Origin: Candidatus Pelagibacter communis
Lineage (GTDB): Bacteria; Pseudomonadota; Alphaproteobacteria; Pelagibacterales; Pelagibacteraceae
Direction of reading: 5' to 3'
Length of the DNA: 64,000 bases
NCBI RefSeq assembly: GCF_001180225.1
Contig: NZ_CVST01000012.1
Span: forward strand, 1 to 64,000
The notes under the pieces are model-generated. The model was not told the DNA's origin. It ran no database searches and saw only the letters and a list, made by a program, of their open reading frames with translations. Positions 1-64,000 of the stretch are shown piece after piece (the first letter of the stretch is position 1; each line of letters begins with the position of its first letter). Made by a program: the position numbers and the translations under genes.

Positions 1-564
1 ATGGTGCCTATCATAATTTATTTGTTTGGAAAAAAATCAATACATTGGAGTGTATGGCCTTCAGTAATTTTATGTTTAATTGGAGGATATTTATTAACAA
101 ATTTTTACGATGCAACTGTTAGGTTGGGAGATACCTTGGTTGTACTAGGAGCTTTATTTTGGAGCACACATATTATATTTACTGGAATTATTATTTCTAA
201 ATACAATCTTCCACTTACAATTGGAGCAATTCAAACTTTAATCGTAGCTATTTTGTCTTTTTTCATTGGAATTCTTTATGAAGAATTTGTTTGGAACAAC
301 ATTCTAATGGAAATGTATTCTATATTATATGCTGGAATATTATCTGGAGGATTTGCATTTGTATTACAGATTTATGCACAAAAAAATATTACACCTGCAC
401 CAGCAGCAATTATTTTTTCCCTTGAGGGTGTATTTGCAACTGTAGCTGCATGGTTTATTTTAAATCAATTATTAGATATAAATAATATACTTGGATGTTT
501 TTTTATTTTGTGTGGAGTTTTATTATCACAATTACTCCCACTTATAAAAAGAAAAAAAATTTAA
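1..564 (+). CDS. DMT-superfamily (EamA) transporter, 5'-truncated by window edge
   Basis: The 187 residues visible are very hydrophobic and form about six membrane segments, with a repeat-like organisation typical of the second half of an EamA/DMT permease. The pattern ending in AAIIFSLEGVFATVAAW, followed by a final helix and a Lys/Arg-rich tail (KRKKI), is characteristic of the last two helices of this family. DMT proteins are usually near 290-300 residues, so about 100 residues probably lie upstream. The ATG at base 1 is therefore likely internal. The substrate cannot be told; family members export or import amino acids and other metabolites. The stop overlaps the convergent uppP stop by 4 nt. 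Confidence 0.8.
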   Translation: MVPIIIYLFGKKSIHWSVWPSVILCLIGGYLLTNFYDATVRLGDTLVVLGALFWSTHIIFTGIIISKYNLPLTIGAIQTLIVAILSFFIGILYEEFVWNNILMEMYSILYAGILSGGFAFVLQIYAQKNITPAPAAIIFSLEGVFATVAAWFILNQLLDINNILGCFFILCGVLLSQLLPLIKRKKI

Positions 565-1325
565 TAAATTAAACTAAACAATACTAAAGCAATTATTATT
601 CTATAAATTACAAATGCATTCATAGAAAACTTATTTATAAATATTAAAAAATATTTAACTGTTAAAAAAGAAAGAATAAAAGAAGATATAATTGCAATTA
701 TTACCAAATAATTAAATTCTGTTGGTTGATTAAAAATATCTTTTAAACTAAGTACACTTGCACCAGCTAATGCTGGGACAGATAGTAAAAAAGATATTTT
801 ACTCGAATCCACTCTATTAAACTTTAAAATCCTCGCAGCTGTTATTGTAACGCCTGCTCTGCTTACTCCAGGTATCAATGATAAAATTTGCATTACTCCT
901 ATAAATAAAATTGATTGAATATTTAAATTTGTAGAAATTTTTTTATCAAAACGACTTTTGTCAGAAATGTATAAAACAATTGCAAATATTAAAGTTGTCC
1001 ATGCAATAGTTTCAATGTTTCGTAAACTATAAATTAGCCCTGTAGTGTATAAAATATATCCAAAGATTATTAATGGAATAGATCCAATAATAATTAAACT
1101 TATTAGTCTTTTATTTTTATTAATGTTTAATAACTCTTCTTTGAAATAATAAACTATTGCAAAAAGAGATCCTAGATGAAGGCTAATATCAATTAGTAAT
1201 GAGCTAGATTTAAATTCATACAAACTTGAAACTAAAATTAAATGTGCAGAAGAACTTATCGGAAGAAATTCTGAAACTCCTTGAATTGCTGAAAGAATTA
1301 AAACTTCTATAATATTCTGAAACAT
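561..1325 (-). CDS. uppP: Undecaprenyl-diphosphatase UppP (BacA)
   Basis: This integral membrane phosphatase recycles undecaprenyl pyrophosphate to the monophosphate carrier used for peptidoglycan and other envelope polymers. The N-terminal motif GVSEFLPISSSAHL, near residues 16-29, is the family signature. The second signature appears as GVSRAGVTITAARIL near residue 154, where most homologues have SRSGATI. Its 254 residues, in about seven or eight membrane segments, fit the family, which runs 250-280. The gene is convergent with the DMT transporter. It is divergent from gltD across a 180-bp region that would hold both promoters. Confidence 0.93.
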   Translation of the reverse strand: MFQNIIEVLILSAIQGVSEFLPISSSAHLILVSSLYEFKSSSLLIDISLHLGSLFAIVYYFKEELLNINKNKRLISLIIIGSIPLIIFGYILYTTGLIYSLRNIETIAWTTLIFAIVLYISDKSRFDKKISTNLNIQSILFIGVMQILSLIPGVSRAGVTITAARILKFNRVDSSKISFLLSVPALAGASVLSLKDIFNQPTEFNYLVIIAIISSFILSFLTVKYFLIFINKFSMNAFVIYRIIIALVLFSLIY

Positions 1326-1433
1326 AATTTCTTCGTAGCTTATAAAGCTTATATTTCAAACAATACGATTTGATCATAGTAGCTATGCATTTATTAGAAA
1401 CCCGTTTGTTTATAACAAAAATGAAAGATTAAA

Positions 1434-1450
1434 GGTCAATAAATATGACC
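1434..1450. promoter_or_regulatory. Inverted repeat GGTCA-N7-TGACC, possible operator for gltDB
   Basis: A perfect 5-bp inverted repeat (GGTCA/TGACC, 7-nt spacer) is centred near base 1442. That is about 50 bp upstream of the start expected from the TATAAT at 1481-1486. The position suits binding of a dimeric regulator at the glutamate synthase promoter. The regulator is unknown; this is inference from symmetry and position only. Confidence 0.35.
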
Positions 1451-1480
1451 TATTAAATGCTTTATTTTATAAAATCATTA

Positions 1481-1486
1481 TATAAT
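1481..1486 (+). promoter_or_regulatory. Putative -10 element (TATAAT) of gltDB
   Basis: A perfect TATAAT lies 22 bp before the ATG at 1508 and 34 bp before the ATG at 1520. No good -35 hexamer is seen at standard spacing, which would fit an activator-dependent promoter. The ATG at 1457 lies upstream of this box and is therefore unlikely to be the real gltD start. Confidence 0.4.
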
Positions 1487-1507
1487 TTGCCGAAAATTAT
1501 ATTTTTT

Positions 1508-2947
1508 ATGACTGATAAAATGTTAAAATTTGTAAAAATAGGTCAGCAAACTCCACCTAAAAGGGAAGTTGATCAAAGAAAAAAGGATTTTAACGAGATA
1601 TATGACGAATATATCAACGAAAAAGCTAAAGAACAATCAAGTAGATGTTCTCAGTGCGGAGTTCCTTTCTGTCAGGTTCATTGTCCTTTAAGTAACAATA
1701 TTCCTGACTGGCTAAAGTTAACTGCCGAGGGAAGATTAAAAGAAGCATACGAGCTTTCACAAAGCACTAATAATATGCCCGAGGTTTGTGGAAGAATCTG
1801 TCCGCAAGATAGATTGTGTGAGGGAAATTGTGTAATTGAACAGTCTGGTCACGGAACAGTTACAATTGGTTCCGTTGAAAAATATATAACAGATAATGCT
1901 TGGGAACAAGGTTGGGTTAAACCAATCGAAGTTACAAATGAAAAAAATCAAAGTGTCGGAATTATAGGAGCTGGTCCTGCGGGATTAGCAGCGGCAGAAC
2001 AGTTAAGAAAAAATGGGTATAAAATTACAGTTTACGATCGTTATGATAGAGCTGGAGGATTATTAATATATGGAATTCCAAATTTTAAATTAGAAAAAGA
2101 AATAGTTGAAAGACGAACAAAGCTTTTAAGAGATGGTGGAATAGAATTCATACAAAATTTCGAAGTTGGCAAGGATGCAAGCTTAGAGCAATTAAGAAAA
2201 AAACATGATGCAGTATTAATTGCAACGGGAGTTTACAAAGCTAGAGAAGTTAATTTACCAGGTAATGATTTAGACAATATTTTTCCAGCAATGGATTTTC
2301 TTACAGCATCAAATAAAAAAGGATTGGGTGATGAGGTTGAATTATTTGATAAGGGAATTCTAAATGCAGAGGGAAAAGATGTTGTTGTAATTGGTGGAGG
2401 TGATACCGCAATGGATTGTGTGAGAACTTCAGTAAGACAAAAAGCAAAATCAGTAAAATGCTTATACAGAAGAGATAAAGAAAATATGCCCGGTTCAGCA
2501 AGAGAAGTTGCAAATGCTGAAGAGGAAGGTGTTGAATTTGTATGGCTATCTAGTCCTAAAGAATTTAAAGGAACTAATAAGGTAGAAAATTTACTTGTAG
2601 ATCAAATAAAGTTAGGTGAACCAGATGAAACTGGTAGAAGAAAACCCGAAGTACAAGAAGGATCAAGTTATGAAATAAAAGCAGATATGGTTATTAAAGC
2701 TCTTGGATTTGATCCAGAGGATTTACCTAATTTATTCGATAGCAATGAACTTCAAGTTACAAAATGGGGAACAATAAAAACTGATTTTGATACTATGGAA
2801 ACTAATCTAAGTGGCGTTTTTGCTGCTGGGGATATAGTTAGAGGAGCTTCATTAGTTGTTTGGGCAATTAAAGATGGTAGAGACGCAGCAGATTCCATAA
2901 AAAATTATTTAGAAACAAAATCTAAAAATGAGAAAAAAGTTGCTTAA
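1508..2947 (+). CDS. gltD: Glutamate synthase small (beta) subunit GltD
   Basis: GltD passes electrons from NADPH through FAD and [4Fe-4S] clusters to GltB, for glutamate formation from glutamine and 2-oxoglutarate. Near residues 47-59 lies a Cys cluster (CSQCGVPFCQVHC), followed by a second one (CGRICPQDRLCEGNC). An FAD-binding GAGPAGLAAAEQL and an NAD(P)H-binding GGGDTAMDC motif follow. The frame is open from 1457, but family proteins begin close to LKFVKIGQQTPPKR, so ATG 1508 (or 1520) is preferred. Length is about 479 residues, normal for the family. The stop overlaps the gltB start by 1 nt (TAATG), implying translational coupling. The order gltD then gltB is clear. Confidence 0.95.
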   Translation: MTDKMLKFVKIGQQTPPKREVDQRKKDFNEIYDEYINEKAKEQSSRCSQCGVPFCQVHCPLSNNIPDWLKLTAEGRLKEAYELSQSTNNMPEVCGRICPQDRLCEGNCVIEQSGHGTVTIGSVEKYITDNAWEQGWVKPIEVTNEKNQSVGIIGAGPAGLAAAEQLRKNGYKITVYDRYDRAGGLLIYGIPNFKLEKEIVERRTKLLRDGGIEFIQNFEVGKDASLEQLRKKHDAVLIATGVYKAREVNLPGNDLDNIFPAMDFLTASNKKGLGDEVELFDKGILNAEGKDVVVIGGGDTAMDCVRTSVRQKAKSVKCLYRRDKENMPGSAREVANAEEEGVEFVWLSSPKEFKGTNKVENLLVDQIKLGEPDETGRRKPEVQEGSSYEIKADMVIKALGFDPEDLPNLFDSNELQVTKWGTIKTDFDTMETNLSGVFAAGDIVRGASLVVWAIKDGRDAADSIKNYLETKSKNEKKVA

Positions 2948-5900
2948 TGAAAACTTATAAAAAAAATTTTGATCTACTTAAGAAAAACAATGTCTATTCT
3001 GAGGATATGGAGCATGATGCGTGTGGAGTAGGTTTAATAGCTTCCACTGAGGGAAAAAAATCCAGGAATGTAGTTGAATATGGAATTGAAGCTTTAAAAG
3101 CTGTTTGGCATAGAGGTGCGGTAGATGCTGATGGGAAAACAGGAGATGGAGCTGGAATTCACGTAGAAATTCCAAAAGATTTTTTTATTGAGAAAATTGA
3201 AGTTACAGGACACACGCACGATAATTCTGAAATCTGCGTAGGAATGATTTTTCTTCCACGTAATGACTATGCAGCACAAGAGAGCTGCAAAACAATTGTT
3301 GAAAGCGAATTAACGAAAAATGATTTTAATATTTATGGATGGAGACAAGTTCCTGTTAATCCAAAGGTTTTAGGTGAAAAAGCTTTTCAAACTATGCCTG
3401 AAATTATTCAAGTACTTTTCAAACCTCATAATAAAGAACTTACCAATAAAGATTTGGAGAGAAGAATTTATGAGACAAGGAGAAAAATCGAAAACGAAGC
3501 TTTCAAAAAATCATTAAATAATTTTTATATTTGCTCGTTAAGCTCAAAGTCAATTATTTACAAAGGAATGTTCTTAGCCGAAGCAATTTCAGAATTTTAT
3601 CTAGACTTAAATGATGAAAGATTTGTATCAAGATATGCAATATTTCATCAGCGGTTTTCAACCAACACAGCTCCAAGTTGGAATCTTGCCCAACCATTTA
3701 GAGCAATTGCACATAATGGAGAAATTAACACTTATAGAGGAAATAAAAATTGGATGAAAGTTCATGAGCAAGAAATGAATAGTCCATTATTTGATAATAT
3801 AGAAAATCTTAAGCCAGTTATTCAACAAGGAGCCTCAGATTCTGCAGCTTTAGATAATGTTTTCGAATTATTAAACATTTCAGGTCAACCTGCACCATTA
3901 GCTAAATTAATGTTAGTTCCTGATGCATGGTCTAAAAAGAATAAGACTTTACCAAAAGATCATCAGCAATTATTCAATTTTTTAAATAGCACAATGGAAC
4001 CTTGGGATGGACCTGCCGCTATAGCTGGAACTGACAATGAGTGGGTTATTGCAGCAAACGATAGAAATGGATTAAGACCTCTAAGATATGCAATCACAAA
4101 GGATAAGTTATTGTTTGCAGGCTCAGAAACTGGGATGATCGAGCTAAATGAAAAAAGAATTTTATCAAAAGGAAGATTAGGTCCTGGAGAAATTATAGGA
4201 GTAAGAATTGAAAAAGGTAAAGTATTTACTAATAAACAAATTAAGGATTACTTAGCAAAAGAGTACAAACATTTTAATTCACAAATTATTGATTTAGATG
4301 ACAAACTAACGATTGAGGATGAAAAAAATTCTTTTTCAGGGGATGATCTAAGAAGAAGACAGTATACTTTTGGAATTAGCTTAGAGGATCTTGAATTAAT
4401 TTTACACCCTATGGCTGAGGATGCAAAAGAGGCCACAGGGTCTATGGGTGATGACACCCCTTTAGCTGTGCTATCAGATAAATATAGACCTCTGTATCAT
4501 TTTTTTAGACAAAATTTTAGCCAAGTTACAAATCCACCAATAGACTCTTTGAGAGAAAACAAAGTGATGAGTTTAAAAACAAGATTTGGAAATCTGGGCA
4601 ATATTCTAGATTTTGATAATTTAACAAAACAGAATATTTACGTTCTTAATAGCCCAATATTATCTAATTCTCAGTTTGAAAAATTTATCAATTTTTTTGG
4701 AAATAATTCAACAATAATTGATTGCACCTTTGAAGAAAGTAATAGTTTGTACGAAGCTATTAAAAAAATTCAAAAAGATGCAGAAATTGCTGTTAGACAG
4801 GGTGTTACACAATTAATTCTTAGCGATAAAGATATATCAATTTCAAAACTTCCAATTCCAATGCTGCTTGCAGTAGGTGCAATCAACTCGTTTTTAATTG
4901 AGAAAAAATTAAGAGGATATGTATCAATCAATGTCCAATCTGGAGAAGCATTAGATACACACTCTTTTGCAACTTTAATCGGTGTTGGAGCAACAACAGT
5001 CAATCCTTACTTGGCGTTCGATAGTTTATATCAAAGATTTGAAAAAAAATTATTTGGAAAGTTTAGCTTTGAAGAATGTGTTGAAAGATACATTAAATCT
5101 GTCAATGCAGGTTTATTAAAAATCATGTCTAAGATGGGTATCTCTGTTTTAAGTTCTTACAGAGGTGGATGCAATTTTGAGACTGTTGGATTGAGCAGAA
5201 CTATTGTTTCAGATTATTTTCCAGGAGTTGTGTCTAAAATTTCTGGTATTGGACTTACTGGAATTGAAAAAAAAATAAGAGCAATTCATAAAGAAGCATT
5301 TGAAAGCACAGATACAATTCTTCCTATTGGAGGGATTTATAGATATAGAAAAAATGGAGAAACACACCAATATCAAGGGAAACTTATACATTTACTTCAA
5401 AGTGCAGTTGGTTCTAATTCTTATGACGCCTATAAGAGATATGCAGAAGGTATTTACAATTTACCACCAATAAATTTAAGGGACTTAATTGATTTTAGAG
5501 AAAAAAAATTAAAGGGAGCTATAGATATTTCAGAAGTAGAACCAATAGAAAATATTTTAAAAAGATTTGGAAGCGGAAGCATGTCTCATGGTGCTTTATC
5601 TAAAGAGGCACATGAAACTTTGGCTACAGGTATGAATAGAATTAAAGGAGCTTCTTGCAGCGGTGAAGGTGGTGAAGATGAGAAAAGATTTAAAGTGTTA
5701 GATAACGGAGATAGTGCAAACTCAAGAGTAAAGCAAATAGCTTCAGCAAGGTTTGGTGTAACAGTTAATTATTTAAATAATTGTAATGAGATTGAAATAA
5801 AAATTGCACAAGGTGCAAAGCCAGGAGAAGGTGGACAACTTCCAGGTTTCAAAGTTACTGATGAAATAGCAAAGTTAAGACACTCAACGCCTGGAGTAAC

Positions 5901-7452
5901 ACTAATTTCTCCTCCACCACACCACGATATTTATTCAATTGAAGATCTTGCGCAGCTTATTTACGATTTAAAACAGATTAATCCAAAAGCAAGAATTGGA
6001 GTAAAACTAGTTGCATCTTCAGGAGTTGGGACTATTGCTGCAGGAGTTGCTAAAGCAAAAGCAGACATAATATTAATTTCAGGACATAACGGTGGAACTG
6101 GAGCTACCCCGCAAACAAGTGTAAAATACGTAGGTATTCCATGGGAGATGGGATTAACAGAGGCTAATCAGGTTTTAACATTAAATAATCTTAGACATAC
6201 GGTTACACTTAGAACTGATGGGGGAATTAAAACAGGTAGAGATGTTGTTATAGCAGCCATGATGGGAGCAGAAGAGTATGGAGTTGCAACAACTGCTCTA
6301 GTTGCAATGGGATGCATAATGGTAAGACAATGTCATTCGAATACATGTCCCGTTGGTGTCTGTACTCAAGATGAAAAATTAAGAGAAAAATTTACTGGAA
6401 CACCAGATAAGGTTGTTAATCTATTTACGTTTATAGCAACTGAGGTTAGAGAAATTTTAGCTAAATTAGGTTTTAAATCATTAAACGATATTATTGGTAG
6501 AACTGATTTACTTAGACAAGTTAGCAAGGGTTCAGATAATTTAGATGATTTAGATTTAAATCCTTTATTTGTTCAAGCAGATACTGGGAACAATACTAGA
6601 TATTGTGAAAACCAAGAAATTAATTCAGTGCCAGATACTCTAGACCAAGAAATATGGCCGGAGATTGAAAAGGCTTTAGATAATTCTGAAAAAATTGAAA
6701 AAGAATATTTAATTAAAAATACACATAGAGCAGTTGGAACAAGAATTTCTTATCATTTATATAAAAAATATGGTTATGAAAAACTTGATGATAATTTTTT
6801 AGTATTAAACTTTAAAGGATCAGCTGGTCAATCTTTTGGAGCCTTTTCATCCAAAGGTTTGAAGTTGGTATTAAAAGGGGATGCAAATGATTATGTCGGC
6901 AAAGGTCTTTCAGGAGCTACAATTTCTATAAGACTACCAGAGGAAAGTAACTTAGTTTCAAATGAAAATACTATATTGGGAAATACAGTTCTATACGGAG
7001 CAACATCTGGAAAACTTTTTGCAGCTGGTCAAGCTGGTGAAAGATTCTCTGTAAGAAATTCAGGTGCAATTACGGTTATTGAGGGATGTGACTCTAATGG
7101 ATGTGAATATATGACAGGTGGAACTGTAGTAATTCTTGGAGATGTTGGAGATAATTTTGCTGCTGGCATGACAGGTGGTATGGCATTTATCTATGATAAA
7201 TCGCAAGAATTTGAAAAAAAAGTAAACCCAGAGTCAGTTGTCTGGCAGAATGTTGAAACAGATTATTGGAAAGAAAATTTAAAAAATTTAATTAAAGAAC
7301 ACCATGAAGAGACAGGATCTTTGTTATCTAAAGAAATAATTGAAAATTATGGTAATGAAATTAATAATTTCATTCAGGTTTGTCCTAAAGAAATGTTAGA
7401 TAAACTTAAAAACCCTATCAGCTTAAAAAAAGTTATAAAAGAAGTTAGTTAA
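2947..7452 (+). CDS. gltB: Glutamate synthase large (alpha) subunit GltB
   Basis: This is the ferredoxin/NADPH-type GOGAT catalytic subunit: glutaminase, FMN synthase and beta-helix domains in 1501 residues, the usual size. The amidotransferase nucleophile is Cys26 in EHDACGVGLIA, implying removal of a 25-residue propeptide. The synthase domain carries PGEGGQLPGFKV and GHNGGTGATP loops. The [3Fe-4S] ligands fit C-x5-C-x4-C in the stretch CIMVRQCHSNTCPVGVC. The C-terminal Gly-rich region (GAFSSKG, GATSGKLFAAGQAGERF) is the beta-helix domain. With GltD it forms the main glutamate-producing enzyme under low ammonium. The 3' end overlaps the convergent hydrolase gene by 8 nt. Confidence 0.96.
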   Translation: MKTYKKNFDLLKKNNVYSEDMEHDACGVGLIASTEGKKSRNVVEYGIEALKAVWHRGAVDADGKTGDGAGIHVEIPKDFFIEKIEVTGHTHDNSEICVGMIFLPRNDYAAQESCKTIVESELTKNDFNIYGWRQVPVNPKVLGEKAFQTMPEIIQVLFKPHNKELTNKDLERRIYETRRKIENEAFKKSLNNFYICSLSSKSIIYKGMFLAEAISEFYLDLNDERFVSRYAIFHQRFSTNTAPSWNLAQPFRAIAHNGEINTYRGNKNWMKVHEQEMNSPLFDNIENLKPVIQQGASDSAALDNVFELLNISGQPAPLAKLMLVPDAWSKKNKTLPKDHQQLFNFLNSTMEPWDGPAAIAGTDNEWVIAANDRNGLRPLRYAITKDKLLFAGSETGMIELNEKRILSKGRLGPGEIIGVRIEKGKVFTNKQIKDYLAKEYKHFNSQIIDLDDKLTIEDEKNSFSGDDLRRRQYTFGISLEDLELILHPMAEDAKEATGSMGDDTPLAVLSDKYRPLYHFFRQNFSQVTNPPIDSLRENKVMSLKTRFGNLGNILDFDNLTKQNIYVLNSPILSNSQFEKFINFFGNNSTIIDCTFEESNSLYEAIKKIQKDAEIAVRQGVTQLILSDKDISISKLPIPMLLAVGAINSFLIEKKLRGYVSINVQSGEALDTHSFATLIGVGATTVNPYLAFDSLYQRFEKKLFGKFSFEECVERYIKSVNAGLLKIMSKMGISVLSSYRGGCNFETVGLSRTIVSDYFPGVVSKISGIGLTGIEKKIRAIHKEAFESTDTILPIGGIYRYRKNGETHQYQGKLIHLLQSAVGSNSYDAYKRYAEGIYNLPPINLRDLIDFREKKLKGAIDISEVEPIENILKRFGSGSMSHGALSKEAHETLATGMNRIKGASCSGEGGEDEKRFKVLDNGDSANSRVKQIASARFGVTVNYLNNCNEIEIKIAQGAKPGEGGQLPGFKVTDEIAKLRHSTPGVTLISPPPHHDIYSIEDLAQLIYDLKQINPKARIGVKLVASSGVGTIAAGVAKAKADIILISGHNGGTGATPQTSVKYVGIPWEMGLTEANQVLTLNNLRHTVTLRTDGGIKTGRDVVIAAMMGAEEYGVATTALVAMGCIMVRQCHSNTCPVGVCTQDEKLREKFTGTPDKVVNLFTFIATEVREILAKLGFKSLNDIIGRTDLLRQVSKGSDNLDDLDLNPLFVQADTGNNTRYCENQEINSVPDTLDQEIWPEIEKALDNSEKIEKEYLIKNTHRAVGTRISYHLYKKYGYEKLDDNFLVLNFKGSAGQSFGAFSSKGLKLVLKGDANDYVGKGLSGATISIRLPEESNLVSNENTILGNTVLYGATSGKLFAAGQAGERFSVRNSGAITVIEGCDSNGCEYMTGGTVVILGDVGDNFAAGMTGGMAFIYDKSQEFEKKVNPESVVWQNVETDYWKENLKNLIKEHHEETGSLLSKEIIENYGNEINNFIQVCPKEMLDKLKNPISLKKVIKEVS

Positions 7453-8191
7453 TTAAAAATTTTAATTCTTTTAAGATTATATTAAGCCATTTCTTATTTG
7501 ATAAGCTATGGTCACCTTTTTTTACAATTATCAATTTCTTTTTTGCTTTTGGAAATATTTTTAAAACTTTTCTGGAAAAACTTACCGGAACAGCTTCATC
7601 ATATTCACCATGCACCATGGTAACATTAATTTTTGAATTTATTTTTTTATTTAAAACTCTATTTTTTCTTCCATCTTTTATAAGCTGATATGTTATTGGA
7701 TACTCATAATTCCCATGTTTTAGGTGATATATACCTTTTTGGATTGTTTCTTGCTTTATTTTTTTAGAGAATTTTTTCCACATCAAATTTTCTAAAAACT
7801 CAGGTGCCGACCCAATACCTAAAAATCCTATAATTTGTTTTTTAAATACTTTGAATTGTCTTAAAGCAATCCAAGCACCCATACTTGAGCCAATAACATA
7901 AAAATTATTATTTTTTATATATTTATTTATTAACGTAGAAGTTTCTTTACTCCATTTTGAAATATTTCCATTTGTGAATTTACCTGTAGATTTTCCATGA
8001 CCCGAATATTCTAAAGCAAGAAAACTTATCTTATTTTTTCTTGCAAATTTTAAAAAAGCATCTGGCTTTTTTCCTTCAAGATCTGACATAAATCCATGTA
8101 AGAAAACTATGAATGGAGAATTTTTATAAATTTTACAAATATGTCTAATTTTCTTAGACTTTGAAATTGTGTGGAATCTGAAATTTGCCAT
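7445..8191 (-). CDS. Alpha/beta-fold hydrolase
   Basis: A 248-residue single-domain alpha/beta hydrolase. It has an oxyanion-loop motif FLHGFMSDLEGKK, the nucleophile elbow GSSMG (Ser near residue 102), an acidic residue in HGEYDEAVP and a catalytic His in KKGDHSLS near the C-terminus. The pattern resembles ABHD10/PPT-like serine esterases and thioesterases, but the substrate cannot be told. No signal peptide is seen, so it is probably cytosolic. The C-terminal region is very Lys-rich. It is divergent from the glycosyltransferase gene with 42 bp between the starts, and its stop overlaps gltB. Confidence 0.85.
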   Translation of the reverse strand: MANFRFHTISKSKKIRHICKIYKNSPFIVFLHGFMSDLEGKKPDAFLKFARKNKISFLALEYSGHGKSTGKFTNGNISKWSKETSTLINKYIKNNNFYVIGSSMGAWIALRQFKVFKKQIIGFLGIGSAPEFLENLMWKKFSKKIKQETIQKGIYHLKHGNYEYPITYQLIKDGRKNRVLNKKINSKINVTMVHGEYDEAVPVSFSRKVLKIFPKAKKKLIIVKKGDHSLSNKKWLNIILKELKFLIN

Positions 8192-8196
8192 AATCG

Positions 8197-8225
8197 TTTA
8201 TAAGAATTGCTAATTAATATATAAT
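8197..8225 (+). promoter_or_regulatory. Putative promoter of the glycosyltransferase-thrS-infC unit
   Basis: TATAAT at 8220-8225 is preceded, 17 bp upstream, by TTTATA (8197-8202, 4 of 6 matches to TTGACA). A start about 7 nt after the -10 falls near 8232, only 2 nt before the ATG at 8234. That would make the message essentially leaderless. Confidence 0.45.
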
Positions 8226-8233
8226 CATATCAA

Positions 8234-9389
8234 ATGTCATCTAATTTAAAAGTTTTGCAAGTAATTCCAAAACTTGGATATGGCGGCGCAGAGACTGGCT
8301 GTTATGATATTGCTCACTATTTACCAGAAAACGGTTGTAAGTCATTTATAGTTACTAGTGGTGGTGAGTTACTTAAATTTGTAGACAAAAATAAAGTAAA
8401 AGTTTTTAGACTTCCAGTTCAAAGTAAAAATCCAATATTAATTTTAATTAATGCGATAATTTTAACCTTTATTATTTTATTTAATAATATTTCGATCATA
8501 CACGCAAGAAGTAGAGCGCCTGCATGGTCTTGTTTAATCGCCTCTAAGATAACAAGCAGAAAGTTTGTAACTACATTTCATGGAACTTATAATTTTAAAA
8601 GTAATTTGAAAAAATTATATAATTCAGTAATGGTTCGATCTGACTTAATTATTGCAGGATCAAACTTTATTTTTTCACACATCAAAGAAAATTATTCAAA
8701 TTACTTAAATCAAAAAAAAAAATTATTAGTAATATTTAGAGGAATTAATGTTGATTATTTTGATCCTACCACAAAACTTGAAACTGAAGAGAAAAAATTA
8801 TTAAAACAATGGGAAATAGAAAAAGATAAAAAGATTATACTTTTGCCCGGTAGACTAACTACTTGGAAGGGACAAGAGGTATTTATTGAAGCAATCAATC
8901 TGGTAAATATTGAATTAGGTTATGAGGCATTTTATGCTGTTATCCTTGGAAGTGATCAAGGAAGAGATTTGTATAAAAAAAAAACTAATAAGGCTTTCAG
9001 AACAATATAGGTTGACTAAACAGCTAAGATTTATCGATCACTGTAAAGATATGGCATTAGCTTACAAAGTTTCTGATATAATTGTTTCATCTTCTATTGA
9101 ACCGGAAGCTTTTGGTAGAGTTTCTGTAGAGGCCCAATCTATGGAGAAACCAATTATCGCGAGTAATATTGGTGGCTCCAATGAGACTGTCGTTGATGAA
9201 AAAACAGGCTATTTATTTAAAGCGGGTGATGCAAAGTCTTTAAGTCAGAAAATTTTAAAAACTCTGACAATTGACGAAACTCAATTAAAATTAATTGGTG
9301 TTGAAGGAAGAAAAAATATAGTTCAAAAATTTAATGTTGAAAAAATGTGCTTTTCTACTTATTCAGAGTATAAAAGATTAATAAATTAA
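8234..9389 (+). pseudogene. GT4-family glycosyltransferase, interrupted by a +1 frameshift in an A10 tract
   Basis: The N-terminal half (8234-9010) has the GT-B start VIPKLGYGGAE and ends prematurely at a TAG soon after GSDQGRDLY. The C-terminal half continues in another frame (to 9389) with IVSSSIEPEAFGRVSVEA, the E-x7-E type donor-site motif of GT4 enzymes. The break coincides with ten consecutive A at 8975-8984; nine would restore one 384-residue protein of normal length. The role is probably lipopolysaccharide or glycan assembly. It lies 1 nt upstream of thrS, so transcription probably runs through. It may be a true pseudogene, a base-calling error, or a gene rescued by polymerase slippage on the A-tract. 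Confidence 0.85.
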
Positions 9390-11306
9390 ATGCCTATAAT
9401 TACATTACCTGACGGAAATAATACTGATTTCCCAAATAAAGTTACTGGATTAGAAGTAGCAGAAAAAATTAGTAAATCATTGGCTAAACAAGCAATGGTA
9501 ATAAGTGTAGATGGTGAGTTAAAAGACTTAGAACATTTAATTGAGAAAGACTGTTCGGTAAAAATTTTTACATCTAAAAATCCTGAGGGTCTAGAAACCA
9601 TTAGACACGATACTGCTCACATATTAGCAATGGCAGTGCAAGAATTGTTTCCAGGAACACAAGTTACGATTGGCCCTGTAATTGAAAACGGATTTTATTA
9701 TGATTTTGCTAGAAAAGATCCGTTTACAGAAGATGATTTAACAAAGATTGAAAATAAAATGAAAGAAATCGTTGATCGAGATGAGATTACCAAAAGGGAA
9801 GTTTGGGATAGAAATAAAGCCATAGATCATTTTAAAAAAAAAGGTGAAATCTATAAAGCTGAGTTAATTGAAGCAATACCGGAGAATGAAGATGTTTCAA
9901 TTTATTTTCATGGAGATTGGCACGATCTTTGTAGAGGACCACATCTTTCTTCAACAGGTAAAATTGGAAAATACTTTAAATTAATGAAAGTTTCAGGAGC
10001 TTATTGGAGAGGTGATTCAAAGAATGAAATGCTCCAAAGAATTTATGGTACAAGTTGGGCTTCTCAAAAAGATTTAGATGAGCATTTAAAAAGAATAGAA
10101 GAAGCAGAAAAAAGAGATCATAGAAAATTAGGAAAAGAAATGGACTTGTTTCATTTTAGAGAAGAAAGTCCAGGCTCAGTTTTTTGGCATGAGAGAGGGT
10201 GGGCATTATTTCAAAAATTAATTAATTATATGAGAAGCAGACAGGATGCTGCTGGATACAAAGAGGTAAATACGCCTGAAATTTTAGACCGACAATTGTG
10301 GGAAAAATCTGGTCACTGGGAAAAATATGGAGAAAATATGTACACATCAGAAACTCCTGATGAGAAAGTGTTTGCAATAAAACCAATGAATTGTCCTGGT
10401 CATATTCAAGTATTTAATCAAGGATTGAAAAGTTATAGAGATCTTCCATTACGTATCACAGAATTTGGTAAGGTTCATCGTTATGAACCATCGGGTGCTT
10501 TACATGGTTTGCTTAGAGTAAGAGCTTTTACACAAGATGATGCGCATATTTTTTGTGCGGAAGATCAAATTACGAGCGAGTGTTTAAATGTAACAAATTT
10601 AATACTAGATATTTATAAAGATCTTGGGTTTGAAAATGTGATTTTAAAATATGCTGATCGACCAGAGGTTAGAGTTGGAGATGATGAAGTTTGGGATAAG
10701 GCAGAAGCTTCACTTCTTGAAGCAGTTAAAGCTTCTAAGTTAGAATATAGTATCAATAAAGGCGAAGGTGCCTTTTATGGCCCAAAAATTGAATTTGTTT
10801 TAAGAGATGCTATTGGAAGAGATTGGCAATGTGGAACCTTGCAAGTTGATTTAAATTTACCTGGAAGATTAGATGCATCATATGTTGATAAAGACGGAAC
10901 AAAAAAAGTTCCTGTTATGCTTCATAGAGCGTTGTTTGGTTCTCTAGAAAGATTTATAGGAATATTGATTGAAAATTATGCTGGTAAATTTCCTTTTTGG
11001 ATTTCACCTTTACAAACAATGGTAATTCCAATTTCAGAAGAATTTAATGATTACGCAATAAAAGTATCTAAAAAAATTAAAGATGCAGGCATAAGTTCTG
11101 CAGTTGATATTAAAAATAATAATTTAAACTATAAAATTAGAGATCATTCTTTGGCGAAAATACCTCTTTTATTAATTTGTGGTAAAAAAGAAGTTGACTC
11201 CAATTCAGTAACTATTAGAAGGTTAGACTCTAATAAACAAGAAAATATGGATATAGATTCATTTTTAAAAACTTTCTCTGCTTTAAATAAAGCATCATCA
11301 AACTAA
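9390..11306 (+). CDS. thrS: Threonyl-tRNA synthetase
   Basis: A class II aminoacyl-tRNA synthetase charging tRNA-Thr in the cytosol. Its 638 residues show the N-terminal TGS domain (residues 1-60), the editing/SAD domain with RHDTAHILAMAVQ and the HGDWHDLCRGPH zinc-type motif, the catalytic core and a C-terminal anticodon-binding domain. In the catalytic core the zinc Cys lies near residue 335 in MNCPGH, with motif 2 around RVRAFTQDDAHIF. Length and motif order are normal. It follows the glycosyltransferase stop directly and precedes infC with no gap, as in the widespread thrS-infC-rpmI-rplT cluster. Confidence 0.97.
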   Translation: MPIITLPDGNNTDFPNKVTGLEVAEKISKSLAKQAMVISVDGELKDLEHLIEKDCSVKIFTSKNPEGLETIRHDTAHILAMAVQELFPGTQVTIGPVIENGFYYDFARKDPFTEDDLTKIENKMKEIVDRDEITKREVWDRNKAIDHFKKKGEIYKAELIEAIPENEDVSIYFHGDWHDLCRGPHLSSTGKIGKYFKLMKVSGAYWRGDSKNEMLQRIYGTSWASQKDLDEHLKRIEEAEKRDHRKLGKEMDLFHFREESPGSVFWHERGWALFQKLINYMRSRQDAAGYKEVNTPEILDRQLWEKSGHWEKYGENMYTSETPDEKVFAIKPMNCPGHIQVFNQGLKSYRDLPLRITEFGKVHRYEPSGALHGLLRVRAFTQDDAHIFCAEDQITSECLNVTNLILDIYKDLGFENVILKYADRPEVRVGDDEVWDKAEASLLEAVKASKLEYSINKGEGAFYGPKIEFVLRDAIGRDWQCGTLQVDLNLPGRLDASYVDKDGTKKVPVMLHRALFGSLERFIGILIENYAGKFPFWISPLQTMVIPISEEFNDYAIKVSKKIKDAGISSAVDIKNNNLNYKIRDHSLAKIPLLLICGKKEVDSNSVTIRRLDSNKQENMDIDSFLKTFSALNKASSN

Positions 11307-11852
11307 GTGGCAGATTTCAAACAAAATTACTTTCAAAGAAGAACAAAGGATAGAGGTCCAAGATCTAATAACCGAATATCTTCACCTGACGTTCAAGTAA
11401 TTGCAAGTGATGGTGAAAATCTTGGAGTGATTAGTACTAATGAAGCTATATCAATGGCAAAAAACCAAGGATTAGATTTAATTGAAATTGCACCTAATGC
11501 TAACCCACCTGTATGTAAAATCATGGATATGGGTAAGTATAAATATGATGCTCAAAAAAAAGCAAATCTTGCAAAAAAGAAACAAAAAATAATTTCATTA
11601 AAAGAAATTAAAATGAGACCTGTAACAGAAACTCATGATTACGAATTTAAGGTCAAAAATGCAAAAAAATTTATCTCCAAAGGAGATAAAGTTAAATTTA
11701 CTATCAGATTTAAAGGGCGAGAGCTTCAACACTCTCATTTAGGCAATGAACTGATGGGTAAAATTAAAGAGGATATGAAGGATATTGGTAGAGTAGAGTT
11801 GCAACCTAAATTTGATGGGAAGCAAATGATTATGGTAATTCAACCTTTATAA
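11307..11852 (+). CDS. infC: Translation initiation factor IF-3 (GTG start)
   Basis: IF-3 binds the 30S subunit, prevents premature joining with 50S and proofreads start-codon and initiator-tRNA choice. The 181 residues contain the N-terminal domain (RISSPDVQVI through GLDLIEIAPNANPPVCKIMD), a Lys-rich linker near residues 88-105, and the C-terminal domain with KEIKMRPVTETHDYEFK and RGRELQH. The start is GTG immediately after the thrS stop. No in-frame ATG lies near the expected N-terminus, so the non-ATG start is genuine in this sequence. Rare infC start codons in other bacteria are linked to autoregulation by IF-3. Confidence 0.96.
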   Translation: MADFKQNYFQRRTKDRGPRSNNRISSPDVQVIASDGENLGVISTNEAISMAKNQGLDLIEIAPNANPPVCKIMDMGKYKYDAQKKANLAKKKQKIISLKEIKMRPVTETHDYEFKVKNAKKFISKGDKVKFTIRFKGRELQHSHLGNELMGKIKEDMKDIGRVELQPKFDGKQMIMVIQPL

Positions 11853-11865
11853 GCCTTAATAGAGG

Positions 11866-11894
11866 TTGTAAAATTTCAACATTCTTTGTATAAG
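11866..11894 (+). promoter_or_regulatory. Putative promoter of rpmI-rplT
   Basis: TTGTAA (11866-11871), a 17-bp spacer and TATAAG (11889-11894) make a good sigma-70 match in the 53-bp gap between infC and rpmI. The predicted start near 11901 leaves a leader of only about 5 nt before the ATG at 11906. An L20-binding leader of the E. coli type cannot fit unless transcription starts further upstream. Confidence 0.5.
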
Positions 11895-11905
11895 TCCGCA
11901 GAATT

Positions 11906-12112
11906 ATGCCAAAATTAAAAACAAAAAGCTCAGCAAAAAAAAGATTTAAGATATCAGCTAAGGGCAAAGTTATATCTGCTCAAGCAGGTAAAAGACACGG
12001 TATGATTAAACGAACGAATTCGCAAATTAGAAAATTAAGAGGCACCACGACTTTGTCTAAACAAGATGGCAAAATTGTTAAATCATACATGCCTTACAGT
12101 TTAAGAGGGTAA
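11906..12112 (+). CDS. rpmI: 50S ribosomal protein L35
   Basis: A 68-residue, highly basic protein beginning [15 protein letters not shown], with the central [10 protein letters not shown] segment of the L35 family. Length is typical (64-68). It is a structural protein of the large subunit. It lies 2 nt upstream of the rplT start (TAATA ATG arrangement) and is certainly cotranscribed with it. Confidence 0.97.
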
Positions 12113-12114
12113 TA

Positions 12115-12472
12115 ATGGCAAGAGTTAAAAGAGGCGTAACAAGTAAAGCAAAACATAAAAAAGTTTTGAAAGCCGTAAAAGGTCAGTGGGGCAGAAGAAA
12201 AAAATACTATCAGAGTTGCTAAACAAGCTATGGAGAAATCCATGCAGTATGCTTACAGAGATAGAAGAAACAAAAAAAGAGATTTCAAATCATTATGGAT
12301 ACAAAGAATTAATGCTGGTGTAAGAGCAGAGGGTATGACTTATTCAAAATTCATTAATGGTTTAAGTAAATGTGGTGTTGCAATAGATAGAAAAATTTTA
12401 GCTGAAATTGCTTACGATAGTCCAGAAGCATTTAAAACAATTGTACAAAAAGCTCAATCCGCTTTAAATTAA
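12115..12472 (+). CDS. rplT: 50S ribosomal protein L20, frame broken by one extra A in an A7 tract
   Basis: The gene begins ATGGCAAGAGTTAAAAGAGG ([16 protein letters not shown]), the L20 N-terminus. After GQWGRRK the frame is lost at seven A (12198-12204) and runs into a TAA within a few codons. With six A it reads on as [16 protein letters not shown] and joins the open frame ending at 12472. That gives an uninterrupted 118-residue L20, the normal length. L20 is needed for 50S assembly, so a real null is implausible. A sequencing or assembly error is the first explanation; slippage is the alternative. The internal ATG at 12230 is not a separate gene start. Confidence 0.93.
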
Positions 12473-12512
12473 TCTCTATTGTTTTTATTTCTTAACGAAA
12501 TAATCTACTAAT

Positions 12513-13580
12513 ATGTCAGACATAAAAAATATTAGAGATCAATTTTTATCAAAGCTTAAAAATGAATTAAGCTTAGATGAAATCAATACAATCAAAACAG
12601 AGTTATTTGGTAAAAATGGTCAAATTTCATCTTTATTCAAAACAGTAGGATCAATTCCAGAGTCTGATAGAAAAACTTTTGCAGCTGATTTAAATAAAAT
12701 AAAGGATGAACTTCAATCTTTAATTTCAGAACAGATTAAAGAAATTGAGACAAAAGAAATTAATCAAAAACTTGAAAAAGAAAGAGTTGATATAACTTTA
12801 CCAGGGAGATCTTTTGTTAGAGGTAAAATCCATCCTGTATCTCAAACGATAGACGAGATTTCATCTATCTTTTCAGAAATAGGTTTTAGTGTTGAAGAAG
12901 GACCAGATGTAGAAAATGAATATAATAATTTTACTGCACTAAATACTCCAGATAACCACCCAGCTCGTGATATGCACGATACTTTTTATTTAGACGAAAA
13001 TAAGGAAGTTTTGTTAAGAACGCATACTTCACCAGTTCAAATTAGAACTATGTTAAAGGATAAACCACCTTTTAAAATTATTGCTCCAGGTAGAACATAT
13101 AGATCAGATAGTGATCAAACACATGCACCAATGTTCCATCAGGTTGAGGGCCTTCATATAGATAAAGATATTAATATGGGTCATTTAAAGGGATGTTTAA
13201 ATTATTTTATTAAAGAGTTCTTTGAAGTGGAAAAAATCAAAATGAGATTTAGACCAAGTCATTTCCCTTTTACAGAACCATCTGCAGAAGTAGATATTGG
13301 TTACGAAATTAAAGATGGTAAAATTGTTATAGGAGAAGGAGATCAGTGGCTTGAAATTTTAGGATGTGGAATGGTTCATCCAAACGTTTTAAAAAATGTT
13401 AAAGTTGATCCTGCTAAATACCAAGGATATGCATTTGGCATAGGTATAGACAGGTTGGCAATGCTAAAATACGGTATTAATGATTTAAGAGCTTTCTTTG
13501 ACTGTGATTATAGATGGTTAAATCACTTTGGATTTGATCCACTTGATGTACCCACAAATTATAGAGGTCTAAGTCGATGA
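12513..13580 (+). CDS. pheS: Phenylalanyl-tRNA synthetase alpha subunit
   Basis: The catalytic subunit of the (alpha-beta)2 PheRS charging tRNA-Phe. The 355 residues comprise an N-terminal coiled coil (about 1-90) and the class II core. The core contains [19 protein letters not shown] (motif 2 region), [17 protein letters not shown], and motif 3 in GFGIGIDR form ([16 protein letters not shown]). It overlaps pheT by 4 nt (ATGA), indicating coupled translation. A 40-bp gap separates it from rplT. A substrate tRNA-Phe gene lies elsewhere in the window at 43076. Confidence 0.97.
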
Positions 13581-15985
13581 AGATAACATTTGATTGGTTA
13601 AAAGATCACTTATCTGTAAGTGTTAAAGAAGAGAAGTTACTTGAGAAATTAACTGATATTGGACTTGAAGTTGAAAGTGTTGAAAATTTATCTGAAGGTT
13701 TAGACTTATTTAAAGTAGCAAAAATTTTAAAAACTGAAAAACATCCTAATGCAGACCGTTTAAAAGTTTGTGATGTTGATGTAGGTGAAAAAGAGATTAA
13801 GAAAGTAGTATGTGGTGCACCAAATGCTAGAGAAGGTTTGATCACTGTTTATGCACCTCCTGGTGCGGTTATTCCAAAAAATAAAACTAAATTAGTTATA
13901 GCAAAAATTAGAGATGTTACATCTTATGGTATGCTTTGTTCTGAATCTGAACTTAATTTGTCTGAGGAAAGTGATGGAATTACTGAGCTTTCATCCTCGA
14001 AATACAACAATAGTATTGGAAAAAGTTTTTTTATTCAATCTAGTTCTAATTTGATTGATTTATCAATTACACCCAACAGACCGGACTGTCTTGGTGTTAG
14101 AGGAATAGCTAGAGATTTAGCAGCTTCAGGCTTTGGTAAATTAAAACAGATTAAAGAAAAAAAAATAAAATCTAAAAAATCTCAAACAATTAAAGTAAAA
14201 ATTACAAATGAAAAAAACCAAGGATGTTTTTCTTTTGGAAGCTGTTTGGTAACAAATGTAAAAAATACTGAAAGTCCAAAGTGGTTAAAGGATAAATTAA
14301 TTTCTATAGGTCAAAAACCTATTTCAGCAATTGTTGATATTACAAATTATGTAATGATTGATATTAATCGCCCATTACACGCATATGATGCTGATAAAAT
14401 TGAAAAAGGTATAATTGTTAGAAACTCAAAATCTGGTGAAGAGTTCACAGCTTTAGATAACAAAACCTATAAACTTGAAGATGATATGTGTGTAATTAGT
14501 GATGATAAGGGTGTGTTAGGACTTGGTGGTATCATCGGAGGCACAAGATCTGGAACAGAAATGGATACACAAAACGTTTTAATCGAGTCAGCTTATTTTG
14601 ACCCAAGATCAATTAGAAGAACAGCAAAAAGATTAAATATTGATACAGATGCAAAATTTAGATTTGAAAGAGGAATAGACCAATTATCAATTGAAGAAGG
14701 TTTAAACAAAGCAGCTTTTTTAATTAAAGAAATTTGTGGTGGTGAAATTAGTAAAATAGATATCCAAAAAATTAGTACATTTAAAAATCCAATAATTAAA
14801 TTTGATCCAAATTCATTTGAAAAAGTAACAGGTTTTAAAATTTTAACGAAAGATATGTTAAAAATTTTAGATAACCTAGGCTTTACGTGTAAAAAAGATA
14901 AAAAAGTTTTTAAACTAAGTATCCCATCCTGGAGACCAGATATTACTCAGGAAATAGATGTTGTTGAGGAATTGGTAAGAATAGTAGGGTATGATAAAAT
15001 AAAGATAGAAGAACCTATCAAAGAGAGAAAAAAATCTACTTTAACACAAACTCAAAAATTGTTTCATTTCCTTCAAAGATCTGTTGCTTCAAAAGGTTAT
15101 TTGGAGGCAATTACTTGGTCTTTCACAGATGCAAAATATAATGATCATTTCAAAGGACAAAATGATGAATTAAAAATTGTGAACCCTATAAGTTCAGAAT
15201 TAGGAGTTTTAAGAAATTCAATATTTTCAAATTTAATTATGTATATGAGCAAAAATATAGATAGAGGTTTTAAAGATTTATCTATTTTCGAAATAGGACC
15301 AACATTTTTTGGAAAACAACCTGGTGAACAAAATATAGTAGTCTGTGGTTTATCTGCTGGAAAAAAATCTCGTCTTTCTTGGTTAGAAAAAGAGAGAAGT
15401 GTCGATGTTTTTGATATTAAAAAAGATGTAGTTCAAACTTTAGTTGAAGCAGGTTACGATGCAGAAAAATTTTTTATTGATGACGAAACTCCTGATTATT
15501 ATCATCCAGGTAAATCAGGAAGATTATTTTTGAACAGAGGTAAAGAAAGTGTGGCTGCATACTTTGGTGAAATTCATCCAAATATCATTAAGCAAATAGA
15601 TATGAAAACCGAGTCTTTAGTAGGTTTTGAAATATTTCTTGATAATTTAAAATTACCAAAAAAATCATTAAAAGATCAAAAAACAAAATATTCTGTTTCA
15701 GATTATCAAAAGTCAGAGAGGGATTTTGCTTTTATAGTTGATAAGAAAATTAAAGTTCAAGATTTAGTAAATGCTGTATCAAATGTTGATAAAAATTTGA
15801 TTTCTAACATTAAAGTTTTTGATGTTTATGAGGGTGATAATATTCCTGACAACCAAAAATCAATTGCGATCAGTGTTACAATTCAATCTCAAGAAAAAAC
15901 TCTTAAAGAAGTGGATTTAGATCAAATAAATAAGTCAATTATAGAAACAGTCGAAAATAAAATTGGCGCAAAAATTCGATCCTAA
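13577..15985 (+). CDS. pheT: Phenylalanyl-tRNA synthetase beta subunit
   Basis: The large PheRS subunit carries the editing (B3/B4) and tRNA-binding functions. The 802 residues show an N-terminal EMAP/tRNA-binding domain ([15 protein letters not shown] near residue 55, [10 protein letters not shown] near residue 80). The B3/4 domain follows ([20 protein letters not shown] and [11 protein letters not shown]), then B5, a catalytic-like core, and a C-terminal ferredoxin-fold anticodon-binding domain ([15 protein letters not shown]). Size is normal. The start ATG overlaps the pheS stop; lepA follows after 5 nt. Confidence 0.97.
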
Positions 15986-15990
15986 AGCCA

Positions 15991-17799
15991 ATGAGTTCAA
16001 TCGATAATATAAGAAATTTTGCAATCATTGCACACATTGATCATGGAAAATCTACTATTGCAGACAGAATAATTCATAGTTGTGGTGGTCTGACTGAAAG
16101 AGAAATGAAAGCTCAAGTTTTAGATTCAATGGATATTGAACGAGAGAGAGGTATCACTATTAAAGCTCAAACAGTAAAGCTAAATTATAAAGCTAAAGAT
16201 GGAAAAGAATATATTTTAAACATTATAGATACACCAGGACATGTAGACTTTAGCTATGAGGTTAGTAGATCATTGTATGCGTGTGAAGGTTCAATTTTGA
16301 TTGTGGATAGTACACAAGGAGTTGAGGCCCAAACTTTAGCAAACGTTTATCAAGCATTAGATACAAATCATGAAATTGTCCCAGTATTAAATAAAGTAGA
16401 TTTACCAGCTTCTGATTTAGAGAGAACAAAAAAGCAAATTGAGGAGGTTATTGGGATAGATACTGAGAATGCTATTCCTTGCTCTGGAAAAACTGGCGAA
16501 GGGATAGGAGATATTTTAGAGCAAATTATAACCACATTACCAGCACCAAAAGGAGAAAGTTCATCGGATTTAAAATGTCTACTGGTCGATAGTTGGTACG
16601 ATACTTATTTAGGTGTCGTAATATTAGTTAGAGTTATAGATGGGAAACTTTCTAAACACATGAAGATCAAAATGATGTCTACAAATCAAGAATATATCGT
16701 TGAAAAAGTTGGTGTTTTTACACCAAAGCCAGTTGATATCACTGAATTAAAAACAGGAGAAATAGGATTTATAACAACAGGAATAAAAGTGTTATCAGAA
16801 ACAAAGGTTGGAGATACAATTTGTGATGCAACAAAACCATTAAAAGAAGCTTTACCAGGTTTTAAACCAAGTAAACCCGTAGTATTTTGTGGACTATTTC
16901 CTGTAGATAGCTCAGAGTTTCAAAAATTAAAAGATGGTTTGGCAAAGTTACAATTAAATGATGCGAGCTTTTCTTTTGAACCGGAGTCATCTTCAGCTTT
17001 AGGGTTAGGTTTTAGATGTGGGTTTTTAGGTTTGCTTCATTTAGAAATTGTAACAGAGCGACTTGAAAGAGAATTTGATGTTAATTTATTAACAACAACC
17101 CCTGGGGTAGTTTATAAAGTTCATTTGAACAATGGTGATATGATGGATTTACAAAATCCATCAAGCTTACCTGATCCTACATTAATAAAATATATTGAAG
17201 AACCTTGGATTAAGGCAACCATTATTACTCCAGATCAGTACCTAGGTTCAATAATTAAAATGTGTCAAGACAAAAGAGGAGTACAAACCAATCTTAGTTA
17301 TTCTGGAAGTAGAGCGGTAGTAAATTATGAACTTCCCTTAAACGAAGTTGTGTTTGATTTCAACGATAGACTTAAGTCAATGACAAGTGGATATGCAAGT
17401 TTTGATTATGAAATAATTGAGCATAGAGAAGGTGACCTAGTAAAACTTGGTATTTTAGTGAATGGCGAACCTGTTGATGCTTTAGCTATGATGATACATA
17501 AAGATTTTGCTCAAAAAACAGGAAGAGAAGTTTGTGAAAAATTAAAAGATTTAATTCCAAGACATAATTTTATGATTCCTGTACAAGCTGCAATTGGAGG
17601 AAAAATTATTGCTAGAGAAACTATCAAAGGATTTAAAAAAGATGTTTTAACAAAAATTCATGGAGGTGGAGCTACAGATAGAAAAAGAAAATTATTAGAA
17701 AAACAAAAAAAGGGTAAGGCTAGATCAAAACAATTTGGAAGAGTGGAAATACCTCAAGAGGCATTTATTGGTGTTCTTAAAATTTCGAAAGAAAAATAA
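15991..17799 (+). CDS. lepA: Elongation factor 4 (LepA), ribosome-associated GTPase
   Basis: A translational GTPase related to EF-G. The 602 residues begin with the G1 motif AHIDHGKST (14-22), then a G2 region around ERERGIT, G3 DTPGH and G4 NKVD. These are followed by domains II-V and the LepA-specific basic C-terminal domain ([20 protein letters not shown]). The absence of an EF-G domain IV and the length of about 600 residues distinguish it from EF-G. It closes the translation block and is followed 2 nt later by tRNA-Ser. Confidence 0.97.
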
Positions 17800-17801
17800 C
17801 T

Positions 17802-17888
17802 GGAGAGGTGGCCGAGTGGTTGAAGGCGCACGCTTGGAAAGCGTGTAAAGGAGCAATTCTTTCATGGGTTCGAATCCCATTCTCTCCG
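17802..17888 (+). tRNA. tRNA-Ser (GGA anticodon)
   Basis: The cloverleaf is clear. The acceptor GGAGAGG pairs with TCTCTCC (one G-T), followed by discriminator G and an encoded CCA (17889-17891). The anticodon stem CACGC/GCGTG encloses the loop TTGGAAA with GGA at 34-36. A long class II variable arm is present, and the T-loop is canonical TTCGAAT. It reads UCC/UCU serine codons. It lies 2 nt after lepA and may be processed from that transcript. Confidence 0.97.
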
Positions 17889-17973
17889 CCATTAAATATG
17901 CCACGTTTTTCAACAGTAATTTGAGTATTAAACTGTTAAATTATTAAGATAAATCAGCAATTTTTCAAAAAAA

Positions 17974-17982
17974 TGTTATAAT
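17974..17982 (+). promoter_or_regulatory. Extended -10 promoter element upstream of gyrB
   Basis: TGTTATAAT matches the extended -10 consensus (TGnTATAAT) exactly, 24 bp before the gyrB ATG. The -35 region is weak (TCAGCA at 17-bp spacing), as is common for extended -10 promoters. The predicted leader is about 17 nt. The rest of the 17892-18005 gap holds a weak 6-bp inverted repeat (AACAGT 17912-17917 / ACTGTT 17932-17937). Confidence 0.55.
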
Positions 17983-18002
17983 TTTTTCTTTCCAAAATTT
18001 AA

Positions 18003-20069
<2,067 letters not shown>

Positions 20070-20071
20070 AA

Positions 20072-21352
20072 ATGAAGTTTTTTGAAACTTCAAAACACCA
20101 CTCATTCAAAAAATCTACTTATATTACCTTAAGATGGATTGGTATAATTGGACAGTTAATTGCAGTTAATTTTGTATACTTTGTATTAGATTTTAAATTT
20201 GACTTTATAACTTCTAATCTAATTATAATCATTGGCATCATAAGTAATTTTTACTTAATTTTTATTTATAAAAAAACTCAATTATCCGACAGATCAGCTT
20301 TCATTTTTTTAGTTATTGATATTATGCAATTAGCTATTTTACTTTACTTGTCAGGTGGAATTCTTAATCCATTTATTATTTTTATAATTATTCCAAGTGT
20401 ATTTTCATCATCTAATTTAAGTTTTAGAACAAATACTATGCTTGTGTTGTTAACAGCTTTATCAATTATATTTTTAACTTTTTATTCAACAGAATTACCT
20501 TCTCCACTTGGAGATCATTTTCATGTAAGCCCTTATTATTATTACTCTATCCCGATTGCTTTGATTATTGCTCTTGTTTTTTTAAATTATTTTGCAATGA
20601 CATTTGGAACTCAATCTAGGTTAAGAAAAGAAGCTCTTACGAAAATGGAAGAAGTAATGGCCAAAGAACATGAACTATTGTCCTTGGGCGGTCAAGCAGC
20701 AGCAGCTGCTCATTCATTAGGAACACCTCTTTCAACCATAAAAATAATTACTCAAGAATTACTAAAACAATTTGAAGGTAATAAAGACGTAGAAAAAGAT
20801 ATTAATTTATTATCTAGTCAGGTTGAAAGATGTAATGAAATACTAAAAAAATTAACTTTAAATCCAGACGAAGAGGATGAGTTTATTGATGTAGATATTA
20901 CAATTAGAGATTACCTAAATGAAATTTTAAATTCATTTAAAGAGATAAGTACAAAGAAGTTTATTTTTAATTTTGATCAAGACTCTAATTCGAAAAAAAT
21001 AGTTAAATCAATAGAAATTGTTTATGGACTAAGAAATTTTATAGGTAATGCTAATAAATTTTCTGATGAAAATATTTTCATAAATTTAAAGAGTGATAGT
21101 GAATTTACTGAAATAAGTATTGAAGATGATGGTCCAGGTTATCCAAAAGATATTTTATCAAAAATAGGAGAGCCATATTTAAAATCAAATAATCCTCAAG
21201 ATAAATCAAAAACAGGACTAGGTTTAGGTTTGTTTATAGGAAAAACACTGTTAGAAAAAAATTTTGCTTCTGTAATATGTAGAAACTCTAAAACAAGATC
21301 TGGCGCAGAAGTAATAATTAAATGGAGAAATACAGATTTATTTAATATTTAA
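20072..21352 (+). CDS. regB: RegB/PrrB/ActS-type redox-sensing histidine kinase
   Basis: A membrane sensor kinase of 426 residues. About six transmembrane segments (residues 20-178) include LSGGILNPF (93-101), which contains the GGxxNPF quinone-site motif of RegB. The H-box [16 protein letters not shown] places the phosphorylated His at residue 214. Cys254 in VERCNEIL matches the redox-active cysteine of RegB proteins. The ATPase domain shows N, G1 (EDDGPGYP) and G2 ([10 protein letters not shown]) boxes. RegB controls energy metabolism genes through RegA; no regA gene lies beside it here. It starts 2 nt after gyrB and overlaps the cobT stop by 4 nt. Confidence 0.9.
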
Positions 21353-23148
21353 TGAAATTTTTTCTTTGTTTCGAACAAAGAGCTAAGTTGAGATATCATT
21401 ACATCTCCTAACTCATTTACATCAGTTATTTTTATAGCTCTGTTGTAATATCTTGAAACATCATGTCCAATACCAATCGCTAAAATTTCAATATCAGATT
21501 TATTCTCAATAAATTTGACCATCTTCTTCAAATGTTTTTCTAAAAAGTCTCCTGAATTTACTGAAAGTGTTGAGTCATCAACTGGAGCTCCATCAGAAAT
21601 TACCATTAAAATTTTTCTTTCTTCTTTTCTTTTTTTAATACGGTTGTATGCCCAAGATATAGCTTCGCCATCAATATTTTCTTTTAACAAACCCTCTTTT
21701 AACATCAGGCCTAAATTATTTTTTGCTTGTCTCCAATGTGTATCCGCACCTTTATAAATTATATGTCTTAGATCGTTAAGTCTTCCAGGTGTTTTTGGTT
21801 TTGAATTTTTAGTCCAAAATTCTCTACTCTGTCCACCTTTCCAGTTTTTTGTAGTAAATCCTAAAATCTCTACTTTGACCGAACATCTTTCGAGTGTCCT
21901 TGACAAAATATCTGCACAAATAGCAGCAATCGTTATTGGTCTTCCTCTCATAGAACCAGAATTATCAATAAGTAAAGTTACAACTGTATCTTTAAAATCT
22001 AAATCCTTTTCTTTTTTAAATGACAAAGAGTTATATGGATCCATTATTATTCTTGGTAACTTTGAACTATCAAGTAAGCCTTCCTCTAAATCAAATTCCC
22101 AAGCTCTATTTTGTTTTGCTAGTAATTGTCTTTGAAGTTTATTAGCTAACTTGGTAATTACATCTTGGAAACCAATTAACTGCTGATCTAAATTTTTCCT
22201 AAGTTTAGTAGCTTCATCTGCATTTTCTAGATTTTCAGCTTTAACCACTTCGTCGTATTGTGTAGTAAATATTTTATAATCTATATTTACATTATCAATT
22301 TTTTTTTGAATTACTTGCTCAGAGTTTTGTTCGTCAGACTCAACATCAGATAATTGCTCATCCAAATTAAACTCGTCTATACTATAATCAGCATCAACAG
22401 ATGCCTCTGTTTGCTGTTCATCATTTTCATCTTTGCTATCTTCATTATCTTTATTTTGGTCATCATTTGATGGATTATCTTGACCTTGATCTTGATTTTC
22501 TTCCTCTTCTTGGTCTTCCTCATCGCTTTGAAAAATATCCATTTCTTCAAGTATTTCAGAAAATTTAGAACTGTATGTATTTTGATTTTCTAAATTATTT
22601 AATAAAAACTCTTTATGCTTCTTAATTGATTGCTCAAAATCTTTTTCCCAGAAATTAAGCATTCTAGACGTTAAAGGATTTAGGTCTATATTATGAAAAT
22701 TTTTAAGCATATATAGCTCAAATGCTTCAGCAACAGGAACGTCTTCTTTTGTTTTAAGCTGATCTTTTCTTTTACGATTAATTATTTGTGAATAGTTTTC
22801 AGAAAAATTTTTTTGAATTCCTTTTAACATTTTGCCTCCTAGGGCTTCATATCTAATCTTTTCAGCTATATTATATAAAGATCTAGATGAAGTGTTTGAA
22901 GGTAAATTTTTTTTGTAAATTTTTTCATTAGAAAACCTTTTTTTAAGTGCTGTAGAGTCTGTTTCAGCCCTTAATTTTATAAAATCACTTGGACTGGTTA
23001 GATCATTTATTTCAAAAGATGAAATATCTTTCGTTTTTTTATCTTCAGAAGATTTATTGTTTATATCAATATCGTCTGCGATTACTTTTGCTGTTGAAGA
23101 TAAAGCAATTCTAAATTTTTCTTTTAAATTTGTTTCTTTATTGCTCAT
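21349..23148 (-). CDS. cobT: CobT-like protein (cobaltochelatase subunit, VWA domain)
   Basis: A 599-residue protein with a CobT N-terminal domain and a long acidic Asp/Glu/Gln/Asn-rich stretch in the middle (about residues 210-275). The C-terminal von Willebrand A domain has the MIDAS motif DNSGS (start of [15 protein letters not shown]). In aerobic cobalamin synthesis CobT works with the AAA+ ATPase CobS to drive cobalt insertion by CobN. The stop/start spacing to cobS is 0 nt. No cobN (about 1250 residues) or other corrin gene lies in the window, so the true role may be a different MoxR/VWA-type chelatase or chaperone activity. Confidence 0.9.
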
Positions 23149-24123
23149 TTAAATTTGAATATTGATCAAAGACTCAGGCAATTCTTCACCAAAACATCTT
23201 TGATAATATTCCGCGATTGTATTTTTCTCAATATCATCGCACTTATTTAAAAAGGTTACTCTAAATGCATATCCGGTATCCTTAAAAATTTCAGAATTTT
23301 CAGCCCAATGAAGGACTGTTCTTGGACTCATTACAGTAGATATATCTCCAGCAATAAAACCTTTTCTAGTTAAGGATGCTACTTTAATCATATTAGCAAC
23401 TTTTTCTTTTCCCTTAGCATTATTTAAATTTTTATTCTTTGATAAAACTATATCCATTTCTCTATCTAGGCTTAGATAGTTTAATGTTGTTACAATATTC
23501 CATCTATCCATTTGACCTTGGTTGATTTGCTGTGTTCCGTGATAAAGTCCAGTAGTATCACCAAGCCCAACTGTATTAGATGTAGCAAACAATCTGAAAT
23601 ACTTATTTTGACTTATTACTTTGTTTTTATCTAGTAGCGTGAAATTTCCTTCAGCCTCTAAAACTCTTTGAATAACGAACATAACATCAGGCCTTCCAGC
23701 GTCATACTCATCAAATACTAAAGCAACTGGATTTTGAATTGACCATGGTAGAATACCCTCATTAAACTGTGTGACTTGTTTTCCATCTTTTAGGACAATT
23801 GCATCCTTACCTATTAAATCTATTCGACTAACATGACTGTCTAAATTTACTCGAATACACGGCCAGTTTAGTCTTGCAGCTATTTGCTCTATGTGTGTTG
23901 ATTTTCCAGTACCATGATATCCTTGTACTAATACTCTTTTATTGAACGCAAATCCTGAAATGATTGCAAGTGTAGTATCTCTATCAAATTTATAGTTTTT
24001 ATCTATTTCAGGCACATATTCACTTTTTTTTGAAAATGCATCTACTTCCATTTCAGAATCTATTCCAAAAGATTGTTTTAAAGAAACTTTTATGTCAGGT
24101 TGAATTTTAAGATTTGGAGTCAA
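23149..24123 (-). CDS. cobS: CobS-like AAA+ ATPase (cobaltochelatase subunit)
   Basis: An AAA+ ATPase of 324 residues, close to the usual 330. Walker A is GYHGTGKST near residues 70-78. Walker B is [11 protein letters not shown] near residue 133. Sensor 1 lies in [11 protein letters not shown], followed by an arginine-containing helix. The N-terminal segment with [16 protein letters not shown] is characteristic of CobS. It is paired with CobT downstream and overlaps the J-domain gene upstream by 17 nt, so the three genes form one unit. As for cobT, cobalamin synthesis is uncertain because no CobN is nearby. Confidence 0.92.
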
Positions 24124-24640
24124 TTTTTTCCCTATAAGTGTTTTTTAGCTGTGTGTAAGCTAAAGTGATCAGTTTTAATTTTTCCTCGTATTTTTTATTT
24201 CCGGCATTCATATCAGGGTGAAATTTTTTAACAAGCACTTTGAATTTTTCTTGTATTTTTTGCCATTTTAAACCCACAGATATTCCCAATATTCCAAATG
24301 CTTTAATATCTTTATGATCGAATTTAAATTGACGCATATGATTATAGTCTCCATTGAATTTATCTTTATCAAATTCATCTTTTAATGTTGTGTTCCATAG
24401 GACTTTAAAAAAATTATCTGAAGAACTAAAATCTTGAGTAGGTTTGTGCCAAGTCATATCTGACTTTAAAAAATTGATTACTTGGTTATCACTCATCCCA
24501 GAAAAATAATTCCAGTTTTTGTTAAATTCTTTAACATGTTCTAGACAAAGCATTCTATATTTCCTGCTATTATCCTTCTCAATTGGTGCTCTGTATTCAC
24601 CAATTTCATTACAATTATTCCAGTCACAAATATTTTTCAT
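24107..24640 (-). CDS. J-domain (DnaJ-like) protein of the cobS-cobT unit
   Basis: A 177-residue protein with a C-terminal J domain. Helix II/III is marked by [19 protein letters not shown], with the diagnostic HPD motif. The N-terminal part contains Cys/His pairs (CDWNNC and CLEH) that could bind a metal. J-domain proteins recruit Hsp70 (DnaK), and genes of this type commonly precede cobS in alphaproteobacteria. The frame is open to 24682, but the ATG at 24640 fits the conserved start and avoids overlap with divergent bolA. Its 3' end overlaps cobS by 17 nt. The client is unknown. Confidence 0.85.
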
Positions 24641-24642
24641 GA

Positions 24643-24648
24643 TATAAT
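24643..24648 (+). promoter_or_regulatory. Putative -10 element of bolA in a 17-bp divergent gap
   Basis: TATAAT lies 9 bp before the bolA ATG, so the predicted transcript start is about 2-3 nt before the start codon. No convincing -35 is seen; it would fall in the J-protein coding region. The divergent starts are separated by only 17 bp. Confidence 0.3.
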
Positions 24649-24657
24649 AATTACTAT

Positions 24658-24918
24658 ATGGATATAAATGAATTAATTGCAATTATAAAAAAAAAATTAT
24701 CAGATCAAATAAATATTCAAACTATAGATATAGAAGATAAATCTTTTCTTCACAAAAATCACAAAGGTAATCAAGAAGGCAAATATCATTTAAAGTTAAA
24801 TATAGTTTCTGATGAGTTAAAAAGTATGAACAGAATTGAAAGTAATAAAAGAATTTATAAAGTATTAGATAAAGAATTGAAAGAAACTATTCACTCAATT
24901 CAAATTCAACTATCTTAA
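24658..24918 (+). CDS. bolA: BolA family protein
   Basis: An 86-residue BolA/YrbA-type protein. The family partners with monothiol glutaredoxins in Fe-S cluster trafficking. The conserved His in FLHKNHKG and the C-terminal segment RIESNKRIYKVLDKEL followed by IHSIQIQL match the family fold, which is 80-105 residues long. It is divergent from the J-domain gene and overlaps the 3' end of the convergent aroB by 9 nt. BolA beside cobS/J-protein genes is a recurrent alphaproteobacterial arrangement. Confidence 0.88.
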   Translation: MDINELIAIIKKKLSDQINIQTIDIEDKSFLHKNHKGNQEGKYHLKLNIVSDELKSMNRIESNKRIYKVLDKELKETIHSIQIQLS

Positions 24919-26013
24919 GTAATCATTAAAAAATTTTTTCAATCTTTTTTTTGGATATTCAATATTAATTTGTGGAGATCCAATTTTTTTTAAAAGCACT
25001 AAATTAATCTTTTGGGATTTATTTTTTTTATCCTTTGTCATGAAAAATAATATTTTATTTATATCTTTTTTTGTAAAAAATTTATTAACAGACATTTCTA
25101 GATTTAAATTATTGATATGATTTAATATTAGATTGTAATCACTTTTTTTAAGTATTTTTAAATTTAAACTAAAACTTAAAGCTGTCTTTATACCTAGGAT
25201 TACTGCTTCGCCATGATTTAATTTCTTATTGTAATTTAAGCTTGCTTCATAAGCATGGCCAAATGTATGTCCAAAATTTAAAACTTTTCTTAAATTTTTT
25301 TCTTTCTCATCTTTTTCAACCACATTTTTTTTAATTTTACAGCTTTCATAAATTGCTTTTTCAATAAATGGAGAACTCAGTTTAGTAATTTTATTCACAT
25401 TCTTATTTAAAAATTTAAAGAAATTTTTATCTCTTATCAGAGAATGTTTTAAAATTTCACCATATCCACAAATAATCTCTCTTTTTGGCAACGATTTAAG
25501 AAAATCAACATCTGATATAACCAAGTTTGGTTGATAAAAACTACCAATTAGGTTTTTTCCGTAATGTGAATTAATGCCAGTTTTGCCACCAATCGAAGAG
25601 TCAACTTGGGATAAAAGTGTTGTTGGTATATTTATAAATTTCATACCTCTTTTAAAGATACTAGATGCAAAACCACTTACATCACCTGTAATACCCCCAC
25701 CTATTGATATTATACAGTCATCTCTAGAAAAGTTTTTATTTAATAAAATTTCTAGGATCTTATTAATAATATTAAAGTTTTTATTGGCCTCGCTGGCAAT
25801 AAAAAAACATATATGTATTTTCTTTTTATTGAATGAATTTTTTATTTTAGTGATAAATTTTTTTGGTACATTTTTATCAACTACAAGAAGACATTGATTG
25901 AATGTTAAGGAATTATTCTTAATTATTTTTGATAGGTTAGTAATTAAATTTGATCCAATTATTATTGGATATTTTTGTGTTTTTGTTTCAATTTTTAATT
26001 TAATTGGTTTCAT
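24910..26013 (-). CDS. aroB: 3-dehydroquinate synthase
   Basis: The second step of the shikimate pathway: NAD- and metal-dependent conversion of DAHP to 3-dehydroquinate. The 367 residues show the NAD-binding GGGITGDVSGF segment, the IPTTLLSQVDSSIGGKTGIN signature, and metal-ligand histidines in NFGHTFGHAYE and NHGEAV. Length is normal. The start overlaps the aroK end by 14 nt, so the order aroK-aroB is one operon, as in many proteobacteria. Confidence 0.96.
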   Translation of the reverse strand: MKPIKLKIETKTQKYPIIIGSNLITNLSKIIKNNSLTFNQCLLVVDKNVPKKFITKIKNSFNKKKIHICFFIASEANKNFNIINKILEILLNKNFSRDDCIISIGGGITGDVSGFASSIFKRGMKFINIPTTLLSQVDSSIGGKTGINSHYGKNLIGSFYQPNLVISDVDFLKSLPKREIICGYGEILKHSLIRDKNFFKFLNKNVNKITKLSSPFIEKAIYESCKIKKNVVEKDEKEKNLRKVLNFGHTFGHAYEASLNYNKKLNHGEAVILGIKTALSFSLNLKILKKSDYNLILNHINNLNLEMSVNKFFTKKDINKILFFMTKDKKNKSQKINLVLLKKIGSPQINIEYPKKRLKKFFNDYLR

Positions 26014-26512
26014 AAATTTTTTTAATTTTGCTTACTATTTCATTTTTTGTAAGATTATCACATTTGATTTCATATAAGGCTTTAGAATAAATGTTAGTTC
26101 GTTTTTTAATTAAATCAATTAAATCATTATCTGTAGCATTAATTGTAAGAGGTCTTTTTTTGCTATTTTTAATTCTATCAACTAAAATTTTTTCATTCCA
26201 ATTTAACCAAAATGAATAATGATTTTTTAAAACTTCATTTCTAATATTTTTATTTGCAAAAGCACCTCCCCCAAGAGAGACAACTGTAGAACTAAGTTTT
26301 AATTTTTTAAGTGTAGTTTTTTCCTCAATTTTTCTAAAATATTCTTCTCCTTTTGTTTCGAATATTTTTCGAATTGTCGTATTTAAATTTTTCTCTATTT
26401 CTTTATCTATATCTACAAAATTTAATTTAAATTTTTTTGCTACTAAAGAGCCAATAGAACTCTTACCAGATCCCATCATACCTAGAAAAACCAGATTTTT
26501 TTTTGATTTCAT
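26000..26512 (-). CDS. aroK: Shikimate kinase
   Basis: Phosphorylates shikimate at the 3-hydroxyl using ATP. The Walker A loop GMMGSGKSS lies near residues 11-19. The shikimate-binding DID (FVDIDKEIE), GEEYFRKIEE and VSLGGGAF motifs follow in order. The open frame extends to 26575, but the ATG at 26512 gives the normal N-terminus (MKSKKNLVFLG) and a 170-residue protein. It overlaps downstream aroB by 14 nt. Confidence 0.95.
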   Translation of the reverse strand: MKSKKNLVFLGMMGSGKSSIGSLVAKKFKLNFVDIDKEIEKNLNTTIRKIFETKGEEYFRKIEEKTTLKKLKLSSTVVSLGGGAFANKNIRNEVLKNHYSFWLNWNEKILVDRIKNSKKRPLTINATDNDLIDLIKKRTNIYSKALYEIKCDNLTKNEIVSKIKKIYETN

Positions 26513-26569
26513 AAGTTTAAATATTGAAAAAACACAAATATGTCTTAATTTGAAATTAACTAAAGTTAT

Positions 26570-26752
26570 ATGCAATTCAACAAAAATACAAGTTCAGGTA
26601 AAAAAAGTATAATCGGACTAGTTGTTAAATCTATTTTCGGACTAGTAATTGTTCTTGGCGTTGTTTTAATTCTCAATTCAATTGATTTTCCTGCTCCTAA
26701 AAAGGAAATTGAAAAAATTATTCCAAATGAAAATTTTAAAATTGTTAAATAA
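26570..26752 (+). CDS. Small single-pass membrane protein of unknown function
   Basis: A 60-residue protein: a short polar, basic N-terminus, one hydrophobic helix (about residues 14-41, IIGLVVKSIFGLVIVLG...), then a charged tail with PAPKKEIEKIIPNENFK. The tail resembles a periplasmic extension. Its 3' end overlaps the next gene's preferred start (26727) by 26 nt, suggesting coupled expression. I do not recognise the family. It is divergent from aroK with 57 bp between starts. Confidence 0.65.
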   Translation: MQFNKNTSSGKKSIIGLVVKSIFGLVIVLGVVLILNSIDFPAPKKEIEKIIPNENFKIVK

Positions 26753-28484
26753 AAATTTCTTTTTTATTTTTTTAAGCTATCTAATTATTTTAAATCCTAT
26801 TCATGCAGAAGATAATCCAATTGATATATGGAATCTTGAAAAAAAAGAAAATGAAACTGTTGAGGAAGCAGTTATTACAGAAGGTGAAAATAATAATGAT
26901 CAAATAAGTGTTTTTGATATGCAGTCAGATAAAAATACTGGCTCGATAGAATTAGATGAAAATTTAATATCAAAAGAAGTCAAAATAGTAGGATTATACG
27001 ATCCTGCAGAACACGGTTTGACTATTGATATGTGGACGAATTCTGATGGTCAAAAGTTAAAAAATTTATTTAACAGTTTAGAGAAAATTAATCTTTCTAA
27101 TGATGCATTAGAAATTATGGAAGTCTCATTATTAACTAACGCTCATTATCCTAATCAAAATATTACTGAAAATGAATTTTTAAAATTTAAATCTGATTGG
27201 TTAATTAAAAATTCTAATTTAGAACTCATTGAAGAATTTTTGGTTAATAATCAAATTGTAAACTCTCATCCCAAACTAACCAGACATTTATTAGATAACT
27301 ATTTATCAGATAAAAATATAAAGAAGACCTGTGAATTTTTTACAAAAATTAAAGAACCAGTTGAAGATGAATATTTATCTAAATTGAATTTATATTGTTT
27401 AGTAAATTATGGAAAAAATGAAGAAGCCCAATTAATTCTAGATCTTAAAAAAGAGTTAGGTTTTCAAGATGAGTATTTTGAAAATAAAATGAATTACCTG
27501 TTTGGTTATATTGAAGAAGCATCTAAAGAAGTCTCTGAAAGTTCAGTATTTGAGTTTCATTTAGCTCATAGAACAAATCCAGAATTTTCATTTGAACCCA
27601 ATGAAAATACGCCTAAATTAATTTGGAAATATCTATCAAATTCAAATTTACTACCAGATCTAAGTAATGTTGACATAAATGATCAAGATAAAATCTTAAT
27701 TATTGAGAAAGCTGCAAATTATAAAATTTTCTCAGAAAAAGATCTATTTGAATATTATAAAAAATTTCAATTTAATATTGATCAATTGTTAAGTGCAACT
27801 GATACTTACAAGTTACTGTCTCCGTTAGAAGCCAGAGCATTAATTTATCAAAGAGCACTTTTAACGAGTGAACCAGAATTGAAATTGAAATTTTTACAGT
27901 TGTTGAAGCAGCTATTTGAGGACAACAACATTGGATTAGCTTTTGATAAAGAGCTCAATAACTTTTTGAAGGAAATTGAAGTAAATAATGTTCCTTCAGA
28001 TTATTTAAGTTTTTACAATAAATATTCAAAAAATCAGAATTCAGAGTTCAAAAAAATTCAATACAACAATAATATTTTACATCAATCTAAGTGGGTAAAT
28101 TATTTTAGAGGAGATTATTCAAAATCTGAAATACAAGAAGATTTAAAAAAATTTCTTGATAGAATAATTTTTAGTAATGAAACTTTGTCGATTAAAGATA
28201 TAATTTTTATAGAAAGTCTGAAATCAGACGGAGTAGAAATACCAAGCGAGTATGAAAGTTTGTATTCACAAAAACCTTTTGAATTAGATGAAAATTTAGC
28301 TGAGTTGATAGAAGCAAATGAAGTTGGAACAGTTTTATTATCTTTAATTGAGATAATAGGTAATGACAAAATAGAAAATATTGATGAAAAAAGACTTTAT
28401 TTTATTTCGAATACCTTAAATCAAATAAATGCTGACCTAATTAGAAATAAGCTATTGCTAAAAGTTCTTCCTTTAAAAGTATAA
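26727..28484 (+). CDS. Exported protein of unknown function, alpha-helical
   Basis: A 585-residue protein from the ATG at 26727. The N-terminus MKILKLLNKN followed by a hydrophobic stretch and NPIHAEDNP looks like a Sec signal peptide cleaved after HA, giving a periplasmic protein. The mature part is acidic and rich in Leu, Glu and Asn, with repeated helical segments that resemble degenerate helical-repeat (TPR-like) architecture; no catalytic motif stands out. The frame is open from 26682, but that start would spoil the signal peptide. It sits between the aroK/small membrane protein and def and probably belongs with the small protein. Confidence 0.75.
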   Translation: MKILKLLNKNFFFIFLSYLIILNPIHAEDNPIDIWNLEKKENETVEEAVITEGENNNDQISVFDMQSDKNTGSIELDENLISKEVKIVGLYDPAEHGLTIDMWTNSDGQKLKNLFNSLEKINLSNDALEIMEVSLLTNAHYPNQNITENEFLKFKSDWLIKNSNLELIEEFLVNNQIVNSHPKLTRHLLDNYLSDKNIKKTCEFFTKIKEPVEDEYLSKLNLYCLVNYGKNEEAQLILDLKKELGFQDEYFENKMNYLFGYIEEASKEVSESSVFEFHLAHRTNPEFSFEPNENTPKLIWKYLSNSNLLPDLSNVDINDQDKILIIEKAANYKIFSEKDLFEYYKKFQFNIDQLLSATDTYKLLSPLEARALIYQRALLTSEPELKLKFLQLLKQLFEDNNIGLAFDKELNNFLKEIEVNNVPSDYLSFYNKYSKNQNSEFKKIQYNNNILHQSKWVNYFRGDYSKSEIQEDLKKFLDRIIFSNETLSIKDIIFIESLKSDGVEIPSEYESLYSQKPFELDENLAELIEANEVGTVLLSLIEIIGNDKIENIDEKRLYFISNTLNQINADLIRNKLLLKVLPLKV

Positions 28485-28508
28485 AAATTATAATAACATA
28501 CAAATTTT

Positions 28509-29027
28509 ATGGCGATAAGAACGATTATTACAGAACCAAACAAATTACTTCGACAAGTATCAAAACCTGTAGAAGCCGTTGGAAGTGAAGAGCAAAAATT
28601 AATGAATGATATGCTCGATACAATGTATGATGCTAATGGTATTGGTCTTGCAGCAATTCAGATTGGTATACCAAAAAGAATTATAGTGATGGATATAAGC
28701 AAGGATGAAAACAAAAAAGAGCCTAGATACTTTGTAAATCCAGTAATAAAAAATAAAGATCCACTTAAGGCAACTTATGAAGAAGGGTGTTTATCTGTGC
28801 CAAATCAATTTGCTGAAATTGATCGACCAAGCAAATGTGAAGTAGAGTATTTAGATTACAATGGAAAGAAACAGTTGCTAAAGGCAGATGGATTACTTGC
28901 AACATGCATACAGCATGAAATGGATCATTTGGAAGGGATATTATTCATCGATTATCTCTCAAAACTAAAAAAATCAATGATCATAAAGAAACTTTCAAAA
29001 TTAAAATCAAATACAGCTGAAGTTTAA
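28509..29027 (+). CDS. def: Peptide deformylase
   Basis: Removes the N-formyl group from nascent proteins. Three signature motifs are present in order: GIGLAAIQIG near residue 46, EGCLSVP near residue 94 and QHEMDHLEG near residue 137 (HExxH-type metal site). The 172 residues match the family. The first motif has Ile where most have Val (AAxQVG). It stands 3 nt upstream of fmt, the partner gene that makes the formylated initiator tRNA. Confidence 0.97.
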   Translation: MAIRTIITEPNKLLRQVSKPVEAVGSEEQKLMNDMLDTMYDANGIGLAAIQIGIPKRIIVMDISKDENKKEPRYFVNPVIKNKDPLKATYEEGCLSVPNQFAEIDRPSKCEVEYLDYNGKKQLLKADGLLATCIQHEMDHLEGILFIDYLSKLKKSMIIKKLSKLKSNTAEV

Positions 29028-29030
29028 AAA

Positions 29031-29951
29031 ATGTCAAAAAAGTTAGTTTTTATGGGTACGCCCATGTTTGCTGTACCAATTTTAAAATCTTTATATCAAA
29101 ATGGATATAATATTTCTTATGTTTATACACAGCCACCTCAAAAATCAAAAAGAGGACAAAAAATTAATAAGTCTCCAATACAAGGTATTTCTGAAACTTT
29201 AAATTTAGAATATAGAACGCCGACAGTTATAAATAATGAAGAGGAGTATAATTTTTTTAATTCTTTAGATGCTGATTTAGCAATAGTTGTTGCTTACGGA
29301 CAAATTATACCTAAAAAATTTCTAAACCTAACTAAAAAAGGTTTTATAAATATACATGCATCTTTACTGCCTAAATGGAGAGGTGCCGCACCAATTCAAA
29401 GGTCAATTATGAATTTAGATCAGGAGACTGGAATAAGTATAATGAGAATTGCCGAAAAATTAGATACAGGACCAGTTTGTAATAATTATAAAATCCAACT
29501 TAATGAAAATTTGAATGCGTTAGAAATTAGTGAAAAGCTTTCTAGCTTAGCAGCAGAAAAAATTTTAGATAACGTAGATGATATTTTAGATGGTAAAGCA
29601 AATTTTATTGAGCAGGATCATTCGAATGCAACCTATGCATCTAAAATTCAAAAAACTGAAGGTCAAATTAACTGGAATGAAAATGCTGAAAAAATTATTG
29701 GTAAGATAAACGGTTTATATCCATCACCAGGAGCTTTTTTTATGTTTAATGGAGAAAGATATAAAATTCTAAAAGCTCAAGTTGGAGGAGCTCAAGGAAA
29801 TCCAGGGTTAGTATTGAGTGATAATCTTGAAATTGCTTGTGGTAATAATCAATCGATAATTATTAAGGAAATTCAGAGGCAAGGGAAAAGACCTCAAAAT
29901 ATTGGTGAATTTATTCAAGGTTCGCAGATAAAAAAAGGCTCAAAAATATAA
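29031..29951 (+). CDS. fmt: Methionyl-tRNA formyltransferase
   Basis: Formylates Met-tRNA-fMet using 10-formyl-tetrahydrofolate. The 306 residues carry FMGTPMFAVPILKSL at the N-terminus, the catalytic NIHASLLPKWRGAAPIQRSI region with Asn/His, and the Asp of EKLDTGPV. The C-terminal OB-like domain (GLYPSPGAFF) follows. It sits between def and truA, with 3 nt and 0 nt spacing, forming a compact def-fmt-truA unit. Confidence 0.97.
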   Translation: MSKKLVFMGTPMFAVPILKSLYQNGYNISYVYTQPPQKSKRGQKINKSPIQGISETLNLEYRTPTVINNEEEYNFFNSLDADLAIVVAYGQIIPKKFLNLTKKGFINIHASLLPKWRGAAPIQRSIMNLDQETGISIMRIAEKLDTGPVCNNYKIQLNENLNALEISEKLSSLAAEKILDNVDDILDGKANFIEQDHSNATYASKIQKTEGQINWNENAEKIIGKINGLYPSPGAFFMFNGERYKILKAQVGGAQGNPGLVLSDNLEIACGNNQSIIIKEIQRQGKRPQNIGEFIQGSQIKKGSKI

Positions 29952-30692
29952 ATGTTTAGATATCAGCTTTTGATAGAGTATTTAGGAACAAATTATAAAG
30001 GTTGGCAAATTCAAAAAAAAAATAAAACTATTCAAGGAATACTTCAAGACAAAATTAGAAAGTTATTAAAAGAAAATATTACCATAGTTGGATCAGGTAG
30101 AACAGATGCTGGTGTTCATGCTATCGAGCAGTCAGCACATTTTGATTTAAAAAATAAATTATTGAACTTAGATAAATTTATTAACTCAATTAATCACTTT
30201 TTAAAAAATGAAAATATTACAATTCTTAAAATAAGAAAAAGAACTAATAACTTTCACTCAAGATTTTCTGCAAAAAAGAGAGTTTATAAATATGTCATTT
30301 TAAATAGAACAAGTTCACCTGTAATTAAAAAAAATCAAGTTTGGCATGTAAGAAAAAAATTAGATTTAGATTTGATGAAATTAGGTGCAAAAAAATTAGT
30401 TGGTACTAAAGATTTCTCAACATTTAGGGCTTCAAGTTGCAATGCTAAGAGTCCAATTAGAACTATGGATTTTGTAAAATTAAAATCTTTAAATGATAAA
30501 ATAGAAATTCATTTTAAATCTCAATCTTTTCTTCAACAGCAAGTACGATCTATGGTCGGTTGTTTAAAATATTTGGGTGAAAAGAAATGGGATTTAAAAA
30601 AATTTGACAAAGCTCTAAAGTCTAAAAAAAGGTCACTGTGCGCTCCCCCAGCACCACCTACAGGATTATTTTTATCTAGAGTTTTTTATTAG
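29952..30692 (+). CDS. truA: tRNA pseudouridine synthase A
   Basis: Isomerises uridines 38-40 of the tRNA anticodon stem. The 246 residues include YLGTNYKGWQIQ near the start, the catalytic Asp motif GSGRTDAGVHA near residue 52, and FLQQQVRSMVG in the C-terminal half. The start follows the fmt stop with no gap. The 3' end overlaps the convergent SET-domain gene by 21 nt, so the two coding ends share sequence in opposite strands. Confidence 0.96.
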   Translation: MFRYQLLIEYLGTNYKGWQIQKKNKTIQGILQDKIRKLLKENITIVGSGRTDAGVHAIEQSAHFDLKNKLLNLDKFINSINHFLKNENITILKIRKRTNNFHSRFSAKKRVYKYVILNRTSSPVIKKNQVWHVRKKLDLDLMKLGAKKLVGTKDFSTFRASSCNAKSPIRTMDFVKLKSLNDKIEIHFKSQSFLQQQVRSMVGCLKYLGEKKWDLKKFDKALKSKKRSLCAPPAPPTGLFLSRVFY

Positions 30693-31163
30693 ATTTTTTT
30701 TATTACTCATGGCAAATTTTTTATTTATTCGCCATCTAGATTCTGCTCTTACAATGTACCCACAACAATTTTTTGACTTACACTTACATGGAAATTGTTT
30801 GTAATTTTCATCATAACCAAACCCGTAATCGCAGGTAAATTCTTCACCTTTTTTGATATCTCTTATTGCTTTAACCCAAATTTTTAGACCCTTACCATCA
30901 TAATCACAATTATTGTCACAAGAATGATTAATTAATCCTGCAGTATTCCATGGAAAATCTCCATCAAGGTCATATCTTTTGTTGATAGTAAATAAATAGA
31001 TTGGTTTACTATTGTCATATTTATCAGACTCTTCAGTTTGTTTTTTTGTAATTAGTTTACCAACGTAATCGATTATCTTTGTACCTTCTTTGATATCTTT
31101 AGTAGCATAAAGTCCTCTACCTTTTTTATCAATATCAGATTTTTTAATTTTATATAATTTCAT
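30672..31163 (-). CDS. SET-domain protein (putative protein lysine methyltransferase)
   Basis: The 163 residues make up a compact SET domain. The N-terminal GRGLYATKDIKEGTKI strand region is followed by the SAM-binding LINHSCDNNC motif and the GEEFTCDYGFGY motif containing the catalytic Tyr. A post-SET-like zinc cluster, PCKCKSKNCCGY, comes next, then a basic tail. The family transfers methyl groups from SAM to protein lysines; no substrate is evident. It lies 31 bp downstream of the HDAC-like deacetylase gene on the same strand and overlaps truA by 21 nt. SET proteins occur sporadically in bacteria. Confidence 0.88.
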   Translation of the reverse strand: MKLYKIKKSDIDKKGRGLYATKDIKEGTKIIDYVGKLITKKQTEESDKYDNSKPIYLFTINKRYDLDGDFPWNTAGLINHSCDNNCDYDGKGLKIWVKAIRDIKKGEEFTCDYGFGYDENYKQFPCKCKSKNCCGYIVRAESRWRINKKFAMSNKKNLIKNSR

Positions 31164-31194
31164 TGAGTTTTATTTAGTTTTTTATTGAGAATTA

Positions 31195-32124
31195 TCAATT
31201 AAATTCTATTAAAGCATCAACATGTCTTTGTGTACTATCTTGTAGTGCTTTTAAATCATATCCACCTTCTAGTATAGACACTACATTACCTTTACAAAAT
31301 GATTTTGAAATTTCCAAAGTTCTTTTTGTAATTGTATAATAATTTTCAGCATTAAGTTTTAATTGTGCCAAAGGGTCATCAATATGACCATCAAAACCTG
31401 CAGAAAATAAAAGAAATTCTGGTTTAAATTCTTTTAATTTCTTTAATACCAGTTCATATGCATTTAAATATTCTCCAGCACTTGTACCAGCTACAAGTGG
31501 AATATTTAAAATATTATTAAATTTTCCAATCTCTTTTTCCGAACCTGAGCCTGGATAATATGGAAATTGATGAGTGGAAATATATAAAACTTTTTCATTA
31601 TTGAAAAAAATATCTTGCGTCCCATTTCCATGATGGACGTCAAAATCAATTATAGCAATTTTTTTATAACCATATTTTTCAATTAAATAATTAGCTCCAA
31701 CTGCAACATTGTTGTAAATACAAAAGCCCATGGCTTTCTCTTTTTCTGCGTGATGACCTGGAGGTCTTACTGCACAAAAAGCATTTTTAAATTCTTTTTC
31801 CTCCACACCATCAATCGCTGCAATAATTGATCCAACAGCGTCCATTGTTGCTTCTTTACTACCAGGGGAGACAACTGTATCTCCATCTAAGAAATTAAAT
31901 CCATTTTGTGGGTATGATTGATCGACATGATCAATATATTCAGAAGAATGAGTTTTTATTAATATTGATTTTTCAAATTTTGAAGGCTTTTTCCAAATTA
32001 AATTTTTGTTATCTAATTTTTTAAAGTTATCAATAACAGCTGTAACTCTATCTATTTTTTCAGGATGTCCATCTCCCGTATTATGATTTTTGTATGTATC
32101 AGAAGTAATTAAAGCTGTTTTCAC
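31195..32124 (-). CDS. Histone-deacetylase-family (class II-like/AcuC-like) deacetylase
   Basis: A zinc hydrolase of the arginase/HDAC fold, 309 residues. It shows RPPGHHAEKEKAMGFCIYNN (the tandem active-site histidines), the metal ligands in DFDVHHGNGTQ, and a downstream Asp in SAGFDGHIDDPL. EGGYD near the C-terminus closes the substrate pocket. Bacterial members deacetylate acetyl-lysine proteins, acetylpolyamines or related amides; the substrate here is not visible. Its start overlaps dapE by 4 nt and a SET-domain gene follows downstream. Confidence 0.92.
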   Translation of the reverse strand: MKTALITSDTYKNHNTGDGHPEKIDRVTAVIDNFKKLDNKNLIWKKPSKFEKSILIKTHSSEYIDHVDQSYPQNGFNFLDGDTVVSPGSKEATMDAVGSIIAAIDGVEEKEFKNAFCAVRPPGHHAEKEKAMGFCIYNNVAVGANYLIEKYGYKKIAIIDFDVHHGNGTQDIFFNNEKVLYISTHQFPYYPGSGSEKEIGKFNNILNIPLVAGTSAGEYLNAYELVLKKLKEFKPEFLLFSAGFDGHIDDPLAQLKLNAENYYTITKRTLEISKSFCKGNVVSILEGGYDLKALQDSTQRHVDALIEFN

Positions 32125-33278
32125 TTAAAATAATTCTTTAAAATATTTGAATAAATTAAAGTTAATTTTTTTAAATCACCTAAAGAAACAGCCTCATCTA
32201 CTTTATGCATTGTTTTTCCAACCAAACCAAATTCTAAACAGGGAGCAATCTTTCTAATAAATCTTGCATCAGATGTGCCTCCTGTCGTTGAGAGTTCAGG
32301 TTTAATCTTAGTAATCTTTTTAACTATATCTTGGATCATATATGTAGTTTGGTTTGGTTTAGTTAAAAAAGCTTCACCAGATACACTATATTCAATTTTG
32401 TAATTTGACTTATTTTTATGACAAATTTTCTTCAATATTTTATTTATTTTTGTCTTAATTGAATTCGATGAATGTTTGTTATTAAATCTAATATTAAAAG
32501 TCGCATTAGCCAAACCTGGAATTACGTTATCGGCTGTATTATCAATATTTATTTTTGTAACTTCTAGGTTTGTTGGCTGAAAGTCTTTTGTTCCTTTATC
32601 AAATTTAATTTCCTTCAATTCTTTTAATATTTGAACAAGAGCAGTTGATGGATTGTTAGCCCTATGAGGATAAGCAACATGGCCCTGAATACCTATAATT
32701 GAAAGTCTGCCAGTCATACTTCCCCTTCGACCAATTTTAATCATTTCTCCCAATTTATTTGGATTAGTTGGTTCTCCAACTAAACAAAAATTAATTTTCT
32801 CTTTTCTTTTTTTTAAGTATTCGACAACTTTTTTTGTACCGTTAATAGCAATTCCTTCTTCATCACCTGTAATTAGTAAGCTTATAGAGCCATTAAATTC
32901 TTTGTTATTTTTAACAAAAATGCTGACAGCAGAAACAAAAGCTGCAATAGAGCTTTTCATGTCATTTGCTCCTCTTCCAATTAAATGTCCTTTTTTAATT
33001 GAGGGTCTGAAAGGATTTACTGTCCAATCTTTTAAGTTTCCAGCAGGTACAACATCTAAGTGACCAGCGTAGCAAAAATTTGGACCTTTGGTTCCAAGTC
33101 TTGCATAAAGATTTTTTACTGGTTTAGTGTTTTTTTCTTTAAACTCTAATATTTTAGTTTTAAAACCAAGTTTTCTTAATTGTTTTTCTAAGAATTTCAT
33201 TACTCCAGCATCTATTGGTGTTATAGATGGGTAACGAATTAGCTCTTTGGCTAATTGTAATTCATTAATGGTTTGCAT
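32121..33278 (-). CDS. dapE: Succinyl-diaminopimelate desuccinylase
   Basis: A M20-family zinc peptidase that hydrolyses N-succinyl-LL-diaminopimelate in lysine and peptidoglycan precursor synthesis. The 385 residues show the metal-binding AGHLDVVPAG segment, the bridging Asp in GRGANDMKSS, and the catalytic Glu pair in ITGDEEG. A dimerisation domain follows, and TGGTSDARFI comes later. It lies 1 nt downstream of dapD, so the two dap genes are one unit. Confidence 0.96.
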   Translation of the reverse strand: MQTINELQLAKELIRYPSITPIDAGVMKFLEKQLRKLGFKTKILEFKEKNTKPVKNLYARLGTKGPNFCYAGHLDVVPAGNLKDWTVNPFRPSIKKGHLIGRGANDMKSSIAAFVSAVSIFVKNNKEFNGSISLLITGDEEGIAINGTKKVVEYLKKRKEKINFCLVGEPTNPNKLGEMIKIGRRGSMTGRLSIIGIQGHVAYPHRANNPSTALVQILKELKEIKFDKGTKDFQPTNLEVTKINIDNTADNVIPGLANATFNIRFNNKHSSNSIKTKINKILKKICHKNKSNYKIEYSVSGEAFLTKPNQTTYMIQDIVKKITKIKPELSTTGGTSDARFIRKIAPCLEFGLVGKTMHKVDEAVSLGDLKKLTLIYSNILKNYFK

Positions 33279-33279
33279 T

Positions 33280-34107
33280 TTAATCTCTTAAAAGATCGTT
33301 TACTGATGTTTTTGATCTTGTTTTTTCATCAACTTGTTTGATGATTACTGCACAATATAACGAGGGTGCAGCAGGATTATTTTTGTCTGGTAATGATCCA
33401 GGAACAACGACTGAGTAAGGAGGTATTTTACCGTGAGTTACTTCACCAGTTTTTCTATTAACGATTTTAGTTGATTGGCCAATATACATACCCATACTTA
33501 ATACTGAACCTTCACCAACTATTACCCCTTCCACAACTTCTGACATAGCACCTACAAAAACATTATCTTCAATAATAGTTGGAAGCGCTTGTGCTGGTTC
33601 TAAAACTCCACCAATACCAGTTCCTGCTGAAATATGACAATTTTTTCCAATCTGACAGCAACTACCTGCACGACTAAATGTATCCATCATTGTTCCTTCA
33701 TCTATGTAAGCACCAATATTTACATAACTTGGCATTAGAACAACATTTTTAGCAACATATGATCCTTTTCTCATTGCAGTATTTGGTACCATTCTAAAAC
33801 CTGCTTTTTCAAAATCAGCGTTTGACCATCCGGCTGTTTTTCCTTTTAACAAATGAGCTTTATCTCTCCAGGCTGAGTAGGGACCATCTAAAGTTTCCAT
33901 TCCATGAATTCTAAAACTTAGCATAATTGCTTTTTTTAGGTGTTGATGAGTTGCCCATTCACCATCAATTTTTTCAGCAACTCTAGATTTACCACTATCT
34001 AGATCTTCTATTACTTGATTAATAGTATTTTTTAATTTTTGATCTGAATTTTGATTAACTTGATCTTTGTTTTCCCAAGCTTCATTTATAATGTTTTCTA
34101 TACTCAT
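33280..34107 (-). CDS. dapD: 2,3,4,5-tetrahydropyridine-2,6-dicarboxylate N-succinyltransferase
   Basis: Succinylates tetrahydrodipicolinate in the lysine/diaminopimelate pathway, feeding DapE. The 275 residues contain an N-terminal helical domain and a C-terminal left-handed beta-helix with hexapeptide periodicity (around [18 protein letters not shown] and [18 protein letters not shown]). The C-terminal PGSLPDK loop is also present. Size is typical. It is separated by 4 nt from the upstream HAD gene. Confidence 0.97.
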
Positions 34108-34111
34108 AGTT

Positions 34112-34783
34112 TTATTGGTTTTTTAATAACCTTATTTCTTTTAAAAATAAAGTAAGATTTTCAATTTTATAATCAATATATTCTTTATTAGATTCTTTTT
34201 TGCCCCATTCCTCATCATTAATTAACCAAGCAGTAATTGTTCCTCGCTCTTTACCTATCGATAAGTTTTTTGCTATATCTTCAATGTACAAAGTTTCTTT
34301 TGGATCAATTTTGAATTTTTCTACCATTAAATCAAAAGCTTTAGCTTCTGGTTTTGGGTGATATTCTGCATCTACGATATCAAATATGCCTTCAAATTGG
34401 TCATCAATTCCTAGTGTTGTAGTGATGTGCTTTACATGATTGTAACTACCATTAGTGAAGACAAATTTTCTTAAATTTATATTCTCTAACTCATATCTTA
34501 ATGCCGTATCTTTTTCTAAAAAAGATAAATCAATATCATGAACAAAATCTAAAAATTCTTTAGGATCAATTTCATGATGTATCATTAGACCATTTAAGCT
34601 TGTGTTATACTTGTGAAAGTAATTTGTCTGAAGTTCTTTGGCTTTTTTTAAATCTACATTAAGTTTACTTGAGATATATTCAGTCATTTTTCGACTTACT
34701 TGGCCAAATACCGCCTCTAGGTCACTATAAAGTACACCATCACAATCAAATAGAATATTTTTAATATGGCTTAAATTTTTCAT
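34112..34783 (-). CDS. HAD-superfamily pyrimidine 5'-nucleotidase-like phosphatase
   Basis: A 223-residue HAD phosphatase. Motif I is [11 protein letters not shown] with the nucleophilic Asp, motif II is FTNGSYNHV, motif III Lys lies in HPKPEAKAF, and motif IV acidic residues lie in YIEDIAKNL. The helical cap contains a [12 protein letters not shown]-like segment, typical of the Sdt1/pyrimidine 5'-nucleotidase subfamily. Its position between dapD and argB is widely conserved in alphaproteobacteria. It overlaps the end of argB by 4 nt. Confidence 0.88.
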
Positions 34784-35646
34784 TGTCTAATTAAAGTTCC
34801 AGATCCCTCATCTGATAAAAGTTCAAATAGAACAGAATGATTTTTTCTTCCATCTATTATAACAACTCCTTTTACTCCGTTACTAGCAACATCTAAGCAA
34901 TTATTTATTTTTGGGATCATGCCACCCGTGATTGTTTCATTATTGATTAAGTTTTTTATAGACTCTGAATTAATTTCTGGAATTAAATTTTTATTGTTAT
35001 CCAAAACACCTTCTACGTCACTTAATATAATTAACCTTCTTGCGTTAATTTTTTTAGCAATATAGCCAGCTGCAGTATCTGCATTGACGTTATAAGTTTG
35101 ATCATTTTTATCTAAACCTAAGGGTGCAATAATAGGCACTTTTTTATCTGATATAATTTTATCTATTATTGATTGATCCACATTTGTAGGAGAGCCCACA
35201 AAACCAAGCTCTTCATTTTCTTGTACAACTGTTAAAATATTATTTTCTTTGGAATTAACACTCTGACTTTCGCAATTTTGCTTATCTAGAGCATTGATAA
35301 TTTCTTTATTAAAATCGATTAATACTTCCTCTACAACTTTAATAGTTTCTTTATCAGTTACCCTTAATCCTTTTATAAATTTACTTTCTAAACCTATCTC
35401 ATTAAGTTTATTACTTATTCTTTTTCCACCTCCATGAACAATAATAGGAGTAAATCCTAGTTTATTTAGTGTTGAAATATCTTTAATAAAAATATCAAAA
35501 AGATTTTGATCAATTAAAACACTACCACCACATTTAATAACAATATATTCATCATTATATTTCTCTAAATATTTTTGTACTTCTTCTGTTGAAGGACCAT
35601 CTAATGGTAGAATTGTTTTTAATTCTTCTTCTTTAATATCCAACAT
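34780..35646 (-). CDS. argB: Acetylglutamate kinase
   Basis: Phosphorylates N-acetylglutamate in arginine biosynthesis. The 288 residues show YIVIKCGGSVLID and PIIVHGGGKRIS (ATP and substrate Gly-rich loops). NVNADTAAGYIAKKINA and LSDVEGVLD follow, with the C-terminal ITGGMIPKINNCLDV motif. Length and order are normal. It overlaps the yidC stop by 1 nt and the HAD gene by 4 nt. Many alphaproteobacteria have the GTPase gene engB (yihA) between yidC and argB; it is absent here. Confidence 0.96.
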   Translation of the reverse strand: MLDIKEEELKTILPLDGPSTEEVQKYLEKYNDEYIVIKCGGSVLIDQNLFDIFIKDISTLNKLGFTPIIVHGGGKRISNKLNEIGLESKFIKGLRVTDKETIKVVEEVLIDFNKEIINALDKQNCESQSVNSKENNILTVVQENEELGFVGSPTNVDQSIIDKIISDKKVPIIAPLGLDKNDQTYNVNADTAAGYIAKKINARRLIILSDVEGVLDNNKNLIPEINSESIKNLINNETITGGMIPKINNCLDVASNGVKGVVIIDGRKNHSVLFELLSDEGSGTLIRQ

Positions 35647-37322
35647 TAAGTTGTTGTTTTAACAGTGGTTCGTTTCATTATGAAAACTTGTTGTGCCATA
35701 GTTAAAATATTATTTACTGTCCAATATATTACCAATCCTGCTGGGAAAGGTGCTAAAATTATTGTTAGGAATAATGGAAAGAACATAAATATTTTTGCTT
35801 GCATCGGATCTGTTGGTGCAGGATTTAATTTTTGTTGAACCCACATAGAAACACCCATTGCAACAGGCCATGCTCCAATGACTAAAAATGATGGCACATC
35901 ATAAGGCAATAATCCGAATAGATTAAACAAAGAGGTAGGGTCTCTCTCAGATAAATCTTGTATCCAGCCATAAAAAGGCATTTGTCTCATTTCAATTGTT
36001 ACAAATAAAACCTTATATAAAGCAAAGAAAACTGGAATTTGGACAAGTATTGGCAAACAGCCAGACATTGGGTTTACTTTTTCTTTTTTATATAGAGCCA
36101 TCATCGCTTGTTGCAATTTCATTTTATCGTCCTTGTGTAGCTCTTTAAGTCTTGCCATTTCAGGCTGTAAGGCTTTCATTTTTGCCATGCTTCTAAAGGA
36201 AAAGTTTGCAAGTGGAAAAAATGCTAATCTTATACAAATTGTAATTGCTATAATCGCTAGGCCATAATTTCCAAGTAATTTAAAGAAATAATCTATTCCA
36301 AAAAATAACGGTTTGGTAATAAAGTATAAAAATCCCCAATCAATTGTTAAGTCAAATTTGTCAATGTTTAAAGATTCAGCATATCCGTCAATTACATCAA
36401 CTCTTTTTGCAGCAACAATGATTTGCAAGGTTTCTTCAATCAATGAATTTTCATTAAGTTCCAATGGTTCTGTTGATACAAAATTTGCTCTGAACTTATC
36501 TTTATAATCAAATGTTGTTTTAAATTCTTTTTCTCTTGGTGGAATTAGCGAAGTTACCCAATATTTATCTCCAATACCTAGCCATCCTTTTTGAGCTGTT
36601 CTTGAAAATTTCTTCTCTTGTATGTCATCGTAGTCTTCCTCAATAAGTTCATCATCAAGTGTTGCCACCAATCCTTCATGAAGGATATAGAAGTTAGATA
36701 TATCGGGCATTTCATTTCTAATGATTTGACCATAAGTATAAAAATCATATTTTTTATCTGTAGGATTGATTACACTTTGTTTAATTGAAAATAAATATTT
36801 GTCATCTAAGGCGATCTCTTTTTCAAATGTTATACCTTGATCATTTGTCCAAGATATTTTTATAGGTGATTGATCTGTTAACTTATTATTTCCTGAAACT
36901 TTCCAAATAGAATTTGAATTTGGAATTTCAACATTTTTATCAGATGTAATAAAACCACTTTCAATTAAATAACCATCTTTTGAATTTCTTGGTGAAAGCA
37001 GTGTAACTTTTTCTTGAGAGTCTAGACTGACATTATATTGCTTAAATGTTAGATCATCAATAACACCACCTTTAAGTGAAATAGAACCAACAATACTCTC
37101 ATTTTCAAAATTAATTCTTTCACTTTGATTTAAAGCTTCTTCTCTAGAAATTTCAGCAACATTTTCTTTTTGATCTAGTGAAGGTGTATCGCTGTTTTGT
37201 TCAACTTTATTTCCTTCAGCCATATTTTCTTTAGTAATTGGTGGAGGAGCAAAAAATAGTGAATACAAAACTATAACTGCTGCTGATAATGAAATTGCCG
37301 CTACTATATTTTTAGTATCCAT
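35646..37322 (-). CDS. yidC: Membrane protein insertase YidC
   Basis: Inserts and folds inner-membrane proteins, alone or with SecYEG. The 558 residues have an N-terminal transmembrane anchor (residues 5-25), a large periplasmic domain (about 60-330), and a conserved core of five helices. The core includes the cytoplasmic loop KALQPEMARLKELHKDDK and MSGCLPILVQIPVFFALYKVL. The gene order rpmH-rnpA-yidD-yidC is classic for bacteria. It is 1 nt downstream of yidD. Confidence 0.96.
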   Translation of the reverse strand: MDTKNIVAAISLSAAVIVLYSLFFAPPPITKENMAEGNKVEQNSDTPSLDQKENVAEISREEALNQSERINFENESIVGSISLKGGVIDDLTFKQYNVSLDSQEKVTLLSPRNSKDGYLIESGFITSDKNVEIPNSNSIWKVSGNNKLTDQSPIKISWTNDQGITFEKEIALDDKYLFSIKQSVINPTDKKYDFYTYGQIIRNEMPDISNFYILHEGLVATLDDELIEEDYDDIQEKKFSRTAQKGWLGIGDKYWVTSLIPPREKEFKTTFDYKDKFRANFVSTEPLELNENSLIEETLQIIVAAKRVDVIDGYAESLNIDKFDLTIDWGFLYFITKPLFFGIDYFFKLLGNYGLAIIAITICIRLAFFPLANFSFRSMAKMKALQPEMARLKELHKDDKMKLQQAMMALYKKEKVNPMSGCLPILVQIPVFFALYKVLFVTIEMRQMPFYGWIQDLSERDPTSLFNLFGLLPYDVPSFLVIGAWPVAMGVSMWVQQKLNPAPTDPMQAKIFMFFPLFLTIILAPFPAGLVIYWTVNNILTMAQQVFIMKRTTVKTTT

Positions 37323-37323
37323 A

Positions 37324-37572
37324 TTATTTTAATTTTGTGTTTTTTTTAACAGGATCAAAACCTTCACCACCACCTAAAAATTTGATTGGGTGACAAGATA
37401 AGATTCTTTTAATACTTAAAAATGATCCTTTTAACAGGCCAAATTCTTTAAGTGCATCAATACTGTATTCTGAGCAAGTAGGTAAATATCTACAAGAATG
37501 TCCAAATAGAGGGCTAATCAGATATTTATAACCTTTGATAATTTTAATTAATATATTTGTAAAAATATTCAT
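37324..37572 (-). CDS. yidD: Membrane protein insertion efficiency factor YidD
   Basis: An 82-residue protein with the YidD signature CRYLPTCSEYSIDAL near residues 27-41, then SIKRILSCHP and GGEGFDPV. An amphipathic N-terminal helix is predicted to associate with the membrane. It assists YidC-dependent insertion. It overlaps rnpA by 1 nt upstream and yidC follows after 1 nt. Confidence 0.94.
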   Translation of the reverse strand: MNIFTNILIKIIKGYKYLISPLFGHSCRYLPTCSEYSIDALKEFGLLKGSFLSIKRILSCHPIKFLGGGEGFDPVKKNTKLK

Positions 37573-37913
37573 TATTTTATTTTTTCAAAATCCTGAAATA
37601 GAGTTTCTTTTATTAATTTGTATTCATTATTTAGCATAGATGACTTAGCGATAACAAGGAATGAATAGTTAAAATTTATTGATATTTTTTTAACTGCTTC
37701 GTTTAAAATATTCCTTAATCTTCTTTTAATCTTATTTCTCTTAACTGCGTTTCCTAATTTTTTTTTTGTTACAAAGCTAATATTGAGTTTATTATTATTT
37801 TTATTCATTAATTTACCGAAGAAAATAGTTACATACTTATTCGAGAACTTTTTTTGTTTAAGTAAATTTTTAAATTCTTCGTTTTTTGAAAGAGCAACAA
37901 TTTTGCTTTTCAT
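37572..37913 (-). CDS. rnpA: Ribonuclease P protein component
   Basis: The protein subunit that helps the RNase P RNA bind precursor tRNA. The 113 residues are strongly basic. The family RNR motif appears in KKLGNAVKRNKIKRRLRNI near residues 50-70. The N-terminus SKNEEFKNLLKQKK is typical. It lies 4 nt downstream of rpmH and overlaps yidD by 1 nt. Confidence 0.94.
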   Translation of the reverse strand: MKSKIVALSKNEEFKNLLKQKKFSNKYVTIFFGKLMNKNNNKLNISFVTKKKLGNAVKRNKIKRRLRNILNEAVKKISINFNYSFLVIAKSSMLNNEYKLIKETLFQDFEKIK

Positions 37914-37917
37914 TAAT

Positions 37918-38058
37918 TTACACTGATACAGTTAAAGATTTTCTTCCTCTGGCTCTTCTTCTAGCTAAAAGTTTTTTTCCACCTTTAGTCTTCATTTTTG
38001 ATCTAAAGCCATGTTTTCGTGCTCTTTTTTTATTTGAAGGTTGGTATGTTCTTTTCAT
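37918..38058 (-). CDS. rpmH: 50S ribosomal protein L34
   Basis: A 46-codon basic ORF on the minus strand beginning [18 protein letters not shown] and ending [13 protein letters not shown], a complete L34. It heads the rpmH-rnpA-yidD-yidC operon. A good promoter lies 35-62 bp upstream. This gene is short and easily missed in automatic tracks. It overlaps no other real gene. Confidence 0.97.
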
Positions 38059-38092
38059 AAATAAATTGATTAAATTTTATAAATTTTGCCCC

Positions 38093-38120
38093 TTTATATT
38101 AGCAATAATAAAAATAGCAA
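38093..38120 (-). promoter_or_regulatory. Putative promoter of rpmH operon
   Basis: On the minus strand, TTGCTA (38115-38120) is followed after 16 bp by TATAAA (38093-38098), giving a predicted leader of about 28 nt before rpmH. It lies in the 94-bp divergent gap with the TVP38-type gene. Confidence 0.5.
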
Positions 38121-38152
38121 ATAGAAGATTTAGGAATAAAATAACAATATTC

Positions 38153-38875
38153 ATGGAAAAAACAAAAAAAATTAAACTATTTATAGGTTTATCTTACTTA
38201 TTAATTGTTAGTTTATTTTTATATTTTTTCTTTTCAAAATTCAGTCTTCAGGAGATTACATCTTATGATTTTTTGAGAAATAACAGATCTTATTTAATTG
38301 AGTTGAAGAATTCTAATTTATTTTTAGTTTCAATTTCTTTCTTGTTTCTAACAGTGCTTTGGGTATTTCCTTTTCTAGGCTTTGGATCTCCTGTAGCTTT
38401 AATGGGTGGCTTTATCTTTGGCAAATGGATTGGAACACTAGTTGTGGTGACTGGTTTAAGTGTAGGTGCCACTTTTTTATATATATTTGGAAATTATTTT
38501 TTAAGAGATTTAATTAGAGAAAAATTTCTTAATAAATTTCAAAATCTTGAAATTAAATTTAAAAAATCTGAATTTTTTTATTTACTCGTTTACAGATTTA
38601 TTGGAGGAGTTCCTTGGCAAATAAGTTGTCTATTGCCAACATTATTTAATGTAAGAGTAAAAAATTTTCTATCTGCAACTTTTTTAGGAATAATACCTCA
38701 GATTTTTTTGGCAGTTTCAATTGGAAGTGGGATTGAAAAAGTAATCGACCAAAATTCAGAAGTTCCAGGAATAATGGATATTATCTTTTTCCCAGATATT
38801 TATGTTCCTCTTTTAGCGTTTTTTGTACTAATTGTGTTTTTAATTATTTTTAGAAAAAAATTTTACAGAAATTAA
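38153..38875 (+). CDS. TVP38/TMEM64 (VTT/DedA-type) membrane protein
   Basis: From the ATG at 38153 this is a 240-residue protein with about five or six membrane segments. The central GFGSPVALMGGFIFGKWIGTL stretch, split as a re-entrant loop, and the later FRFIGGVPWQ-like segment (YRFIGGVPWQISCLLP) match the VTT domain of TVP38/DedA proteins. Members are implicated in lipid scrambling or ion homeostasis; the specific role is unknown. The frame is open from 37886, but that part is antisense to rnpA/rpmH and is not coding. The stop is flush against the 3' CCA of a minus-strand tRNA. Confidence 0.85.
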   Translation: MEKTKKIKLFIGLSYLLIVSLFLYFFFSKFSLQEITSYDFLRNNRSYLIELKNSNLFLVSISFLFLTVLWVFPFLGFGSPVALMGGFIFGKWIGTLVVVTGLSVGATFLYIFGNYFLRDLIREKFLNKFQNLEIKFKKSEFFYLLVYRFIGGVPWQISCLLPTLFNVRVKNFLSATFLGIIPQIFLAVSIGSGIEKVIDQNSEVPGIMDIIFFPDIYVPLLAFFVLIVFLIIFRKKFYRN

Positions 38876-38878
38876 TGG

Positions 38879-38949
38879 TGCTCCCACCCTGTACTGACCA
38901 GGGAACTAGTCATTACCAATGACTTGTTATGCCATTTAACTACAGGAGC
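38879..38949 (-). tRNA. tRNA-Thr (GGT anticodon), atypical T-loop
   Basis: On the minus strand a full 71-nt cloverleaf forms. The acceptor GCTCCTG pairs with TGGGAGC (two wobbles), then discriminator A and an encoded CCA (38876-38878). The D-arm is GTTA-AATGGCA-TAAC. The anticodon stem AGTCA/TGACT holds loop TTGGTAA with GGT. The T-stem is CCCTG/CAGGG. The T-loop is GTCAGTA instead of the usual TTCGAAT type, so the 54-58 pair is G/G rather than T/A. Stems and encoded CCA support a real tRNA, but the loop is unusual. Confidence 0.8.
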
Positions 38950-39016
38950 TAAAATACATTTAGTAATTTCTTGATAATAAAGCATTTTTTTCAAATTATT
39001 GCCTTAATTTTTTGAT

Positions 39017-39022
39017 TATAAT
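39017..39022 (+). promoter_or_regulatory. Putative -10 element before the 39049 gene cluster
   Basis: TATAAT lies 26 bp before the ATG at 39049 in the 99-bp gap after tRNA-Thr. No clear -35 is seen. It would start the run small protein-dcd-murA-DUF2948-hisD-infA. Confidence 0.35.
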
Positions 39023-39048
39023 GATCTATATCTACTAAAAAAAATGTT

Positions 39049-39249
39049 ATGGGAATTCACTACGATTATAAATCTACAAAAGGCAACAAGCTTATGGAGA
39101 AGCAAGCTAAAAGAGAAAGAAAGCTTGCTGAAAAAAAAGCTAAACGTTTAGCTAAAGAAGGCCCCAAAAAAGAAGAGCCCACATCAAAACCATTAGATCC
39201 TAATAAACCAATATCGTTAGATTTTTTGACTAATCCCAACAAAGAATGA
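39049..39249 (+). CDS. Small basic conserved-type protein of unknown function
   Basis: A 66-residue protein with a Lys/Ala/Glu-rich helical middle (EKQAKRERKLAEKKAKRLAK) and a Pro-rich tail ending [11 protein letters not shown]. The N-terminus is MGIHYDYKSTKG. Composition suggests a nucleic-acid- or ribosome-associated helix, but no family is recognised. The stop overlaps the start of a second tiny basic ORF by 4 nt (ATGA), which supports both being translated. Confidence 0.6.
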   Translation: MGIHYDYKSTKGNKLMEKQAKRERKLAEKKAKRLAKEGPKKEEPTSKPLDPNKPISLDFLTNPNKE

Positions 39250-39347
39250 GCTCTAAAGATAAAAATGAGCGTTTGAGCTTAGCTTTAAGAAAAAATTTAA
39301 AAAAAAGAAAATTATTTCAAAAAAAAAATAAAAAAAAATCTAAGTAA
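39246..39347 (+). CDS. Tiny Lys-rich ORF between the 39049 gene and dcd
   Basis: A 33-residue [23 protein letters not shown] and a further Lys-rich tail. It starts inside the upstream stop (ATGA) and ends inside the dcd start (TAATG). This tight double coupling, and the usual presence of small basic ORFs near murA in alphaproteobacteria, suggests a real gene. It contains A10 and A9 runs, so its frame depends on homopolymer accuracy in this sequence. Function unknown. Confidence 0.5.
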
Positions 39348-39907
39348 TGTCTATTCAGCCTGACTCGTGGATTAAGAAGATGTGCAAAGAGCACAATATG
39401 ATCGAACCATTTTTAGATCATCAAGTTGCTGAGGGAAAAATATCATATGGATTAAGTAGCATGGGTTATGATGTGAGAATCTCTGATGAATATAGAATAT
39501 TCACTAATGTAAATAATTCCTTAGTCGATCCAAAAAATTTTTCAGATGACAACTTTATTGAGAAAAAGGGACCACATTGCATTATTCCTCCAAACTCATT
39601 TGTTTTGGCTAAAACAGTAGAATATTTTAGAATTCCAAAAGATGTACTTTGTATATGTGTTGGCAAAAGCACTTATGCAAGAACAGGTATAATTTGTAAT
39701 GTAACTCCTATTGAAAACGAATTTGAAGGAAATATAGTTATAGAGTTAAGCAATACTACACCTAATCCAGCAAAAATTTATTCTAATGAAGGTATAGCCC
39801 AATTTTTATTTTTTAAATCAGAAACTCAACCAGAGACAACTTATAAATCTAAGAACGGTAAATATCAGGGACAAACTACTATTCAGGTTGCTAAAATTAA
39901 AAAGTAA
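39347..39907 (+). CDS. dcd: dCTP deaminase
   Basis: Converts dCTP to dUTP for thymidylate synthesis. The 186 residues include [14 protein letters not shown] near the N-terminus, the catalytic [12 protein letters not shown] region, and [18 protein letters not shown], where the active-site Glu lies in the last segment. The C-terminal [13 protein letters not shown] tail closes over the nucleotide. Size is typical. It is 3 nt upstream of murA. Confidence 0.96.
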
Positions 39908-39910
39908 GTT

Positions 39911-41173
39911 ATGGACAAATTTCTGATTGATGGTCCTAGCAAAATAAAGGGCAAAGTTTCAATATCAGGTTCTAAAAATGCGTCATTACCAATATTAGCA
40001 GCTACACTACTTTTTGATTTACAGGTAACTATTAAAAACCTACCAAGAGTAAAAGATATTAGCACTATGCTAAATTTACTTAAGTCTCTTGGATCAAAAA
40101 TCAAACTTTCTAAAGATAAAAAAACTGCAAAAATTTCAAACAATAAAAATATGAAAACTTTTGCTAGTTATTCATTAGTTAAAACAATGAGAGGTTCAAT
40201 TTTAGTATTAGGACCATTAATTGCAAAATATCATAAGTCAAAAACATCATTACCAGGTGGTTGCTTAATTGGAGCAAGACCAGTTAATTATCATTTGTCA
40301 GCTTTAGAAAAACTTGGGATGAATTATGAAATTAAGGACGGTTACATTTTAGCAAAATCTAATGGCAAACTTAAAGGTAGAACAATCAGATTTCCTAAAA
40401 TTACTGTTGGAGCAACTGAAAACTCTATAATTGCTGCATGCTTGGCAAAAGGAAAAACAGTATTAAGAAACTGTGCTGTTGAGCCAGAAATAAAAGACCT
40501 TACTAACTTTCTTAATTTAGCTGGTGCAAAAATTAATTGGAAAGGAAGAACTTGTAGTATTGACGGAGTGAGTTCATTAAAATCAACAAATTATTCTGTG
40601 ATGGCTGATAGAATTGAAGCTGGTACTTTTTGCGTAGCTGCAACTTTAGCTAAAGGGAATTTAGAAATAAATAATTTAGACCCAAAAATAATAAATACAG
40701 AACTTAATTTATTAAAAAAAACAGGAGCCAAAATAAAAGTAAGCAAAAATAAAATTCATATTAATGGACCAGAAAAAATTAAATCTATTAAAAATATTAA
40801 AACAAAAGTGTTTCCTGGAATTCCAACAGATCTACAGGCGCAATTAATGGTCTTGATGTGTAAAGCAAAAGGAAAAAGTTCAATTACAGAGAATATTTTT
40901 GAAAATAGATTTATGCATGTTGCTGAATTACAGAGACTAGGTGCAAATATTAAGACCAAAAATAATAAAGCTTATATTGAGGGTAATACGAAATTTATTG
41001 GTGCAGAAGTAATGTCTAGTGATTTAAGAGCATCAGTGGCACTTGTCTTAGCAGCTTCAGTTGCACAAGGGAAATCTGTAATTAATAGGATTTATCATTT
41101 AGATCGTGGTTATGAAAAAATTGAAAATAAATTAAAAAATATTGGTGTTAAAATAAAAAGATTAAAAAGATGA
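39911..41173 (+). CDS. murA: UDP-N-acetylglucosamine 1-carboxyvinyltransferase
   Basis: The first committed step of peptidoglycan synthesis. The 420 residues begin with ISGSKNASLPILAATLL (catalytic Lys-Asn). The usual fosfomycin-target Cys loop is represented by SLPGGCLIGARPVNYH (Cys near residue 118). A Cys in that loop predicts sensitivity to fosfomycin. FPGIPTDLQAQLM and LRASVALVLAA follow in order. The stop overlaps the DUF2948 gene by 4 nt. The order murA-DUF2948-hisD is an alphaproteobacterial hallmark. Confidence 0.96.
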   Translation: MDKFLIDGPSKIKGKVSISGSKNASLPILAATLLFDLQVTIKNLPRVKDISTMLNLLKSLGSKIKLSKDKKTAKISNNKNMKTFASYSLVKTMRGSILVLGPLIAKYHKSKTSLPGGCLIGARPVNYHLSALEKLGMNYEIKDGYILAKSNGKLKGRTIRFPKITVGATENSIIAACLAKGKTVLRNCAVEPEIKDLTNFLNLAGAKINWKGRTCSIDGVSSLKSTNYSVMADRIEAGTFCVAATLAKGNLEINNLDPKIINTELNLLKKTGAKIKVSKNKIHINGPEKIKSIKNIKTKVFPGIPTDLQAQLMVLMCKAKGKSSITENIFENRFMHVAELQRLGANIKTKNNKAYIEGNTKFIGAEVMSSDLRASVALVLAASVAQGKSVINRIYHLDRGYEKIENKLKNIGVKIKRLKR

Positions 41174-41562
41174 ACAAATATTTAGCTAAAATTATTGCTA
41201 CAGATAAAGAGGGATTACAGATGATTTCAGCTTGTAGTTCAGGAGCCAAAGTAAAAGTTTCAGATATTAAGTATCTAGAATCTAATAAAGTATTTTTATT
41301 ATCAATTGAGCGTATTAAAGTAGAAAATGAAAATGAGGACAAAAAAGTCAATAGTATCTGCAGATTTGATTTTGTTGATAAGGTAAAGTCAAAAAATATT
41401 GATCAATCAAATCAAGGATTGGTTTTAGAATTAGTAGGAATAGATTATTTGAAAAATAACGATGTTTATGAAATAAATCTCTTTTTTAGTAACAATGCTC
41501 ATATTGCTTTGACCGCTGAAACCATTGAAGCAATATTAGAGGATCAAAGCGAAATAAAATAA
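41170..41562 (+). CDS. DUF2948 family protein
   Basis: A 130-residue protein whose N-terminal LAKIIATDKEGLQMISACSS pattern and later VLELVGIDYLKNN match the alphaproteobacterial DUF2948 family. That family has no known function and is found almost always between murA and hisD. It is acidic and probably cytosolic, with no membrane segment. It overlaps murA by 4 nt and is 7 nt from hisD. Confidence 0.85.
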   Translation: MNKYLAKIIATDKEGLQMISACSSGAKVKVSDIKYLESNKVFLLSIERIKVENENEDKKVNSICRFDFVDKVKSKNIDQSNQGLVLELVGIDYLKNNDVYEINLFFSNNAHIALTAETIEAILEDQSEIK

Positions 41563-41569
41563 AGTAGAA

Positions 41570-42853
41570 ATGAAAGTTTTAGACAACAGTAATAAAAATT
41601 TTTCCAAATTGTTGGATAATTTGTTAATTAAAAGAAAGAGAAAAGTTCAATCAAGTTCTGTTTCAGTCACTAACATTATTAAAGATGTTAAAAAAAATGG
41701 TGATAAAGCTTTATTAAAATATGAGAAAAAATTTAATAAAAATTCAGTAATCAAGCCTAGCTCAAATCAAATCCAAAAATCAATTAAATCATTAAATTCT
41801 ATAGTAAAAAAATCTATCGATACTGCTTACAACAGAATTTATAAATTTCATTCATTACAAAAATTTAAAAATATTTCTTACACTGACAAGTTTAAAAATA
41901 AACTTGAGTATAAATATTTGCCGCTAGATTCGGTTGCAATTTATGTACCTGGTTCAACTGCATCCTATCCATCTAGTGTATTGATGAATGCAATTCCAGC
42001 TATTGTTGCTGGTGTAAAAAGAATAGTTATGATCAACCCAGGTTATAAAGGAAAACAAAATCCTGCAGTATTGTATGCTGCCAAAAAATGTAAAATTAAG
42101 GAAATTTATTCAATTGGTGGACCATCTGCTATTGCTGCAGTTTCTTATGGAACAAAAAAAATTAAAAAGGTTGATAAAATAGTAGGGCCTGGAAATGCTT
42201 ACGTTGCAGCTGCAAAAAAAGAAGTTTTTGGTGATGTTGGAATTGAGGGCATGACTGCTGGTCCCTCTGAAGTTACAATAGTTTGTGACAAGCATTCTAA
42301 TCCAGAATGGATTGCAAGTGATTTAATAGGACAAGCAGAACATGATGATCTTGCACAGTGCATATTAATTTCAAAAGATAAAAACTTATTAAATAAAGTT
42401 AAAACTGAAATAATTAAACAATTAAAAAAAATTCCAAGAGAATCTATTGCAAAGAGAAGTTTGCAAAATAATGGAATTTTAATGCATATAAATTCGGATA
42501 AAAAAATTATAGATATTGTTAACAAAATAGCTCCAGAGCATTTAGAGTTAAATGTTAAAAATTATAAATCTATTGTTTCAAAAATAAAAAATTCAGGATC
42601 AATTTGTTTAGGAAAATATGCCGTTATGGCTATGACGGATTATAATGTAGGTTCAAATCACGTTTTACCAACTAATGGATCAGCAAAATATTCAAGTGGT
42701 ATAAGTGTAAACGAATTCTACAAAAGAATTTCATACATAAACCTATCAAAAAAGGGTATTGAAAGTCTTGGACCATCAGTTATAACACTTGCAAATTATG
42801 AAGGCCTGGTTGGGCATGCTCAATCAGTATTAAAAAGAATAAGGAGAAAATAA
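41570..42853 (+). CDS. hisD: Histidinol dehydrogenase
   Basis: Catalyses the last two oxidations of histidine synthesis with NAD. The 427 residues contain [20 protein letters not shown], then [17 protein letters not shown] and the zinc-binding GPSEVTIV and QAEHDDLAQ segments. APEHLEL and SNHVLPTNG follow. It is part of the murA-DUF2948-hisD-infA run; the remaining his genes visible here (hisZ, hisG) lie 3 kb downstream. Confidence 0.96.
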
Positions 42854-42855
42854 AT

Positions 42856-43071
42856 TTGTCAAAACAAGACTTACTTGAATTCAAGGGGACTGTAATAGAC
42901 CTACTCCCGAATGCAATGTTTAGAGTTAAGCTAGAGAATGGTCATACGGTTACAGCTCACACAGCAGGTAAGTTGAGAAAAAACAGAATTAGAGTTCTTC
43001 AAGGTGACAATGTAACTGTGGAGATGACACCTTACGATCTTACTAAAGGAAGAATTATCTTTAGAGGATAA
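42856..43071 (+). CDS. infA: Translation initiation factor IF-1 (TTG start)
   Basis: A 71-residue OB-fold protein that binds the 30S A site with IF-2 and IF-3. Family signature: [24 protein letters not shown] and [23 protein letters not shown] (each read in parts). It begins with TTG two nt after the hisD stop; there is no ATG at the expected N-terminus. This and the GTG of infC mean both initiation-factor genes in the window use non-ATG starts. Confidence 0.95.
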
Positions 43072-43075
43072 ATAA

Positions 43076-43147
43076 GGCTGAGTAGCTCAGGAGTAGAGCA
43101 GAGCCCTGAAAAGGCTTGTGTCGGAGGTGCGAATCCTTCCTCAGCCA
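43076..43147 (+). tRNA. tRNA-Phe (GAA anticodon)
   Basis: The acceptor GGCTGAG pairs perfectly with CTCAGCC, followed by discriminator A and an encoded CCA (43148-43150). The D-arm is GCTC-AGGAGTA-GAGC. The anticodon stem GAGCC/GGCTT holds loop CTGAAAA with GAA. The T-stem is GGAGG/CCTTC. The T-loop reads TGCGAAT, with G in place of the usual T55. It lies 4 nt after infA, probably in the same transcript. Confidence 0.95.
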
Positions 43148-43199
43148 CCACCACAAAGTTTGATCTTGAAATACCTGTAAAAGAAATTAACTTAATTAA

Positions 43200-43205
43200 T
43201 ATAAT
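43200..43205 (+). promoter_or_regulatory. Putative -10 element of the cold-shock gene
   Basis: TATAAT lies 26 bp before the csp ATG. The -35 is not convincing. A purine-rich ribosome-binding segment AAAGGACGAAG follows at 43214-43224, one of the few clear Shine-Dalgarno-like sites in the window. Confidence 0.35.
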
Positions 43206-43231
43206 AAATAACAAAAGGACGAAGAAATAAG

Positions 43232-43444
43232 ATGAGTACACTACAAGGTAAAATAAAATGGTATAATGGTAAAAAGGGATATGGCTTTATAGAGAGAGAC
43301 GACAAAGAGAAAGATGCCTTTGTACATGCTTCAGCTGTAAAAGCTGCTGGAATGAGATTTCTTAATGAAGGTGATAAACTTGAATTCACATTAGAAGACG
43401 GTCCTAAAGGTCCTTCTGCAGTAAATTTAAAAAAAATAGACTAA
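43232..43444 (+). CDS. Cold-shock (CspA-family) protein
   Basis: A 70-residue OB-fold RNA/DNA-binding protein. RNP1 is present as KKGYGFIER (residues 14-22) and RNP2 as DAFVHASAV (28-36); the C-terminus EDGPKGPSAVNLKKI is typical of alphaproteobacterial Csp. It acts as an RNA chaperone. It is transcribed alone or with tRNA-Phe and is followed by the strongest terminator in the window. Which Csp paralogue it is cannot be told. Confidence 0.96.
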   Translation: MSTLQGKIKWYNGKKGYGFIERDDKEKDAFVHASAVKAAGMRFLNEGDKLEFTLEDGPKGPSAVNLKKID

Positions 43445-43460
43445 TTTTCGTAAAATTTCT

Positions 43461-43506
43461 AAAGGACGTTATTTCTACATTTAGAAGATTAACGTCCTTT
43501 TTTTAT
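43461..43506 (+). terminator. Intrinsic terminator after the cold-shock gene
   Basis: An 11-bp perfect stem, AAAGGACGTTA (43461-43471) with TAACGTCCTTT (43490-43500), is followed by T-rich TTTTATTT. The loop contains a small nested TTCT/AGAA stem. It begins 16 nt after the csp stop. Confidence 0.93.
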
Positions 43507-43677
43507 TTAAGCCTTGAATATTAATAATTTTTGTCTAAAAGGCTGTTCATGAATATAAATATTACATACAGAATTACTTATAGAAGTACTCACAGAAACT
43601 GTTTCCATAGCCATTAGGCTATTTATTTATATTATAATTTTCATTCCACATAAAATAAGATAAAAAATAAAGGATAA
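43507..43677. other. Noncoding gap with two short hairpins and a possible -10 before tRNA-His
   Basis: This stretch is part of the longest gap in the window and has no convincing gene. It holds a 6-bp inverted repeat, AGCCTT (43510-43515) / AAGGCT (43539-43544). A tight hairpin follows, ATAGCC-ATTA-GGCTAT (43607-43622), then a T-rich stretch. TATAAT lies at 43633-43638, about 40 bp before tRNA-His, and may be its promoter. A small structured RNA is possible but unproven. Confidence 0.4.
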
Positions 43678-43748
43678 GCTTTGGTGGTGAAATAGTATCA
43701 CGTCGGTTTGTGGATCCGAAGTCGTAGGAGCGTAACCTACCCAAAGTA
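43678..43748 (+). tRNA. tRNA-His (GTG anticodon), no encoded G-1, A73, atypical D- and T-loops
   Basis: The acceptor GCTTTGG pairs with CCAAAGT (G1-T72 wobble), then A73 and an encoded CCA (43749-43751). The base before G1 is A, so no G-1 is encoded. The D-arm is GTGA-AATAGTA-TCAC, lacking the usual GG. The anticodon stem TCGGT/TCCGA (one T-T mismatch) holds TTGTGGA with GTG. The T-stem is GTAGG/CCTAC with loop AGCGTAA, where 54/58 are A/T instead of T/A. Loss of G-1 and of C73 in tRNA-His is known for many alphaproteobacteria. It lies directly upstream of hisS. Confidence 0.92.
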
Positions 43749-43756
43749 CCACTAAA

Positions 43757-45151
43757 ATGGAAAAAGATAAAAAACTCAATCCTTCCTTACCATCTGGATT
43801 TGAAGATCGTTGGAATAAAAAGTTAGTTTTAAAAAAACAACTTTTAAAAGTGATTGAAAAAAATTTTTTAAAATTTGGAGCTGAACCATTAGAAACACCT
43901 TCTTTTGAGATCAGCGAAAATATTGGTTCGTTTTTAGCAGAGGACGAGGATAACCCTATGTCTGATGTATTCTCATTTAAAGATGGAGATAAAAATATTA
44001 CTCTTAGATACGACCTATCCAGTCCTTTAGCTAGGTTTGTTGCTCAAAACAACCAAGAGCTTCCATCAATTTACAAAAGATACGCAATTCAGAATGTTTT
44101 TAGAAATGAAAAAGCAGGAAATGGAAGATACAGAGAGTTCATGCAGGCTGACTTTGATATTGTTGGAAATGTTAATTCAGCTCAAGCTAATGCAGAACTT
44201 TGTAATTTAATCTCAAGTACACTCTTAGATTGTGGTTTGAATAAAGATCAATTCACAATCAATATTAGTAACAGAAAAATAGTACAAGGTTTAATTGATG
44301 ATTTAAAAATATCTGAAGATAAGCAATTAAAAGTAATTAGAGCTATTGACAAATTAGATAAACCTGGATTTGGTTTAAAAGGTGTTGAAGATCTTCTTAA
44401 AAAAGAGAGAAAAGATGCAAGTGGTGCAGTTACAAAAGGTGCCGATCTAACAGAGGAACAAGCATTACAAATATTAAATTTTTTAAAAATAAAAGATTTA
44501 AAACAATTAAAAGAAAATTTAAAAAATCCATTGTCTCAAGAGGGAATTAAAGAGCTTGAGGAAGTTTTTAAAATTTTAGGATTTGGTTCTAATTTAGAAC
44601 AAGTACAAACTAATTTTACTATTGTTAGAGGTTTAGCTTATTATTCTGATTTTATTGTTGAAACTAACTTAAATTTTAAAGTTACAAATAATAAAGGAAA
44701 AGAAGTTGATATTGGCAGCATTTGTTCGGGAGGGTCTTATGCTAAGCTTATCTCAAGATTTAAAGGGGTAGATATTCCAGGTACAGGGATTAGTTTCGGT
44801 GTAGACAGATTGTTATTTGCACTTTTACAATTGGATCAGATTAAGGTGGATGATCAAAAGCCTGTTTTAGTATGTGTGATGGATGAAAAATATCTAAAAA
44901 ATTATTACGAAATTCTAGATCAATTAAGAGAAAATAACATTAATGCAGAAATTTTTTTAGACACAAAGAAAAATTTAGGTAAGCAATTAACCTTAGCAAA
45001 TAAACGTGAATTAAATGTAGCAGTTATATGTGGTGACAATGAATTTAATGAAGGCACAGTAACGATAAAAAATCTTAAAGGTGTTAAAGGTGAAAATAAC
45101 AAAACATTTCCAAAATCAAATTTAATAGATGAAATCAAAAAACTTATCTGA
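43757..45151 (+). CDS. hisS: Histidyl-tRNA synthetase, alphaproteobacterial/eukaryote-like type
   Basis: A class II synthetase of 464 residues. Motif 2 reads VFRNEKAGNGRYREFMQADF, the eukaryote-like form rather than the common bacterial RHERPQKGRYRQFHQ. The histidine-binding motifs appear as VRGLAYYSDFIVE and CSGGSYAKLISRF, both diverged from the usual RGLDYY and GGRYDGL. Motif 3 lies in GTGISFGVDRLLFAL, and a C-terminal anticodon-binding domain follows. The enzyme is expected to charge the G-1-less tRNA-His encoded 5 nt upstream of its start. It overlaps hisZ by 23 nt. Confidence 0.94.
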   Translation: MEKDKKLNPSLPSGFEDRWNKKLVLKKQLLKVIEKNFLKFGAEPLETPSFEISENIGSFLAEDEDNPMSDVFSFKDGDKNITLRYDLSSPLARFVAQNNQELPSIYKRYAIQNVFRNEKAGNGRYREFMQADFDIVGNVNSAQANAELCNLISSTLLDCGLNKDQFTINISNRKIVQGLIDDLKISEDKQLKVIRAIDKLDKPGFGLKGVEDLLKKERKDASGAVTKGADLTEEQALQILNFLKIKDLKQLKENLKNPLSQEGIKELEEVFKILGFGSNLEQVQTNFTIVRGLAYYSDFIVETNLNFKVTNNKGKEVDIGSICSGGSYAKLISRFKGVDIPGTGISFGVDRLLFALLQLDQIKVDDQKPVLVCVMDEKYLKNYYEILDQLRENNINAEIFLDTKKNLGKQLTLANKRELNVAVICGDNEFNEGTVTIKNLKGVKGENNKTFPKSNLIDEIKKLI

Positions 45152-46178
45152 AAACATTCTTAGATCAGTAAAATCTAAGGGTTACAAATACATAGATTTA
45201 CCCTCAGTTATTGAGGCTAATCATATCGTTCAAAGGTCAGGTGAAAACTTTAGAAAATTTATTTTTTCATTTACTGATCAAAATGGAAGTGAGTTATGTC
45301 TTAGACCAGATTTAACAATTGCATCTTGTTTGAGATACTTAGAGAATAGTTTAAAAGGAAAAGAAAAAATTTTTTATAGTGGTCAAGCATACAGAAAATC
45401 TGAAAATAAAAGTGATTCTATTATCCGAGATCAAATTGGATTTGAAATTTTAGGTTCTAAAGATGAAAAAAATGATGATAAAGAAATTATCAATACCTCA
45501 CTAAAATCTCTTCAAAATATTAAGTATTCTTCAGGTAAATTAACAATAGGAAATGTTGAGATATTCAATTTGTTAATTTCAAAACTAGATATCCCGAAAA
45601 GATGGAAGTTAAGATTATCAAGACATTTTTGGAGAGAAGATTACTTTAATGATCTTTTAAAAAGATTAGAGACAAACTCTGATGTAGACCCAACTATTGT
45701 TGAAATTGATAAAAAGCGTTATTTAAAAATGCTAAAAGAAGATCTATCAAAAGTAATAGCAGGTAGAACTATTAATGAGATATTAAATAGGTTTGATAAC
45801 AAAATTAAAGACCCAAGAAGAGCTAGTAAAGGTAAAGGTGTTTCAAAAATTATTAAAGACTTTTTAAAAATCAAATGCCCAATCAATGAGGCTGCATCTG
45901 AGTTAAATAAATTTTTTAAAAAAAATAGAATTAATTTGGTGGTTGATCAAAGATATTTTCCTGTCTCTAACAACAAAGTTTCAAAACTAAATGTAGTATT
46001 TTCAACTTCTTTTGGAAGACAATTGGAATATTACACAGGGATGGTTTTTAAAATTGATGTTAAATCAAAAAATAAATTAAAAAATATTATTAATGGTGGT
46101 CGTTATGATCGATTAATTTCTGATCTTGGGTCAAAAAAACAAATACCAGCAGTTGGGGCTGCGTTGAATTTAAACTAG
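45129..46178 (+). CDS. hisZ: ATP phosphoribosyltransferase regulatory subunit HisZ
   Basis: A paralogue of the HisRS catalytic core that lacks aminoacylation activity and regulates short-form HisG in the first step of histidine synthesis. The 349 residues show class II-like RPDLTIASCLRYL and RDQIGFEILG segments and GRQLEYYTGMVFKI near the end, with GGRYDRLI. No anticodon-binding domain is present. It overlaps hisS by 23 nt. Its partner hisG is 840 bp downstream, separated by a sulfotransferase gene. Confidence 0.92.
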   Translation: MKSKNLSENILRSVKSKGYKYIDLPSVIEANHIVQRSGENFRKFIFSFTDQNGSELCLRPDLTIASCLRYLENSLKGKEKIFYSGQAYRKSENKSDSIIRDQIGFEILGSKDEKNDDKEIINTSLKSLQNIKYSSGKLTIGNVEIFNLLISKLDIPKRWKLRLSRHFWREDYFNDLLKRLETNSDVDPTIVEIDKKRYLKMLKEDLSKVIAGRTINEILNRFDNKIKDPRRASKGKGVSKIIKDFLKIKCPINEAASELNKFFKKNRINLVVDQRYFPVSNNKVSKLNVVFSTSFGRQLEYYTGMVFKIDVKSKNKLKNIINGGRYDRLISDLGSKKQIPAVGAALNLN

Positions 46179-46179
46179 A

Positions 46180-47028
46180 ATGATAATTTGGTTAGCCTCA
46201 TATCCAAAAAGTGGAAATACTTGGTTGCGTTCATTATTAGCAAGTTATTATTTTTCAAAACGAGGTGAGTTTGATTTCACTTTATTAAATAATATAGATC
46301 AGTTTCCGAGTGTTAATTTTTTTAAAAATGATAAAGATTTTTATCTAAGACCTGAAGATACCTCTGCAAAATGGATTGAAAAACAAAAATTAATAAATTC
46401 GGATAATAAATTAAAATTTTTTAAAACTCACAATGCTCTTTGCAAAATTAATGGTAACGGATTTACAGATGAAAAAAATACTTTGGGTGCAATATATATA
46501 ATTAGAGACCCAAGAAATATAGTTTCATCATTAGCACATCATTATGAGATAAAAAAAGAAGAAGCTTTAAGATTTATGGATGATGAAAAAAAAGCTTTAA
46601 TTGAAAAAAAAGAAAATAGATTTTTAGGATTTGTAACATTATTTTCTTGGAAATTTCATGTAGATAGTTGGAATAATTGTAGTTTGTTTCCAGTTCTAAC
46701 TATTAAGTATGAGGATTTAGAATCTTCAACATATGCAATATTAAAAAAAGTAATTGAATTTATTACAAAAATATCCAAATCTAAAACTTCGTTTAACCGT
46801 CAGAAAGCAAAAATTGCAGTAGAGTCATGTAACTTTGAAAAATTAAAAAATTTAGAAAAAAAAAATGGTTTTAACGAAGCTATGATAAAAAAAGATAAAT
46901 CAGGAAGAGTTAAATTTTTTAATCTTGGAGGAGAAAATAATTATAAAAAAATTTTAAATCCTAATTTAACCAAACAAATTAATACAAATTATAGAGAGTA
47001 TCTGGAAAAATTTAATTATGAAATATAA
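46180..47028 (+). CDS. Sulfotransferase-family protein inserted between hisZ and hisG
   Basis: A 282-residue PAPS-dependent sulfotransferase-like protein. The 5'-phosphosulfate loop is SYPKSGNTWLRSLL (residues 7-20). The 3'-phosphate motif is IIRDPRNIVSSLAHH near residue 109, and a later FFNLGGENNYKKIL resembles the GxxGxxK-type end motif. No signal peptide is seen. The acceptor is unknown. It starts 1 nt after hisZ and overlaps hisG by 11 nt, so it is embedded in the histidine operon although it has no known role there. Confidence 0.88.
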   Translation: MIIWLASYPKSGNTWLRSLLASYYFSKRGEFDFTLLNNIDQFPSVNFFKNDKDFYLRPEDTSAKWIEKQKLINSDNKLKFFKTHNALCKINGNGFTDEKNTLGAIYIIRDPRNIVSSLAHHYEIKKEEALRFMDDEKKALIEKKENRFLGFVTLFSWKFHVDSWNNCSLFPVLTIKYEDLESSTYAILKKVIEFITKISKSKTSFNRQKAKIAVESCNFEKLKNLEKKNGFNEAMIKKDKSGRVKFFNLGGENNYKKILNPNLTKQINTNYREYLEKFNYEI

Positions 47029-47707
47029 TTTTAAAATAGGTATTCCTAGTAAAGGTAGACTCAGAAAAGATGTATTAAATATATTTAAAAAAAATAAATT
47101 AAATTTAATTTCAGAAAGAGGAGAAAGAGATTTATTAGGTACAATTAAACAAAAGAAAAATGTTAAAATTTTATACCTTCATGCAAGAGAAATTATAGAA
47201 AGACTTGGAGATGGTTCATTAGATCTAGGATTTTCTGGATTTGATTTGTTGAAGGAGAGTGAAATAAATATTCAAAAGAAAATTAATGTTATTAAAAAAT
47301 ATGATTTTGGGAAGGCCACGTTAGTAGTTGCAATTCCAGATCCTTGGATTGATGTTCAAACTATTGCCGATTTAGAGGAAATAGCATTTGAGTTTAGAGA
47401 TAAGAAAAAGAAAAGATTAAGAGTTGCAACCAAATATCCAAATTTAACAAGAGAATTTTTATTTTCCAAAGGGGTTACTCAATTTAAATTAGTAGATAGT
47501 TTAGGTGCTACAGAGGCATATCCTTTTACTGGTTCATCAGAAATAATTACTGACATCACTTCAACAGGAGAAACTTTAAAAGCTAATAATCTAAGAGTTT
47601 TAAAAGATGGTGAAATATTAAAATCAGAGGCTTGCATGATGATATCTAAATCATCGTCTAAAAATAAATCTCTTCAAAATTTTGCTAGATTACTTTCTAA
47701 GAATTAA
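47018..47707 (+). CDS. hisG: ATP phosphoribosyltransferase, short form
   Basis: The first enzyme of histidine biosynthesis. The 229 residues include IGIPSKGRLRKDV at the N-terminus, DLGFSGFDLL and the PRPP-binding loop around VDSLGATEAYPFTGSSEIITDI. The short length, without the regulatory C-terminal domain, agrees with the presence of hisZ. It overlaps the sulfotransferase gene by 11 nt and a small minus-strand ORF at its 3' end by 18 nt. Confidence 0.94.
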   Translation: MKYNFKIGIPSKGRLRKDVLNIFKKNKLNLISERGERDLLGTIKQKKNVKILYLHAREIIERLGDGSLDLGFSGFDLLKESEINIQKKINVIKKYDFGKATLVVAIPDPWIDVQTIADLEEIAFEFRDKKKKRLRVATKYPNLTREFLFSKGVTQFKLVDSLGATEAYPFTGSSEIITDITSTGETLKANNLRVLKDGEILKSEACMMISKSSSKNKSLQNFARLLSKN

Positions 47708-47821
47708 ATCTTTCCAATAAATAAGAATAATTTTAATAATATCTAGGTTTCGAAGAATTGCATAAACACCTACTAGTATTCCTAAACCAATAATAATTTT
47801 AAATATTAATAATAATTCCAT
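47690..47821 (-). CDS. Possible small single-pass membrane protein (43 aa)
   Basis: A 43-codon minus-strand ORF in the gap between hisG and rmuC. It starts MELLLIFKIIIGLGILVGVY, a clear hydrophobic helix, and ends with an amphipathic/basic stretch (YWKDLILRK). It fills an otherwise empty 145-bp gap and is divergent from rmuC with 31 bp between starts. No family is recognised, and an ORF this short could arise by chance in A+T-rich DNA. It overlaps hisG by 18 nt at the 3' ends. Confidence 0.4.
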   Translation of the reverse strand: MELLLIFKIIIGLGILVGVYAILRNLDIIKIILIYWKDLILRK

Positions 47822-47852
47822 TACATATTTTATATATGATATAAAGTGATTC

Positions 47853-48950
47853 ATGGAAGTTATATTTTTAGTTATTTTAATTCTGCTGCTTGGAGTAGTT
47901 TCGGCAATTCTTTACTTAAATTTAAGATCTAAGCCTGAAGATCAAAAGGAAAATAAAGAAGCTGAAGAAATAGCTAATTTAAAATCCGAAATCTCAAGTT
48001 TAAAGGATACCTTAAATACAACAATCAATAGCTCACTTGGAGCAATGTCCACTTCATTTAACAATCTGTCTACCGGAGTAACAAAAGACATGACAGAAGC
48101 TTTAACCAAAGTAGATGAAAAAGTTGGAAATTTTAATCAACAAGTTCAACTATTAAACCAAAGCCAGGAGAGTATAACTAAAATTTTGGCTGGGGTTAAA
48201 AAATATGGAACTCTTGCAGAGTTTAGTTTGGATGCACTAATTAAAGATTTACTACCAGCTTCTCAATTCATGACAAATGTGAAAATGAAGGAAAATACAA
48301 GTGAGAATGTAGAATTTGCAATCAAGCTTCAAGGCGATGTTTTAGTTCCAGTTGATAGTCATTTTCCAGTGGAGAAATTTAAAGCAATTACCGATGGTCA
48401 TGACGCGGAAGACAAAAGATTAGTTGCTGATGCTAGAGCAAAATTAGCTACTGCATTTAAAGCAAAAGCTAAAAGTGTAAATGAAAAATATATTGTACCA
48501 CCAAAAACTACTGACTTTGCAATTGTATATGCTCCTACAGAAAGTTTATACAAAGAGTTAACTGAATACCAAGACCCAAGTACAAAAGAATTATTAATTC
48601 AAGAATTAATGAAAAAATATAAAGTTGTAATTTGTGGCCCTAATACTTTGTCTGCATATTTGCAATCTTTACACATGGGCTTTCAATCCTTGAAAGTTCA
48701 AAAGGGAGCAACTGAAATCTATAATCATTTAAAAACAATAAGCACAAGATTTTCAAAACACTTTGATAACATAGTAGTTCTTAGAAAAAAATTAGAAGAT
48801 GCTATGGGTGTGGTTGATAAATTTGGAACAGATGCAAGATCAATAAATAGAACTTTGGAAAGTATAAAAGATCCAGAGCAGGTTGAGAAAGCTGTACAAA
48901 CAGACAACGTTGAAAAATTTGTTGATAAACAAAGACAAATTAAAAATTAA
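47853..48950 (+). CDS. rmuC: DNA recombination protein RmuC
   Basis: A 365-residue RmuC-family protein. An N-terminal membrane anchor (residues 2-24) is followed by a coiled-coil region (about 30-125). The conserved nuclease-like domain includes FAIKLQGDVLVPVDSHFP and TTDFAIVYAPTESLY, with VVICGPNTLSAYLQSL further on. RmuC limits DNA inversions and rearrangements; the domain is related to restriction-endonuclease folds. It begins a three-gene run of exonuclease-type genes (rmuC, MGME1-like, ExoI-like). Confidence 0.93.
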   Translation: MEVIFLVILILLLGVVSAILYLNLRSKPEDQKENKEAEEIANLKSEISSLKDTLNTTINSSLGAMSTSFNNLSTGVTKDMTEALTKVDEKVGNFNQQVQLLNQSQESITKILAGVKKYGTLAEFSLDALIKDLLPASQFMTNVKMKENTSENVEFAIKLQGDVLVPVDSHFPVEKFKAITDGHDAEDKRLVADARAKLATAFKAKAKSVNEKYIVPPKTTDFAIVYAPTESLYKELTEYQDPSTKELLIQELMKKYKVVICGPNTLSAYLQSLHMGFQSLKVQKGATEIYNHLKTISTRFSKHFDNIVVLRKKLEDAMGVVDKFGTDARSINRTLESIKDPEQVEKAVQTDNVEKFVDKQRQIKN

Positions 48951-48987
48951 TTTCTTTTTTTTGATAATACCATTTATAAGAAATCTC

Positions 48988-49674
48988 ATGCAATGGAATC
49001 GTAAATATGATTATCCAAAATCTTCAAGAGCTACTGTTGATGGTATTAGAAGATACCTTTTGGGAGAAGAAAAATTACCAAGTGTTACTTCAATTTTAGA
49101 TGTTACTAAATCTGATGAAGATAAAGCAGCATTAGCAAATTGGAGAGAAAGAACAGGATATAAAGAAGCAGAAGCTATCACGAAAGCTGCAAGCAGCAGA
49201 GGTTCACAGATGCATAACTACTTAGAATCATATTTGCTTGGGAGAGAAAATTTAAGTTTTTTTGATGATAATGAACAATATAAATTGATGGCAAAAGAAA
49301 TAATAGATCATGGTTTAAAAAATAGATTAGAAGAAATATGGGGTGTTGAGTGCACACTGTACTATCCAGATAAGTATGCTGGCACTGCTGATTGTGTTGG
49401 AGTTTATGAAGGAAGAGAAACAATTATAGATTTTAAACAAAGCAATAAACCAAAGAAAGCTGAGTATATCGATTCATGGTTATTACAAACCAGCGCGTAT
49501 TCTTTAGCTCATAATGTTGTGTATAACTCCAATATCACTTCTTGTGTTATTTTGGTCTGCACTGTAGATAAATTATTCCAAGAATTTAAAATTCAAGGAC
49601 ATGATTTAGTCATCTATCAAAATTTGTTTTTAGGAAGATTAAAAAAATTTCATGAACTATCTAATTTAACTTAA
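48988..49674 (+). CDS. MGME1-like PD-(D/E)XK exonuclease
   Basis: From the ATG at 48988 this is a 228-residue RecB-like nuclease. The segment KLPSVTSILD (29-38) and RGSQMHNYLE (71-80) precede the catalytic core. The core has Glu121, AGTADCVGVY with Asp135, IIDFKQSNKPK with Asp148 and Lys150, and a QTSAY motif (167-171). The order and spacing closely resemble mitochondrial genome maintenance exonuclease 1 (MGME1). Similar proteins occur in phages. The frame is open from 48883, but that overlaps rmuC and lacks similarity. It lies between rmuC and an exonuclease I homologue. Confidence 0.85.
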   Translation: MQWNRKYDYPKSSRATVDGIRRYLLGEEKLPSVTSILDVTKSDEDKAALANWRERTGYKEAEAITKAASSRGSQMHNYLESYLLGRENLSFFDDNEQYKLMAKEIIDHGLKNRLEEIWGVECTLYYPDKYAGTADCVGVYEGRETIIDFKQSNKPKKAEYIDSWLLQTSAYSLAHNVVYNSNITSCVILVCTVDKLFQEFKIQGHDLVIYQNLFLGRLKKFHELSNLT

Positions 49675-49689
49675 AATATATAAGAAAAT

Positions 49690-51126
49690 ATGGACAAATT
49701 TGTAATCTACGACACTGAAACAACTAATAGCACTATTTGGGGATCAATTATTGAGGTTGGGGCTGTTGTTGTTGATAAAAATTTAAATGAAATTGGTAAG
49801 TTAAATATCAGAGGCAGAATGCCAGAAGGAGAAGTGCCAAGTGCTAAAGCTCTATTGGTAAACTCAACAAGTATAGATTTACTTACCAAAGGAAACTATT
49901 CTCATTATGAATTCTTAGGAGCAGTTGAAAACTTCTTCTCAAAAGCTGCGCCAGCATTATTTATGGGCTGGAGTAACTTAAATTTTGATAGACGTATGTT
50001 TCATTTTAATTTTTTTAAAGGTAACAGATATCCTTACATTACTCATTCGTCTCCAAATAAAGAACACGATGGTCTTCATGTTGCAAGAGCTGCACAAACA
50101 ATTAATTCCGAAACTTTAAAAACTGAATTAACAGATGCTGGAAATGAAAGTCTTGCTCTTGAAGGTTTAGCAAGACAACAAGGATTTGATACTTCCCAAC
50201 AACATACTGCGTATCATGATGCATTTACTAGTTTGAAAATTTTAAGAATTATAAAAAAAAAGCATAATGACAATTGGGAAAAATTTTTAACCACTTCCAC
50301 AAAGAGTAGCGTGGAATCTATTTTAAAAGGAGAGGGTATTTATTCAATTTTTGAAAATGTTAAAGGAAGAAATATGATGTATTTAGTATCAACATTACAT
50401 CCAGAGCATTGTTTTCATCCATCTTATGCTTCCTGGGGATATCTTTGGGACTTAAGAAGAGATCCAGAACCTTTTTTAAACATGTCTGTTAATGAGCTTA
50501 AAGCTAATCTTAAAAAAATAAGTCCTAAAGCTTTAAGAGTTATTAAAACAAATAAAGCGCCTGTAGTATTAGATAAAAAATTTGCTTTAAAAGAAAAAGC
50601 CTATGCAGATCTAGATTTAGAAACAATTCAAAAAAGAGCCAAATTAGTTAGATCTAGCGAAAACCTATGCAAGAATATTCAAATCATTAATAGGGAAGCT
50701 GCAGAAGAAAAGGCTCAAACTCAAAATCAAGAAGATTTACTTCCTGAGGAAACATTGTATGAGAAATTTGTTCCAAACAAAGATACTGCTTTATTTAAAA
50801 CATGGCACAGCTCGTCGTGGGAAGAAAAATTAAGATTACTAGATAAATTTCAAGATAAGAGATGTGCATGGTTTGGACAAAAAATTATTTACCAAGAAGC
50901 ACCTCACGTATTACCTCCTGATTTATATAAAAATATTAAAAGCGAGATAGCTAGAAGAATTTTAAGTAAAAATAGAGAAAAGTGGCAAACTATAGCAATG
51001 GCTTACACTGAAATAGACACCTTAAGAGACCAAGCATCTAATAGAGATGATGAAGAAGAACTAAAAAAATTGGATGAAATAAATGAATTTATTATGTCTA
51101 TTGAAAAAAAATATGAAATTGCATAG
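49690..51126 (+). CDS. sbcB: Exodeoxyribonuclease I-like 3'-5' exonuclease
   Basis: A 478-residue DEDDh exonuclease matching E. coli ExoI in length (475). ExoI motif: IYDTETTNS (Asp7, Glu9). ExoII lies in GWSNLNFDRRMF. The ExoIII His-Asp pair is in HTAYHDAFTSLKI. The remainder matches the SH3-like and C-terminal domains of ExoI. It degrades single-stranded DNA 3' to 5' and processes recombination intermediates. It lies 15 nt downstream of the MGME1-like gene and 34 nt upstream of the thioredoxin gene. Confidence 0.93.
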   Translation: MDKFVIYDTETTNSTIWGSIIEVGAVVVDKNLNEIGKLNIRGRMPEGEVPSAKALLVNSTSIDLLTKGNYSHYEFLGAVENFFSKAAPALFMGWSNLNFDRRMFHFNFFKGNRYPYITHSSPNKEHDGLHVARAAQTINSETLKTELTDAGNESLALEGLARQQGFDTSQQHTAYHDAFTSLKILRIIKKKHNDNWEKFLTTSTKSSVESILKGEGIYSIFENVKGRNMMYLVSTLHPEHCFHPSYASWGYLWDLRRDPEPFLNMSVNELKANLKKISPKALRVIKTNKAPVVLDKKFALKEKAYADLDLETIQKRAKLVRSSENLCKNIQIINREAAEEKAQTQNQEDLLPEETLYEKFVPNKDTALFKTWHSSSWEEKLRLLDKFQDKRCAWFGQKIIYQEAPHVLPPDLYKNIKSEIARRILSKNREKWQTIAMAYTEIDTLRDQASNRDDEEELKKLDEINEFIMSIEKKYEIA

Positions 51127-51160
51127 TTGACTTTAAAACTTTAATTTATAAAAAGGATTT

Positions 51161-51478
51161 ATGCTTATAGATTTTAAAGATGAAGATTTTGATAGTAAAA
51201 TCAAAAATGAAGATGTTTCAGTAATTCAGTTTTCAGCTGCTTGGTGTGGACCATGCAAAGCTTTAAAACCAGTGATGGATAAATTAGCTGATGAATACAA
51301 AGGTAAAGCTGGTTTTTATTATGCTGATGTAGAAGATGGTGGAATAAACACTGGAAGTGCTGCTGGCATAAGAGGCGTACCAACTGTTATTATTTACAAA
51401 AAAGGTGTTGAAGTAGATAGAAAAGTTGGTGGGGTACCTGAAAGCCACATGAAAGAATTTTTAGAAAAAAATATCTAA
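51161..51478 (+). CDS. Thioredoxin
   Basis: A 105-residue thioredoxin fold with the active site WCGPCK (residues 28-33), preceded by VIQFSAA, and the cis-Pro loop RGVPTVIIYKKG. No signal peptide is present, so it is a cytosolic disulfide reductase. The stop overlaps folC on the opposite strand by 4 nt. TrxA is likely, but paralogues cannot be excluded. Confidence 0.94.
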   Translation: MLIDFKDEDFDSKIKNEDVSVIQFSAAWCGPCKALKPVMDKLADEYKGKAGFYYADVEDGGINTGSAAGIRGVPTVIIYKKGVEVDRKVGGVPESHMKEFLEKNI

Positions 51479-52740
51479 TTCAAATTAAGTATTTCTCCAG
51501 CTAGATAAAGAGAACCTGTAATTAAGATTATATCGTTTTTCTTGACCGAAATGGACATGATTGCATCAAATATATCTTCTTTGTACTGAACATTTTTGAA
51601 TGAATTTAGTTTGTTTTTTAAGTCTTTTCCGCCAATTGAATTAGGTTGGTTTGGAATATCAATAGTGGTCAAGGTTGAGATATTTTTAAAATAACTAATA
51701 TACTCATTATGATCTTTATTGGACATCATACCTAAGATTATGTGTTTATTACAATCTAAAGTTTGGAGATATTCATTTACCGCTCTAGCTCCATCAGGGT
51801 TATGATCCCCAGAAACTAATAATGTATTATTTTTTACAAGTTCTTTTAGTTTTCCAGATTTAATTTCTTGTAATCTTGCAAGATTATGTATTTTTTGAAT
51901 ACCACTTTCTATTTTAGTATCTTCAATTCCAAGATTTAAAGTTCTTATAGTTGCAATGGCAGTTGATATATTTTCTAATTGAAACTGACCAAGAACATTT
52001 GGTGGAGGAAGTTTTAAACCTCCAAATTTATCCTCATAGTAAAAAGAACCATTTTCTTGATTTGAATAACTATAGTCTTCATTAAAAAATAGCTTATTTG
52101 AAGAGTTATTTTTTAGAGTTTTTTTAATACATTCCATCGTTTGTTCTTTATTTTGTTTAGCGATAATAATATTTGAATTAAGTAAGGCTGATGTTTTTTC
52201 AAAAACAATTTGCTCGATTGTTTGATTTTCTTTTGGAAGCCAGTCGAGATGATCTTTACTTATAGAGGTTACTATACTTGCAAGATTACTCTTTAAAATA
52301 TTAGTAGCATCAAAACGGTGGAATAAACCACTTTCTATTAAGTTGATATTGTCAGGATATTGAGCAGCTTTATAAAAAAAACAAGCTGATAACATTTCAA
52401 AAACAGTTATTGGTTCGTTATTATTAACTTTTTCAACCTGTTCTAATAAATCAGCTAGTTCCTCGTCATTTAATTCCTGATTATTAAATACAAATCTTTC
52501 ATTAATTTTTTGTATATGCGGGCTCGTATAAACATTACATTTTAAATTTGCTTCCTTAAGAATCGCATAAATAGCTTGGATGGTAGAATTCTTTCCATTA
52601 GTTCCAACAACTGATATGGCCTTAATTTTATCTTGGGGATTTCCTAATTTTTTACAGAGATTTTGAATTCTATCTAAAGATAAATCTATTTCTTTAGGAT
52701 GCAACTTTTGAAAATTGCTGAGTATCTTCTGAAGTTTCAT
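51475..52740 (-). CDS. folC: Folylpolyglutamate synthase / dihydrofolate synthase
   Basis: A Mur-ligase-type ATP enzyme that adds glutamate to (dihydro)folates. The 421 residues have the P-loop VVGTNGKNST (Asn where most have Gly, catalytic Lys kept). TSPHIQKINERF, TSISKDHLDWL and SGDHNPDGARAV follow. The conserved N-terminus (LHPKEIDLSLDRIQ) confirms the start even though the gene overlaps the accD end by 47 nt. accD-folC adjacency is typical of alphaproteobacteria. It is convergent with the thioredoxin gene. Confidence 0.94.
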   Translation of the reverse strand: MKLQKILSNFQKLHPKEIDLSLDRIQNLCKKLGNPQDKIKAISVVGTNGKNSTIQAIYAILKEANLKCNVYTSPHIQKINERFVFNNQELNDEELADLLEQVEKVNNNEPITVFEMLSACFFYKAAQYPDNINLIESGLFHRFDATNILKSNLASIVTSISKDHLDWLPKENQTIEQIVFEKTSALLNSNIIIAKQNKEQTMECIKKTLKNNSSNKLFFNEDYSYSNQENGSFYYEDKFGGLKLPPPNVLGQFQLENISTAIATIRTLNLGIEDTKIESGIQKIHNLARLQEIKSGKLKELVKNNTLLVSGDHNPDGARAVNEYLQTLDCNKHIILGMMSNKDHNEYISYFKNISTLTTIDIPNQPNSIGGKDLKNKLNSFKNVQYKEDIFDAIMSISVKKNDIILITGSLYLAGEILNLN

Positions 52741-53623
52741 TTTGCTCAGAACTTATAGCAGAATTTTGTTTTAACAATATTGATAATAACGTTCCTATTT
52801 TAGATGCTAGATCTCTTCTCTCAACGATTAAATCTACAAACCCAGTTTTCTCAACATACTCACTTTTTTGAAAACCTTCAGGCAATTCTTCTTTTACTGT
52901 TCCTTGAATAACTCTTGCACCTGCAAATGCAATTAATGCGCCTGGCTCTGCAATATGAATATCTCCTAACATTGCATAGGAAGCAGTTATTCCTCCTGCA
53001 GTTGGATCTGTAATACAAACTAGGTAGGGCAAACCATTTTTCTTTAATTCATTAATTGCAAGTGTTGTTCTTGTCATTTGAGATAATGAAATTAAACTTT
53101 CCATCATTCTCATTCCTCCACCAGCACTAATACATATAAATGGCGTTTGATTTTCTATTGCATGTTGAATTCCATATAAAAATGCTTCACCTTCTGCAGC
53201 AGCCATTGAAGCTCCTAAAAAATCAAAGTCAGATGCAACAGCTGTTATTTTAATATTATTGATTGTCCCAGATGCAACCATCATTCCACAATCTAATCCA
53301 GTTTTCTTACGAGCACTTTTTAATCTATCTTTGTATGATTTAGAGTCTGTCCAATTTAAAGGATCATCTTTTGGAATTGGTGTTTTAAAAACTTCATAGT
53401 TGTTTTTTCCAAACAAAATATCAAATCTTTGTTTTGGTTTAATTCTATGATGTTTATTACAATCTGGACATACCCAAAGGTTTGCTTCTAAATCTTTCTT
53501 TAGAATTGGTCCACGACAACAACTTGTCCATTCACTTTTTGCGATATCTTCTTTAGTAGCTCGTTCACGTATAGCAGTTTTTATCTTTTCACCTGCTTTA
53601 ATAATTTTGGTTATCCAGTTCAT
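52694..53623 (-). CDS. accD: Acetyl-CoA carboxylase carboxyltransferase beta subunit
   Basis: Part of the carboxyltransferase that makes malonyl-CoA for fatty acid synthesis. The 309 residues contain a zinc-finger region with an altered first pair: adjacent Cys35-Cys36 rather than CxxC, while the second pair CPDC (52-55) is normal. The crotonase-like domain follows with SAGGGMRMMESL and DPTAGGITASYAMLGD. It lies downstream of trpA, with stop/start overlap of 4 nt, and upstream of folC, with a long 47-nt overlap. Confidence 0.95.
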   Translation of the reverse strand: MNWITKIIKAGEKIKTAIRERATKEDIAKSEWTSCCRGPILKKDLEANLWVCPDCNKHHRIKPKQRFDILFGKNNYEVFKTPIPKDDPLNWTDSKSYKDRLKSARKKTGLDCGMMVASGTINNIKITAVASDFDFLGASMAAAEGEAFLYGIQHAIENQTPFICISAGGGMRMMESLISLSQMTRTTLAINELKKNGLPYLVCITDPTAGGITASYAMLGDIHIAEPGALIAFAGARVIQGTVKEELPEGFQKSEYVEKTGFVDLIVERRDLASKIGTLLSILLKQNSAISSEQNETSEDTQQFSKVAS

Positions 53624-54420
53624 TGAATTTTATTTCTTAATCTTTTAACGATATTAGTAACATTTGTGACAGTATTTTGTCTTCTTTCAATTGATTTAGA
53701 TATTTCCTTACATATCGCACTACCAACTACTAGACCATCAGCTTTTTTAAGTGATTTAATCGTCTTTTCTGTAATACCAAAGCCAATCACAACATTTTTC
53801 GATTTATTTTGATTTTTAATTTTTTTGTATCTTTCCAAGATTTTCTTAGGAGATACTTTCAGTTTTCCTCCTGTAGTTGATAACATACTTATATAGTAAA
53901 CCATATCATGTGAATCTTTTATTATTTTTTTTAATCTGATTTGAGATGTAGTAGGTGAAACCAGCTGAATAAAATTTACTCCTTTTTTTTTACATTTTGA
54001 TGCAAAACTTTTGTTTTCTGGATAAGGTAAATCTACAACAATCAGTCCATCTACTTTTGATTTTTTACATCTATCTAAAAATTTATTTTCATTGTACTGA
54101 AATATCATATTGTAATAACCCATTAGTATAATTGGTGTATTTTTTTTTGATTTTTTAAAATTTTTTGCAATTGAAAATACATCGTTAATTTTAATACCAT
54201 TTTTAATTGCCCTATAGGCGCTAGTTTGGATTTGACCTCCATCAGCTATGGGAGTGTTGTGAGGAAAACCCAATTCACAAATATCAGCATAGTCAGAAAT
54301 AGAATTAAGAATTTCTAAAGATTTTTTTTTAGTATTATCACCTGCAACTGTATAGGTCAGTAAGGCAGGTCTATTTTCTTTTTTGGCATTTAAAAAAGCT
54401 TTATTAAGTAAAGAGCTCAT
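53620..54420 (-). CDS. trpA: Tryptophan synthase alpha subunit
   Basis: Cleaves indole-3-glycerol phosphate to indole. The 266 residues form a TIM barrel with the catalytic Glu in CELGFPHNTPIADG and the catalytic Asp in the same PIADG segment. GLIVVDLPYPE and the phosphate loop VIGFGITEK follow. The usual SRxGVTG loop is changed to SMLSTTGGK. The start overlaps the trpB stop by 1 nt, and it overlaps accD by 4 nt downstream. Confidence 0.94.
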   Translation of the reverse strand: MSSLLNKAFLNAKKENRPALLTYTVAGDNTKKKSLEILNSISDYADICELGFPHNTPIADGGQIQTSAYRAIKNGIKINDVFSIAKNFKKSKKNTPIILMGYYNMIFQYNENKFLDRCKKSKVDGLIVVDLPYPENKSFASKCKKKGVNFIQLVSPTTSQIRLKKIIKDSHDMVYYISMLSTTGGKLKVSPKKILERYKKIKNQNKSKNVVIGFGITEKTIKSLKKADGLVVGSAICKEISKSIERRQNTVTNVTNIVKRLRNKIQ

Positions 54421-55661
54421 TAATGTTTTCCCAATCTTTCTCTTAAAATATCTCTATCTTTTTTTGCATCACCACAAGAGTTAACAATTATAATTGTATC
54501 TTTGCTTAATTTTGGAGCAATTTTTATTGCCTCAGCAAAAGCATGACTTGGTTCTAAACTTGGATTAAGTTTCTCAAATTTAGTTACCATTACATGTGCA
54601 TTAAGTGCATCCTCATCTGTTGCGTAAGTATATCTTGCTCTTTTAGTATCTTTTAAAAAGCAATGAATAGGACTAACACCAGGATAATCTAAACCAGCAC
54701 TTATAGATTCTGTATCATTAATTTGTCCTTCATTATTTTGGCAAACATATGAAGCTGCCCCATGCAAAATACCAACTTTTGCATTTCTACTTAATGGTGC
54801 TGCGTGAAGTTTTGATTTTTTTGGGCCTCCCGCTTCTACACCAATCAATTCTATTTGTTTTTTATCAAAGTCAATAAACTCGCTCCAAAATCCATATGCA
54901 GAGCTTCCACCCCCAACACAATTTATTAATTTAATTTTATTTGGAATTTTTTTAAATTCTTTTTTAAGCTGTGTTCTTAATTCTCTAGAAATTTGTGCAG
55001 TTGACCAACCACATATTTTTACAAAGATATTCGGTCCAACAGTACTACCAACACACATATGTGTATTATCACAATTAGACACCCAATATCGCATGCATTC
55101 ACTCACTGCATCAACTAAAGTCTGACTTCCAGAATAAACTGGTACAATTTCTGCACCATTTTTTCTCATAGCGTCACAATTTGGTTTTTGTCTTTTAATG
55201 TCTTTAGCACCCATAAAAATTTTACATTTAAGCCCAAATTTTTTTGCTGCCATACTTAACATTTTTCCTGCATATCCAGCGCCAGTATCACCAACGATAT
55301 ATTTTTTACCCATAGCTTTACAAATTAGTGCATGAACAGTGGCATTATAGATTTTATGTGCACCTCCATTTGCTTCAGAAACTACTTTTGCCCAAATTTG
55401 AGCTCCACCTAAATGATTGGACAAATTTTCTAATTTCACAAAAGAGGTTGGAGATCCAATATAATTTTTAAAATAATAATCTCTTTTTTTTAAAAAGGCT
55501 TTATTATTTCTAAGTTTCTTAAATTCTTTTGTTAAATCCTCTACTGGTTTTTTCAAAGTTTCAGGTATAAAACTACCTCCAAATTTTCCTCCCCAAAACC
55601 CTTGTTGATCGTGTTGATCAATTAATGGAATACCTTTTTTAAGCTTCATTTTTAATTTCAT
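54420..55661 (-). CDS. trpB: Tryptophan synthase beta subunit, diverged active site
   Basis: A PLP enzyme that condenses indole with serine. The 413 residues keep the PLP lysine (Lys103 in GGAHKIYNA) and the phosphate loop (CVGGGSSAYG). The catalytic acid motif normally reading ETGAGQHG appears as DTGAGYAG, with Asp125 in the Glu position. The usual C-terminal SGRGDKD appears as SCGDAKKD. Context (trpF-trpB-trpA) supports the assignment. In-frame start choices are 55661 or 55649; the second shortens the overlap with trpF from 23 to 11 nt. Confidence 0.93.
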   Translation of the reverse strand: MKLKMKLKKGIPLIDQHDQQGFWGGKFGGSFIPETLKKPVEDLTKEFKKLRNNKAFLKKRDYYFKNYIGSPTSFVKLENLSNHLGGAQIWAKVVSEANGGAHKIYNATVHALICKAMGKKYIVGDTGAGYAGKMLSMAAKKFGLKCKIFMGAKDIKRQKPNCDAMRKNGAEIVPVYSGSQTLVDAVSECMRYWVSNCDNTHMCVGSTVGPNIFVKICGWSTAQISRELRTQLKKEFKKIPNKIKLINCVGGGSSAYGFWSEFIDFDKKQIELIGVEAGGPKKSKLHAAPLSRNAKVGILHGAASYVCQNNEGQINDTESISAGLDYPGVSPIHCFLKDTKRARYTYATDEDALNAHVMVTKFEKLNPSLEPSHAFAEAIKIAPKLSKDTIIIVNSCGDAKKDRDILRERLGKH

Positions 55662-56268
55662 TAACTTTATTTAAAAAAAATTCTATTTTGGATAGGTCTT
55701 TTAATCCAGATGTTTCTACACCACCAGATAAATCTATAAAATTTGCCAAATTTTTGAAATTTTTAAGCTCTTCATTGTATTGAATATTTCCAGCAATCAT
55801 TAATTCCTTATTTAATTTGATATTTTTAATCAAGTCATGATCAAAAGACTGACTTTTCTCGTAGCCCTTACTATCAAATAAATAAATATCAGTATGATCA
55901 GAATATAATTTATAATTACTCAAATCAGACTTTGATTTTATTGTGAAAGCTGTAATAATTTTCTTTTGATATTTTTCTTTTATCTCTTTTATTTCCTCTG
56001 GTGTACAATCATATAATTGATAATAATCAAAAGGTAAATTTTTAATTTTCTCTAAAATATTTATATTTGGTTTTACCAGAACAGCAACATAGTAACTTTT
56101 TTTTGGATTATTGATTAAAAGTTTTTTTAAATTTTCATATTCAACATATCTAGAACTTTTTGGATAGTTGCAAATAAATCCTATAAATGTCGGTGGGTGA
56201 CGGTGATTAATTAAAAAATTTAAAGTATCAGGATCAGAAATCCCACAAATTTTACAACCCTTTATCAT
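55639..56268 (-). CDS. trpF: Phosphoribosylanthranilate isomerase
   Basis: An Amadori isomerase of tryptophan synthesis. The 209 residues have the catalytic Cys in CKICGISDPDTL (near residue 8), FIGFICNYPKSSRYV, and the catalytic Asp in IYLFDSKG. The phosphate-binding GNIQ and DLSGGVETSG segments are present at the C-terminus. It sits between pyrF and trpB, overlapping trpB by up to 23 nt. Confidence 0.93.
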   Translation of the reverse strand: MIKGCKICGISDPDTLNFLINHRHPPTFIGFICNYPKSSRYVEYENLKKLLINNPKKSYYVAVLVKPNINILEKIKNLPFDYYQLYDCTPEEIKEIKEKYQKKIITAFTIKSKSDLSNYKLYSDHTDIYLFDSKGYEKSQSFDHDLIKNIKLNKELMIAGNIQYNEELKNFKNLANFIDLSGGVETSGLKDLSKIEFFLNKVNEIKNEA

Positions 56269-56957
56269 TAGTATAAATGATTAATTAATTTTTTAATATT
56301 ATTCTTAATATTACCTTTTGTAAGAGATCTTCCAATTACCACCCCTGAAACTTTATTTTTGAAAGCATCTTTTGGTGTCATTATTCTAGCTTGATCATTT
56401 GTATTGTCACCTGGCAATCTTATACCAGGTGTGATGATTAATAAATTTTTGTATTTTTTTCTAATCATATTTGCTTCTTTTGCAGAACAAACTATCCCAT
56501 CACATCCTGATTTTTTAACAATACCAGCTTGCTTTAAAACTAGTTGGTCAACTGTTTTAGTATGACCAATTTCTTTTAACGACTTATTGTTGAGACTAGT
56601 TAACACAGTAACCCCAAGTACTTTTAAATTTTTATTAATTTGTTTAGTCTTTTCCTTGATAGCTTTAAGCATATTAAGTCCACCATTTACATGCACAGTA
56701 ATGTATTTACATTTTTTTAAATCTTTCAAACTATCAACTGCAGAAAGAGCTGTTTGTGGAATATCATTTATTTTTAAATCCAACCAAAAATCTGATTTAT
56801 ATTTTTCTAAAAATTTTCTTCCATTTTTTGAGTAAAAAAACTGTAATCCAAATTTTGGAATAATTTTTAGCTTTTTTGAATTAATATTTTTAAGAATTTT
56901 CTTTATTTGATCTAAATTTGAAGTATCACATGCAATGAATATAATTTTATTCTTCAT
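56268..56957 (-). CDS. pyrF: Orotidine 5'-phosphate decarboxylase
   Basis: The last step of UMP synthesis. The 229 residues show the N-terminal FIACDTSN, the catalytic DLKINDIPQTA tetrad segment (Lys-x-x-Asp), VHVNGG and the C-terminal TPGIRLPGD and VIGRSLTKG. The start overlaps the ihfB end by 11 nt, and its stop overlaps the trpF start by 1 nt. Confidence 0.94.
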   Translation of the reverse strand: MKNKIIFIACDTSNLDQIKKILKNINSKKLKIIPKFGLQFFYSKNGRKFLEKYKSDFWLDLKINDIPQTALSAVDSLKDLKKCKYITVHVNGGLNMLKAIKEKTKQINKNLKVLGVTVLTSLNNKSLKEIGHTKTVDQLVLKQAGIVKKSGCDGIVCSAKEANMIRKKYKNLLIITPGIRLPGDNTNDQARIMTPKDAFKNKVSGVVIGRSLTKGNIKNNIKKLINHLY

Positions 56958-57237
56958 TATTGATCTTTTTAAACATTTCCTTACTCATTTTCCATGATAT
57001 TACTTTCTTTTTAGGAACTGCAACTTTTTCGCCAGTTTTTGGATTTCTTCTAATTGAGGCTTTTTGAGTCTTAACTCTAAATGTTCCAAAATTTCTTAAT
57101 TCGACTCCATCTCCTCTACGAAGTGATCTTTTTATTTCATTTAAAATTATATCAGTAAATTTCTCTAAATCTTTTTTTAAGAAATTTGGGTAGTTTTGAG
57201 AGAGTTGTTTTAAAAGCTTTGATTTTACAATAGCCAA
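56947..57237 (-). CDS. ihfB: Integration host factor beta subunit
   Basis: A DNA-bending nucleoid protein of 96 residues. It has the HU/IHF fold: N-terminal helices with LKKDLEKFTDIILNEIK, ELRNFGTFRV, and the minor-groove arm RRNPKTGEKVAVPKK. The position directly downstream of rpsA identifies it as IhfB rather than HU. IhfA is not in the window. The gap to rpsA is 16 nt; it overlaps pyrF by 11 nt. Confidence 0.93.
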   Translation of the reverse strand: MAIVKSKLLKQLSQNYPNFLKKDLEKFTDIILNEIKRSLRRGDGVELRNFGTFRVKTQKASIRRNPKTGEKVAVPKKKVISWKMSKEMFKKINNEE

Positions 57238-57253
57238 TTTATAACTTCTTCAA

Positions 57254-58981
57254 TTATTCTTTCTCTTCTTCTTTTTTCTTTAAATCTTCAGATAATGATG
57301 AAAAAGGTAGGTTTTTACCAGAACCTTCAGATCCATATTTTTCAAGAGCTTCTTTTTTCTCAATTTCTTCAAGTAATCTAATACTTAATGTTACTTTTCT
57401 CTTATTCATGTCCAAATCTGCGATTGCACAGTCTAATTTTTCACCACCTGTCCACCTGCTTGGTCTAGCATCAGCAGCATTAATCGCTATTGCAGATTTT
57501 TTAATCTGGAAGTCCATTTCACAACCTTCTGGTCTTACTATAAGTCCTTTGTTATCAGTTGAAACAACCTTAACAGTTATTGTTTGATTTTTTGACTTAT
57601 CTTTAAACCAGTCAAATGGATCTGCTTGAGTTTGTCTTAAACCAACTCTAATCTTTTGTTCTGAAGATTTTATTTCTAATACTTTAACTTTAAGTTTATC
57701 GCCTTTTTTATACTTAGACAGTTCTTCTTCACCATTATTTAAATAAGTTAAATCATTGCAATGTAAAAAAGCATCAATATCTAAATCTTCAATTTTAACA
57801 AATAAAGAATATTCATTTTTATTTACAACTTCTCCTTCAACAATTGTACCAACAGGATATTTTTTCTCAAATGTTTCAAAAGGATTATCCTGAGTTAATC
57901 TATGTGATATTGCAACACGCCTCTTGTCTTTGTCGATTTCGGTAATTACACAATTTATTTCATCTCCAACTTTAAACATTTTTTTTGCTGAAATATTTTT
58001 TTTAGTCCAGCTTAGTTCGCTTGAATGTAGCAAGGTTGTTAAACCTGGCTCTAGCTCACAAAAAGCTCCAAAGTCCATTAATTTTACTACTTTAACTTTG
58101 TAGATTTTATTTAATTCGTAATTTTCAATATGCTCAAAAGGATCTGGAGATAATTGTTTTACCGAACATCCAACTTGTAATTTTTCTTTATCAACACTGA
58201 TAACTTTTAGGTCGTGTTTTTCACCTATATTAAACACTTCATCTGGATGATTTACTCTTGAATAAGAAATTTCTTGTAAATGTACCAATACATCTAATTC
58301 GCCATTTACATTAAAGAAGCATCCAAATGAACTGTATCCTTTTACTTCGGCACCTTTAATAATGTCTCCGACTTTATATTTCTCAACTATTTTTGCTTTA
58401 TCTTCTTTCTTGAATGATGAAATTATTTCTCTTCTTGATACACAGGCATTACCTCTAACTTTATCTAATTTAATTAAAGCAAATTTCTGCGGCTCGTTCA
58501 TTAGATGACTAATATCTTTTAAAGGCTTGTCACTAATCTGCGATCCAGGTAAAAACATTAGTGAACCCGTGTCTATATGTTCGACTATACATCCACCTTT
58601 ACACTTAGATGTGATTTTTCCCATGATAGGTTCATTTTTTTCATATGCTTCTACTAGTTTGTCCCAACCTTTAATTTTTTGAGCTTTACTTGCGGAAACT
58701 AAAACTTCGCCATGTTTATCTTCAATTTTTTCCAGTAGAACAGGAATAGTTTCTCCAACTTTAATCTTTTCTGAAAGACCCATGCTCTTTAATTCATTAA
58801 TATCCAGAACTGGTTCTGATTTAAGGCCTTCAACAAATAAAAATACAAATTTCTCTGTAATTTTATTTATTTTACCTTCAATAATTTTACCTTCTTCTAT
58901 TTGTACTTTTGAAAGCTGACTGCTTAGTAATTTTTCAAATTCTTGAGATGCTGGATTTGATAAATCTTTATAAATTTCCAT
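57254..58981 (-). CDS. rpsA: 30S ribosomal protein S1
   Basis: An mRNA-binding protein made of six S1/OB repeats in 575 residues. Clear repeats are seen at GKITSKCKGGCIVEH, GAEVKGYSSFGCFF, KVVKLMDFGAFCELEPG and GEVVNKNEYSLFVKI, plus the first and last degenerate copies. S1 aids initiation on structured or weak-SD mRNA, which suits a genome with few clear Shine-Dalgarno sites. It overlaps the cmk stop by 1 nt and precedes ihfB, the standard cmk-rpsA-ihfB order. Confidence 0.96.
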   Translation of the reverse strand: MEIYKDLSNPASQEFEKLLSSQLSKVQIEEGKIIEGKINKITEKFVFLFVEGLKSEPVLDINELKSMGLSEKIKVGETIPVLLEKIEDKHGEVLVSASKAQKIKGWDKLVEAYEKNEPIMGKITSKCKGGCIVEHIDTGSLMFLPGSQISDKPLKDISHLMNEPQKFALIKLDKVRGNACVSRREIISSFKKEDKAKIVEKYKVGDIIKGAEVKGYSSFGCFFNVNGELDVLVHLQEISYSRVNHPDEVFNIGEKHDLKVISVDKEKLQVGCSVKQLSPDPFEHIENYELNKIYKVKVVKLMDFGAFCELEPGLTTLLHSSELSWTKKNISAKKMFKVGDEINCVITEIDKDKRRVAISHRLTQDNPFETFEKKYPVGTIVEGEVVNKNEYSLFVKIEDLDIDAFLHCNDLTYLNNGEEELSKYKKGDKLKVKVLEIKSSEQKIRVGLRQTQADPFDWFKDKSKNQTITVKVVSTDNKGLIVRPEGCEMDFQIKKSAIAINAADARPSRWTGGEKLDCAIADLDMNKRKVTLSIRLLEEIEKKEALEKYGSEGSGKNLPFSSLSEDLKKKEEEKE

Positions 58982-59637
58982 TAATTATTTATTTTCCTGT
59001 CTATTATTTTTTTTATTTTTAAAAAACATGCCCTTTTATTAAGGTTTGTCGTATTAATCAATAGTGAATCTTTTGTTTTCTTTAATGGAGATATTTTTCT
59101 ACATAAATCACTTTTATCGCGTTTTTTAATGCTTTTTAGGACTTCTTTATAAGTTATATTTTTTTTAAGAATTTTTAATTCTTTATATCTCCTTAATGCT
59201 CTAGTTCTTACATTTGCAGTTATATAAAATTTAAAGTCAGCGTCAGGAATAATATTGTACGTAATATCCCTCCCATCCAAACAAGAACCTTTATATTTTT
59301 TTGGTGGGTTGTATGCACAATTGATTTGAAAAGAGTGGACTAATTTTCTTATAGATTTGATTTTAGAAATTATAGAAGCTTCAGTTCCAATTTCATCTGA
59401 TAATAAATCTTTATTTGCCAGGTCTTTTATTTTCAATAATTTAATTTTTGATTTTACAAATTTATTGTTAAATTTTTTTGGAAAATTAATTTTTAGATAG
59501 GCGATAAATCTATAAATTTTTCCAGTATCAAGATAAAATAGATTATAATGTTTAGAAATAGCTTTAGATAAAGTTCCTGCACCTGCTGCTGCAGGCGAGT
59601 CAATGGCGATCTTTAAAATATTTTTTTTTTTTATCAT
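58981..59637 (-). CDS. cmk: Cytidylate kinase with altered Walker A motif
   Basis: Phosphorylates CMP/dCMP. The 218 residues keep the LDTGKIYR segment, the NMP-binding CLDGRDITYNIIPDADFKFY, ARALRRY-like RTRALRRYKEL, and SPLKKTKDSLLINTT. In the P-loop, which in Cmk normally reads DGPAASGKGT, the sequence is DSPAAAGAGT: Ala20 replaces the catalytic lysine. The N-terminus includes a 12-A run (MIKKKN), in frame. It overlaps aroA by 4 nt and rpsA by 1 nt. Context makes the assignment firm; activity is a question. Confidence 0.93.
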   Translation of the reverse strand: MIKKKNILKIAIDSPAAAGAGTLSKAISKHYNLFYLDTGKIYRFIAYLKINFPKKFNNKFVKSKIKLLKIKDLANKDLLSDEIGTEASIISKIKSIRKLVHSFQINCAYNPPKKYKGSCLDGRDITYNIIPDADFKFYITANVRTRALRRYKELKILKKNITYKEVLKSIKKRDKSDLCRKISPLKKTKDSLLINTTNLNKRACFLKIKKIIDRKINN

Positions 59638-60953
59638 TTTTTTAAATCATTTATAATTTTCAAAAAATTTGGAAAGGAAGTCTTGATTGAATCTTTGTCA
59701 TAAATTTTCCATGATCCTCCAAATGATAAAGCAGCTATTACACTTGTCATAAATACCCTGTGATCTTTTAGATAGTTTTTAATAATTATTTTTTTTTTGA
59801 TTTTTAAATTTGGATTTCCGTATATTTTAATTGAATTTTCTGTCATTAAAGTTTTTATACCAATTTTATTAAGAATGTAATTGCCCCAAAATAATCTAGG
59901 ACTTTCTTTTTGATTTAATTCTGAGAGATTTTTAAAATAAGAAATTCCATTAGCTTTTGCTGCTAATAAAAATATAATTAAAAACTCATCTATAGCTCCA
60001 CTATTATATTTAGGTGGGCAATTAATTGATTTTATATTTTTAGGGCTTGTTATTTTTATATCAGCTATTTTTTCTCCTTTATAATTTCTCTTATTTTTAA
60101 AATTTATTTTAATACCCATTTTTTTAAGTATAGTGATTATGCCAGTTCTAGAAGAATTAATATTTACATTTTTAATTGTTAATTTTGAATTTTCTGACAA
60201 CGCAGTTAAAACTAAAAAAAAAGCACTCGAACTAATATCTGAGGGAATTGTATAATTTAAAGGTTTTATTTTTTTTACTTTTTCAATTTTTATCTTATCA
60301 TAATTTCTCTCTTTTTTTACTGTGATTGGTAAGCGTAAGTGTTTGCAAAGTATTTCTGTATGATTTCTTGATTTCTTTGCTTTAATTAAAGTTTTTCCAT
60401 TTGTTTTAAGACCCGCAAAGATAACCGAACTTTTGCATTGGGCTGAACCTTTATTTTCAAAATATTCAATCGGTCTCAAGTTATCTGAGCCATAAATTTT
60501 TAAAGGAAGACCTTTATTTTTATTCAACTTAAATTTGGCTCCAAATTTACTTAAAGGTTCTGCAATCCTTCTAAAATCTCTTTTAGATAAACTTTTGTCT
60601 CCAATTATTTTTATGGGATATGGTGTATCTATTAATAAACCTAAAATTAATCTTCCCAAGGTGCCTGAGTTTTGTGCATTAATTGTAATATTTTTTTTAT
60701 ATTTATAACCTTCAAGTCCTCTTCCATAAATTTTACATAAATTCTTTTTTATTTTTGACTCAATACCTAATTTTTTGACTGCTTTAAGAGCTGCTAAAAC
60801 ATCTTCAGATTTCAAGAGATTTCTTGAAGTGGAAACTCCGTTTGCCAAAGATGAAAATAATATCCATCTAATACTTATGCTTTTATCTCCACTAACACTA
60901 ATCTTTTTGTCAAAGCTATTGATTTTTTTGGTGATTATCAGTTCATTAGACAT
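59634..60953 (-). CDS. aroA: 3-phosphoshikimate 1-carboxyvinyltransferase (EPSP synthase)
   Basis: Forms EPSP from shikimate-3-phosphate and PEP. The 439 residues contain SGDKSISIRWIL (usual GSKSISNR), NSGTLGRLI, GDKSLSKRDFRRIAEPL, the catalytic Asp in GAIDEFLI, and KESPRL in place of the usual KESDRL. KDHRVFMTS follows. The fold order is intact, but several active-site motifs are diverged. It is 9 nt downstream of lptB and overlaps cmk by 4 nt; aroA-cmk-rpsA is a common proteobacterial order. Confidence 0.92.
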   Translation of the reverse strand: MSNELIITKKINSFDKKISVSGDKSISIRWILFSSLANGVSTSRNLLKSEDVLAALKAVKKLGIESKIKKNLCKIYGRGLEGYKYKKNITINAQNSGTLGRLILGLLIDTPYPIKIIGDKSLSKRDFRRIAEPLSKFGAKFKLNKNKGLPLKIYGSDNLRPIEYFENKGSAQCKSSVIFAGLKTNGKTLIKAKKSRNHTEILCKHLRLPITVKKERNYDKIKIEKVKKIKPLNYTIPSDISSSAFFLVLTALSENSKLTIKNVNINSSRTGIITILKKMGIKINFKNKRNYKGEKIADIKITSPKNIKSINCPPKYNSGAIDEFLIIFLLAAKANGISYFKNLSELNQKESPRLFWGNYILNKIGIKTLMTENSIKIYGNPNLKIKKKIIIKNYLKDHRVFMTSVIAALSFGGSWKIYDKDSIKTSFPNFLKIINDLKK

Positions 60954-60962
60954 AAAAAATAT

Positions 60963-61739
60963 TTAACTTATTTTGAAACTATCTCCAAAATAAGCATTTT
61001 TAGCTTTTATATTTTTTACTAAATTTGAAGGTGTATCTTGGGCAATAATTTTTCCATTATTTAGTATCATTGCAATATCACATGTGGCAAGGAGATCTCT
61101 TGCTTGATGATCGCAAATGCAAGTAGTTATATTGTGCTCTTGTTGCAAGTTTACAATTGTTTCTTGTAACATTTTAATTGTTAATACATCTAGAGCAGCA
61201 TAAACTTCATCTAATAACAGCACTTTAGGATCACTTAAAAGAGCTAATGCAATAACAAGCCTTTTTTTTTGTCCCCCAGATAAAAACTTAGCTTTCACAT
61301 CCCTTAAGTTGTCAAATTCAAATTTTGATATTAGATAATTAATTTTTTCTGTCCTATAGTTTTTTTGGTCAATAACTATCTCACTTATTGCTTTTAAATT
61401 TTCGTAAAGTGTTAAATCACTAAAATATCCTCCATACTGCGGACAATAAGAAGTCTTAAATTTCTTTGATCTTATATAAACAGGATAATTAGTAACATCT
61501 TCTCCATAAATTTTGATTTTTCCACTTTTTGGTTTAATTAGACCAGTTATTAAATTAAATATTGTACTTTTTCCAGCACCGTTAGGGCCCAACATTCCAT
61601 GAATTGAGTTTTTGTTTATTTTAAAATTAATATTGTCTAAGATTAATCTGTTTCCATAAGATAATGAAACGTTTTCAAACTCTATTGCTGAGTCTTGTTG
61701 TTTGAATGATTTTATCCTGAATTTTTTAATTATTGCCAT
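60963..61739 (-). CDS. lptB: LPS export ABC transporter ATP-binding protein LptB
   Basis: The ATPase of the LptBFG machine that extracts lipopolysaccharide from the inner membrane. The 258 residues show Walker A GPNGAGKST, the Q-loop YCPQYGG, signature LSGGQKKR, Walker B VLLLDEVYAALD and the switch His in ICDHQARDLL. The family usually has DEPFAG after Walker B; here it is DEVYAA. It overlaps lptC by 14 nt with no lptA gene between. Confidence 0.9.
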   Translation of the reverse strand: MAIIKKFRIKSFKQQDSAIEFENVSLSYGNRLILDNINFKINKNSIHGMLGPNGAGKSTIFNLITGLIKPKSGKIKIYGEDVTNYPVYIRSKKFKTSYCPQYGGYFSDLTLYENLKAISEIVIDQKNYRTEKINYLISKFEFDNLRDVKAKFLSGGQKKRLVIALALLSDPKVLLLDEVYAALDVLTIKMLQETIVNLQQEHNITTCICDHQARDLLATCDIAMILNNGKIIAQDTPSNLVKNIKAKNAYFGDSFKIS

Positions 61740-62292
61740 TATAATTTTTACTTTTCATCTTTACTTTATCTTTATTTTTATACATGAAAATTTTTGCATC
61801 TTTAGAGTCAATTTTAATCTCCAATACGTCTGCTTTAATTACATTTTCTAGATTACTATAAACCACATTTTTAGAAATAATCATTGTATTTCTATTAATT
61901 GAAAAATCCATATAGTCACTCTTAATATTATTTTCTAAATATTTTATTATTACATTTTTTGAAAAAATTGTATCATAGTTTAAATTATCATACTTTCCAA
62001 AATCTGAGGTAATAGTTATATCCTGCGAATTAGTCAAAATAATTTTTGCACTCACATTTGTTAAATATATGATATTATCTTTGTTGTAGTCTATTTCTCC
62101 TGTTTCAGCTCTTATAATAAATTTGTTTCCTTTAGAGTCTTGAGACTTGTATTCAACATTTTCTATTATATTTTGAATGTAATTTTCATCTAAATCAATC
62201 GGAAGGTTTTTTTTGTCAAAGTGTTGCTCTATGAGTTTATAAGAAATGGTAATGGATGATAAAATAATTGCTAGAATTATTATCTTTCTCAT
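61726..62292 (-). CDS. lptC: LPS export protein LptC
   Basis: A 188-residue bitopic protein. One N-terminal transmembrane helix (about residues 4-20) is followed by a periplasmic beta-rich domain of the OstA/LptC type (FIIRAETGEIDYNKDNIIYL, then TITSDFGKYDNLN). It bridges LptFG and LptA in LPS transport. It lies directly after kdsD (0 nt) and overlaps lptB. In many proteobacteria kdsC and lptA also lie in this cluster; neither is here. Confidence 0.85.
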   Translation of the reverse strand: MRKIIILAIILSSITISYKLIEQHFDKKNLPIDLDENYIQNIIENVEYKSQDSKGNKFIIRAETGEIDYNKDNIIYLTNVSAKIILTNSQDITITSDFGKYDNLNYDTIFSKNVIIKYLENNIKSDYMDFSINRNTMIISKNVVYSNLENVIKADVLEIKIDSKDAKIFMYKNKDKVKMKSKNYNGNN

Positions 62293-63261
62293 TTAAGAAA
62301 TATTTGATTGTAAAATTGTATGTATGTGTATTAATCCTATAACTTTTGCAGGTTCTTTGTTATTAACAACAATCAAAGATGTTATTTTTTTATTATTCAT
62401 TATAGAAAGTGCTTTGGCAGCAAGTTCATTTTTATCAATATATAGTGGGTTTTTAGTCATAACATCCTTAACTAAAAAAGAGTGTAGAGTTTTTTCTTTT
62501 TGACTAAATCTTCTTAGTTGTCCATCTGTAATAATGCCAACTAGTTTTTTATTTTTATTAACAACAATCAACACTCCTAATTTTTTTTTAGTTAAAATTT
62601 TTATTGCATTTCTCATTTGCAAAGCTTCATTCACAAGAGGAAGATCTTTACCTGTTATCATAATATCATCTACGGTTTTTAATTGAGCTCCCAGACTTCC
62701 AGCAGGATGAAGTTTTTTGAATTCCATTTTACCAAATTTTTTATATTTCATTGCAGCTATTGCAATTGAATCACCCAATGCAAGCTGTGTAGTAGTACTT
62801 GATGTGGGAACTATACCTTCAGCTTCTTCAACTTTTGGAATAAGCAGTTTTATGTCTGAACTTTTGTGTAGAATAGAATCTTTTTTTGATACAATGCCAA
62901 TTATTAAAATTTTATTTCTTTTCGCAAATTGTATTATATTTTTTAGTTCACTAGTTTCTCCTGAGTTACTAATAAGTATTAAAATATCTTTTTTAGATAT
63001 CATCCCTAAATCTCCGTGAGATGCTTCACTTGCAGATAGACTGAAAGAGGGCGTTCCCACAGAAGCTAGGGTTGCAGCAATTTTAGATGCTATAAGTCCA
63101 CTTTTCCCTACTCCACACAATATTACTTTTGATTGACAATTTGCTACTTCGTATACAGCTTTAGTAAATGATTGGTTGATACTTTTTTTTAAACTTTGAA
63201 GAGCTTTAATTTCAAGATTAATTACATCCTTTGAAATAGAAATAAATTTTTTTTTATTCAT
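62293..63261 (-). CDS. kdsD: Arabinose-5-phosphate isomerase KdsD
   Basis: Interconverts ribulose-5-P and arabinose-5-P for Kdo synthesis. The 322 residues have a SIS domain (CGVGKSGLIASKIAATLASVG, with SEASHGDLGMI and SNSGET), followed by two CBS domains (about 205-320). The position upstream of lptC supports the role in LPS biosynthesis. It overlaps the upstream RNase D-like gene by 1 nt. Confidence 0.93.
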   Translation of the reverse strand: MNKKKFISISKDVINLEIKALQSLKKSINQSFTKAVYEVANCQSKVILCGVGKSGLIASKIAATLASVGTPSFSLSASEASHGDLGMISKKDILILISNSGETSELKNIIQFAKRNKILIIGIVSKKDSILHKSSDIKLLIPKVEEAEGIVPTSSTTTQLALGDSIAIAAMKYKKFGKMEFKKLHPAGSLGAQLKTVDDIMITGKDLPLVNEALQMRNAIKILTKKKLGVLIVVNKNKKLVGIITDGQLRRFSQKEKTLHSFLVKDVMTKNPLYIDKNELAAKALSIMNNKKITSLIVVNNKEPAKVIGLIHIHTILQSNIS

Positions 63262-63872
63262 TAATGAGACCAGATATCATCTTTAAATAGAGCGAGATCA
63301 AGTTCAACTCTTGTTTTTAAAAACTTTAAGCAATTTTCATAAAGTTTTATTCTATTCTCTCTTTCTAATATTTTTTTTAATTCTTTGTGTATTTGGTGTA
63401 AATAAATTACATCATTCGCACAGTATTTGAGTTGGGCTGAAGATAGTTCTCCACCAAAATCTGAGCTTTGAAATTGTTTGCTAATATCTATATTTACAAA
63501 TTCTTTTATTAATGTTTTTAAAGAGTGATTATCTGAATAAGATCTTGCAAGTTTAGATGCAATTTTTGTATCTAAAATATTATTAGTATCTGTTTCTAAA
63601 TAATACTTAATATGGGCTATATCAGCACGCCCATAATGAAAAATTTTAGTTATATTTTTATCACTTAATAATTTCACTAAATTTGGTGCATTATAATTTT
63701 TTCTATCAAATTGGACTATATGTGCATCTGATTTTCCCGAAGATATTTGAATTAAACACAATGGGTCACGCCTAACATTTAGACCCATAAACTCACCATC
63801 TACGGCAATTATATTGCCTAAATTTAAATCATCTGGTAGATCATTTTTATGAAGTTGAATATTATTACTCAT
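63261..63872 (-). CDS. RNase D-like 3'-5' exonuclease (DEDDy)
   Basis: A 203-residue DEDDy nuclease. ExoI is IIAVDGEFMGL (Asp25, Glu27). ExoII lies in KIFHYGRADIAHIKYYL. ExoIII is YCANDVIYLHQI with the Tyr and Asp. It lacks the HRDC domain of full-length RNase D, which is the usual short form in alphaproteobacteria. A role in tRNA 3' processing or RNA decay is inferred. It lies 16 bp from the divergent NAD(P)-binding gene, with almost no promoter space. Confidence 0.9.
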   Translation of the reverse strand: MSNNIQLHKNDLPDDLNLGNIIAVDGEFMGLNVRRDPLCLIQISSGKSDAHIVQFDRKNYNAPNLVKLLSDKNITKIFHYGRADIAHIKYYLETDTNNILDTKIASKLARSYSDNHSLKTLIKEFVNIDISKQFQSSDFGGELSSAQLKYCANDVIYLHQIHKELKKILERENRIKLYENCLKFLKTRVELDLALFKDDIWSH

Positions 63873-63888
63873 TATTAAACATATATAT

Positions 63889-64000
63889 ATGAAAGCAAAA
63901 AATTGTCTAATTTTTGGTGGAAGTGGTCAAATTGGTCGAAATTTAATTAGGAAGCTTACAAAGAAAAATTATCAAGTAACTGTTGTAACAAGAAACATTC
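63889..64000 (+). CDS. NAD(P)-binding Rossmann protein (NDUFA9/SDR-like), 3'-truncated
   Basis: The first 37 codons are visible, beginning MKAKNCLIFGGSGQIGRNLI with the Rossmann GGSGQIG dinucleotide loop and VTVVTRN after the second strand. This pattern fits the atypical SDR family that includes the complex I-associated NDUFA9 proteins of alphaproteobacteria. The rest lies beyond the window. It is divergent from the RNase D-like gene. Confidence 0.75.
   Translation, partial: MKAKNCLIFGGSGQIGRNLIRKLTKKNYQVTVVTRNI

Follow-up and report, generated by a model that had tools for sequence, protein, structure and literature searches.

A phage-type MGME1-like exonuclease is a core gene of Pelagibacter and may stand in for RecJ

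Human MGME1 (Ddk1, C20orf72) is a nuclease of 344 amino acids that trims the ends of mitochondrial DNA. It has been described as specific to mitochondria and as having motifs Ia and IV in common with AddA/RecB, and its catalytic residues and helical arch have been mapped (PMC6237815); elsewhere it is counted as closely homologous to bacterial RecB, with flap processing and the degradation of single-stranded DNA (ssDNA) in either direction among its activities (PMC4222359). Circular ssDNA is not cut by the human enzyme, DNA ends are thought to thread under the arch, and a 5′-phosphate is preferred, followed by cutting in the 5′–3′ direction (PMC9460513). Metal dependence, the need for a DNA end and action as a monomer characterize the ssDNA exonucleases of the MGME1 type. 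Phage exonucleases of the same family are collected in phrog_298 and include those of pelagiphages HTVC023P and HTVC027P, jumbo phages and T4-like cyanophages. AddAB/RecB and Cas4 belong to the same PD-(D/E)XK superfamily but are large helicases or Fe–S proteins, in that AddAB/RecB nucleases are fused to a UvrD-type helicase and Cas4 has four conserved cysteines (PMC4176176). MGME1 is named among the genes that are more abundant in open water in ocean metagenomes (PMC10834444), so annotation pipelines may already give this label to genes such as the one that we describe here. A literature search found, among the titles and abstracts listed, neither bacterial MGME1-like genes nor a replacement of RecJ.

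We analysed a window of 64,000 nucleotides at the start of contig NZ_CVST01000012.1 of Candidatus Pelagibacter communis, in which a preliminary description had placed an MGME1-like exonuclease. The coordinates that it gave are right, and enclose an intact, stand-alone open reading frame (Table 1). A program-made list of open reading frames starts this frame at a TTG at 48883; close relatives start at the methionine of 48988, which leaves about 30 residues ahead of the PSVT motif, and the N-terminal mitochondrial targeting extension is absent from the protein. We computed pN and pS for two genome pairs, with G062 (pN 0.088, pS 0.728, dS being near saturation) and with G003 (pN 0.185, pS 0.680). 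The low pN relative to pS indicates that the gene is under purifying selection and, judged by these substitutions, change relative to G062 is strongly purifying.

Table 1 Features of the nuclease locus and of the second gammaproteobacterial copy.
Feature	Position	Strand	Notes
Sulfotransferase-like gene	46180..47028	+	By eye; between hisZ and hisG
rmuC	47853..48950	+	Pfam RmuC, E 1.1e-48; 37 nt upstream of the nuclease
MGME1-like PD-(D/E)XK exonuclease (predicted)	48988..49674	+	228 amino acids; ATG start, TAA stop
Two long helices resembling the DNA-threading helical arch of MGME1	49114..49236	+	Codons 43–83; contains W52 and motif Ia H76
Motifs I (E121), II (D135) and III (D148-F149-K150)	49348..49437	+	Codons 121–150; human numbering from PMC6237815
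Motif IV, QhxxY	49486..49500	+	Codons 167–171
exoI/sbcB-type 3′–5′ exonuclease	49690..51126	+	Pfam Exonuc_X-T_C and RNase_T; 15 nt downstream of the nuclease
Thioredoxin-like gene	51161..51478	+	Last of the same-strand run; ORF translation, by eye
Gammaproteobacterial copy 2	L410 6006-6668	-	Pfam on L410; also in L412, L413 and L415

Four matches were returned when 177,635 distinct PDB sequences were searched with phmmer (E up to 10), all of them human MGME1 (E 1e-10 to 1.4e-9). A 27-row family profile found human MGME1 with an E value of 1e-28 (104 bits), and the next match was an unrelated yeast protein at 0.37. These searches bear out the earlier recognition of an MGME1-type nuclease in a SAR11-type genome, and all of the motifs then quoted are present in the stated order. 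Identity to human MGME1 is 24–26%. In PHROGs, the protein falls into phrog_298 (exonuclease, E 1.5e-47), with members of the same length. NCBIfam returned no match for it, the RecJ models (TIGR00644 and DHH-family) included, and Pfam found no helicase domain. The AlphaFold2 model (pLDDT 94.3, pTM 0.90) matches MGME1 best, both in Foldseek (4e-13, with the next match at 1e-5) and by VIA structure matching (Z 22.4, root mean square deviation 2.1 Å over 187 residues; next RecE, Z 13.9 and 4.5). In the predicted model, helices 43–56 and 58–83 form an arch over the active site, and the human catalytic residues map to H76 (motif Ia), E121 (I), D135 (II), D148/K150 (III) and Q167/Y171 (IV). These residues are kept in all 106 distinct Pelagibacter sequences, as well as in 20/20 and 9/9 sequences of two gammaproteobacterial gene copies described below; among 180 phage sequences, H76 is missing in one and E121 in two. 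The arch tryptophan W52 is likewise kept in Pelagibacter (106/106), gammaproteobacterial copy 1 (20/20) and phages (180/180), and is present in only 2 of 9 sequences of copy 2, which has 4 alignment gaps there. By sequence and predicted fold, the protein belongs to the MGME1/phrog_298 family, and the likeness is well beyond chance.

The nuclease lies in a same-strand run of rmuC, nuclease, exoI and the thioredoxin-like gene with gaps of 37, 15 and 34 nt; by eye, hisS, hisZ and hisG lie upstream and folC, accD, trpA and trpB downstream. The product of the exoI-type gene scores below the cut-off of the NCBIfam exodeoxyribonuclease I model. A prophage or phage contig at this place was ruled out because the his, trp, folC and accD gene order is common to much of the genus. 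Among 80 nuclease loci on genome contigs, 66 have the order rmuC–nuclease–exoI, three have hisG–nuclease–exoI and one has nuclease–exoI at a contig end; the remaining ten, with neither neighbour, are four gammaproteobacterial loci and six loci that we treated as phage contigs. Sister genera have rmuC and exoI side by side with no gene in between in all five loci read (with stop codons counted, the distance runs from a 4-nt overlap to a 13-nt gap). Among deep members of Pelagibacter there is one case of nuclease–rmuC–exoI and two in which the nuclease is convergent to exoI and rmuC is missing, and three of the nuclease-free genomes that we read have exoI but lack rmuC. The sulfotransferase-like gene farther upstream has no match in the 20 related loci compared or in PHROGs.

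The nuclease is a fixed chromosomal core gene of Pelagibacter, found in 108 of the 117 genomes sampled from the genus. Among 80 genomes from other genera of the order, one matches, over 46 residues only. A sample of 385 genomes from the class gave 28 matches: three belong to the genus Pelagibacter, and the other 25 are partial, at 19–30 bits, of which 23 lie within frames of at least 962 amino acids and two within short frames close to the end of a contig, so that this sample holds no clear stand-alone copy outside the genus. In 398 genomes of the phylum (E 1e-8), the genome of the window was the sole match; the same sample missed a gammaproteobacterial order that carries the gene, and thus shows that the gene is rare rather than absent elsewhere. 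Relatives occur in 894 of 50,697 phage records, with pelagiphage HTVC023P best among the phage matches listed (43.8% identity). Unlike the viral members of phrog_298, the window nuclease is a fixed gene of a cellular genus, set among rmuC, exoI, trxA and folC.

We extracted 360 sequences, left out seven that covered fewer than 170 profile positions and others below 180, and after thinning by identity built a tree of 63 rows and human MGME1. In this 64-row tree the Pelagibacter copies group in a single clade (97/91), and the sister of this clade is a chromosomal one from Gammaproteobacteria (copy 1, 100/99; both together 99/98). The two lie inside a 28-row set with pelagiphage-type genes (99/95), a nesting that assumes a root outside the cellular clade. 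From this nesting we infer that transfer ran from phage to host, in line with the phage–host exchange that the preliminary description had put forward. The closest relatives of MGME1 in this analysis are phage genes, and some of them now count as core genes, both in Pelagibacter and in another marine lineage.

That second lineage is a marine gammaproteobacterial order with small genomes, and the sister clade of the Pelagibacter nuclease is a chromosomal gene there. On four contigs of 15 to 310 kb the nuclease is flanked by ftsH on one side and by a folP-type gene for dihydropteroate synthase on the other. The run consists of rlmE-type, ftsH, nuclease, folP, glmM-type, tpiA and secG genes (Pfam on L203) and is the same in all four as far as each contig reaches. 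In the order to which one of these contigs belongs, the gene was found (1e-8) in 24 of 25 genomes, which measure 0.7–1.2 Mb; 22 of the 24 have more than one matching place, although in one of the 22 the matches are three pieces of a single interrupted frame. In 4/4 loci read, a second copy stands directly before prfB–lysS and after infC, rplT, pheS, pheT and a MerR-type gene; the stop codon of this copy overlaps the likely start of prfB (by eye). Copy 2 is fast-evolving, and a common origin of the two copies is not rejected (approximately unbiased (AU) test, P = 0.231). Two genomes carry a third copy on short contigs (L404 and L405), and the L405 copy clusters with a cyanophage-type marine virus.

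RecJ trims ssDNA ends in the 5′–3′ direction. We lean towards the reading in which a pelagiphage-type ssDNA exonuclease was acquired by the ancestor of Pelagibacter, became a core gene and replaces RecJ. The protein would be an end-dependent ssDNA exonuclease of the MGME1/phrog_298 family, an activity proposed by analogy because it has the same arch and the same site as human MGME1: a free DNA end would thread under the two-helix arch and be cut at a two-metal site made up of H76, E121, D135, D148 and K150. The ancestor would have gained the gene from a pelagiphage-type virus, with the junction of the adjacent rmuC and exoI genes as the point of insertion. Working from the 5′ side beside ExoI (3′–5′), the nuclease would trim ssDNA ends and flaps and would take over the 5′ work that RecJ does in most bacteria, RecJ being absent from the window’s own lineage; in the gammaproteobacterial order, the second copy occupies the recJ place before prfB–lysS. 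RecJ is a counterpart by function in this proposal and has an unrelated fold.

The distribution of RecJ was examined with the TIGR00644 model, which was positive in 13 of 14 control genomes; among exonucleases, the survey covers RecJ and the MGME1-like nuclease. RecJ was detected in 72 of the 80 SAR11 genomes outside Pelagibacter (seven by partial matches) and in 22 of the 117 inside. None of the 25 genomes of the gammaproteobacterial order has a TIGR00644 match, so that RecJ is missing where the gammaproteobacterial copies occur, and the place taken there by copy 2 is that of recJ in Escherichia coli K-12, directly before prfB–lysS. RecJ is also missing from all 50 genomes with a nuclease at least 81% identical to that of the window, including the single-contig genomes G062 and G070 at 99% completeness. 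Full-length RecJ proteins score 357–426 bits within the genus versus 520–575 outside it, and these lower scores indicate that RecJ is also diverging there. The eight genomes outside the genus in which neither RecJ nor a complete gene for the nuclease was found (among them G124, 95% complete, and G040, 94%) are perhaps explained by assembly gaps.

A domesticated phage nuclease with a role unrelated to RecJ is a rival account of this pattern, RecJ having been lost on its own by streamlining or because its neighbourhood is variable, and we consider this alternative unlikely, although it deserves serious weight. Within the genus, 20 genomes carry both genes, 88 the nuclease alone, 2 RecJ alone and 7 neither, and mutual exclusion was tested and not found: RecJ is no commoner without the nuclease (2/9) than with it (20/108). 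The contrast in SAR11 comes down largely to a single phylogenetic event at the boundary of the genus, and does not amount to many independent cases. In the genus loci read (L419–L423), recJ adjoins genes that by eye are glycosyltransferase-like, neighbours that may make it easy to lose; recJ itself varies strongly from genome to genome (36–73% identity among the genus members and relatives listed). An unrelated role fits less well with the same pairing in two lineages of different classes and with a gammaproteobacterial copy in the recJ position. The nine genomes of the genus with at least 99% completeness and at most five contigs also all have one or both genes; the seven with neither are 90–96% complete, and in one of them (G182) the contig ends next to exoI.

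If the nuclease did replace RecJ, mitochondrial end-trimming would have free-living parallels that could be tested in E. coli recJ strains. To our knowledge, the mitochondrion has no RecJ. A wider proposal, which we hold tentatively and rate as short of probable, is that genomes undergoing reduction have repeatedly replaced RecJ with MGME1-like exonucleases from phages, as in Pelagibacter and the gammaproteobacterial order, where one copy would have taken over the recJ slot before prfB, with the mitochondrion as a third, parallel case that drew on the same phage pool. If true, this would place a nuclease among the components of mitochondrial DNA replication that resemble those of phages: Twinkle is said to be T7 gene 4-like, and a DNA polymerase of the mitochondrial type has reportedly been found in cyanophages, according to paper titles.

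The nuclease and exoI have diverged in a manner uncoupled from their flanks. We compared the 55 of 76 loci that have all nine genes; in 120 Pelagibacter pairs with a mean flank identity of 80–85%, median identity was 88.7% for rmuC, 67.1% for the nuclease and 57.3% for exoI, and rank correlation with flank identity was 0.16 for the nuclease and -0.0 for exoI. This uncoupling suggests that the nuclease–exoI pair has been exchanged between lineages. The pair is mosaic together with trxA, which comes in two types, at about 32% or 70–100% identity to that of the window. Such mosaic evolution would be explained if the MGME1-like nuclease and ExoI, with RmuC, formed a module for breaking down invading DNA, in defence against phages or in competition between them. 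In PADLOC, the ExoI-type neighbour matches RTasSbcB (3.5e-57) and RmuC weakly matches RTasRmuC (7.8e-4), both models being filed under defence reverse transcriptases; ordinary ExoI or RmuC proteins could give such matches, inspection by eye of the open reading frames of 44000-54500 showed no reverse transcriptase, and the nuclease itself gives only a weak PADLOC match (Cas4_II, 20.4 bits). A gene that is near-universal in its genus is also unlike a typical accessory defence gene, and we regard a defence module as improbable.

Nothing in the sequences favours descent of human MGME1 from SAR11. The one human sequence stands on a long end branch of 2.93 in the tree: five placements of this single eukaryotic sequence were compared by AU tests, in a tree without row L075 (genome G079 of the genus Pelagibacter), which had stood as phage in the 64-row tree, and none was rejected (P = 0.0998 to 0.436). 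In the free tree, human MGME1 stands on the side of the genes of T4-like and kuttervirus type, and the 54 other rows are set apart from it (98/95); with AddAB as the outgroup it again joins the T4-like and kuttervirus-type phages (85/86). A gene of alphaproteobacterial heritage, the vertical counterpart of mitochondrial MGME1, could draw on the AU test, which does not reject a grouping of human MGME1 and the Pelagibacter clade (P = 0.0998). It is very improbable in view of the 80 genomes from the order’s other genera, in which the gene is absent except for one 46-residue fragment, the want of clear stand-alone copies in other genera among the 385 class genomes, the insertion into a gene pair that is uninterrupted in sister genera, and the nesting among phages. 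The preliminary description had called the gene relevant to mitochondrial origins; a bearing on them by descent is unsupported, as is a vertical alphaproteobacterial origin.

That the protein is a generic RecB/AddAB or Cas4 nuclease with a superficial likeness to MGME1 is scarcely credible and was ruled out by profile scores, structure and tree, since the weak PDDEXK_1 (16.7 bits, cut-off 22) and Cas4_II matches stand against a profile score for human MGME1 far above the 19–30 bits seen in 25 other class genomes, against lower structural scores for RecE, the Cas4 of 7mi4 (Z 12.3) and the AddAB of 4ceh (Z 11.4), and against alignments of 27 and 44 sequences in which no invariant or nearly invariant column holds a cysteine, as the Fe–S cluster of Cas4 would require. 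A placement within generic RecB/Cas4 nucleases, the outcome that the preliminary description had set against its own reading, was not obtained: of 24 AddAB-like nuclease domains extracted from alphaproteobacteria, 12 were used and are separated from the family and human MGME1 (100/99), although a position of human MGME1 just outside the family is not rejected by an AU test (P = 0.137).

Some contigs in the sample carry nucleases of the pelagiphage type under cellular names. Four short contigs (3.3 to 19.7 kb) assigned to Borrarchaeum, Flavobacterium, Flavobacteriaceae and Winogradskyella (L140, L142, L145 and L146) are probably phage contigs in the wrong bins, and were treated as phage on the basis of their tree position and short length. 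L141 and L150, which have genes in common with pelagiphage loci, were also treated as phage.
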